Shown in pieces: positions 1 through 38,182 of a stretch of DNA of 38,182 nt. Numbering within the stretch: the first letter of the stretch is position 1; the number at the start of each line of letters is the position of its first letter. Under the pieces are notes generated by a model. It was given only the letters and a program-made list of their open reading frames with translations, searched no databases and was not told the DNA's origin. Location: positions 1-38,182 of the IMG/VR virus record IMGVR_UViG_3300013132_000108; one strand, written 5' to 3'. The translations under genes were made by a program, and so were the position numbers. The DNA is from a virus.

Positions 1-1
1 A

Positions 2-49
2 GCAACAGTCAAGCGTCAAGAGGCTGGCTACCAAGGAAAGATGAAATAA
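2..49 (+). CDS. 3' end of an upstream gene (partial)
   Basis: The first bases are open in frame +2 and end at a TAA (47-49), giving the 15-residue C-terminus ATVKRQEAGYQGKMK. The next gene starts one base later, as expected of a tightly packed phage operon. The fragment is too short to identify. The ribosome binding site of the next gene (AAGGAAAG, about 34-41) lies inside it. Confidence 0.4.
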   Translation, partial: ATVKRQEAGYQGKMK

Positions 50-50
50 T

Positions 51-347
51 ATGCCAAGTTATGATTATGGATGCAAGGCTTGCAACAAGGTTTGGGAAGA
101 GTTTCACTCAATCTCAAACCGAGATATGCCAACAGAAGAACCTTGCCCACATTGCAAGAAATCTGGCAAAGTGGTGCGTGAATGGCTACAGGCTCCAACA
201 GGTGGTGTAGATGCCACACTTGGACCTGGCAAAGATTTCAAGGACATGGTGAAGAAGATCAAGGCCAGCGGTCAGGTTCCAAAGCGTTACCATGAGAATC
301 TAGACCGCGCTGCATCAAGATCAGGTATGCGTCTAGGCACACAATGA
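51..347 (+). CDS. FmdB-type zinc ribbon protein
   Basis: This 98-residue protein starts MPSYDYGCKAC and carries two CxxC pairs, C8/C11 and C32/C35, spaced as in the FmdB family zinc ribbon. The ribbon fills about residues 1-45. The rest is a basic tail (KDFKDMVKKIKAS..). FmdB-like ribbons were first described as putative regulators of formamidase genes. They are common as free-standing small proteins in T4-like environmental phages, where their role is unknown; nucleic-acid binding is an inference. The start follows AAGGAAAG. Its stop overlaps the next start by 4 bases (ATGA), which suggests translational coupling. Confidence 0.8.
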   Translation: MPSYDYGCKACNKVWEEFHSISNRDMPTEEPCPHCKKSGKVVREWLQAPTGGVDATLGPGKDFKDMVKKIKASGQVPKRYHENLDRAASRSGMRLGTQ

Positions 348-1483
348 ATGAGATTGCAGACAAGATCATGGTCAGACTTGGAAAAGGCAACAAGCCTCTT
401 TCATTTCGCGTAAAGCAAACACAACGCAAGCCTAGACCACAACAGAGCGATAGAGAACAACAGAGAAACCGCGCAGTGCAGATTGCATTGCTTTCACGGG
501 GAAATCCAATGCAAAACGAATCTGTAAAAAAGGCAATCAAGACCATCAAGAAAGCAGCAAAGGCTGTTAAGAAGGTTGGTGGTAAGATTGTAAAGGTTAT
601 GGGAACACGCCCAACTCCTGAAGATGTGATGATCACAGGTCGTTATGAAGGTTATGATATGAATGAAGCGGCTCCCGACATTGGACAGAACCTAAAGGGT
701 ATGCCACGCCGAGCCGCTAGAAAAGCCGCATATGCTCTGAAAAATATCGGTAAGGGAAAGACCACAGTTGCCCTATACCAAAAGGCAATGGATCGTCATA
801 CTCGCAAGTTAGGTAGTCAGGCAAAGCGTGTAGGAAACAAACTACAACGAGCCACTAGTGATTTTAGAAAGCGTATGGGCATGGATGAGGCAGCACAGCC
901 TGAGACATTCAAGGTTGGTGATCGTGTTCGTATGGGCATGGCACAACGCGGTGGTGCAGGAGTGAAGGGCAAGATCGTAAAGATTGATGGCAATACTGTC
1001 TATGTCGAGAGTGATTTCCGCGAAAAGTATGGACCACACACCTACAAGGGACAGATGAAGAATCTAACAAAGGAATCTGTCGAGGTTTCCGAGGCTAGTC
1101 TCAAAAAGGCTCTCATGACAGGTGACAAGGTTGCTCGACAAAAGGCTTCATATCGTCAATCACAACTCAATGCACAACGCCAGAACTATGAGCAAGGTAG
1201 ATGGGATGTATATGTTTCACCTATGCATCCCGACTATCCTCTAATCAATAGACCAACGGGAGAGACAATGAGTTCTAGGGAACTTGCTGCAAATGCACGG
1301 GCAAACTATTTGCACTTCTCACCTCGCAGTTACGGCAAGAAGTTGGATCGCGCTGTTGCTGCAAACAAGCAGAAGGCTGCTCAGAAAGACTCTTCGAAGC
1401 GTGATGAAGTAAATGCAAAGAAACAGCGCAAGGAGCGCATCTCCAAGGCTCTCCGTGCAATTGGTAAGCAGAAAAAGGGCTAA
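344..1483 (+). CDS. Basic hypothetical protein with a KOW-like segment
   Basis: This 379-residue, strongly basic protein is not recognised by name. It begins inside the FmdB stop (ATGA overlap). Residues about 55-70 are a lysine/alanine-rich helix (KKAIKTIKKAAKAVKKV). Around residues 188-220 the stretch FKVGDRVRMG...GKIVKIDGNTVYVE resembles the small beta-barrel of KOW/SH3-like domains, which often contact RNA or ribosomes. The C-terminus is again Lys/Arg-rich (KKQRKERISKALRAIGKQ). The composition suggests nucleic-acid binding, for example as an internal head protein, but this is inference from charge and from the neighbouring basic genes. It is probably co-transcribed with the genes that follow. 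Confidence 0.6.
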   Translation: MNEIADKIMVRLGKGNKPLSFRVKQTQRKPRPQQSDREQQRNRAVQIALLSRGNPMQNESVKKAIKTIKKAAKAVKKVGGKIVKVMGTRPTPEDVMITGRYEGYDMNEAAPDIGQNLKGMPRRAARKAAYALKNIGKGKTTVALYQKAMDRHTRKLGSQAKRVGNKLQRATSDFRKRMGMDEAAQPETFKVGDRVRMGMAQRGGAGVKGKIVKIDGNTVYVESDFREKYGPHTYKGQMKNLTKESVEVSEASLKKALMTGDKVARQKASYRQSQLNAQRQNYEQGRWDVYVSPMHPDYPLINRPTGETMSSRELAANARANYLHFSPRSYGKKLDRAVAANKQKAAQKDSSKRDEVNAKKQRKERISKALRAIGKQKKG

Positions 1484-1502
1484 ATAAACAAAAGAGGACT
1501 AT

Positions 1503-1967
1503 ATGGCAAAGACCTACGAACAAATAATCAGCGAAGCCCGAGATATTCACGAAGCCACACGCTCCAAGTATCTGAAAGTATATGGCAAGCATAAGGTTGG
1601 AACAGATACAACCAATCTTGAACTTGCAAGAAAAAAGCGCGATGCTGCCATAATGCGTCGAGGTGGTGCTTCAACTGAAGCAGTCAAGCGTGGAATAAAC
1701 AGAGATTACGGTGCAGATTACGAAATTGATATGGCAACATATCGCTTTGCGAACAAGGCTCAAAGAAGCAAGGAAGATGGCAAGAAGTCTCCTCGCAAGA
1801 CTGCCACCGAAATGAACATGCAACTTGATACAGGTGAATACATCATTGATGATCCAATGCATTTCCCTGATCACCTCAAGGGCTTTGCTGACCGTTTCCT
1901 CACTCCAAAGACAGCCACAATGGGTGTGGATAAATATACAGGAAATGGATTCTATCCAGGCAGTTAA
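1503..1967 (+). CDS. Putative internal head protein with capsid-targeting-like N-terminus
   Basis: This 154-residue basic protein starts MAKTYEQIISEARDIHE after a good ribosome site (AGAGGA, about 1493). The N-terminus resembles, as I recall it, the capsid targeting sequence of T4 internal protein III (MKTYQEFIAEAR). In T4 the gp21 prohead protease cuts that peptide after an (I/L)-x-E motif. Here ISE (residues 9-11) would be the equivalent site. The remainder is basic and mostly helical, with a C-terminal part (DTGEYIIDDPMHFPDHLKGF) that I do not recognise. Prohead packaging is therefore inferred from the N-terminus and from the neighbouring basic proteins; no catalytic motif is seen. Confidence 0.6.
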   Translation: MAKTYEQIISEARDIHEATRSKYLKVYGKHKVGTDTTNLELARKKRDAAIMRRGGASTEAVKRGINRDYGADYEIDMATYRFANKAQRSKEDGKKSPRKTATEMNMQLDTGEYIIDDPMHFPDHLKGFADRFLTPKTATMGVDKYTGNGFYPGS

Positions 1968-1982
1968 TCAACGGAGGTCATT

Positions 1983-2189
1983 ATGAGTGAAGAGAAACCA
2001 AAGTCAGTAGGTCTAGGCGATACAGTAGCAAACGCCATACAGACAATTACATTTGGAACCGTGAAACCATGTCAGGCTTGTAAGAAGCGTCAAGAGGCTC
2101 TGAATCAGATGTTTCCTTACAAGCAGGGAGAAACCCAACAAAACGCTCCCGCGAAGCCATGTCAGACTTGTAATCAGAAAAAAGCATAG
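1983..2189 (+). CDS. Small two-CxxC protein
   Basis: This 68-residue protein has a strong ribosome site (GGAGGT, about 1975-1980). It contains two near-repeats, KPCQACKKRQ (residues about 28-37) and KPCQTCNQKK (residues 58-67), so four cysteines in two CxxC pairs could bind one zinc ion. The centre reads RQEALNQMFPYK, a phrase I associate with other small phage proteins of unknown role. The similar DNA at the two CxxC segments (ccatgtcag-cttgtaa) suggests an internal duplication. It ends in TAG. Function unknown. Confidence 0.6.
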   Translation: MSEEKPKSVGLGDTVANAIQTITFGTVKPCQACKKRQEALNQMFPYKQGETQQNAPAKPCQTCNQKKA

Positions 2190-2196
2190 ATATAAT
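2168..2196 (+). promoter_or_regulatory. Possible sigma70-type promoter before the acidic protein gene
   Basis: TTGTAA (2168-2173) and a consensus TATAAT (2191-2196) are separated by 17 bases, just upstream of the gene at 2220. The -10 is perfect and the spacing ideal, but the -35 overlaps the end of the previous gene and matches only 4 of 6 positions. Seen in sequence only. Confidence 0.4.
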
Positions 2197-2219
2197 GCCA
2201 CAAAACACAGGAGCGAATA

Positions 2220-2771
2220 ATGGACCCACTTCTCAGAGCGCATCTTCAAGTTCTTGCAAACACAGGCAAGAGCGGTCAAGTTAATCTAAACGAAGCAGCA
2301 TATCCCGCAGTTCCAACCCCAGGTGCTGAAAAGTCTGGTGGAGGAGCAGCCACAGGCAAGCCAATGGGCAAAGCCAAGGGTAAGGGAGACGGCAAGACCT
2401 ATCCATCAGTTACCCAAAAGGCAATGGAATCATATGAACTCCTCTCAAATCTTGATGAGGAACAACTTGATTATGTTCTTGGCAATCTTTCTGAGGAAGA
2501 GCAGGAAGAACTTGAGAACATGATTGATTTCTGCGAAGCCGTAATGGTCGCTGATTTTGTATCAAATCTCACAGAAGAAGAGATGGCTGAACTTGCTGAA
2601 AACCTTGATGAAGAAGAGATTGAAGGCATTGAAGAGGCAGTAGAAATCGCAGAGATTGCAGAAACACTTGACGAAGAGATGGCAGAAGAGGGTGACGAAG
2701 AAGAAGATGAAGAAGATGAAGAAGATGAAGAAGAAGACAATGATGAAAAAAAGCAAATGTCGGGTTATTGA
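2220..2771 (+). CDS. Highly acidic protein, possible prohead core or scaffold-type protein
   Basis: This 183-residue protein starts after AGGAG (about 2210). Residues 1-65 are Gly/Pro/Lys-rich and low in complexity. From about residue 72 it is a very acidic helical region containing near-repeats of a motif such as LSNLDEEQLDYVLGNLSEEE and VSNLTEEEMAELAENLDEEE. It ends in a run of Asp/Glu (about residues 156-177) encoded by a 9-base tandem repeat. A similar acidic motif opens the basic protein at 2988. Acidic helical proteins of this kind occur as prohead core components in T4 (for example gp67/gp68), but homology cannot be claimed. Several (I/L)-x-E sites would suit a gp21-type protease. Confidence 0.6.
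   Translation: MDPLLRAHLQVLANTGKSGQVNLNEAAYPAVPTPGAEKSGGGAATGKPMGKAKGKGDGKTYPSVTQKAMESYELLSNLDEEQLDYVLGNLSEEEQEELENMIDFCEAVMVADFVSNLTEEEMAELAENLDEEEIEGIEEAVEIAEIAETLDEEMAEEGDEEEDEEDEEDEEEDNDEKKQMSGY
2697..2740 (+). repeat. 9-base tandem repeat encoding a Glu/Asp run
   Basis: Tandem copies of a gaagaagat-type unit, with small variants, encode the acidic tail of the preceding gene. Short in-frame repeats of this kind can change length by slippage without breaking the frame. Confidence 0.6.
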
Positions 2772-3028
2772 TGCGCCTCGTTAAGCACGGAAAATATCAC
2801 CTCCTGATGCTAGATAACTCGCCAACGCCAAAAGCCTTGGCGAGTTTTCTTGTGGCAGCATCTAAAAGTGGAAAACAAATACTGATTCCCATTGTGTATT
2901 TGCCATTTGCAAAGCGGCTAGGAATCGGTGAAGTGTATAAATACTCATATCGACTAAAGCCTTACGCTCTAATCTCAAGGAAGACAGATGCAAAAGACAA
3001 CCGAAAGACTATTGGAAGAAACTCTTGA
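2771..3028 (+). CDS. Doubtful ORF across an intergenic control region
   Basis: An ATG at 2771 overlaps the previous stop (TGATG) and opens an 85-codon frame. There is no convincing ribosome site. The frame is crossed by a terminator-like hairpin (2816-2850) and a perfect late promoter octamer (2936-2943), and it overlaps the well-supported gene at 2988 by 41 bases. The translated product is mixed hydrophobic/basic and resembles nothing I know. I think the region is more likely regulatory DNA, but coupling through TGATG keeps a small real gene possible. Confidence 0.25.
   Translation: MRLVKHGKYHLLMLDNSPTPKALASFLVAASKSGKQILIPIVYLPFAKRLGIGEVYKYSYRLKPYALISRKTDAKDNRKTIGRNS
2816..2850 (+). terminator. 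Rho-independent-type terminator hairpin
   Basis: AACTCGCCAA (2816-2825) pairs with TTGGCGAGTT (2837-2846) as a perfect 10-bp stem with an 11-base loop. It is followed directly by TTTTCTT when the last stem bases are included. It lies 45 bases after the stop of the acidic protein gene and upstream of a late promoter, a typical transcript boundary. Confidence 0.65.
2936..2943 (+). promoter_or_regulatory. T4-type late promoter (TATAAATA)
   Basis: The octamer is identical to the T4 late promoter -10 element read by gp55 with the gp33 co-activator and the sliding clamp. A transcript would start about 12 bases downstream and give a leader of roughly 35 bases before the ribosome site (AAGGAAG, 2979-2985) and ATG at 2988. 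It was the only perfect copy noticed in an intergenic position. gp33 is encoded in this window, which supports a working late system. Confidence 0.65.
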
Positions 3029-3782
3029 GATCCTAGTCTCATTCACAGACTCTCAGGTTGATGAATTTCTTGAGGAACTAGAGCCTGAAGAGATCATTGC
3101 TCTTGATGAAGGCTTTGATCACATTCGCAATCCTATGGTTAATGAAGGCGTTCGTGATTGGATGAAGGCAAAGCGTGAACAGGTAAAGAGCGGATGGCAG
3201 AAGGCTAAAGCAAAGGCAAAAGCCGTCTATGAAAAGGGCAAGGCTAAGGCAAAGGAACTCTACAAAAAAGCCCGTGTTCCTGCCCGTGCGCGTCTTGCAA
3301 AGATCAAGGCAAAATCTTTTGGTCGCGATGTTGGTTACGAAGCAAAGACCCGAGCAAAGAACAAGATTGCACAGGTTGCTGCTACCGTTGCGGGTGGTGT
3401 TCCACTCATTGGTGGAGCATTGTCTGACACAATACTACGCCGCCGTCAAGAGGCTCAGTCAAAGGCTGATGAGCGCAAATATGGTCAGCGTGAGCGCACA
3501 ATGAAGAAGGCTCAAAAGGCTGTGACTCCACCCAAGGCTGAAAAGAAGCCTGAGATTGAGCCACGCACACCAAAGACCTCTCAGCGTCTAAAGACCACCA
3601 CACCAAAGACAACTGGTTCTACGAGAAGAAGACCTGTGAAGAAAACCTCGACAGCAACTGCGAAAGCACCTGTTCCTGCAAAGCGTGGAGACTACAAGCA
3701 AGCACCAAAAGTAAAGTTTGAATCTCATAAGCGAGTAGCACTCGCCCTAAACCTCTATGAGCAAAAGTATGGACATAAGTGA
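2988..3782 (+). CDS. Histone-like basic protein with acidic N-terminal segment; possible internal head protein
   Basis: This 264-residue protein has an acidic helical N-terminus (residues about 8-43: LLEETLEILVSF..., LEELEPEEIIALDE). A very basic Lys/Ala-rich helix follows (about 60-115, repeated KAKAKA), then a Gly-rich hydrophobic segment (about 128-147, VAATVAGGVPLIGGALSD) and a long Lys/Thr/Pro-rich tail (about 170-245) like the tail of histone H1. The tail suggests DNA binding. The acidic leader contains several (I/L)-x-E sequences of the kind cut by gp21-type prohead proteases, so packaging with DNA is plausible but inferred. The start has AAGGAAG at good spacing and a late promoter upstream. 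Confidence 0.65.
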   Translation: MQKTTERLLEETLEILVSFTDSQVDEFLEELEPEEIIALDEGFDHIRNPMVNEGVRDWMKAKREQVKSGWQKAKAKAKAVYEKGKAKAKELYKKARVPARARLAKIKAKSFGRDVGYEAKTRAKNKIAQVAATVAGGVPLIGGALSDTILRRRQEAQSKADERKYGQRERTMKKAQKAVTPPKAEKKPEIEPRTPKTSQRLKTTTPKTTGSTRRRPVKKTSTATAKAPVPAKRGDYKQAPKVKFESHKRVALALNLYEQKYGHK

Positions 3783-4116
3783 AGCCCTAAAGATACTAAA
3801 ACGAGGCAAGCGGGTAATCAAGCGCAAACCAAAAGCGCAACCCAAAAAACCCTATAAGTTCAACCTCAAGCGTAAGAGTGCTGACAAGATAGTTCTGCCA
3901 CTCCGCTTGCCTCTCTCACTCGCAAAACTTAGCGATCCACAGCGTCTACAATGGCGTAGAAATGCAGTCATTGAAGGACGCAAAGGTGTGCAGAAGTTTG
4001 TGAATCAAGCCCGTAAGTATGTGGGTTTGATTAATCCAAAAACAGGACGCGAGGTTGTAATCTCGCGTCCTGAGCAGCATCCTGCTTATTCTGATCCAAA
4101 CTACTGGCGAAACTAG
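3757..4116 (+). CDS. Basic hypothetical protein
   Basis: This ORF of up to 119 residues overlaps the end of the previous gene by 26 bases. ATG at 3757 and ATG at 3769 (MDISEAL..) are both possible, and neither has a clear ribosome site, so coupling to the preceding gene is likely. Residues about 12-40 are very basic (KILKRGKRVIKRKPK...). The C-terminal half (RLQWRRNAVIEGRKGVQKF...) is a helical region with scattered Arg/Lys. It is the last plus-strand gene before the minus-strand fibre operon, and the two stop codons overlap as CTAG (4113-4116). Not recognised. Confidence 0.55.
   Translation: MSKSMDISEALKILKRGKRVIKRKPKAQPKKPYKFNLKRKSADKIVLPLRLPLSLAKLSDPQRLQWRRNAVIEGRKGVQKFVNQARKYVGLINPKTGREVVISRPEQHPAYSDPNYWRN
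4043..4072. other. Strong perfect hairpin near convergent gene ends
   Basis: CAGGACGCGAG (4043-4053) and CTCGCGTCCTG (4062-4072) form an 11-bp perfect stem with an 8-base loop, about 40 bases before the overlapping convergent stops. No T-run follows on either strand, so it is not a classical terminator. It could pause polymerase, protect a 3' end from exonuclease, or be a processing site. Confidence 0.55.
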
Positions 4117-6989
4117 AGTTGTGCCGTCAAACCAGGAACAACAACAGGATTTGGTTTCTCACCTGTGAAATCATATATTACATAACCAGATGTAAATCCT
4201 GCCTTGATTTCAGGTGAAATCCAATAATTTGGACTTCCTGATGCATTCCAACCTGAACGGTGCATACCGAACAGAAGACAACGGTTAACACCTTGTGCTG
4301 TAAATCCACCATTAACAGAATTTTCAATCTTGGATGGCCTCAATGGACTATTAAGATATTTCTCAACATGTTCATCTTCTGTGCTTGAGAAACCATACTT
4401 TATGGTTCCATCGGTGCTGTTTGCCTCACCAATAATAGAATCCTTGATATAATAGTTTCCACTTAGATTTCCACCAACCATGAATGACATATTACCACTT
4501 AATGGATTCTTTAAGAATTTACACCCATCAAAGGCAATATCACGAATCATACCAGACTCTGCATCACGATATTCACTCCAGTATGGTTCGTAGTCAGCAG
4601 GAGTTGCATCAAGCGGAACAGGAGGTTGTTCATAGATTCCTGATCTATCTGCTCCGCTTGTAAGGAACGGTCCTTGTGTGTGGTAGTGTATTGCGTTTAC
4701 CCCGTAAAATATGGCATTTCTCTGTGATGCTCCTGTGTATTTTTGTAGAATATCAGCATGTTGTCTTGCTCCAATTGAACTTCCGCTAAAACCAAGACCT
4801 ATTACATTATTTGTGAGTGTAAATCTTGAATTAAAAGGATGACCAATTACGCGCTCATGAGTAGCATTGATAAGACAGTGAGCATCACGCCAGACATCAA
4901 GAAATGCCTTGTTTGAATATGTGTTTTGCACAAGATAGACTTGTCCTGATGGTTTTGTGAATGCACCCAAATATTCCCATGTAGATCCTACAATCGCTGC
5001 TCCAACAAACCAATTTGTATTGAATGGATCACTGTTTCTATTTTCATACTCTGCATTTTCTGCATCACTACTGGTTCCCCAATGTGGGTTGAAAGTCCAA
5101 CCAGAGTATTCATACCAAAACTTTGCTTTTCTCGTCTTATATGTGGCAGAAGACTCGCCAGGTAGTTGTGGCATTTTTGGAAATGCAACACCTGGAAATG
5201 CTGTAAGTGCATTTGCCGGTGGCGTGTATTCTGGTGCTTGGTAACTCCAATCATAGTCCTTTTGGTAATTTGGAGTGTAATAACAGTTACGCATCACCAT
5301 ATGAATGGAATCACGCGCAGTCTTTATTTCATAAGTTATTCCATTTGCAGGATTCGTAAACATCGTATTTCCTGGATTTTCAAATGAGAATACCCTACTT
5401 CCATCTGGTGCATCTGAGGGTATGTCAAATCTCAAATTTTGGAATCTATACTTGCAAAGCCTTAAACCCGAACTATTTCCCTTGCCACGAATAACCACTT
5501 TTGAATTTTCAAATGGTTTTATTGTTACATATCTCTTCATGTTAAATACAATGTTTTCGCTGCCACTAAAGAGTGTTACGCCTGGTGTTCCAAGATAGTA
5601 GTCTGTGGTGACTCCACCATTGTCCATGAGATGAATAACAGTTCCATCAACATGTCTTGGACTAACTGTATTTCCTGCTCCTGAAGCGATAAGTGCAGCC
5701 TCAATTGTTTTCATTGGTGATGTGCTTGTTATTCCTGAATTTAAGTCATCACCAGAAACTCCCTCAACATAATAGTTTGGAGTTCTTAGATTGCCACCAG
5801 CATTTGTCGCAAAGAAGAAAGAGTGGTGTCCAAATGATATGTTTACTCTTGCATCTGGACCTTTGATCTCTCCCTGCAATACTTGTGGTATTCCTGATAT
5901 TGGATAGACTGTTGCACGAAGTTCATTAAATTCATTATCTGGAATAATGGATGGATCAATCGTAAGATTGTAGCATGTTGCTCCAATCTCTGAGTTGTAG
6001 GTTCTGTTTGTTACAGTTCTTATATCTCCACCATTGAGCGAGAATTCAAGGCGATCTATGCCTTCGATGTGGTAGGCAAGCACAGGAATTTGCTTTGTTA
6101 TTGTGTAGGTTTCGCAAAGAGGTTCTCCCCATCTTGCCATTGTGTTGTTTCTATAGCCATGACTTGTTGAATCACCCACAGGTTCCAATGTATTTTCCAC
6201 CTGTGTCACAAGAACAGGAGGATCAAATCCACCACCACTAGAAACAGAATCATCTTCAGATACATTTCCTCCTGTCTGAGTTATTGTAATTGTGTAACCA
6301 GCAACAGAGATTGTTCCAACTCTAGGAGTTGTTGAGCCATTTGTTCCCCATGCATAGTCCACTCTGCCATTTCCAACTCCAACAGGACTTGATTCGATAT
6401 TAAGCCATTCTGCATTGCTTATGGCTTCCCAAGGACAGGATTGCCTGTTTGCAGTTATACCAATGAATCCAAATCCACCGCATACACCTACACTTCTTGA
6501 AAGAGAGCCAACATTGTATGAACATGGAATGACTACGCCTGGTCTGCGATAGACTGATGGTTGAACGGTCAATCTGCCTCGCGCGGCCTTTGATTTTTTT
6601 CCAGTTGTATCAGTTATCTCAATATCATACAGACCTGTTGTTGTTGGTAAAGATTCTGATGTAGTTGGATCAAACTGTATTAGTATTCCGCCTGTAGTTC
6701 CTACTACACCATTTTTATTAACATTTAGTTGTATTGAACCCACTCCACCAGTTCCACCAGTCAAAGTAAATTCAGCAGATCCACCACCGTATGTTAATCC
6801 ACTACCTTTTATCCATAGCATCATATTTTGTGAAAGATAAGATCTTTTCCACTTCATCTCACCTGAACATCCTGCAAGATTAACAGGAATGCCATTAACT
6901 TTGTATACAAAATGATACTTGAAACTAGTTCCTCGTATCGTGCTAAGGTCTAGACTTGGAAGTTCAAGATATGGATTTTGTGTGGACAT
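4113..6989 (-). CDS. Tail spike/fibre protein: attachment domain, BACON domain, beta-helix
   Basis: This 958-residue protein is counted from ATG at 6989 (MSTQNPYLELPS..). A TTG at 7007 would add six residues and overlaps the preceding stop. Residues 1-145 form a beta-rich domain ending GLYDIEITDTTGKK, like the N-terminal attachment domain of many phage fibres. Residues about 163-240 match the BACON pattern (CPWEAISNAEWLNI...GTISVAGYTITITQTGG), an Ig-like fold linked to carbohydrate or mucin contact. Residues about 245-395 are a further beta domain. From about 400, NYYVEGVSGDDLNSGITSTS...KTIEAAL is the standard opening of pectate-lyase-like right-handed beta-helices. Receptor binding or glycan cleavage is likely; no catalytic residues can be assigned. 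It is last in a four-gene minus-strand operon. Confidence 0.75.
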   Translation of the reverse strand: MSTQNPYLELPSLDLSTIRGTSFKYHFVYKVNGIPVNLAGCSGEMKWKRSYLSQNMMLWIKGSGLTYGGGSAEFTLTGGTGGVGSIQLNVNKNGVVGTTGGILIQFDPTTSESLPTTTGLYDIEITDTTGKKSKAARGRLTVQPSVYRRPGVVIPCSYNVGSLSRSVGVCGGFGFIGITANRQSCPWEAISNAEWLNIESSPVGVGNGRVDYAWGTNGSTTPRVGTISVAGYTITITQTGGNVSEDDSVSSGGGFDPPVLVTQVENTLEPVGDSTSHGYRNNTMARWGEPLCETYTITKQIPVLAYHIEGIDRLEFSLNGGDIRTVTNRTYNSEIGATCYNLTIDPSIIPDNEFNELRATVYPISGIPQVLQGEIKGPDARVNISFGHHSFFFATNAGGNLRTPNYYVEGVSGDDLNSGITSTSPMKTIEAALIASGAGNTVSPRHVDGTVIHLMDNGGVTTDYYLGTPGVTLFSGSENIVFNMKRYVTIKPFENSKVVIRGKGNSSGLRLCKYRFQNLRFDIPSDAPDGSRVFSFENPGNTMFTNPANGITYEIKTARDSIHMVMRNCYYTPNYQKDYDWSYQAPEYTPPANALTAFPGVAFPKMPQLPGESSATYKTRKAKFWYEYSGWTFNPHWGTSSDAENAEYENRNSDPFNTNWFVGAAIVGSTWEYLGAFTKPSGQVYLVQNTYSNKAFLDVWRDAHCLINATHERVIGHPFNSRFTLTNNVIGLGFSGSSIGARQHADILQKYTGASQRNAIFYGVNAIHYHTQGPFLTSGADRSGIYEQPPVPLDATPADYEPYWSEYRDAESGMIRDIAFDGCKFLKNPLSGNMSFMVGGNLSGNYYIKDSIIGEANSTDGTIKYGFSSTEDEHVEKYLNSPLRPSKIENSVNGGFTAQGVNRCLLFGMHRSGWNASGSPNYWISPEIKAGFTSGYVIYDFTGEKPNPVVVPGLTAQL

Positions 6990-7003
6990 AATTCTATTTC
7001 TTA

Positions 7004-8395
7004 TCAACCGCTATTCTTGGTGATTATCAACTTTGGTCTGTATAGACCTGATGACATGTTTATATTGTAAAGTTTAGACGCAGAATTTGTAGGGGACCAA
7101 TTTTGGTCTATTTCAAGATAGACACTTGCACCTCCAAGAAGAGATCTTGTTACTTTGAATCTTTTAGTTGCAGATCCATTGATGGTGAGATCTGAACCAG
7201 AAGCAGAACCTTTTGTTATTCCGCTAGGAAAATAGAGATACGAACCATCATTAATATTTGAGTAGTGAGTCTGTCTGAATACATCTCCAAATGGTCCTGC
7301 TGGTGATCCACTAGTATTTGTGATCGCTCTCTTAATCTCAAACCAGTTTCTATTTGGTCTTGTAATAGTTAGATTTAGATTACTCACAATAGTGTTGTTA
7401 GCCACAGTAAGTGTGCCTTGTAGTGGAGTATAGTCACCTATTACTATGGTTACTGAATTTTGATCTTCAGAAAAACTACTGATATTAACAGAACCAGATG
7501 AAAGAGTTAATGCAACTGGAGGATTTTGATTATTACCAAGAAATGATATTGATGTTACAATATAATCCGTATCAGGAAAAACCCATGTCTTTAATCTATT
7601 TACAAAAGAGGCTGCATTTGCATTTGTCGTGTTTATTCTAAATGTTAATTGATCTTCATTATCATTATATTCCACCAATGTTATGGCATTGCCAGTATCA
7701 CTTGATGAGATTTGATTCGTTAAATTTCCAGTTCCATAATTTCCGTTAAATCTAGGAAAAAAGTCTGCTGTTTCGCCAAAAGAATAGAACTCTACTGTTG
7801 CTTTTCTGTTTTCATCTACAACAACTTCAGATATATCTCCTACTGTCTGGGTAATCATGTAAGATTCAGATGCTGAAAGTCCACCTTCTTGACTGTTTTG
7901 TATCCGATACCCATATGGATCTGGTATATTACTATTTGGAACAAGATCAAATCTTCCTTTTGAAAGTATTTTCAGGCGATTTCCGCCAATATGTTGAAGA
8001 TACCACTTAACTATCTCAGTAACATCAACATCAACCGAGGTATCATTGAGTTTTACCTGAATGTTTGCTACTGGAGCCGTGCCGTGGACGAATCCACCTC
8101 CATCAGCCACCGCTCCGTTGTTTTCGTTATCATTTTCATTCGGACCACCATCAAGTGGAACAGCGAGATATCCACTAGTAGTTTGAATCTCTAGATCCTG
8201 AAATCCTGTTGAAAAGATGATGTTGTCAGGGTCTGTTACTTCTTTATAAGCATTATATGGATTTGGTGGTAAAACAAAACCAGTAGGCGGTGTTACAGAG
8301 TAACCTCTCCAGTTTGTATTAACATTATCTGCTGCAATGTGAAATGTTAGCGGATGACCAAGATCCTGAAATTTATCCAATGATGTTATTGCCAT
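7004..8395 (-). CDS. Fibre-operon structural protein (463 aa), DNRLRE-like N-terminal part
   Basis: This beta-rich, Asn/Ser/Thr-rich protein follows the gene at 8399 with only one sense codon between. The upstream stop is TAG, then TTT, then this ATG, all in the same frame. Residues about 110-145 (VKLNDTSVDVDVTEIVKWYLQ...GNRLKIL) look like the second half of a DNRLRE-type beta domain, whose first half seems to end the upstream protein. The C-terminus (SGLYRPKLIITKNSG) is a plausible terminal beta strand. It is likely a fibre or adaptor component, inferred from context. The gene could be translated by reinitiation or made as a readthrough fusion of about 690 residues. Confidence 0.6.
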   Translation of the reverse strand: MAITSLDKFQDLGHPLTFHIAADNVNTNWRGYSVTPPTGFVLPPNPYNAYKEVTDPDNIIFSTGFQDLEIQTTSGYLAVPLDGGPNENDNENNGAVADGGGFVHGTAPVANIQVKLNDTSVDVDVTEIVKWYLQHIGGNRLKILSKGRFDLVPNSNIPDPYGYRIQNSQEGGLSASESYMITQTVGDISEVVVDENRKATVEFYSFGETADFFPRFNGNYGTGNLTNQISSSDTGNAITLVEYNDNEDQLTFRINTTNANAASFVNRLKTWVFPDTDYIVTSISFLGNNQNPPVALTLSSGSVNISSFSEDQNSVTIVIGDYTPLQGTLTVANNTIVSNLNLTITRPNRNWFEIKRAITNTSGSPAGPFGDVFRQTHYSNINDGSYLYFPSGITKGSASGSDLTINGSATKRFKVTRSLLGGASVYLEIDQNWSPTNSASKLYNINMSSGLYRPKLIITKNSG

Positions 8396-8398
8396 AAA

Positions 8399-9079
8399 CT
8401 ACATCCAATCTATTTTTCTTTTTATCGGTAGCCGCAGAGTGGCTGATGTAATTTCATCATAACTAATACCCGCAATAGAAGTTGTGTCTAGATCAACAAT
8501 AAACCTTTCAATGGCTCTGATTATCTGCGAAACTTGATCTGGAGGATCTGGTTCATTAGGAGAACAATTAAAGGTATCCCGACTTGAAGGACAATCACCA
8601 GACTGTGTTTCAGATTGACCACCAAATGGTGGTGATCCTGTTGTTGTTCTAGTAGCAACACAATCTATCCCACATAAACAGTTTTGTGAACAGGTAGGAT
8701 CACCAGTATATCGACACACAGCACTCCACTGATTTGCAGGAGGAGTGCCAGACGGCAGAGTGCCATTTAATTGAGTGGCAAATGCATCACAGTTGCAGTC
8801 TTGGCATGTCAACTGACAGGGGTCAGATTCCACACCACCCTTAAAAGGAACACAATTTTCTCCAGACTGTATAATTGTAGTTAGGGCCGCTCCAAATGGA
8901 TTCATCAACCCGATGTGTAGAGTGCCGTCATCAGTAATCTCATTTCTTGTTGGTGAGATCCAAAATGATTTTGAAGTATCAGCAATACCATCAATAACAA
9001 ATATATTTACCTCTGGTGGTCCTATGTCCACATTTGCAGGATCTTTTTTTCTTGGAAAATTTCTAAATGTTCTAAACAT
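8399..9079 (-). CDS. Cysteine-rich fibre-operon protein (226 aa)
   Basis: The N-terminus (MFRTFRNFPRKKDP) is followed by a beta-rich region. About residues 72-170 then contain 12 cysteines in patterns such as CQLTCQDCNC and CSQNCLCGIDC. The C-terminus (residues about 190-226, ..ERFIVDLDTTSIAG..EITSATLRL..) resembles the opening half of a DNRLRE-type domain, where sATLRL-like strands are characteristic, and stops at an in-frame TAG. Two bases separate its start from the upstream stop, with no good ribosome site, so translation is probably coupled. Structural role inferred from the operon; the Cys segment could bind metal or form disulphides after lysis. Confidence 0.6.
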   Translation of the reverse strand: MFRTFRNFPRKKDPANVDIGPPEVNIFVIDGIADTSKSFWISPTRNEITDDGTLHIGLMNPFGAALTTIIQSGENCVPFKGGVESDPCQLTCQDCNCDAFATQLNGTLPSGTPPANQWSAVCRYTGDPTCSQNCLCGIDCVATRTTTGSPPFGGQSETQSGDCPSSRDTFNCSPNEPDPPDQVSQIIRAIERFIVDLDTTSIAGISYDEITSATLRLPIKRKIDWM

Positions 9080-9081
9080 TA

Positions 9082-10713
9082 TTATGATGCCATGAAACAG
9101 AGTGTTTGACCAGTAGCATTGGCTATACAGCCAACCATATTTGAATTACTTGCTTCTATGAAAATTCCCTCACCAGGACTTAGTTCATATCCACTTCCAA
9201 CATTTACTCCTGAAGGACCAACAAAAATTGGTGTTGTATTTGTTGACAATGCTTTAACTGTAACACCACTCTTTAGAGTGTTTGCGCCCAATACTGTTGG
9301 ATTAGTTACGACACTTACCTGTCCAGAAAACACAGCGGGTGGTTGTGTCATATCCACAACCTTTACTGGAACAAGATTTTCTTCGTTGAGACTTTCTGCA
9401 ATACCGCTAATTTGAACACGAACTTGTGCCGAGTCTGTTGCTGGTTCTATTGTTACATTGTTGAGAACAGTTTGAATTCCTGTTCCACCACTTCCAAGAG
9501 CAGTCTTAACAGTAGAGATGTCTGATGCTACAGCCTGTATTTTTCCAAACATGCTATTCGTTGATACCGTATCGTCAGAAAGACCAACAACACTCTGTAT
9601 TGTGGCAAGATCTTCAGCAACATCACCAGAGATGCCAACCCAATCCTTGTTTGTTGCTCCATAGGTCAATCCACGAATATCAAACTTAGAGGCTGTAACT
9701 CCAATAGGACTTCCTGAACTAAATCCTTCAATGCGGATTGACCCGCTCACACCAGCACCTGTGACTGCAATTGCTCCACCCCCTGCGGTGGTTCCTGAAA
9801 TCCATAGTGGAGCCGATGCTGAAGAAGCACCCTTTATATTCACAACATTCGTCACGCTAACATTAGACATGTCGATATTGAATGTTCCACCCGTGAGTGT
9901 TAGTGCGCCAATATCAACTGATAGTTTTCCACCAGATACACCAACAGGACTCCATGAACCACCACTTATTCCAAATAGTGCTGTTGCAACAGGATAGGCT
10001 CCAGAAAAACCCGCAACGCGAATAGAATCAAAACTTGTGCCAGCGGGTGCAGGATCGTCGAAAGTTCCGTATGAAAGGTAGCGAATATCTAGTTCTGCCG
10101 CATTAATCTCAATATTACCATCAATTGAGATTGGATTTGTCATAAAGACCTTCAGAGCATCCGCCGAGACACCGATTGCTGTCGCTGTGGCTCCGCTGAT
10201 ACCATGCACAAGAATATTAACTGCCTTGCCACCAGACACACCCTGAACTGCAACGGAATCGGTTACAGCAGTAAGACCACGAATCTGTAGATTTGAGGCT
10301 GTAATACCAACGTCGGTAGCACCCTGAACTCCATAGACCGATATTGAATCAGTAGCAGCACTCAAGCCGCGAATTCTTAGATTATCAGCAGTAATCGCAA
10401 TGGCGGTCGCACCCGCCTTTCCTGCTACAATGACTGTATCTAAAGATTGTCCAACAATAATTGAATTTACAGTAGACGCACCAGCCAACTGAACCGAGAT
10501 GTTACCATCTGTAAAGGTAACAGGAGTTCCAGCACTATTTGTAAGATACATTGGAAATGGATCAGTTCCAAATTCAACATTTCCAGTCTGATCTACAATC
10601 ATTACATTTTGGTAATGACCTTCTTTTCCTGCGGCGTTTACATAGGTTGTTCGTATGTCAGCCGAGGTGCTGCCGCTGATTAGTGTTACATTATTGTCTG
10701 TGTCAAGAGCCAT
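9082..10713 (-). CDS. Repetitive beta-strand fibre protein (543 aa)
   Basis: First gene of the minus-strand fibre operon, with ribosome site CGGAG before ATG. The body consists of degenerate repeats of roughly 30 residues, for example ITADNLRIRGLSAATDSISV and ITASNLQIRGLTAVTDSVAV, recurring later as VTASKFDIRGLTYGATNKDW. It is rich in Gly/Ala/Ser/Thr/Val, as expected of a trimeric beta-structured shaft. The C-terminus (LSPGEGIFIEASNSNMVGCI..) resembles the terminal strand region of other phage structural proteins. It has no enzymatic motif. Probably a long tail fibre or whisker-like component; the exact position in the virion is unknown. Confidence 0.65.
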   Translation of the reverse strand: MALDTDNNVTLISGSTSADIRTTYVNAAGKEGHYQNVMIVDQTGNVEFGTDPFPMYLTNSAGTPVTFTDGNISVQLAGASTVNSIIVGQSLDTVIVAGKAGATAIAITADNLRIRGLSAATDSISVYGVQGATDVGITASNLQIRGLTAVTDSVAVQGVSGGKAVNILVHGISGATATAIGVSADALKVFMTNPISIDGNIEINAAELDIRYLSYGTFDDPAPAGTSFDSIRVAGFSGAYPVATALFGISGGSWSPVGVSGGKLSVDIGALTLTGGTFNIDMSNVSVTNVVNIKGASSASAPLWISGTTAGGGAIAVTGAGVSGSIRIEGFSSGSPIGVTASKFDIRGLTYGATNKDWVGISGDVAEDLATIQSVVGLSDDTVSTNSMFGKIQAVASDISTVKTALGSGGTGIQTVLNNVTIEPATDSAQVRVQISGIAESLNEENLVPVKVVDMTQPPAVFSGQVSVVTNPTVLGANTLKSGVTVKALSTNTTPIFVGPSGVNVGSGYELSPGEGIFIEASNSNMVGCIANATGQTLCFMAS

Positions 10714-10729
10714 CTAAATTCTCCGTTGT

Positions 10730-10741
10730 TTGGCTTTATAT
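10730..10741 (-). promoter_or_regulatory. Possible late promoter for the fibre operon
   Basis: On the minus strand this reads ACATATAAAGCC, whose TATAAAGC matches 6 of 8 bases of the T4 late octamer TATAAATA. It lies about 20 bases upstream of the first fibre gene's start, which fits a short leader containing CGGAG. Confidence 0.35.
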
Positions 10742-10784
10742 GTAGTCTGCGGTGGCTATTCTTCTGATACATAAAGGTATGGTC

Positions 10785-10812
10785 TTGTGGACTAAAGGAA
10801 TCCTGCTAGAAT
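10785..10812 (+). promoter_or_regulatory. Sigma70-like extended -10 promoter at gp33
   Basis: TTGTGG (10785-10790) is followed after 16 bases by TAGAAT (10807-10812), preceded by TGC as in extended -10 promoters. Transcription would begin about at the A of the gp33 ATG (10819), so the message may be leaderless. The in-frame TAG at 10807 excludes an earlier start. Confidence 0.5.
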
Positions 10813-10818
10813 ACTCGC

Positions 10819-11052
10819 ATGTCAAACCTATTCGTAAATGATAACCAAAAACGCTTTATAGCCGAACTAGAGGCTACAATAGCAAAATCTAAGCGAGTTT
10901 CTACCATTGAAACTGTTATAAACATGTGCGAAAAGCACACCGTTGATCCTGAAATCGTGGCAGGATTCCTACCCCAAACAATAAAAGACATGATTGAAGC
11001 CGAGGGGCGTGAATACAATCTTTTGCCAAAAAAGCAAAGATTGCCCTTGTAA
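10819..11052 (+). CDS. 33: gp33-like late transcription co-activator
   Basis: This 77-residue protein lies immediately upstream of gene 32, the location also seen in T4 (32-59-33 neighbourhood). The helical body contains ETVINMCEKHTVDPEIVAGF, then IKDMIEAEGREYNLLPKKQ, and ends RLPL. This matches the pattern I know from short gp33 proteins of T4-like environmental phages (..DPE.I..l....IKekie.Ea...n.LpK...LP). T4 gp33 bridges RNA polymerase and the gp45 sliding clamp so that gp55-programmed polymerase fires at TATAAATA promoters. T4 gp33 is longer (112 residues). No ribosome site lies at normal spacing; AAAGGA is 19 bases away. Confidence 0.75.
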   Translation: MSNLFVNDNQKRFIAELEATIAKSKRVSTIETVINMCEKHTVDPEIVAGFLPQTIKDMIEAEGREYNLLPKKQRLPL

Positions 11053-11053
11053 C

Positions 11054-11081
11054 TTGACACCAACCGTATCTAGCGTATACT
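11054..11081 (+). promoter_or_regulatory. Strong sigma70-type promoter for gene 32
   Basis: A consensus TTGACA (11054-11059) and TATACT (11076-11081) are separated by 16 bases, in the 70-base gap between gp33 and gp32. A good ribosome site (AAGGAG, 11110-11115) sits seven bases before the ATG at 11123. This host-type promoter suggests early or middle expression of the single-strand binding protein. Confidence 0.75.
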
Positions 11082-11122
11082 AGTCTAACTGTCGTATATT
11101 TCGCACACAAAGGAGAAAGCAT

Positions 11123-12061
11123 ATGTCGTTTCAGAATCTAAAGAAGACCTCTCGCACCGCAATTGATTCGCTACAGAGCGAACTGAGTAAGTTGAACAAG
11201 GGAGCAGATTCCTACAAGGATGATCGCTTTTGGAAGCCAACTCTCGACAAGGCATCAAACGGGTTCGCGGTGATCCGTTTCCTCGCAGCACCTGAAGGCG
11301 AGGACATTCCGTGGATTCGTCAGTATTCCCACGGTTTCCAAGGCAAGGGTGGTTGGTTTATTGAAAATTGTCCAACCACGGTTGGTGGCAAGTGTCCTGT
11401 CTGTGAAGCCAACAACGAACTGTGGAATTCAGGTGTTGAGTCTGACAAGAAGATTGCCCGTGACCGCAAGCGTAAGTTGTCTTATATCTCAAACATCTAT
11501 GTCGTGAGCGATCCATCTAATCCATCGACCGAGGGCAAAGTTTTCCTCTTCAAGTATGGAAAGTCAATCTTTGATCTCATCTCTGCAAAGATGAATCCTG
11601 AGTTCCCTGATGAGCAGCCTGTAAATCCATTTGACTTTTGGACAGGTGCTAACTTCAAGATGAAGATTCGTAAGGTTGATGGCTATATCAACTATGAACG
11701 CTCTGAGTTTGCAAGTCCCGAGCCACTTCTTGGTGGTGATGATGCGAAGTTGGAGAAGTTGTGGAAGACTCAGTATTCGCTGAAGGAATTTGTGGCTCCT
11801 TCACAATTCAAGTCCTACACCGAACTTCAGAAGAAGTTGAATACGGTTTTGAATACAAGCCGTGATGTTCCTGCCACCGCAGAGGGCGAGGATGATGACG
11901 AGATGATGTCATTCTCACCAAAGTTTGAGCAGAAGGAACAGAAGGCACAGCGTGAAGCCGCTGCAAAGTCTTTTGGAACAGAAAAGAAGCCTTCACCTAA
12001 GTTTGAGCCTGAAGAGGAGGACGATGCAATGTCCTACTTCAAGCGTCTCGCTGAAGACTGA
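11123..12061 (+). CDS. 32: gp32 single-stranded DNA-binding protein
   Basis: This 312-residue protein is the T4 gp32 homologue, which coats ssDNA during phage replication, recombination and repair. The N-terminus has a basic LAST-type motif (KKTSR, residues 7-11) for cooperative binding. The OB-fold core starts with GFAVIRFLAAPEGED (about 47-61). Zinc ligands fit H70-x12-C83-x7-C91-x2-C94, close to the T4 H-x12-C-x9-C-x2-C. The C-terminal 60 residues are acidic with DDDEMMSF and EEEDDAMSYF, the protein-recruitment tail. T4 gp32 has 301 residues. It has its own sigma70-like promoter and is followed by a strong terminator. T4 gp32 represses its own translation; no operator was searched for. Confidence 0.95.
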   Translation: MSFQNLKKTSRTAIDSLQSELSKLNKGADSYKDDRFWKPTLDKASNGFAVIRFLAAPEGEDIPWIRQYSHGFQGKGGWFIENCPTTVGGKCPVCEANNELWNSGVESDKKIARDRKRKLSYISNIYVVSDPSNPSTEGKVFLFKYGKSIFDLISAKMNPEFPDEQPVNPFDFWTGANFKMKIRKVDGYINYERSEFASPEPLLGGDDAKLEKLWKTQYSLKEFVAPSQFKSYTELQKKLNTVLNTSRDVPATAEGEDDDEMMSFSPKFEQKEQKAQREAAAKSFGTEKKPSPKFEPEEEDDAMSYFKRLAED

Positions 12062-12087
12062 AATAACCTTGGCGGGTGATAAAGAGA

Positions 12088-12115
12088 GGGGGGTCGAAAG
12101 ACCCCCCGATTTTTT
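12088..12115 (+). terminator. Rho-independent terminator after gp32
   Basis: GGGGGGTC (12088-12095) pairs with GACCCCCC (12100-12107) around a GAAA tetraloop, followed by GA and six T's. The T-run overlaps the stop codon of the converging tape-measure-like gene. Read on the minus strand the same stem is followed by TCTCTTT, so it may also act weakly in that direction. Confidence 0.9.
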
Positions 12116-14252
12116 ATCCAAATGCAATTCCCTGTCTACCCGCACTAGACATTATCTCAAGACTTCTATTTCTTGGATTTAGAGGAGCCATCATCGTTGT
12201 ATTGTTTGTTGGTGCGCTCACAACAAGATTTTTTCTCTCTTCGGTCTTTTGCGGTGTGACATTTGATGCGGCATCAATTGCATCATTTGTTTTAACCATG
12301 TTTTGAGCAGTTAGACTAAGATTTCCTGCTGAAGATGGAGCAACCTGTGCTGGTTCACTTGGTATTGATGGCTTTACTTCTCCTTCACTACTTGAAGATG
12401 GAACAATTTGTGAAACTTTATCATTGCCTGTTCCTTGAGCAGACTTTGTAGGATCAAGATTCTGATCTTCAGGAACTGCAATAAGTCTGCCGACAAGTGG
12501 AATTGAATGAAGAATGTTGTAGAGTTCTTCACCGCCTACACCTTCGGCAAGTGCCATTCCTAATTTATCTCCAATATACGAACCCGCAACTCCTCCTGCC
12601 AATGCACCTAAAGCACCAATAATAAGAGCGCCAGGACCAGTTGCAAGACCTAGAGTTCCTGCGACAGCAGCACCACCCATTGCTCCGATTGAACTGCCTA
12701 TTGCACTACCAACACCTCTCGCAACTCGTTCTCCAATCCTCTTCTTTTTCTCTTTTGCACTAATTTTTGGATCTGATTTGATTGCAGATACATCAATAGA
12801 CATTAATGCAGTTTCAATTGCTGCACCGACAAGCGGTAGTTTTATTAGTTTTGGTAAAAACTTCTTAGAACCTGTCTTTAGCATATCAACAACTTTACCA
12901 AGACCCAAGTTTGAGACTTTCTTACCAACATATTGTGCAGCACCTTTTAATTTGCTGCCCATGCGGCTGAAAAAGCCCTCTTTTGGTGCTTTTTGTGCTG
13001 TTTGTGCTGTTTGACCTGTTGCTGATTTCGCTCCTGATGGAGAAGGCGAAGTTTGTCCTGTGACTGCTTTTTCCATAGCAGCAATCCCACCACCAGTTGC
13101 GACAGCAGGCATTAAACTTTTCAAGCCACGAAGAATTGGTGATCTTTTACCAACATCTTTAAACAATCCACCTCGCATACTGTTAATTCTACGAGAAAGA
13201 CCAATCTTTCCTACGCGAAGCATTCTACCAATTCTGCTTCTACCAAACCTTCTTCCCAACCCCATTCTGCCTCTGCGATCTCTGCTGCCAAAGAGATCAA
13301 AAAGATCTAGTAAACCTCCACCACCCTCCTGCTGACCATCAACTGAGGGTTTTTCTTTCTGAATGTTCGCCTTGACTGCTCTATCAGTTTTTCGCTCACT
13401 TTCAGTCTGACTTTCTTCAAGGAGAGCATTCTGTTGTTCTTGAATCTCATTGTTTCCACGGGCGAAATCAACAAGTTTATCTAACTTTTGATTTGTCTTT
13501 CTACCCTCTTCAAAAATAGAATCAAGTTTCGCCGCTACAGTATCACCAGCATCCTCTTTAACAACCTCTTCTCTTCTTGGTCCTGTGTCTGTGTCTGCTC
13601 CCGTAGTAAAATCAACCTCGGGTGGATTCTTGTATATCTCAGATCCTACTTCGGTCTGTGCATCTTCCACAGGCTTTGCAGCCATCTTCGCTTTTTCTTC
13701 GTCACGCTTTTTCAAAACATCACGGGCAATACGCTTCTGTTTGAATGTTCTTGACAACACTCGTCCAAGCGGACCAGGAATTGTTCTTTCAGCAAGATCT
13801 TCAGGAAGACGAGCAACACCCTTTCGAACTCGCTTACCAAAACTTCCTATTGATTTTCTTACATTTTTCTTGAATAGATCACCAAGAGAACTGGCCTCTA
13901 TCTCTTCAGCCTTTTTTATTCTTTTAGTCTTTTCGTCCTCTTCAGTGTCTTCCTGTTCTTTTTTAGTCTTTGTTCTCTTTTTTGTATCTTTTGATACTTT
14001 TGCGCCATCTTTAAGGATCTTCTTCGTATCCTCGGTGTTTCGCTCAATTTTCTTAAGAGTCTCTAGAACAGGATCTTTCTTGACGATTGTTGATTCTGTT
14101 TCAGGAAGAACTGTCTTTTCAGCAGCAATATCGACTTTTTTTCTTCTATTTGATTTTTTAACTGTATCGCCATCAACATCAGGTAGTGGCAAAGATTCAG
14201 GCTCAACCTGTGGAGTAATTTTTCTTGGTGTTTTTCTTGTTTTCTTAGCCAT
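12114..14252 (-). CDS. Putative tail tape measure protein (gp29-position analogue)
   Basis: This 712-residue protein is counted from ATG at 14252 (MAKKTRKTPRK), which overlaps the end of the gp51 frame. Residues 1-290 are highly charged and helical, probably coiled-coil, Lys/Glu/Thr-rich. About 300-370 is Arg/Gly-rich. About 510-575 is a long Gly/Ala-rich hydrophobic region (GSSIGAMGGAAVAGTLGLAT and following), as seen in tape measure proteins that become membrane-active on injection. It lies directly after the gp26/gp51 chaperone-type genes, the usual place of a tape measure. I could not align it to T4 gp29, so the assignment rests on composition and order. Its 3' end meets the gp32 terminator. 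Confidence 0.55.
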   Translation of the reverse strand: MAKKTRKTPRKITPQVEPESLPLPDVDGDTVKKSNRRKKVDIAAEKTVLPETESTIVKKDPVLETLKKIERNTEDTKKILKDGAKVSKDTKKRTKTKKEQEDTEEDEKTKRIKKAEEIEASSLGDLFKKNVRKSIGSFGKRVRKGVARLPEDLAERTIPGPLGRVLSRTFKQKRIARDVLKKRDEEKAKMAAKPVEDAQTEVGSEIYKNPPEVDFTTGADTDTGPRREEVVKEDAGDTVAAKLDSIFEEGRKTNQKLDKLVDFARGNNEIQEQQNALLEESQTESERKTDRAVKANIQKEKPSVDGQQEGGGGLLDLFDLFGSRDRRGRMGLGRRFGRSRIGRMLRVGKIGLSRRINSMRGGLFKDVGKRSPILRGLKSLMPAVATGGGIAAMEKAVTGQTSPSPSGAKSATGQTAQTAQKAPKEGFFSRMGSKLKGAAQYVGKKVSNLGLGKVVDMLKTGSKKFLPKLIKLPLVGAAIETALMSIDVSAIKSDPKISAKEKKKRIGERVARGVGSAIGSSIGAMGGAAVAGTLGLATGPGALIIGALGALAGGVAGSYIGDKLGMALAEGVGGEELYNILHSIPLVGRLIAVPEDQNLDPTKSAQGTGNDKVSQIVPSSSSEGEVKPSIPSEPAQVAPSSAGNLSLTAQNMVKTNDAIDAASNVTPQKTEERKNLVVSAPTNNTTMMAPLNPRNRSLEIMSSAGRQGIAFG

Positions 14253-14430
14253 TTCTCTTCTTTGCAAGTTCTTCTTGCTTCTTTAGATCCTGTATTATCA
14301 AACCAACATGAATATCTTTTTCCCATGATATCATAGATTCAATTTCGCTGAGATTGTAGTTATGTCTCTTTATCATCTGGAAGAGTGTTAGGTAATAATC
14401 ACTCAGCGACCTTCCATAGAGACTCAGAAG
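14245..14430 (-). CDS. 51: gp51 baseplate hub assembly protein, -1 frame extension of gp26
   Basis: This frame is too short to be obvious but is clearly coding. Read in the -1 frame from the gp26 end it gives 61 codons containing DYYLTLFQMIKRHNYNLSEI, then ESMISWEKDIHVGLIIQDL, resembling gp51-type proteins of T4-like phages. There is no ATG before the conserved part; the first ATG lies inside it (QMIKRH) and only two CTG codons precede. The frame is continuous with gp26 through a slippery T_TTT_TTC, so the likely product is a gp26-gp51 fusion of 294 residues. T4 gp51 is a catalytic assembly factor for the baseplate hub. CTG initiation with GGAAGG upstream is a weaker alternative. Confidence 0.75.
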   Translation of the reverse strand, partial: LLSLYGRSLSDYYLTLFQMIKRHNYNLSEIESMISWEKDIHVGLIIQDLKKQEELAKKRNG

Positions 14431-14456
14431 AAAAAATCAGATGAGTCCCTCACCTC
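14424..14456 (-). other. Predicted programmed -1 ribosomal frameshift site
   Basis: The minus strand reads T_TTT_TTC in the gp26 frame (14430-14436), followed by TTC and the gp26 stop TGA (14424-14426). An SD-like GAGGTGA (14450-14456) ends 13 bases upstream of the heptamer, the distance at which such elements stimulate -1 slippage in bacteria (as in dnaX). Slippage moves ribosomes from gp26 into the gp51 frame. No obvious strong downstream hairpin was seen. Confidence 0.7.
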
Positions 14457-15128
14457 AATCGTATTCTCATGCCCACATTTTCTGCACTTGAAACCGCCTG
14501 AATAGTGAAGATTTGGCATCTTGTCTATAAATTCAACCATCTTTTCAAATACTTCATTGCCCAAGTTTTCAACAAATTCAGCCAACTCTCCTCTTGAATA
14601 GTCAGCAGCCTTCATGATATTATCTTTATCATAGACATAATCTATACAATCAAGAACAAAGTCAAACATTTCTTGTGTGCTTGGTGATTCAACAGCCATC
14701 TTCAGCGAGGTGTCCATATTTGGATACTTCATAACAATACCCATGCTCTCGCTAATCTGAACTTTTGGAGAAACCGAGTTGCTTTTGTCTATCTTAACTT
14801 GATCAAAATCAACCATGCAAAGATTTACCTCTTTGCACTCAGTGCAGTAAAAATTGATCTTTGACTTTTCACCAATAGATTTTGATCTAATTTTTAAATA
14901 CATGTATTCAAGATCAAAAAGGGGAAGAGAATCAACATCAATTCCACCCTGAACGCAGTTGCTTATTGTCTGCTTGATGCCGTCATACATCTCTCGTTCT
15001 GCTTTGCTCTCAAGAGCCATGAGAAGAATCTTTTCTTCTCTAACAAGAAATGGTCTAAATTTGATCTTTTTCCCCGTAGAGGGAAGAATCATCTCATAAT
15101 GTGGAACTGAAATTGTTGGTAGACTCAT
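14424..15128 (-). CDS. 26: gp26 baseplate hub assembly protein
   Basis: This 234-residue homologue of T4 gp26 (208 residues) has a strong ribosome site (AGAGGATG). Typical family text is visible: KKIKFRPFLVREEKILLMA (about 20-38) and LPLFDLEYMYLKIRSKSIGE (about 68-87). Cys pairs at C95/C98 (YCTEC) and C215/C218 (FKCRKCGHEN) could form a zinc site. gp26 is needed for assembly of the central baseplate hub in T4. Here it is followed by an overlapping gp51 frame reached by -1 shift, and by a tape-measure-like gene, which suggests a tail assembly chaperone role. Termination at TGA gives gp26 alone; slippage gives gp26-gp51. Confidence 0.85.
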   Translation of the reverse strand: MSLPTISVPHYEMILPSTGKKIKFRPFLVREEKILLMALESKAEREMYDGIKQTISNCVQGGIDVDSLPLFDLEYMYLKIRSKSIGEKSKINFYCTECKEVNLCMVDFDQVKIDKSNSVSPKVQISESMGIVMKYPNMDTSLKMAVESPSTQEMFDFVLDCIDYVYDKDNIMKAADYSRGELAEFVENLGNEVFEKMVEFIDKMPNLHYSGGFKCRKCGHENTIEVRDSSDFFF

Positions 15129-15145
15129 CGTATATCATCCTCTAT

Positions 15146-15769
15146 TTACGCTTGAAATGGAAGTTCTGAAACATCACCCTGATATGGATTACCTGACAGA
15201 AGTGGCTTTGGCAATTTATTTACATATGGAATATAACTTACAATAGAATAATCGCGGTAGGCAAGTGAAACAGATACAGACTGACTTTCATCTGTTTTCA
15301 TACCCGAAAGATCAAGATCAGTTATGACTTTTGGATATACTTCGTGCAGTGTAACTTTCATCACTTCATTATCAGAACGATCAAGTTGCGATATTGAAAG
15401 TTCCTGAACAAATGTGTCATAGTAATTTATGAATCCATTTGAATATGGAGCAACACGATTTATCCAATCCTCAAAGATCAATTTTTCTAACATATCTTCA
15501 CCAAGACGAAAAACCATCTGAATCTCGTTATTGTAGAGCAATTCATACGGCATCTCCCGCTTTGGTCCCTGTATCTTGTAAGTCGCCGTTGAGACTGAGC
15601 GACCAGGCATCGCAGTTGATTCAATCGAATAGTTTAATCTCAGGTTCCATTGAATGGGAAATCCTGAGAAAAATATCTCATAACGAGCAGGAGAAAGATT
15701 TCCATAACCAAATAGGTCTGAAAATCCCTTGAATCCTGATACATTACTTGGTATTACTGCTCTTGGCAT
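15146..15769 (-). CDS. Tail tube fold protein (gp19/gp54 paralogue)
   Basis: This 207-residue protein starts within the stop of the upstream gene (TAATG). The pattern of the T4 tube family is visible: NLSPARYEIFFSG (about 25-37), SIESTAMPGRSVSTATYKIQ (about 48-67, like the KATALPAG region of gp19), LIFEDWINRV (about 97-106), then VMKVTLHEVYPKVITDLDLS and a final SVSVSLAYRDYSIV, equivalent to ..WPTNVGELQLDW..FEVTLALDYW in T4 gp19. T4 gp19 forms the tail tube and gp54/gp48 are related initiators. With gp48 found separately at 16905, this one could be the main tube protein or a gp54-like initiator. Its position just before gp26/gp51 and the tape measure mirrors siphophage tail modules. Confidence 0.75.
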   Translation of the reverse strand: MPRAVIPSNVSGFKGFSDLFGYGNLSPARYEIFFSGFPIQWNLRLNYSIESTAMPGRSVSTATYKIQGPKREMPYELLYNNEIQMVFRLGEDMLEKLIFEDWINRVAPYSNGFINYYDTFVQELSISQLDRSDNEVMKVTLHEVYPKVITDLDLSGMKTDESQSVSVSLAYRDYSIVSYIPYVNKLPKPLLSGNPYQGDVSELPFQA

Positions 15770-16419
15770 TAGAAATCCATCCTGTTTCGTAGATCTTGAA
15801 TCTTTAGGCGACTATCATTAATAACCTTCATTTGTCTGACAGGCGCACCTGAACCATAGAATCTAGCGACAGGCAGATTTATTGCATACTTCCACTTGTC
15901 CGAAGGTATTTCAAGAGTTGGAGTATAGATGTTCTTGAGTTTATACTTTCGTATGCCCACCATTCCACTAATATATTTAGTCGAATTTTTAATAATATCA
16001 TAACGAATAACACCTCTTGCATCACCTGTTTGCACATCTCCTCTAGATGTATCTTCCAAGTTTTCAACAAATACTGCTCTTGTTTTAAATGGCATGTAGT
16101 GAAGATTTATCCCCATGAAATGGTCACGAAACAATCGTATTGGAAGAACTAGAGGAAAACGGTCATAATATTCAATTTTTGCTATGGGAGTTTCAGGTAT
16201 ATACCCGAAGAGTATCATTTTACCTAAAAATACTCTTCTAACCCGATATTCAGGGGTCTGTCTGATGAGCGAGGCGATATTTGTTAATTTTCCTTCCAAT
16301 AGTTCAGAAAGTTGTTCTCTATACCATTCCATAGCCTTTGGAGAGAATTCATTTCCCTCTACCTCTCCACTCTCAAAGGATTTCTGAATCTCCTCAAGGG
16401 CTGTTTTAATGTTTCTCAT
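15769..16419 (-). CDS. gp2-like DNA end protector candidate
   Basis: This 216-residue protein overlaps gp4 by 4 bases (ATGA). The central motif (about 70-110) GKMILFGYIPE..., YYDRFPLVLPIRLF, DHFMGINLHYMPFKTR resembles phrases I associate with proteins annotated as DNA end protector (T4 gp2) in T4-like phages, where a FPLVxP...GxNxHYxP signature recurs. In T4, gene 2 lies next to gene 4, as here. T4 gp2 caps the packaged DNA end at the head portal and protects it from RecBCD. The homology is from memory and not certain. A head-tail joining protein of another kind is the alternative. Confidence 0.5.
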   Translation of the reverse strand: MRNIKTALEEIQKSFESGEVEGNEFSPKAMEWYREQLSELLEGKLTNIASLIRQTPEYRVRRVFLGKMILFGYIPETPIAKIEYYDRFPLVLPIRLFRDHFMGINLHYMPFKTRAVFVENLEDTSRGDVQTGDARGVIRYDIIKNSTKYISGMVGIRKYKLKNIYTPTLEIPSDKWKYAINLPVARFYGSGAPVRQMKVINDSRLKIQDLRNRMDF

Positions 16420-16862
16420 GTCTTTATGTTTAGATCTTTCTCAGTAAGAATGGTAAATTTCCATCCTCGTTTTTTGGCATATTCTGTAGCAGCCAACCAT
16501 TTTGCTTCATTTATGACATATGTGGTGGCTTCGGTTATAAAGGTCTTTTTTTGCTTTCTGCCTCTTTCTGGCATGGTGCATTGCTTTTCAGGTTTTACTT
16601 CGACAAGGTGTGTTTCAATGATTCCATCCTTATTCTTGATTTTTATGATAAAATCAACGAAGTATCGGTGAGGTTTTTGGTCAATAGGTGAGATATAGGG
16701 AACAACAACTGTTTCTGAACTCCACGCTATCACAGACTCTTTCATGTCACAGAAAACCATAAACTTTCGTTCCCAAAGAGAACGATAGACAATATCATTT
16801 CGGTCGCCTTTATACTTCTCTGGATTCTTTGGTTGATATCGACCTTTATAAGTTTCTCGCAT
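16416..16862 (-). CDS. 4: gp4 head completion protein (nuclease-like)
   Basis: This 148-residue protein closely follows T4 gp4 (about 150 residues): residues 8-40 contain NPEKYKGD...YRSLWERKFMVFCD, then VVVPYISPIDQKPHRYFVD and HLVEVKPEKQ. E31, D70, E88 and K90 fit a PD-(D/E)xK nuclease-like arrangement. In T4, gp4 (with gp2) completes filled heads before tail joining. The ribosome site GAAGGA is present eight bases before ATG. It is the first gene of the minus-strand operon and is divergent from gp48, separated by a region holding a perfect palindrome. Confidence 0.9.
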   Translation of the reverse strand: MRETYKGRYQPKNPEKYKGDRNDIVYRSLWERKFMVFCDMKESVIAWSSETVVVPYISPIDQKPHRYFVDFIIKIKNKDGIIETHLVEVKPEKQCTMPERGRKQKKTFITEATTYVINEAKWLAATEYAKKRGWKFTILTEKDLNIKT

Positions 16863-16876
16863 TTTATAATTCCTTC

Positions 16877-16893
16877 ATACATAACTTATGTAT
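16877..16893. promoter_or_regulatory. 17-bp perfect palindrome between divergent gp4 and gp48
   Basis: ATACATAACTTATGTAT has two 8-base arms around one central C, in the 42-base gap between the gp4 and gp48 starts. Symmetry plus location suggests a shared operator or a pair of overlapping divergent promoters. No standard TATAAATA is present in this gap. Confidence 0.45.
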
Positions 16894-16904
16894 TGGGAGA
16901 TCCT

Positions 16905-18470
16905 ATGGCTAAAAAAGGCTATGTAGACAACACGGGCAGAAATATCTCGTTCTATGACGAAGAACAGCGACCTGATGGTAATGGGTTTCCTACAACTAGA
17001 AATTATTCTGCAACCACTAATAACAGAAAGACGCTGTTTCAGCGTCTAAAAGGACAACAAGAAGATACTGCTCTTGCATCTTCAAATCTAAACTTTTTGA
17101 ATGATACTGAAGAGACTAACAAGAATCGCATTCTTGGAATTGATAGTTTCTTGCAGTTTCCCCTAGATTTAGGCGTTGACAATCGCTACCGTCACTTCAT
17201 GCTTTTCAATATCTACAAGTCAACATCTGACAAGATGGACAACGAATTGAGAGCAAATCGTGTCGGTCAATCTGGTCAGACTGCGATACCAAACGGGATT
17301 CAAAACAAGAAAAAGAGTGATCTTGCTGTTGCAGGGTCTTCCGATAATTATGCAAGACAAGAAGCAAGTAGAATTGCCGCAGCAAACAATCAGACTATTC
17401 AAGATTGGATCGCACAAAATCCTGATCGCTATGAAGCAATGAAAGAAGAGTCTCGGATAGCATTTGAAAATGTCGGTCTTAGTCCTACTAATATTGCAGC
17501 AAATCAAAAGTCATTACGAGATATTCAACAGAGTGAAGATGATTGGGTTCCATTCAATGGCAGAGATGAAAAGGTTTCTCTTGCCTCTGATAAACAGAGT
17601 CTATGGAACGCAGTTCCCGTAGTATCACAAGCAAAACAGTATTATGAGGCTATTTGGGGAGGCCAATTTGGTCCTGATCCAGAGAACCCACGCGATCCTC
17701 CACCAAAAAATCTTGATCAAATCAATAGTCGTGGAAAGTTGGTTCAAGTTGACAACTCGACCACAAACAACAATAGACGCTTTGTATCAGCAAATATCCG
17801 TTCAAAGGACACAATTGCTCTATACATGAGCCAAATTCACTCTTTGAGTGATAATTTTGCATATACAGAAAAAGACATGGCGGCAATGAGTCTTATTGCA
17901 AATGGAAGCATTGGAACTGCACTTATTGAAGGTCAGGGAAATGTTGCAGACTCTGTAGCAAGACAACTTACTACAGATGTGCCAGGTCTTGATTTTGCTG
18001 GTGGGGTTGATTTTGCCTCAATTCGTGATGCTCTTCGCGGTGGAGTAAAGAACGCCAAAAAAGAACTTATGTTTGGCGAACCTCAAATGCGTCAGTTTAG
18101 TTTCGCATTCGACTTCTATCCTAGAAATCTGAATGAAGCAAACAAAGTTGCCGACATTATTCAAATGTTCCGCTATCACGCTTATCCAAGACTACAGGCT
18201 GATGGTGGTCACTTCTTCATGTTTCCTGCTGAATTTGAGATTGAATTCTATGTGATTACAGATGATCCAAGAACAGGAGAGAAGCGCGTAGAGGTAAATG
18301 GATACATTCCAAAGATCGCTAGGTGCGCTCTTACAAATATACAAGTAAATTATTCACCAAATAGCGTGTGGACTACATTTCCTGATGGCAGTCCTATCGC
18401 AACACAGATACAACTTACTTTCACCGAAGTTCAGGCTCTAAATCAAGATAACATCATTAACGGTTACTAA
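16905..18470 (+). CDS. 48: gp48 baseplate tail tube cap
   Basis: This 521-residue protein starts at ATG 16905 (MAKKGYVDN) after GGGAGA; an in-frame ATG at 16833 would run into divergent gp4. T4 gp48-like blocks are seen: IDSFLQFPLDLGVDNRYRHF then MLFNIYKS near residues 75-105, and a C-terminal part (about 385-521) with FAFDFYPRNLNEANKVADII, FPAEFEIEFYV, GYIPKIARCALTNIQVNYSP and final LTFTEVQALNQDNIINGY. gp48 with gp54 caps the hub and starts tube polymerisation. It is longer than T4 gp48 (364 residues), with an inserted Gln/Asn/Ser-rich middle. The stop overlaps the gp53 start (TAATG). Confidence 0.9.
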   Translation: MAKKGYVDNTGRNISFYDEEQRPDGNGFPTTRNYSATTNNRKTLFQRLKGQQEDTALASSNLNFLNDTEETNKNRILGIDSFLQFPLDLGVDNRYRHFMLFNIYKSTSDKMDNELRANRVGQSGQTAIPNGIQNKKKSDLAVAGSSDNYARQEASRIAAANNQTIQDWIAQNPDRYEAMKEESRIAFENVGLSPTNIAANQKSLRDIQQSEDDWVPFNGRDEKVSLASDKQSLWNAVPVVSQAKQYYEAIWGGQFGPDPENPRDPPPKNLDQINSRGKLVQVDNSTTNNNRRFVSANIRSKDTIALYMSQIHSLSDNFAYTEKDMAAMSLIANGSIGTALIEGQGNVADSVARQLTTDVPGLDFAGGVDFASIRDALRGGVKNAKKELMFGEPQMRQFSFAFDFYPRNLNEANKVADIIQMFRYHAYPRLQADGGHFFMFPAEFEIEFYVITDDPRTGEKRVEVNGYIPKIARCALTNIQVNYSPNSVWTTFPDGSPIATQIQLTFTEVQALNQDNIINGY

Positions 18471-19351
18471 TGTATTTCGGAAAATTTCCACAAATCTACT
18501 ACGATAAATTATCTAGAACAGGATCTCCTGCTCTATCCATTGATATTCTTCGTAAAGTATCTTTCTTTGATGCAATCAAAGATGAAACTAAAATGGCAGG
18601 AAAATACTTTATTCCTGAAGGCGAAACACCTGAAATAGTTGCAGACAAAATATATGGAGATCCTGCGTTTCATTGGGTTATATTGCTTGCAAATCAAGTC
18701 ATCAATCCATATTACGAATGGCCTCTTGATACCGACACTCTAGATCGTTACATTGAGGAGAAGTATCCAGGCTATACCATGTGGCTTGTTGATGCGGGAA
18801 ATACCGCAAGTCCAACTTCATTAAACTTCAAAGAGGGAGATACCGTATTTCTCACCGATGGAACTGTTGACTTTGATGGTAAATACGACTATGGTAGTGA
18901 TCAACGCGCCCGTGTTTGGCGTTGGAACAAGACAGAGAACGCTCTCACGATAAACTTTGAAATTCCCTCTGTGGTGAACTTTACCGAAGGTGATATTGTC
19001 GCCTTGATCAATAATGACGAGACAGTAGATATAGCGCGTATTAAACGCATAGAACAGTCTCGCTACGGGGTTCATCACTACGAAAATACCGCAGGAACCG
19101 TATTAGGACCACTCTCAGACTATGTTGGTGTTCCGCTTGGTGAAACTGCTGATAGCGGATTTCCTGTTCCTTATTGGGACACTATGGTTGGAAAATACAT
19201 GGGAATCTCGGGTGCAGCCATTAGTTCGTTTGCGATCACAAATCAAGATTATGAATACAGACTAAATGACCAAAAGCGAGAGATTGACATCATCAATCCT
19301 GTCTTTGTAACAAAGATCGCTGAAGAATTTTCAACATTGATTGAGGAGTAA
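18470..19351 (+). CDS. 53: gp53 baseplate wedge protein (LysM-like)
   Basis: This 293-residue homologue of T4 gp53 (196 residues) begins MYFGKFPQIYYDKL. Residues about 47-90 hold the LysM-like core seen in gp53: YFIPEGETPEIVADKIYGDP, FHWVILLANQVINPYYEWPL. In T4, gp53 clamps wedges around the hub. The extra middle (about 110-190) is acidic and beta-rich, probably an elaboration. The C-terminus (NDQKREIDIINPVFVTKIAE) is typical. The gene is translated by overlap with gp48 and is immediately followed by gp27. Confidence 0.9.
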   Translation: MYFGKFPQIYYDKLSRTGSPALSIDILRKVSFFDAIKDETKMAGKYFIPEGETPEIVADKIYGDPAFHWVILLANQVINPYYEWPLDTDTLDRYIEEKYPGYTMWLVDAGNTASPTSLNFKEGDTVFLTDGTVDFDGKYDYGSDQRARVWRWNKTENALTINFEIPSVVNFTEGDIVALINNDETVDIARIKRIEQSRYGVHHYENTAGTVLGPLSDYVGVPLGETADSGFPVPYWDTMVGKYMGISGAAISSFAITNQDYEYRLNDQKREIDIINPVFVTKIAEEFSTLIEE

Positions 19352-20779
19352 ATGCCTAAAGCCTCTATTGTCATAACAAAAATTCAAAATGCAGGCAAAA
19401 GAGTCCGTGAGGCTGTTGCTCGTATTAAGCAAACATTCAAGAATCTCGACTATACCAAGAATGATGATGTAAACATCCTACAGATTGACATTCGTTCACT
19501 TTCAGGTGGTGGAGCAATCAGCATCATTCCACAGTTTGTCGAGATGCAAATTCATGAAGATATGTTTTCAGATTTTGTCTATGGCAGTCTTACTCTTCTA
19601 GACAATCAAAATCTACTCAATGTTGTTCCTATCGTTGTAAACGAAGAAGTCATAATAGAGTTTGGAACCCCTAAAACAAGATCAACAAAGAAATTTGTTG
19701 GTGAAATTTATTCGGTTGACTCGTTCAATCCATCTACAAATGAGCGTTCAGAGTTGTTTACAATTCGTTTTGTGAGCAAAAACTACTTTCCAACCGCAAC
19801 AAGAAGAGTTGCGGGTCATTATTCTGGCTCAATGAGAACTATTATTCGTAAGATCAAAAATCAATTTTTCTCTCCCGAAGCCAACTTTCGGATTGATGTT
19901 CCTGGATCAGCAAGTTTTGCAAAAGACAAGAAAAACTATGTCTTGCCTTTCATGAATCCAATGAAAGCAATGAATTGGCTTGCTACAAGAGCAGTTCCAT
20001 CATCAAGCCCCGATGAAGTGAATTACCGTTTCTATGAAGATGCAGACGGCTATCATTTTGTTAATGTGTGCGATTTCATGGATAAACCTGCAAAGAAAAA
20101 AATATTTCTCTCTAAAACAAATCAAAATATAAAGAAACTTGATGAATTTCTAAGCACAGTTTACAGATATGAGTATGGTGATATTCCTGACAAGGTTGTA
20201 AACGCCCATACTGGAATGTTAAACTCTTCACTTTCCTTATACGATACAAACACAAAGAAATTCAAGTATATCACACAGGATTACCATTCTTTCTACGAGA
20301 AAACAAGACATCTGAACAAAGGTCGTATTCTTCCTAAAACTAGTGATGAATATACTGATGCAAATCTGAACACAAGAAATTTCATTGTGTATGATTCACA
20401 GAAGAGATATTCAACACAGTTAGACAAAAAAGCAGATAGCGAAGTAGAAAGCACTCTACTAAAGCGTGGATCTCTTTCTCAGCAATTCACCCAATACAGG
20501 TTAAATCTATTGATGCCTGGTGATTCTCGCGCTAAAATAGGAGATGTATACGACATCAAGGCTCTCAAACGGGGTGAACTAAAAGATGGAGATCCAAAGT
20601 ATGTTGATGAGATTCGTTCAGGAAATTACATGGTGACGGCCATCAAACATACTCTAAATAATGCGGGGTATAGAACCACAATTGAACTAGCCAGAGATTC
20701 GTATGTGAAAGACTTAGCCGATGGAGTGTTTCCTGAAAGCGTGAACAAATTCTTTAGTAAATTGAAAGGCATAATATGA
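19352..20779 (+). CDS. 27: gp27-like baseplate central hub protein
   Basis: This 475-residue protein has GAGGAG just before its start. It shows tube-like hub domains: FVYGSLTLLDNQNLLNVVPI (about 70-90), then ELFTIRFVSKNYFPTATRRV, SMRTIIRKIKNQFFSP, NPMKAMNWLATRAVPSS and YRFYEDADGYHFVNV, corresponding to the T4 gp27 pattern (..LGTIHS..RPF...SIKEML..., YL..vre.A....). Trimeric gp27 makes the cup that joins the tail tube to the gp5 spike. It is followed directly by a tiny ORF and gp5, the expected partner. T4 gp27 has 391 residues; the N-terminal 40 residues here are a basic extension. Confidence 0.85.
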   Translation: MPKASIVITKIQNAGKRVREAVARIKQTFKNLDYTKNDDVNILQIDIRSLSGGGAISIIPQFVEMQIHEDMFSDFVYGSLTLLDNQNLLNVVPIVVNEEVIIEFGTPKTRSTKKFVGEIYSVDSFNPSTNERSELFTIRFVSKNYFPTATRRVAGHYSGSMRTIIRKIKNQFFSPEANFRIDVPGSASFAKDKKNYVLPFMNPMKAMNWLATRAVPSSSPDEVNYRFYEDADGYHFVNVCDFMDKPAKKKIFLSKTNQNIKKLDEFLSTVYRYEYGDIPDKVVNAHTGMLNSSLSLYDTNTKKFKYITQDYHSFYEKTRHLNKGRILPKTSDEYTDANLNTRNFIVYDSQKRYSTQLDKKADSEVESTLLKRGSLSQQFTQYRLNLLMPGDSRAKIGDVYDIKALKRGELKDGDPKYVDEIRSGNYMVTAIKHTLNNAGYRTTIELARDSYVKDLADGVFPESVNKFFSKLKGII

Positions 20780-20913
20780 ACGAAACAGAACAAATTGTAA
20801 TCACACCCGCTATGACACAAGAAAAGTTAAACAAACTGCCCATGTGCGAAGAAGAGATCCAAGAATGGCGTGAATGGGCTGAAAGAGTATTTGGCGTAAA
20901 TGAGAGAAGTTGA
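20776..20913 (+). CDS. Small 45-residue acidic ORF between gp27 and gp5
   Basis: ATG overlaps the gp27 stop by four bases (ATGA) and its own end overlaps the gp5 start by 14 bases, so translation may be coupled on both sides. The product reads MNETEQIVITPAMTQEKLNK, then LPMCEEEIQEWREWAERVFG. It is probably a helical peptide with Trp residues and one Cys. The position suggests a small hub-assembly peptide, but nothing in it is recognised. Confidence 0.55.
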   Translation: MNETEQIVITPAMTQEKLNKLPMCEEEIQEWREWAERVFGVNERS

Positions 20914-22318
20914 TGGAATTGTTGAATTTGTATGGTGGTTTGGTGTTGTAGAGGATATTGCTGATCCTCTCAAGATCGGGCGTTGTCGTGTTCGTGTCTT
21001 CGGATACCATACTTCAGATAAAAGCGCATTACCAACTGAAAAATTACCTTGGGCAACAGTAGTTCTGCCACCAACAAGTGCAAGCATGGGTGGTGTTGGA
21101 ACAAATCCTGGCCTTCTTACAGGAAGCCATGTTTTTGGTTTCTTTCTTGATGGAAAAGATGCACAAAAACCTGTTATCTTAGGTTCTATTGCGGGTATAC
21201 CAGAGGAAAAGATAAGCACCTCCGAAGGATTTAGCGATCCTCTCGGAGTTTTTCCACTTAACAAGTCTGTCAATGGTCTATCGACAATCAAGGAATCAGA
21301 TGTAAATCGTCTAGCAAGAAACGAAAATACTGAAAAGACGATACTAAAACTAAGAAAAGATAAACTTGATAAAGACTTTCCTGTTGCCTTTTCTTCAACA
21401 AAAAGCGAACCAGAATCGCCATCTGATGTCAAGTATGGACTCAATCAGGTAAAAGCAACTGTTTCGGGTCATGTTGAAGAATGGGATGACTCTCCAAAGA
21501 AGGAAAGAATACTTCAATATCACAACTCAGGAACATTTACTGAGATTGGTAATGGTTGGAAGGAAGATCCTAATGGAACGCGAGTTCTTAGGGTGGTTGG
21601 CAATAACTACGAAGTTATACACAAAGATAACAATATTCACATTCGTGGTGCTTGCAATGTAACTATTGATGGAGAGGCTAGAATTCTATGCCTTAATAAA
21701 TCTTATCTTCAGTTAGAAGATGACACTGAAGTTAGTGTGAATGGAAATCTGAAAGTAAATATTGCAGAAAAACTAACCATGAAGGTGGGTAAGGACTTCA
21801 ACATCAAAATTGGTGGTGAGTATAATCTTACATCTTCAGGCATAAACATGCATACAACAGGTGGCGGAAGAATCAATGTTGCTGGTCGAATGGTTGGTTT
21901 GAACTCATTTTCTATTGGGTCTGCTCCATCTTCAGTCGTGTTGGAAAAGCCTGATGTTCAGCGTCAAAATCTTGATGTTTCTTCGGGTGGAGGAATCTCA
22001 GGAGTTGAGTATTCACCAGACATTTCACCTCAAGTAACCATACCAGCAATTGACACTCTTGGTGAGGGTCTAAATGAGGCATACGAAGATCTTAAAGATC
22101 CTTCTGATGAAGAAAAACAAACTCTTGTCCAAAGAGCCTTAAATAAAGCAAATTCTGCACAAGAAAAAGTTGACAAAATAGATCCTAAAATTAAAGCAGC
22201 AATAACAGCAACATCGGCAATACTACTTGGATATTTGACTACAAGAAGAACGAGTGAAGATCCAACTGGAGAGTTTAATAGAATCAATCAGTTACCATCG
22301 GATGACTCAGTAATATGA
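20900..22318 (+). CDS. 5: gp5-like baseplate hub spike without lysozyme domain
   Basis: This 472-residue protein opens with the T4 gp5 OB-fold: FVWWFGVVEDIADPLKIGRC (about 10-29), TEKLPWATVVLPPTSASMGG, VGTNPGLL, HVFGFFLDGKDAQKPVILGS and SEGFSDPLGVFP. In T4 the next domain is a lysozyme. Here a short linker (about 125-200) leads straight to the triple beta-helix (about 247-335), with short strand repeats such as DTEVSVNGNLKVNIAEKLTM and KVGKDFNIKIGGEYNLTSSG. After the helix there is an unusual tail (about 336-472), helical and charged, with a hydrophobic stretch (IKAAITATSAILLGYLTT). It partners with gp27 and the PAAR protein to form the piercing device. The C-terminal tail is not standard. 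Confidence 0.9.
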   Translation: MREVDGIVEFVWWFGVVEDIADPLKIGRCRVRVFGYHTSDKSALPTEKLPWATVVLPPTSASMGGVGTNPGLLTGSHVFGFFLDGKDAQKPVILGSIAGIPEEKISTSEGFSDPLGVFPLNKSVNGLSTIKESDVNRLARNENTEKTILKLRKDKLDKDFPVAFSSTKSEPESPSDVKYGLNQVKATVSGHVEEWDDSPKKERILQYHNSGTFTEIGNGWKEDPNGTRVLRVVGNNYEVIHKDNNIHIRGACNVTIDGEARILCLNKSYLQLEDDTEVSVNGNLKVNIAEKLTMKVGKDFNIKIGGEYNLTSSGINMHTTGGGRINVAGRMVGLNSFSIGSAPSSVVLEKPDVQRQNLDVSSGGGISGVEYSPDISPQVTIPAIDTLGEGLNEAYEDLKDPSDEEKQTLVQRALNKANSAQEKVDKIDPKIKAAITATSAILLGYLTTRRTSEDPTGEFNRINQLPSDDSVI

Positions 22319-22734
22319 CAATACCTGAGATAGTTCAAGAACTACTAGACCTTGGAATCACCGCTAGAGTGATTGATGGTAAACTCGTTCTTAGAGGTTT
22401 TGATTCAAGAGCCGAGAAAGAACTTCTCTATGCAATTGATAAAAATCGTGATGAACTCATTGAACTTTTTTCAAAGGCAAAACAAGAACCTCTTATAGAC
22501 AGAATATCATCAACAACTTTAGAATTTTCTAACATCACCAGACTTCCTCAGTTCATAATACCAGAGGAAGAGGTTCCAGATAATCGTTCAGATCTTATCG
22601 GTTCAGAAAATTACATATCAAGAGTGTTTATGAGCGATGACAACATTCTTACTGTTCAATATGCAAATGGAGTAGAAACACCAGTTGTAGATCTTTCTTT
22701 TGATTATGGATATTTTTCAGAGGGAGAAACATAA
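22315..22734 (+). CDS. Small baseplate-operon protein with TubC-like docking domain
   Basis: This 139-residue protein overlaps gp5 by four bases (ATGA). Residues 1-52 (MTIPEIVQELLDLGITARVI, DGKLVLRG, KELLYAIDKNRDELIELF) follow the consensus of the TubC N-terminal docking domain of nonribosomal peptide synthetases (L..L...GI.....G.L.......L...I...+.EL..L). The rest (about 55-139) is acidic and beta-like, ending DLSFDYGYFSEGET. No enzymatic motif is present. Placed between the spike and its PAAR tip, it may dock to another tail protein. The domain assignment is by pattern memory only. Confidence 0.55.
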   Translation: MTIPEIVQELLDLGITARVIDGKLVLRGFDSRAEKELLYAIDKNRDELIELFSKAKQEPLIDRISSTTLEFSNITRLPQFIIPEEEVPDNRSDLIGSENYISRVFMSDDNILTVQYANGVETPVVDLSFDYGYFSEGET

Positions 22735-23006
22735 TGCCAGGTGCAGCAAGAATCGGAGATTTAGCAGGAGGAGTAATCATTACAGGCTGTTTCAGCGTAA
22801 TGGTTAATGACATTGCTGCCGCAAAAATAGGAAGTGTTGTCACCCCACACCCTCCATGTCCAAAAGTTCCAATACATTGTTCTGCCGTAATTATAACTGC
22901 ATCTCCAAATGTTCTCGTTGGTGATATTCCGTTTGCCCGTGAGGGAGACAAGGCTTCATGCACTCACTCAATTACAACATCATCAGCAAATGTTAGGGTT
23001 AACTAA
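22734..23006 (+). CDS. PAAR-domain spike tip protein
   Basis: This 90-residue protein has the PAAR pattern: MPGAARIGDLAGGVIITGCF, SVMVNDIAAAKIGSVVTPH, then CSAVIITASPNVLVGDIPFA and REGDKASCTHSITTSS. PAAR proteins cap the gp5/VgrG beta-helix and bind a metal through His/Cys near the tip; H53, C57, H62, C63, C80 and H82 (by rough count) are available. It is comparable to gp5.4 in T4. It lies two genes after gp5, joined by TAATG junctions on both sides. Confidence 0.9.
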   Translation: MPGAARIGDLAGGVIITGCFSVMVNDIAAAKIGSVVTPHPPCPKVPIHCSAVIITASPNVLVGDIPFAREGDKASCTHSITTSSANVRVN

Positions 23007-24712
23007 TGCCTGAGATTAGAAACGCAGATTTCTTTGATTCATACAACTGCAATATTCTCTCGCAGTTAATGCCTGAAGAGATGAAGTCATATATGCGTGA
23101 CTTCATTAACGGAAATCTTTTCATGAATCCTGTTGGCAAGGCTATGGAAAAGATTAATGGCCTTATGGGCGATAATCTTTCTATCATAGAAGGTTTAAAT
23201 TCTAATTTAGAAGGTCTTGAGTCTCTTGCAGAAGATCTTACCATTATATCAAATGAACTACAGGCTTTTACTGATCACACAAATCGTCTTAGTGGTATAT
23301 CTGTAGATTCTGTAAAAGCAAATTTTTCTACAACATTTAACGTAATGGCTGGTTTCAATGCAATGGTTGATACCTTTAAAAATTCTGATGAATTGCTTGA
23401 AGATAATTTCAATAAAGCATTCTCATCCTTAAATCCAAATATCATTGGTCCATTTACAAAAGACATTACTGGTAACCTTGGAAAGATAAATTCTGTTCTT
23501 AAAGAAATTCAGCGTCAATGTTCACTTGCGGGTGGTCCTGCGGGAGATGCCTGTAACGAACTAGTGAGCAGTCTCAGTAGCATTACTCAAAGTTTACAAA
23601 GTTCAATAGCAAATATCAAAGGAATAATGGATCAGGATAATGCTGCCTTTGCCGTGGCACTTGCTGCCCTTGAACGCTATGCATTAGGGAATACTCTTAT
23701 ATCAAGCGCACTTCAAGATCCATGTTTCTCAGGAGCATTGGCTAAGAATCTCATCATGAATCCTGAAGGAGCATTTAAACTTGATGAGGTTGCAAAAAAG
23801 TTTGGAAAAGAAATACCAGGTTCTAGACCTCTTCTTGCAGATTTTTTTGATGGAGGAGATGACGAGGTAGTTAGTGAAAATGAAACTGAGCCAGCGGCAA
23901 CCGAACAACCAACTTCAACCACAGAACCAAAAATAACTGAAGGAAATGTTGCTACTTCAGAGTCTCAGATTTTTCAAGAAATACCACCAAATATTGCTGC
24001 ACCACCTACAGAAGACTATGTTTCTTATCCTGCCGCATTTCCAACAGGTGGTCAAACTGAAGAGACTGAACCTACTGATTTTGTCTCACTTCCCCCTGAA
24101 GAGCAGAAGCAGAAAATCACCTCGACTGAGTCACATCCAGACGAAACTGATATAGTTTATCAACCTCCTAAACCATGTGGATCGCATATAGGTGGATTCT
24201 ACTTAGATAGAGACTTTGATCTTGCTTTGTTAGAAACACTAAACTCACTTCTACCTTTAGGTAAAAGAGATTTTAAAGGTGGTGATGATGATGCGATTCT
24301 TATCAATGCTGCAAGAGAACTTTTCTATGTTGCCTTTATTAATCAAACAACCGTTTTGTTTGAAACCATAGTATATCAGCGTAAGCCAGAGGAAAAACAA
24401 ACTGATATTGATATTATCCACAAATTGGGTGATTCTGTAATAAGAAAAGGTTTAGTAGTTCAAAAAAGAACTAAAAGTAATGAAAATTGGGAATTGACAG
24501 AAAATTTGCTAAAAGAAATTGTAAAGGGTAAGTCATCATATGGGTTAAAACCACTAATATCAGCCGCAAGTAAAGACTATTGTGGGGCGATTGGATATAC
24601 CGACGAAGGATTTACTATATTTGATGCAACAGCAAGCAGCATCAAAGATACTGCGGAGCAATTTGCAAGAGAAGCAAGAAAAGATATGATCCCTGATTAC
24701 AAGAATAAATAA
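23006..24712 (+). CDS. Unknown 568-residue baseplate-operon protein with disordered linker
   Basis: Three regions are visible. Residues 1-290 are mostly helical with many Asn/Ser-rich heptad-like stretches (about 45-160) and a cysteine pair near CSLAGGPAGDACNELV (about 172-187). Residues 291-390 are Pro/Glu/Thr/Ser-rich and probably disordered (TEPAATEQPTSTTEPK and similar). Residues about 390-568 look globular (GFYLDRDFDLALLETLNSLL... GYTDEGFTIFDATASS). I do not recognise it. It sits between the PAAR tip and gp25, so it is probably a virion or assembly protein of the hub-wedge interface. The start overlaps the PAAR stop (TAATG). Confidence 0.6.
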   Translation: MPEIRNADFFDSYNCNILSQLMPEEMKSYMRDFINGNLFMNPVGKAMEKINGLMGDNLSIIEGLNSNLEGLESLAEDLTIISNELQAFTDHTNRLSGISVDSVKANFSTTFNVMAGFNAMVDTFKNSDELLEDNFNKAFSSLNPNIIGPFTKDITGNLGKINSVLKEIQRQCSLAGGPAGDACNELVSSLSSITQSLQSSIANIKGIMDQDNAAFAVALAALERYALGNTLISSALQDPCFSGALAKNLIMNPEGAFKLDEVAKKFGKEIPGSRPLLADFFDGGDDEVVSENETEPAATEQPTSTTEPKITEGNVATSESQIFQEIPPNIAAPPTEDYVSYPAAFPTGGQTEETEPTDFVSLPPEEQKQKITSTESHPDETDIVYQPPKPCGSHIGGFYLDRDFDLALLETLNSLLPLGKRDFKGGDDDAILINAARELFYVAFINQTTVLFETIVYQRKPEEKQTDIDIIHKLGDSVIRKGLVVQKRTKSNENWELTENLLKEIVKGKSSYGLKPLISAASKDYCGAIGYTDEGFTIFDATASSIKDTAEQFAREARKDMIPDYKNK

Positions 24713-24716
24713 AGAT

Positions 24717-25106
24717 ATGGCAACAGACTATACCTACACGGACATAGATCTAGACTTCTTACCTCATCCAGTTACAGGAGATATAACCCTGAAACATGAT
24801 GATGAGGCTGTGAAGCGTTCTCTACGCAACCTCATACTGACACAAAAGTATGAGCGTCTTTTTCACCCCGAAATCAATTCTAGAGTTGCTGGTCTACTTT
24901 TTGATCTAGCCTCACCCGTGACAATGGCTCAGATCAGATCTAATATCATGGATATTATCAAAGTTTATGAACCAAGGGTTCAAATAGTGGATGTTGCTGT
25001 GGTAGGTCTTCTTGATCAGAATGCAGTTGGAGTTAGGATTACATTTAAAATCAGGAATTCACCAAAAACATCGGTATTGCAATTTACCCTTGATAGGAGC
25101 AGATGA
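24717..25106 (+). CDS. 25: gp25 baseplate wedge protein
   Basis: This 129-residue protein is nearly the length of T4 gp25 (132). It shows DFLPHPVTGDITLKHDDEAV, KRSLRNLILTQKYERLFHPE and the signature EPR at residues 85-87 within IKVYEPRVQI, which is the core of gp25-like sheath initiators also found in type VI secretion (TssE). In T4, gp25 links gp6 and gp53 and starts sheath polymerisation. It ends inside the gp6 start. Confidence 0.95.
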   Translation: MATDYTYTDIDLDFLPHPVTGDITLKHDDEAVKRSLRNLILTQKYERLFHPEINSRVAGLLFDLASPVTMAQIRSNIMDIIKVYEPRVQIVDVAVVGLLDQNAVGVRITFKIRNSPKTSVLQFTLDRSR

Positions 25107-26974
25107 TGGCGGTTAATACAACCCTATCGGTTTCAGAACTAGACTTCGATCTAATTAAGCAGAACTTCAAGAGATTTCTTGAGGTAAATCCTATTTTTAA
25201 GGATTATAATTTTGAAGGCTCAGGTATGTCGGTTCTTCTCGACATATTAGCCTACAACACCCATTATTCTGCATTTTATGCAAATATGGTTGCAAACGAG
25301 ATGTTCCTCGACAGCGCAATAAAGCGCGAATCTGTAGTTTCCAAAGCAAAAGAACTTGGATATGTTCCAACTTCTACGCAGTCTGCATCAGCGATAGTTA
25401 ATATTTCTTTTACAAGTGGTGTTGCAGTTGGTTCAGAATACACCCTGCCTTCAGGAACTGTATTCACCGCATCCAAGGATGGACAGGACTTTAATTTCCG
25501 AACCATAGACTCTGTTACAGTCGATACATCTGTAAATCCTCCTGTTGCTCGTAATGTCACCGTTGTCGAGGGTCAAAGAAAGCGTATTTCTTATATTTTT
25601 GATTCTCGGCAGATAAATCCGAGATTTGAGATTCCCGACGAAACTGTTGATATGCGATACATTGATGTTCGTGTTCAAAAGTCTATTGAGGATATCTTAG
25701 GTAAATCAGACGCATGGACTCAACCCGCCGACTTTAACATCATTGGTCCAACCAACAAGGTTTACTTTGTTCAGGAAGGAAAAAACAGTAGATACGAAAT
25801 CTATTTTGGTGATGGTGTTCTTGGTCAACAACTTGTTGATGGAAATGTTGTCACAATGACATATTACACATCAAGTGGCTCTGAAGCAAATTTGATCGGA
25901 TTTGCTGACTCACCTGATGATCCATCATTCAGTGTTCAAGGACTTGCTGAAATAACAACTGTTGTTTCAGTTGTATCTCCCTCACAAGGAGGATCAGATC
26001 CTGAAAATATCTTTTCTATAAGATCTAATGCTCCAAAATTTTACCAAAGCCATGATCGCTGTGTTACTGCAAGAGACTATGAAGTAATGTTGCTTCGTGA
26101 GTATCCATATGCATCATCTGTTTTTGCTTGGGGTGGAGAAGATGCAAATCCACCTGAATATGGCAAGGTTTTTGTATCAGTTGTTCCAAAGGGAAACTTT
26201 GTAATAACAAAAGAAGAAAAAAATTATATCAAGAATTCTATCCTAAAAAGAAAAAATCTTGTAACTGTTATTCCTGAGATAGTAGATCCAGACTACACCT
26301 ATCTTCTCATTGACAGCAAAATTTTCTATGATGAAAAACAGACAAACAACAACAAGGGTTTTCTTGAGAGTCTTGTAAAACTAACAATAATTGCATATGA
26401 TGCGGTAAATCTTGAGAAATTTGACAAAGACTTTAGATTTTCTTCATTTGTAAGCGAGATAGATCGCTCCTCAGAAGGAATATTATCAAACACGACATCG
26501 CTTCGTATGCAGAAGCGTCTAATTGTTGAGTCTGGAAAACCTTTCTCATATACAACAAAATTCTACAACCCAATATACCGTGCAAAGGTTGGAGTTGGTC
26601 AAAACATAGTATCTGAAGTATTCGAACACAAAAACTCAAACAATGATGTTATAAACTGTTATATCGAAGACGATGGCTATGGTATGCTTCATGTATACTC
26701 AAATTCTACAGGGACAAAGACTATAATTGTCAAGGATATTGGAACCATTGATTATGATAGCGGAACCGTCAAACTCATCGGTTTTAATCCCGTAACTATC
26801 AATGGAACAACACTAAACTTTACCGCTTATCCGTATCCGTCAACTGACATACTTACAGTAAAAGGAAATCTGTTGAAGATTGATCTTTCAGATGCAAATG
26901 CTCTGAAGGTAACAGCAGTTCCATTCAATAATGTGAATCGTGGTCAAGTAAACATTTTTGGTAGAAAGATCTGA
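25103..26974 (+). CDS. 6: gp6 baseplate wedge protein
   Basis: This 623-residue protein (ATG at 25103 overlapping the gp25 stop; ATG at 25106 has better spacing from AGGAG) is the homologue of T4 gp6 (660 residues). Family features include FDLIKQNFKRFLEVNPIFKD, YNFEGSGMSVLLDILAYNTH, YSAFYANMVANEMFLDSAIK and RESVVSKAKELGYVPTS at residues 10-100, and the gp6/J-like core with ENIFSIRSNAPKFYQSHDRC, VTARDYEVML around 305-335. Dimers of gp6 form the continuous ring of the baseplate (equivalent to TssF and P2 gpJ). The C-terminal third is beta-rich. Confidence 0.95.
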   Translation: MMAVNTTLSVSELDFDLIKQNFKRFLEVNPIFKDYNFEGSGMSVLLDILAYNTHYSAFYANMVANEMFLDSAIKRESVVSKAKELGYVPTSTQSASAIVNISFTSGVAVGSEYTLPSGTVFTASKDGQDFNFRTIDSVTVDTSVNPPVARNVTVVEGQRKRISYIFDSRQINPRFEIPDETVDMRYIDVRVQKSIEDILGKSDAWTQPADFNIIGPTNKVYFVQEGKNSRYEIYFGDGVLGQQLVDGNVVTMTYYTSSGSEANLIGFADSPDDPSFSVQGLAEITTVVSVVSPSQGGSDPENIFSIRSNAPKFYQSHDRCVTARDYEVMLLREYPYASSVFAWGGEDANPPEYGKVFVSVVPKGNFVITKEEKNYIKNSILKRKNLVTVIPEIVDPDYTYLLIDSKIFYDEKQTNNNKGFLESLVKLTIIAYDAVNLEKFDKDFRFSSFVSEIDRSSEGILSNTTSLRMQKRLIVESGKPFSYTTKFYNPIYRAKVGVGQNIVSEVFEHKNSNNDVINCYIEDDGYGMLHVYSNSTGTKTIIVKDIGTIDYDSGTVKLIGFNPVTINGTTLNFTAYPYPSTDILTVKGNLLKIDLSDANALKVTAVPFNNVNRGQVNIFGRKI

Positions 26975-28932
26975 TGTCTACAGAAAACTTCCTACTACTC
27001 GCACTATCACAGAGAGGCGTTACCTATAACGAAGAGTCTGCTTTTCTTGATCTAAAGTCAAACAAGGTTCATGGTGCAAGAAATCATACCTTGAGAGAAC
27101 TTCCTCAATTTATTCGTCAAAATCACCCAAGATTTGTTGAATTTATTGAAGCCTATTACGAGTGGCTTGAACAACCAGGTAATCCATACTACAGTATCGA
27201 CAAGATGCGTGATTTCTCGGACATAGATGAATCGGTTTCTGTTTTCATTCAAGAATTCAGAAAGCAATATCTTGACTCGTTTCCAATAGAACTTGCAAGA
27301 AACTCAGAAGGTTATATGCTTAATGAGAGAAACTTGATGAAGAACATCAAGAATTTCTATGCAGCAAAAGGAACTGAACGAGGCTACAAATTGCTGCTTC
27401 GTGTTCTTCTTAACACCCCTGTTGAAATTTATTATCCAAAGAAAGATGTATTGAAGGCTTCAGATGGAAAATGGATTCAGGAGCGTTCAATCAGAATAAC
27501 ATCTCTCAATGGAACATCAAATTTTGATATGTTAGGAAGAACTGTATATCAGCCTGACCCAACAACAAATATAAATCGTGGTTCTGCCCGTGTAACAAGA
27601 GTTCTACAATATAGCATTGAGCAATATGATATTACAGAACTTTTTCTTGAAGATATTCAGGGAACATTTCTACCAGGATATCCACTTGAGTGTGTAACCG
27701 CTACAGGTTCTACTCTTACAGAAACAGTGATGTTTATTCTTGGTGCAGTTGCTGTTCAGAATGGTGGTAGAAATTATCGAAATGGAGATAAAGTTGACTT
27801 TTCTGGAAGTGAAGGTTTGCGAATGGAAGGAACAGTTGCTTCCACTACGCCAAAAGGCTCTATAAAGTCAGTAAAAATCACCGATCCAGGTGTAAATTTC
27901 TCAATTGCCGCAAATTTCAAGATTAAATCTCCCACGGGTGACGGATCTGCCACGGTTTTGGCTACTCCATCGGGTATCATCAACTATGATGGCTATTATG
28001 AAAATAATGACGGAAAATCTTCGTCAAACAAGCGCATGTTTGACGGTGATTTCTACCAAGACCATTCATACGCACTCAAATGCGAAGCCACGCTCAATGA
28101 CTACAGACAAGCGGTAAAGGATCTAATCCATCCTGCTGGTCTTAAACTATTCGGCTATGTCTCATTTATTCGTGGATTGGCTAATGATATTGACAAGCAT
28201 TCAGAATTTCAGCGTTATGAGATTCCTGTCATTGGTCACTACACACCTTACAGAACAAAGACTACGGCAGATCTAAAAACAAAGTATCTGAATGGTTTCA
28301 ACCCTGGTTCATGTGGAGAAGGATCAAACGATTTAAGATTATATGCTGTAGGACCAAGTGGTTTGACTCAAGGTTTTATTGATGGACTTCCTGATGGTTT
28401 CTTATTCAAGGATGCTAGTAATACAGCCATCATACTTGATGGATCTTGGGTAACATTCGGTGTTTCATCGGGAAACAACTTTGTGTTCTATCTTGATCGT
28501 TCAAGCGGAAATTCATATGGAATTGGCGATTCAATAGGTTTAGTGGACGGGGTTGCTGGATTTACAATTACAGGAACCGCAGATGGATTAGGTTTCATCA
28601 AGGAATCTGATGGTTCAACTCACGATCCACAAGGCGCACCACTTGGCACAGGCGGATCTGACGGTGCAAATCTATGGGGAATCACAGCATTCTGGAACAT
28701 CTATCACCATCCAAACACAAGAGGCATTGTCGGTCTTGATGGCAGCACAGGTGGAACTGGTGCAGGAATCTCGTTCGGAACAGTAGTCTTAAGAAAATTC
28801 TTCCGAATGCCATTTGGATACCACTATCACTCCAATCCTGGCACAGCGGGTGATCCATACTTTGGTGTAACTGGCGATAACTATGAATATAGCACGGCTC
28901 TCGGTGGTGGATTAACATCACCTAACTTCTAG
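26974..28932 (+). CDS. gp7-like baseplate wedge protein
   Basis: This 652-residue protein begins at TGATG with gp6 and precedes gp8, the position of gene 7 in T4. The N-terminal half shows FIRQNHPRFVEFIEAYYEWL (about 46-65), a MRDFSDIDESVSVFIQEFRK block and NLMKNIKNFYAAKGTERGYK, LLLRVLLNTPVEIYYPK. This is a signature widespread in wedge or tail proteins of T4-like environmental phages. Residues about 250-335 are two short beta modules with GGRNYRNGDKVDFSG and TDPGVNFS. The C-terminal 230 residues are Gly/Asn/Ser-rich, ending in a His-rich fibre-like region (HHPN.., GYHYHSNPG). Direct similarity to T4 gp7 is not claimed. Confidence 0.65.
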   Translation: MSTENFLLLALSQRGVTYNEESAFLDLKSNKVHGARNHTLRELPQFIRQNHPRFVEFIEAYYEWLEQPGNPYYSIDKMRDFSDIDESVSVFIQEFRKQYLDSFPIELARNSEGYMLNERNLMKNIKNFYAAKGTERGYKLLLRVLLNTPVEIYYPKKDVLKASDGKWIQERSIRITSLNGTSNFDMLGRTVYQPDPTTNINRGSARVTRVLQYSIEQYDITELFLEDIQGTFLPGYPLECVTATGSTLTETVMFILGAVAVQNGGRNYRNGDKVDFSGSEGLRMEGTVASTTPKGSIKSVKITDPGVNFSIAANFKIKSPTGDGSATVLATPSGIINYDGYYENNDGKSSSNKRMFDGDFYQDHSYALKCEATLNDYRQAVKDLIHPAGLKLFGYVSFIRGLANDIDKHSEFQRYEIPVIGHYTPYRTKTTADLKTKYLNGFNPGSCGEGSNDLRLYAVGPSGLTQGFIDGLPDGFLFKDASNTAIILDGSWVTFGVSSGNNFVFYLDRSSGNSYGIGDSIGLVDGVAGFTITGTADGLGFIKESDGSTHDPQGAPLGTGGSDGANLWGITAFWNIYHHPNTRGIVGLDGSTGGTGAGISFGTVVLRKFFRMPFGYHYHSNPGTAGDPYFGVTGDNYEYSTALGGGLTSPNF

Positions 28933-28940
28933 GAAAAACA

Positions 28941-31292
28941 ATGGCTAACGAAGGCTTGAAGCACGAATTACGAGGTGAAGTTGTCAAACTGTTGTTGAAC
29001 GACTTTGCTGTTGACTCAAAAAACCGCTATTTTGTCTTCATTGGCAGAAACACGGCTTGGACTAATGAAACCTCTCCACCTATAGAGGCTGATACTGATG
29101 CCTCTATGTTTGAGGCTCATCGTCAGATGCTTGCGTTGAAGATGGTTCAGCCAAATGATGTGTATCTCCTGCTTCCACGCATCAATTGGGAAACTGAAAC
29201 TGTATATGATGCTTATGAACCAACAACAGATATGTTTACAGTTCCGAAGGACTTCTATGTTCTTACAGACGAAAACAATGTCTACAAGTGTATCTCTAAT
29301 AATGGTGGGGTTGGTTCTGTAACAAAGCCAACAGGAACAAGTCAGTCGATATTTACGACAAATATTGATCGTTATGAGTGGAAATTTATCTATAAACTAA
29401 CCGAAGACAGTATCAGATTTCTAACTGAAGAATACATTCCTGTTGCTGTGGCAAAAATTCCTGATATAAATGAAACATTTCCACAGTTTCAAACTCAAGA
29501 ATATGCCATCAACGGTGCAGTTGAAGGATATAAAATCATCGGCACAAACACAGCCGTATTTCCACGCTGCATAGGAACTTTCAACATAACATCTGTAGAT
29601 AATGCAAAGAAAATTGACGGAACTCTTTTGGATAGTAGTGAAGTAAACAAGCGAGGATCACAATACATCCAACTAAGTGCAGAGATGCTTAAGATTACAA
29701 GAGAAGCAAAAAATAATGGCTTCTTCAATGGATATTCAATCTATATTGCTGCTGGTAGAGGGCGTGAAGTTGGTCAGATTTTTAGAGTCATAAACTATCA
29801 CGGAGAAAGTCAAACAGCCGAAGTATATCCTCCTCTTCAATACGATCTTTATCCACAAGACTATTCACAAGGCAGTCCTCTAAATCCATCACGCTATGAA
29901 ATTGTTCCAACTCTCGTTGTAAATGGAGATGGCTCAGGTGCAGTTGCTCGTTGTGAGGTTGGTGCTGGAAAAACCATTCGTGCTGTGAAGACCGTAAACA
30001 GAGGCAAAGGATACACAGTTTGCGATGTCTCAGTAATCACAGCACAAAGCAGTGGAGTAAAGCCAACCATAACAGGAAAAATACAGCCGAAGGGTGGACA
30101 TGGTTCTGATGCAACAAAAGAACTTGGTGCGTTTGATCTGTTTGTTGCAGTTGATATGTTCGGAAATGAAAATTCAGACATCACACTCTTGAACGACTAT
30201 CGACAGTTTGGTTTACTAAAAAATCCAATACTAAACAATGACAGCGGAAAGATTGCAGGAACTGAAATAGATTCTGTTCAGTATATTCATGTAAGAAAAC
30301 CATATTTTGTAAATGATTCCTACCGATTTATCTCTTCACCAACCTTTATAGATGGAAATTTCATTATCGGCAGCGATTCAAAGGCTGTTGCAAAAATCGT
30401 CTCATGGAAACCAATTCCAGGTGAAAGTTATGGAGAATTGTTGATAAATCCACTTAGCGGTAGATTCATTGAACAATCATTTGAGGGAGAATTCCTTAGA
30501 ATTGCTCTCAAAGATATAAGCGGTGGTGACTTCCGTGTTGGTTCGACTGTCTACCAAGCCTCGGATGCTGGATTCAGCAACACAGCCGTGGGTGAGATTA
30601 TCTCATGGTCGCCTGACGCAAATCCTCTACCAGAACTTATTATTCGTGTTGATAGTGGAACCTTTTCAACAAATAGAATCCTCTATCACGATTTCACCTC
30701 TACTAGCACAACCTCCTATCCACCAAGCAAAATACAAGCAATAGAACCAAAAGGTGGAGAGTTGATAAGACAATTCTCTACAACAAATGAGTTTTCTTTC
30801 CTTGATTATTCTGTGCTTAATGGTGCATCTGATCAAGAGATTGGTAGAGTTCTAAACACAGTAAATATACCTGTAAATGAAGTTCAGTCTGTAACCTACA
30901 GAATGACAAATAAACTGATAATAAACAGTCCTGACAGCACACCACTAACATCAAATATGTTTGAAGTAGACAAATACATCTATCAGTATGATGCCTCATC
31001 TGGAATAACCACATCTGCTATAGTTGTTTCTTGGTATACAGGTGGTGGAACTACAGGAGAGATGCATGTAAATGATGTGCGAGGTCCACTATCTACTCGT
31101 TTACAAGGAATTGGTGGACTTTTCACCTATGAAGATGGCATCAGTAGCGTTTTTGATGGCATTTATGTCGCAGAAAATGAAGTTCCCGAAACCGTGGTCG
31201 GGTCGGGGGATATGTTATACATACAAAATGTTAGACCAATTGAAAGAAATCGCGAACAATTGGAAGAATTTAAGATTAGAATCGGATTCTAA
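28941..31292 (+). CDS. 8: gp8 baseplate wedge protein (enlarged)
   Basis: This 783-residue protein has AGGAAAAAC before the ATG. Residues about 1-190 follow the gp8 pattern: RYFVFIGRNTAWTNETSPP, VQPNDVYLLLPRINWETETV, YDAYEPTTDMF, NVYKCISNNGGVGSVTKPTG and DRYEWKFIYKLTEDSIRFLT, matching T4 gp8 blocks (FITFGRSEPW, AVIPRRDWGDT, WLVYRCLD, DGYVWEYLFEI). T4 gp8 has only 334 residues. The rest here consists of further beta modules, with motifs such as YTVCDVSVITAQSSG and GSTVYQASDAGFSNTAVGEI. gp8 is a dimer in the outer wedge that contacts gp7 and gp10. Confidence 0.9.
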   Translation: MANEGLKHELRGEVVKLLLNDFAVDSKNRYFVFIGRNTAWTNETSPPIEADTDASMFEAHRQMLALKMVQPNDVYLLLPRINWETETVYDAYEPTTDMFTVPKDFYVLTDENNVYKCISNNGGVGSVTKPTGTSQSIFTTNIDRYEWKFIYKLTEDSIRFLTEEYIPVAVAKIPDINETFPQFQTQEYAINGAVEGYKIIGTNTAVFPRCIGTFNITSVDNAKKIDGTLLDSSEVNKRGSQYIQLSAEMLKITREAKNNGFFNGYSIYIAAGRGREVGQIFRVINYHGESQTAEVYPPLQYDLYPQDYSQGSPLNPSRYEIVPTLVVNGDGSGAVARCEVGAGKTIRAVKTVNRGKGYTVCDVSVITAQSSGVKPTITGKIQPKGGHGSDATKELGAFDLFVAVDMFGNENSDITLLNDYRQFGLLKNPILNNDSGKIAGTEIDSVQYIHVRKPYFVNDSYRFISSPTFIDGNFIIGSDSKAVAKIVSWKPIPGESYGELLINPLSGRFIEQSFEGEFLRIALKDISGGDFRVGSTVYQASDAGFSNTAVGEIISWSPDANPLPELIIRVDSGTFSTNRILYHDFTSTSTTSYPPSKIQAIEPKGGELIRQFSTTNEFSFLDYSVLNGASDQEIGRVLNTVNIPVNEVQSVTYRMTNKLIINSPDSTPLTSNMFEVDKYIYQYDASSGITTSAIVVSWYTGGGTTGEMHVNDVRGPLSTRLQGIGGLFTYEDGISSVFDGIYVAENEVPETVVGSGDMLYIQNVRPIERNREQLEEFKIRIGF

Positions 31293-31303
31293 CGGAGTAA
31301 GTA

Positions 31304-34300
31304 ATGGCATCATATAAGCCCTCTCTATTCAACATTAATCCATATTTTGATGATTATGAAGAGGATAAGCGGTTTCTACGCATGTTATTCCGTCCAGGCT
31401 ATGCCATTCAAGCCCGTGAGTTGACTCAACTTCAAACAATATTACAAAACCAAATTGAAAAATTTGGAAACCACATGTTTGAAGATGGAGCAAAAATCAT
31501 TGGTGGAGATGTAACTACGCAAAATGCTGAATATCTTCGTGTTCAATTCTCTTCAGATGTTACAAAAGAGGATCTAATCGGTTATGAGATTACAAGATCT
31601 TCATCAGATACTCTCTATCCAAATCCAACAGGCCGTGTAATTGATGTTCTTGAACCAATTCAAGAGACTGACAACTATTTTGTCCTTATAATCAATCGTT
31701 ATACAGGTGGTTCTTTTCCAAGTGGAACTACATTTGCTTCAACAAATCCTGGTAGAGTGATTACAGGAACAGTTGCAAATAACTCGCAATTTAGTTCAAC
31801 AGGAAAAGTAAAATTAGCCTCGGTTTCTGAAGGTGTTTATTTTAGCAATGGTTTTTTTGTTAAAAACCTAGCACAAACCACCGCCCTATACAATCTTGTT
31901 GACGGTAAGAGAATATTTACAAATCCAACAGGGTCAGTAGTCCTGTCAGTAGTAGAGGATGTTGTAACTGAACTTGAAGACTTTACTCTCAAGGATCCAG
32001 CAGCGGGATCTTATAATTACAACGCACCAGGCGCACATCGCTTCCGTCTTGATCTACAACTACTTTTCAAAGAAGATACTGACGAGTTAACTACTGACAC
32101 AATTGAACTCATGCGTGTCGAAAACGGTGTAGTTACAAACAGACTAAAGTATACAGATTATGCAATTATTGAAGATACACTCGCTAGAAGAACCTACGAC
32201 GAATCTGGTGACTATGTTGTAAAGCCATTTGAGATTGATATTGGTATCACCAACGATATTGTTGAAATATCCCTTGGTGCAGGAAAAGCCTATATCACAG
32301 GTTATGAATTTGAAACACAGAGCAAGCGTGGAGTTACCACAGATCCTGCTCGTTTTGATACGAAATTATCTCCAGATAAAACACTAGATACTGCAAAAAT
32401 AGGTAACTATATTCGTGGTGATCTTGGTCCTGTATTTGCTAATATCATTGGTGATGAAGACGATACTGTTGATATTTGTTCTGCACCCGCAAAAGTTGAA
32501 ATATGTGTGTTCAGAAGTGGTTCAGAGTATGTTGTTGCAACGGCAAATGCATCAAAAGTTTATTTTGACTACAGTTCAGGTCAGTCGGTAAATGATGCAA
32601 GACTATATCTAATCAATATTGAGTATACACAAACAGGATATCAGTTTGTGAACAATCTTGTTCAGGGTGATACAGTTTATGTAAAATATGTTAACGGATC
32701 TCTTAATGCAGTTTCAAGTGATAATCAAAAGATTCTTATAAATGTAGAAAAATATCTACAGACAATTGTTGATCCCAACGACCCAACTCAACTATACTAC
32801 TTACCAAATCAACTTATTCGTGAACAGAATGAGAATACACTAGTATTTCCACTAGAAAACAACCATGTTGTTTCTGGCTATGAAAGAATAGAATATGTTT
32901 ATCCACGCTCATTCTATGGATCAAAGACACAAACAGGAAATAGTGCCGAAGAGATAATCTTTACTCTAGAAGAGGGTGGAGAACTCTATGGTAACGATGG
33001 ACAGGTTTACGAAACTCTTGGCTATTTGCTTTTTGGTCTTACGGGCGGTTCTACCCCTAAAGAGAATCTATTTTCATTCAGCGAGTCTCCACATATTCTA
33101 ACCAAGGTAAGTGATGGAGAACTTCGTCTTACCTATAGTAGCGGAACTATTACAACGCTGCCATATGACTCTTACAAACTCATTGCGCCTGTTCGTATTG
33201 CTGATACAAAAGCCGATGGAGTTTTCGCAGTTAGTAGCATTCGTCTAAAGTATAAGACTGATACTCAGGTTCAATATGGTATTACAAGTGCAAATAGCGA
33301 TGTAAAATATGACCAGACGAATGATTTCTACTACTTACAAATTCCTGAAACAGATATTATTGCTGTAACAAGCATAACAAATGTCACTACAGGAGAAAAT
33401 CTTTCTCATAAGTTCTTGCTAGATAACGGACAGCGAGATCAATCTTATCTTCGTGGAAAATTAATCTTCCGTATAAATTCAGAAGCAACAGCCCCACTTC
33501 CACCAATAAGTGCAAGTTATTCATACTTCCGCCATACTGGTGAAGGGCCATTTGTTCTTGACTCTTATATTCATACGAATAGTGGAATCGAATACGGACA
33601 AATACCGCTGTTCACCTCGCCAACAAGTGGCAAGACCGTATCTCTTGCAAACTGTCTAGATTTCCGCTACAGCGAAAATTATCAAGGCAGCATTCAGTAT
33701 TTCTCTGGCAGCAGAACTCCATTTACTGAAATTCAACAGATTGAAGAGAGCCACAACTACTATCTACCAAGAATTGATAAAGTTGGGGTAAATAGAAATC
33801 TAATCTCAAAGCCAAATCCATTTGTTATCACCCGTGGTGTGCCTTCTCTCACTCCAGTTTCCCCACCAGAACAAGCAGATATTGTTACCCTCTACACACT
33901 TCTCATCCCTCCATATACACATAATGCGGGTGATATTGAGATTATTGAGTCGGATAACAAGCGTTTCACAATGGCGGATATTCGTCAGATTGAAAAGCGT
34001 GTAACTAATCTAGAGAACCTGACAAACATTACTGCTGTTGAAGCGTCTCTTGATGGTCTTGATCTAAAGGTAGAAAGAAACACTAAACTAGGATTCAAAA
34101 CATCTCTCTTGGTAGATCCACTTGTGGGTCACTCAGTTGGAGATGTTTCTGATCCTGAACATGTTTGCTCAGTTGATCTTGAGCGTGGAGAACTCAGACC
34201 ATCATTCAGAACACAGTTTTTGAACTTTGAGGGAAGATCTAGCCTTACAGTTCAAGGTATAACAATGTCAACTGATGGTGTAATACACTCTGCATCGGAT

Positions 34301-36844
34301 GTAAATTTCCCTGATGGTATTACACTCAGTTCACAGTTGTTGGCAAGCAAAGCCATATCTGTCAATCCAACAAATATGCCGCTTTTTGTCGGAACCTACA
34401 AGATTCGTCCTTTCCTTGATCCATTCTTTGATACAGATAACAGACCATTTATTCGCTCCAACAAAGAGGGTGAAAATGATGGTTGGTATACCGCAAATGA
34501 TAATGGATTTGGTAGTCAATGGAACTATTGGGAGTCCATATGGTCGGGTATTCCTGAAACAGATCAATTTGATGAAAATCTAAAGAATGAAATATTCTTC
34601 AAGGCTAGAACACAACCTTCGGGAAATATAATTCATCCAAAATTTGAGAGTGTAAATGGTGTTTCTCGTTCAGGGAAAACAACCGATGAACAAAAGAAGC
34701 GTTTCAAGAGCAGTCAACGCTCAGTAACAGGAAAGGTTAAGAAGAAGATCTCTGGCAGAGTTGTCGATGAATCGGTTGTTCCATTCATCAGACCACAAAC
34801 TGTCTATATCACCGTTAAAAATCTAAAGCCAAATTCTGTTCACTCAGCATTCCTTGATGGTGTAAATGTAAATCGTTATATTATTGCAGAAAATAATGCA
34901 TCTGGACCATTCTTAACATCATCAAGCACATCAACAGATAGTCAGGGTGAACTCTATAATCTTAGATTTCTTATTCCTGCAAATACATTCAAGGTTGGTG
35001 AGAAGGTTCTAAGACTCATTGATAATTCAGAGAATAATCTTGATAATGCAACATCTGTTGTTGATATCAAACTATACTTTACAGGTGCTTTAGACACAAA
35101 TGCAGGAGGTTTCCAATCACTTCGTCCTCCAGTAGTTCAAAGAAACTCACTTACAACCGACAATGTTGTTGTAAACCCAATCAACCGAGCCAAAAATCTC
35201 GACACTCTCGCAAATATTCAGTGGTCTGATCCTTTTGCACAGAATTTTGTAGTTGATGGAAATCTATACTCTGGTGGAGTGTGTCTACAGAGTGTAGATC
35301 TATATTTTCAGACCAAAGATGATAGAATGCCAATAACTCTTGAGGTTAGACCCACAATAAATGGCCGTCCTCATGGTTCTTTTGTTGTTCCTTTCTCACA
35401 AGTGGTGAAAAAGGCTGGCGATGTTGTTGTGAACACAGGTTCTCCAACTGAGAAGACTAGATTTACATTTGATTCTCCAATATATCTTGAGCCTGGTGAA
35501 TATTCTTTGGTTCTCAGAACAAACTCATCTGCATATAAGGTATTTACAGCATCACTTGGCGAAAATGATATTGCTACAGGAAAGCGTATATCAACTCCTG
35601 GATTTGCGGGTGCTTTGTTCCTTCCACAAAATAATGGCATCTCTGATCCTGATCTAAACACAGATCTAATGTTTACTATAAACCGTTACCAATTTGTTGC
35701 CCGTGAGCGTTCTTCAGTTGTCATGCAAGTTTCAGATGTAACAGAGGATTATGCATTCTCGCTCATTAGACTAATAGCAAGATCGGTAAAGCCTGTTGGA
35801 ACAGGAATCAAATATTATGTCTCGTTTGATCAAAACAACGAAATTCCTGAAATAGAGATTGTTCCAAACAAGAATGCAGATCTAAAGGTCTGCCGAAGAA
35901 TTACTTCAGGTGAGAGAAATATTCGTATTCGTGCTGTTTTTGATAACAATTCGGCAGGAACACTCTCTCCGCTTCTTGATTATCAGGGTCTTGGTCTAGT
36001 GGCAGTTCAAAATAATATTGGAGCCGTGCCAGACTTTGAAGATGACACAAGTGCTGACAATATTGTTCCTGCTCGTTACATAACCCGTAAGGTAACACTA
36101 CCAAGCGGTCTTGAGTCGCAATACATCAAGGTAATTGCAAATGTAAACCGACCAAAGGGAACAGCAATTATACCATATTGTCGTTACTCGACGGCTGAAA
36201 ACGATCCGAGATATGAATACCTAAAATATTCTAGAATGGATATTACAGAAAATCCATTTGGTCTATCCTACTCTCAAAATGATGAAGACTTCCGTGAAGT
36301 CGCTTGGGAATTTAATCTTGGAACTCCACTCATCAAGACATTCAATATTAAGTTGTTTATGACATCTGATAGTGAATGTGGTGCAACAGTTCCTGTCATT
36401 CGTGATATTCGTGTTGTCTCACTCGTTGACAATGCTGGTGGAGTAACCACTCTGCCTGTTGTGATCATCAATGATAATACAGAAACGATTATCATTGAAG
36501 GTCCACCTGGTCCTCCTGGCCCTCCTGGCCCACCAGGACCAGCAGGAAACAATGGATCACCAGGCACACAAGGGCCAGCAGGACCGGCAGGACCGGCAGG
36601 ACCGGCAGGACCACAAGGAGAAGATGGAGTTTGCGATCCATCGGCATGTGGCGGTGGCGGTGGGACTGATTGTTCAAATTTACCATCGTGTGATAATGGT
36701 GCTGTTCGTAATCCAAATAATAATTGTGCATGTGAATGCTGCTTACAGGGAACAAATACAGCGTGTAATCCTGGTGGTAGTCCTGTTCCTTGCATATGTT
36801 TCCCATGTGTGGATGGAACAGAACTACCCTCACCCGACATCTAA
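31304..36844 (+). CDS. Giant DUF4815-like virion protein with collagen stalk and Cys-rich tail
   Basis: This 1846-residue protein has ribosome site GGAG before ATG. The N-terminus (FNINPYFDDYEEDKRFLRML, FRPGYAIQARELTQLQTILQ, NQIEKFGNHMFEDGAKIIGG) is the hallmark of DUF4815-type structural proteins found in the wedge/fibre region of many environmental T4-like phages. The long middle is beta-rich with fibre-like repeats. Near the C-terminus a collagen-like stretch of 14 G-x-y triplets (residues about 1733-1774) is followed by a tail of about 70 residues with 12 cysteines. It probably links wedge to fibres, perhaps doing the job of gp10/gp11/gp12; this is inferred from position. The next two genes are in the same frame. 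Confidence 0.8.
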   Translation: MASYKPSLFNINPYFDDYEEDKRFLRMLFRPGYAIQARELTQLQTILQNQIEKFGNHMFEDGAKIIGGDVTTQNAEYLRVQFSSDVTKEDLIGYEITRSSSDTLYPNPTGRVIDVLEPIQETDNYFVLIINRYTGGSFPSGTTFASTNPGRVITGTVANNSQFSSTGKVKLASVSEGVYFSNGFFVKNLAQTTALYNLVDGKRIFTNPTGSVVLSVVEDVVTELEDFTLKDPAAGSYNYNAPGAHRFRLDLQLLFKEDTDELTTDTIELMRVENGVVTNRLKYTDYAIIEDTLARRTYDESGDYVVKPFEIDIGITNDIVEISLGAGKAYITGYEFETQSKRGVTTDPARFDTKLSPDKTLDTAKIGNYIRGDLGPVFANIIGDEDDTVDICSAPAKVEICVFRSGSEYVVATANASKVYFDYSSGQSVNDARLYLINIEYTQTGYQFVNNLVQGDTVYVKYVNGSLNAVSSDNQKILINVEKYLQTIVDPNDPTQLYYLPNQLIREQNENTLVFPLENNHVVSGYERIEYVYPRSFYGSKTQTGNSAEEIIFTLEEGGELYGNDGQVYETLGYLLFGLTGGSTPKENLFSFSESPHILTKVSDGELRLTYSSGTITTLPYDSYKLIAPVRIADTKADGVFAVSSIRLKYKTDTQVQYGITSANSDVKYDQTNDFYYLQIPETDIIAVTSITNVTTGENLSHKFLLDNGQRDQSYLRGKLIFRINSEATAPLPPISASYSYFRHTGEGPFVLDSYIHTNSGIEYGQIPLFTSPTSGKTVSLANCLDFRYSENYQGSIQYFSGSRTPFTEIQQIEESHNYYLPRIDKVGVNRNLISKPNPFVITRGVPSLTPVSPPEQADIVTLYTLLIPPYTHNAGDIEIIESDNKRFTMADIRQIEKRVTNLENLTNITAVEASLDGLDLKVERNTKLGFKTSLLVDPLVGHSVGDVSDPEHVCSVDLERGELRPSFRTQFLNFEGRSSLTVQGITMSTDGVIHSASDVNFPDGITLSSQLLASKAISVNPTNMPLFVGTYKIRPFLDPFFDTDNRPFIRSNKEGENDGWYTANDNGFGSQWNYWESIWSGIPETDQFDENLKNEIFFKARTQPSGNIIHPKFESVNGVSRSGKTTDEQKKRFKSSQRSVTGKVKKKISGRVVDESVVPFIRPQTVYITVKNLKPNSVHSAFLDGVNVNRYIIAENNASGPFLTSSSTSTDSQGELYNLRFLIPANTFKVGEKVLRLIDNSENNLDNATSVVDIKLYFTGALDTNAGGFQSLRPPVVQRNSLTTDNVVVNPINRAKNLDTLANIQWSDPFAQNFVVDGNLYSGGVCLQSVDLYFQTKDDRMPITLEVRPTINGRPHGSFVVPFSQVVKKAGDVVVNTGSPTEKTRFTFDSPIYLEPGEYSLVLRTNSSAYKVFTASLGENDIATGKRISTPGFAGALFLPQNNGISDPDLNTDLMFTINRYQFVARERSSVVMQVSDVTEDYAFSLIRLIARSVKPVGTGIKYYVSFDQNNEIPEIEIVPNKNADLKVCRRITSGERNIRIRAVFDNNSAGTLSPLLDYQGLGLVAVQNNIGAVPDFEDDTSADNIVPARYITRKVTLPSGLESQYIKVIANVNRPKGTAIIPYCRYSTAENDPRYEYLKYSRMDITENPFGLSYSQNDEDFREVAWEFNLGTPLIKTFNIKLFMTSDSECGATVPVIRDIRVVSLVDNAGGVTTLPVVIINDNTETIIIEGPPGPPGPPGPPGPAGNNGSPGTQGPAGPAGPAGPAGPQGEDGVCDPSACGGGGGTDCSNLPSCDNGAVRNPNNNCACECCLQGTNTACNPGGSPVPCICFPCVDGTELPSPDI
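36500..36625 (+). repeat. Collagen-type 9-base tandem repeats
   Basis: The Gly-x-y segment of the giant protein is built from 9-base units. Three copies of ggaccggca (36581-36607) are flanked by variants (gggccagca, ggaccacaa), and upstream there are ggtcctcct/ggccctcct-type units. Each unit adds one Gly-x-y triplet, so recombination or slippage would change stalk length without shifting frame. Confidence 0.75.
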
Positions 36845-36847
36845 ACC

Positions 36848-37042
36848 ATGCAAACTAATCGTTACGACCGTGATCCCCAGACAGGCGCACTCTTCTTTCG
36901 TGATAGGCAGAAAGTTCTTGAGATCAAGAACCAAAGCGATCACGGAAGACAGATACAAAACCTGGATTCTAGGCTAAATAAGGTAGAAGACTCACTTTCC
37001 GATATCAAAGAAATGCTAACTCAGTTACTCAACAAGAGATAA
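36848..37042 (+). CDS. Small coiled-coil protein (64 aa)
   Basis: The gene starts one codon after the stop of the giant protein (TAA ACC ATG, same frame) with no ribosome site, so reinitiation is likely. Residues 1-30 are polar (QTGALFFRDRQKVLEIKNQS). About 34-62 (IQNLDSRLNKVEDSLSDIKE, MLTQLLNKR) is a heptad pattern with Leu/Ile at a/d positions, predicting a short trimeric or dimeric coiled coil. It may be a fibre trimerisation or docking peptide; function unproven. Confidence 0.6.
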   Translation: MQTNRYDRDPQTGALFFRDRQKVLEIKNQSDHGRQIQNLDSRLNKVEDSLSDIKEMLTQLLNKR

Positions 37043-37045
37043 GAC

Positions 37046-38182
37046 ATGCCAACAGGACCAAGTAGCAATCAGTATATCATCCCTGACATTCTCTTGTCTG
37101 ACACTTTCAATGAGTGGCTGACTGTTACTAACACGGATATCATTGAGAAACTAAACTTTCTCAAGGTATACACCGCAACAGGCACAGGCGGAATAACTGT
37201 TGATACCCTCACGAATGGTGAGGCAATGATTGGCCTTGATGAGATCATTCCTGGTCCACACACATTCACAGGAAATATTACCTTTAATGGAACTGTTACA
37301 ACTGTCAACTCAACCGAGATGACTGTTGATGACTATAATCTTGTTCTTGGTCACACGGCGGGTGGTTCAGGTGGTTCTGATTCTGAGATCAACGCTGCGG
37401 GTGGTGGTGGTATTATTCTCAAGGGTCTTACCATAGACAAAGAATTCCTGTGGAAAACAGGACCAGAAGCATGGCATTCAAGTGAGAGTCTTCGTCTAGC
37501 CGCTGGTAAGCGTTTCCTTTCAGGTGACGATACATTCCGTCTGCATACCACTACAGGTGGATTGAGTGTCAAGATCGTTGGCTCAGGAACAACCTATGAT
37601 ACGACCATATTCATGGGAACAAGTGCTGGAGCAACTGCTGAAATTGCTCGTATCAAGACAGATACAACTGTAGAGATCTACAATGGTGTAAACCGAAAGC
37701 GTTTCCATCAATCAGGAGCAGGATATACCTTTGGTCAGGCAATTCGTCCAATCGCAGGCGGATTTACACTCGCAAAGGCAAATAATGCTCAAAATGCCGA
37801 AGCAATCGGTCTTATCTGTGGGGTAAATGGTGACACCTACGATGTAATGTTCCAAGGAGAAATCTTTGGCGATTTCACCACAGTTCTTGGCAGCACACTA
37901 TCCGCAGGAGATGTCTATTTCCTATCGGCTGTTACCGCAGGATATCTAAGTGCATCCTATCCCGCAGCAGTTCCAAGCAATATCACAAAGGCAATGCTGC
38001 TTGGTTTTGGACCAACACATGGATATGTTCTACATTATGTCGGAGTTGCAGCAACAGGCGGAATTGATGTTGATCTAGGTTCAAGTGATGGTGAAGGCGT
38101 TCAAACTATTATTGCTGGTAGCGATTTTGAAATTGGTGATGTTCTGCGAGTAAACGATGCTGGAACAGGATATGCAAAAGCC
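37046..38182 (+). CDS. Tail fibre-like protein, 3' end beyond the window (partial)
   Basis: ATG at 37046 follows the previous stop by one codon (TAA GAC ATG, same frame). The frame is open for 379 codons to the window end. The N-terminus (PDILLSDTFNEWLTVTNTDI, IEKLNFLKVYTATGTGGI) is a conserved opening of fibre/structural proteins in T4-like environmental phages. A block with GNITFNGTVTTVNSTEMTVD, DYNLVLGHTAGGSGG then resembles beta-structured attachment or shaft domains. The central part (RFLSGDDTFRLHT.. FGEI..) is beta-rich with many Gly/Thr/Ala. Probably a receptor-binding fibre; the adhesin tip would lie outside the window. Confidence 0.65.
   Translation, partial: MPTGPSSNQYIIPDILLSDTFNEWLTVTNTDIIEKLNFLKVYTATGTGGITVDTLTNGEAMIGLDEIIPGPHTFTGNITFNGTVTTVNSTEMTVDDYNLVLGHTAGGSGGSDSEINAAGGGGIILKGLTIDKEFLWKTGPEAWHSSESLRLAAGKRFLSGDDTFRLHTTTGGLSVKIVGSGTTYDTTIFMGTSAGATAEIARIKTDTTVEIYNGVNRKRFHQSGAGYTFGQAIRPIAGGFTLAKANNAQNAEAIGLICGVNGDTYDVMFQGEIFGDFTTVLGSTLSAGDVYFLSAVTAGYLSASYPAAVPSNITKAMLLGFGPTHGYVLHYVGVAATGGIDVDLGSSDGEGVQTIIAGSDFEIGDVLRVNDAGTGYAKA

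Follow-up and report, generated by a model that had tools for sequence, protein, structure and literature searches.

The gp26 gene and the gp51 reading frame of the virus analysed here very probably (probability about 0.9) constitute one tail assembly chaperone gene, which would be read in two ways by -1 ribosomal slippage. The window, i.e., the whole stretch of DNA that was analysed, was the 38,182-base virus record IMGVR_UViG_3300013132_000108, in which a T4-like structural block is present. All features of the locus are on the minus strand, within the coordinates of the first-pass annotation, which had proposed a gp26-gp51 fusion made by a programmed frameshift. On this strand the gene order was gp4-like, gp2-like, tube-like, gp26, gp51 frame and a gene for a 712-aa protein, and the following features were identified:

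15146..15769, minus strand: gene resembling that of a tail tube or tube initiator, immediately upstream of gp26 (phrog_3629, E = 6e-23; phrog_45, E = 1e-21)
14424..15128, minus strand: gp26 homologue, putative short tail assembly chaperone, 0-frame product of 234 aa (PF12322, E = 4e-61; phrog_150, E = 3.5e-64)
14447..14456, minus strand: Shine-Dalgarno (SD)-like stretch GAGGTGAGGG, probable 5′ stimulator (SD-like words at a like distance in relatives)
14430..14436, minus strand: slippery heptamer T_TTT_TTC, in phase with gp26 and one codon ahead of the TGA (sequence; 250 of 253 relatives)
14424..14426, minus strand: TGA stop ending the short form (sequence)
14245..14436, minus strand: -1 frame encoding the gp51 (long-form C-terminal) domain, predicted to give a 294-aa product with gp26 (phrog_634, E = 1e-17; open frame)
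14360..14423, minus strand: downstream RNA that may fold, with a GTCTCT...AGAGAC outer stem, a weak candidate for a 3′ stimulator (folding z-scores)
12114..14252, minus strand: 712-aa protein with one hydrophobic segment, tape-measure candidate (position, length, hydropathy)

Examination of the 3′ end of gp26 in the window revealed GAT TTT TTC TTC TGA, with the heptamer T_TTT_TTC at 14436-14430 and the stop at 14426-14424, as the first-pass annotation had described. The -1 frame was open from 14436, past the gp26 stop, to its own stop at 14245, and it indeed read as gp51, the match to phrog_634 ("baseplate hub assembly catalyst") beginning at residue 2 of this frame. That no ATG precedes the conserved part of gp51 was likewise correct; the earliest one was located at 14376, already within that part, and neither GTG nor TTG was found in the frame ahead of it. 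Splicing of the two frames gave a fusion of 294 aa, the length that had been expected, with the predicted junction peptide ...SSDFFLLSLYGR. The GAGGTGA reported 13 nt from the heptamer was found at 14456-14450, and all factual statements of that annotation were thereby borne out. Comparison of the -1 frame with that of viral contig L003 showed codon positions 1, 2 and 3 to be identical at 95, 97 and 70%, respectively, the third positions varying most, which is the pattern that would be expected of a translated frame.

For comparison of the junction in T4-like relatives, a check that had been recommended, 253 gp26 loci, each with the stop in range, were collected and grouped into 134 clusters at 70% identity. 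An in-phase T_TTT_TT(C/T/A) was present near the stop in 250 of these loci (131 of the 134 clusters), and the -1 frame was open throughout; the three clusters lacking the heptamer were T4 gp51 itself and two from Ackermannviridae. Elsewhere in gp26, an in-phase T_TTT_TTN was found at 10 of 31,265 other codon positions, and therefore a chance origin of the junction heptamer is excluded. Codon usage at the junction pointed in the same direction: the Phe-Phe pair was TTT TTC at 84 of 131 junctions versus 8 of 133 other Phe-Phe pairs in the same genes (p = 4e-25), and the base ahead of the pair was T at all 131 junctions versus 32 of the 133 other pairs (p = 7e-45). Among 126 complete -1 frames, all extended for 58-79 residues from the heptamer (median in the +1 frame, 6); 101 had no ATG through residue 12, and 78 had no ATG, GTG or TTG over the same span. 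In the viral contigs L001-L003, whose gp26 was 75-76% identical to that of the window, GAT TTT TTC TTC TGA and the -1 frame were kept, and the stretch from the heptamer through 15 bases beyond the stop was identical to the window letter by letter. Judged from these sequences, conservation of the heptamer, of the -1 frame and of the lack of a start extends to very divergent relatives.

Two other observations were made in these loci. In 17 of them, including L007 and L181, the 0-frame stop was located 27 nt past the start of the second slippery codon, not 3-6 nt, so that the short form would gain several extra residues. In records of cyanophages, Pelagibacter phages and Methylophilales phages (e.g. 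L007, L008 and L009), gp51 was annotated separately or was absent, and the separately annotated gp51 was often N-terminally truncated, though the -1 frame was open to the slippery site.

Upstream of the heptamer in the window, GAGGTGA overlaps a GAGGG (14451-14447) that is 10 nt from the heptamer. The words GGAG, GAGG, AGGA or AGGG were present between -20 and -4 in 95 of 131 clusters, compared with 8.2% in same-phase controls, and the 3′ end of the word was in most cases 8-11 nt from the heptamer. Where a Glu codon occupied the SD-like position, it was GAG in 57 of 81 cases versus 735 of 2940 (25%) elsewhere (p = 4e-17). The SD-like element is thus, by its conservation in sequence, a family-wide feature, and it is a probable slippage stimulator, as the first-pass annotation had proposed; its form in the window was unlike that in L001-L003. 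As for the downstream RNA, the family as a whole had a mean folding z of -1.57 versus -0.58 for in-gene controls (mononucleotide shuffles), whereas the fold in the window was not significant with dinucleotide shuffles (z -1.0; L001, z -2.6), and a downstream RNA stimulator is not claimed.

Three other explanations of the junction were considered. It is very unlikely that ribosomes terminate and then re-initiate at a start further downstream to make gp51 as a small protein in its own right, the T-run being incidental. A separate gp51 gene is annotated in many cyanophage records, and an ATG occurs near the junction in 25 of 126 clusters (about 20%), but most clusters, including the window, have no usable start ahead of the conserved part of gp51, the frame is open back to the nearly invariant heptamer in all cases, and the gp51 of Straboviridae contains the entire gp26 domain within one chain. 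Still less credence is given to transcriptional slippage on the T-run, in which mRNAs with altered T counts would replace ribosomal frameshifting: polymerase slippage is in principle possible on 6-7 consecutive T, but the six T ahead of a C make a short run for it, and an in-phase X_XXY_YYZ preceded at 8-11 nt by a conserved SD-like element suits slippage by the ribosome. Homopolymers are error-prone, and a T-run indel could split a single ORF by sequencing error or in a pseudogene; this has practically no chance of being correct, since the junction recurs in 250 independent loci and in complete isolate genomes, and it was refuted by these relatives. All three were rejected as main explanations, and -1 ribosomal slippage remains the preferred reading.

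Identification of gp26 as a chaperone was based on sequence families, predicted fold and gene position. The match to PF12322 scored 206.9 bits against a curated cut-off of 24.5, and no other chaperone family was listed in the Pfam scan. An AlphaFold model of the window gp26 (82 sequences; pLDDT 89.7) was compared with 773 PDB chains, and the best matches were HK97 gp13 (2OB9, Z 8.2), Rbstp2171 (3FGX, Z 7.6) and YqbN (3KLU, Z 7.4), all of which have been described as phage tail assembly chaperones (PMC9603447); the next match had a Z of 4.9, and the structural matches were confined to gp26 residues 1-95. Matches with Z of 7-8 can be due to chance, yet the top three form a coherent set. Foldseek alone also ranked HK97 gp13 first, with a weak E of 0.29; searching PDB sequences with a gp26 profile gave nothing useful, and a long-form model built from T4-like gp51 (shallow alignment, 9 sequences) gave no tail chaperone match. 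A tail chaperone fold for gp26 is supported by the model, and it agrees with the position of gp26, flanked by a tube-like gene and by the gene for a long protein that has a hydrophobic segment.

In the window, the 712-aa ORF overlaps the gp51 frame by 8 nt, and its sole family match was a weak one to phrog_34863, of unknown function. A long ORF was found close behind the chaperone locus in 105 clusters, and the one in the window resembles a tape measure gene in position, length and hydropathy; its product is accordingly regarded as a candidate tape measure protein. Three further minus-strand ORFs (463, 226 and 543 aa; window positions 7004-10713) had no Pfam or PHROG match. Taken with the short/long paralogy of T4 gp26 and gp51 described below, the predicted fold and the gene order support the tail-chaperone assignment made in the first-pass annotation.

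In T4, genes 26 and 51 are on opposite strands without a slippery site. Both products matched PF12322, the phrog_634 domain being found in gp51 only; the profile of the spliced fusion was colinear with Straboviridae gp51 across the junction, whereas T4 gp26 stopped at the junction. By these matches the two T4 proteins are paralogues, and gp51 corresponds to the long form encoded in a single ORF. Two PF12322 genes were found in T4, RB43, Aeromonas phage 31, SFHK24 and KARL-1, and one in each of 15 phages of the single-gene type, including the Straboviridae Aeh1, LPCS28 and phi-Grn1; phages with the shift site thus had one PF12322 gene, whereas T4-type phages without it had two. In a tree rooted at the midpoint, a branch with 99/96 support separated the ten T4-type 26 and 51 domains from the rest. 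The simplest reading of these sequences is that the frameshift was replaced by duplication in the T4 group. The proposal that gp26 and gp51 are the T4-lineage form of the chaperone pair is supported, as is that of a mechanism preserved in the window, but in T4 itself the mechanism is not kept. In RB43 (L254, 1301-2594), the two PF12322 copies were adjacent and on the same strand, versus divergent in T4.

A different arrangement was observed in Ackermannviridae and Vibrio phage K474 (L278-L295, L013, L014, L262 and L259), in which the C-terminal domain was kept and the heptamer was absent. Limestonevirus-type loci and K474 had TAATG at the stop, and most other loci lacking the heptamer had an invariant ATT TAATT (ATT-TA-ATT), readable either as an ATT start or as a site for a stop-codon hop. 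These stop overlaps suggest that the C-terminal frame is reached from TAATG or ATT-TA-ATT by re-initiation or by a stop-codon hop. It is possible, but on balance doubtful, that the PF12322 chaperone has three solutions for making two forms, namely -1 shifting aided by an SD-like stimulator, assigned to most lineages including the window, the 26/51 duplication in the T4 group, and this route in Ackermannviridae.

The slippage at the window locus, its efficiency and the partners of the two proteins are inferred here from sequence, as follows. Most ribosomes would halt at the TGA and release the 234-aa short form. In a minority, base-pairing between 16S rRNA and the SD-like stretch upstream may aid slippage, both tRNA-Phe on UUU UUC slipping back one base and re-pairing on UUU UUU; these ribosomes would read through the position of the stop and produce the 294-aa long form. 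If lambda gpG/gpGT are taken as the model, the tape measure protein from the next gene downstream would be covered by many short and few long chains, and tail tube subunits would be recruited through the additional domain of the long form. In T4, gene 26 would supply the equivalent short form and its paralogue, gene 51, the long one.

If this is correct, the locus and its relatives indicate that the frameshifted form is widespread in the wider T4-like world, and T4 gp26 and gp51, for long catalogued as hub assembly chaperones whose function was unclear, can be read as a duplicated version of it. Cyanophage and other records in which "gp51" is separate, truncated or missed would need correction, and the conserved SD-like element lends itself to a direct mutational test.

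A 2022 paper by Vladimirov, Gautam and Davidson (Virology 566:9-15) is said, by its title, to have identified the chaperone genes of T4-like phages and to have proposed a mechanism other than frameshifting. As cited in later papers, this work describes T4-like phages with one short and one long gene (PMC10885494) and poly-T signals for a -1 shift within the short chaperone genes of T4-like phages (PMC12846349), and in these citations some T4-like phages instead pair a short gene with a long fusion gene. Since later papers cite it for the idea, the core of a frameshifted T4-like chaperone is already published in outline. No description of the SD-like element, the quantified codon evidence or the Ackermannviridae variant was found in the accessible literature; the 2022 paper may contain them. 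The window differs from the published T4-like chaperones in belonging to an uncultivated lineage, its nearest matches being 76% identical among viral contigs and <40% among isolates, and blastn of the locus against isolate phages matched gp4-like DNA only.

In the Pakpunavirus/Vandenendeviridae TAC locus (PMC12846349), the phage family is another one and the motif is GTTTTT, versus T_TTT_TTC in the window. T4 gp26 and gp51 have been listed as hub assembly chaperones, gp51 being essential, of unknown function and missing from the final particle (PMC3004832), and a 2016 review named T4 as the exception to the conserved tail frameshift (PMC5009743). As in the window, T4 gp26 corresponds to the short form and gp51 to the long-form counterpart; unlike the window, T4 has two genes on opposite strands and no slippery site. 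Lambda gpG and gpGT are a short and a -1-frameshifted long chaperone, both absent from the virion, that bind the tape measure protein (PMC5009743). The window resembles lambda in having a short and a -1 long form, here predicted from sequence with the shift on T_TTT_TTC, and the likeness is one of description, not of lambda sequence. The window is thus a well-supported new example, as far as sequence can tell, of a known principle in an uncultivated lineage.
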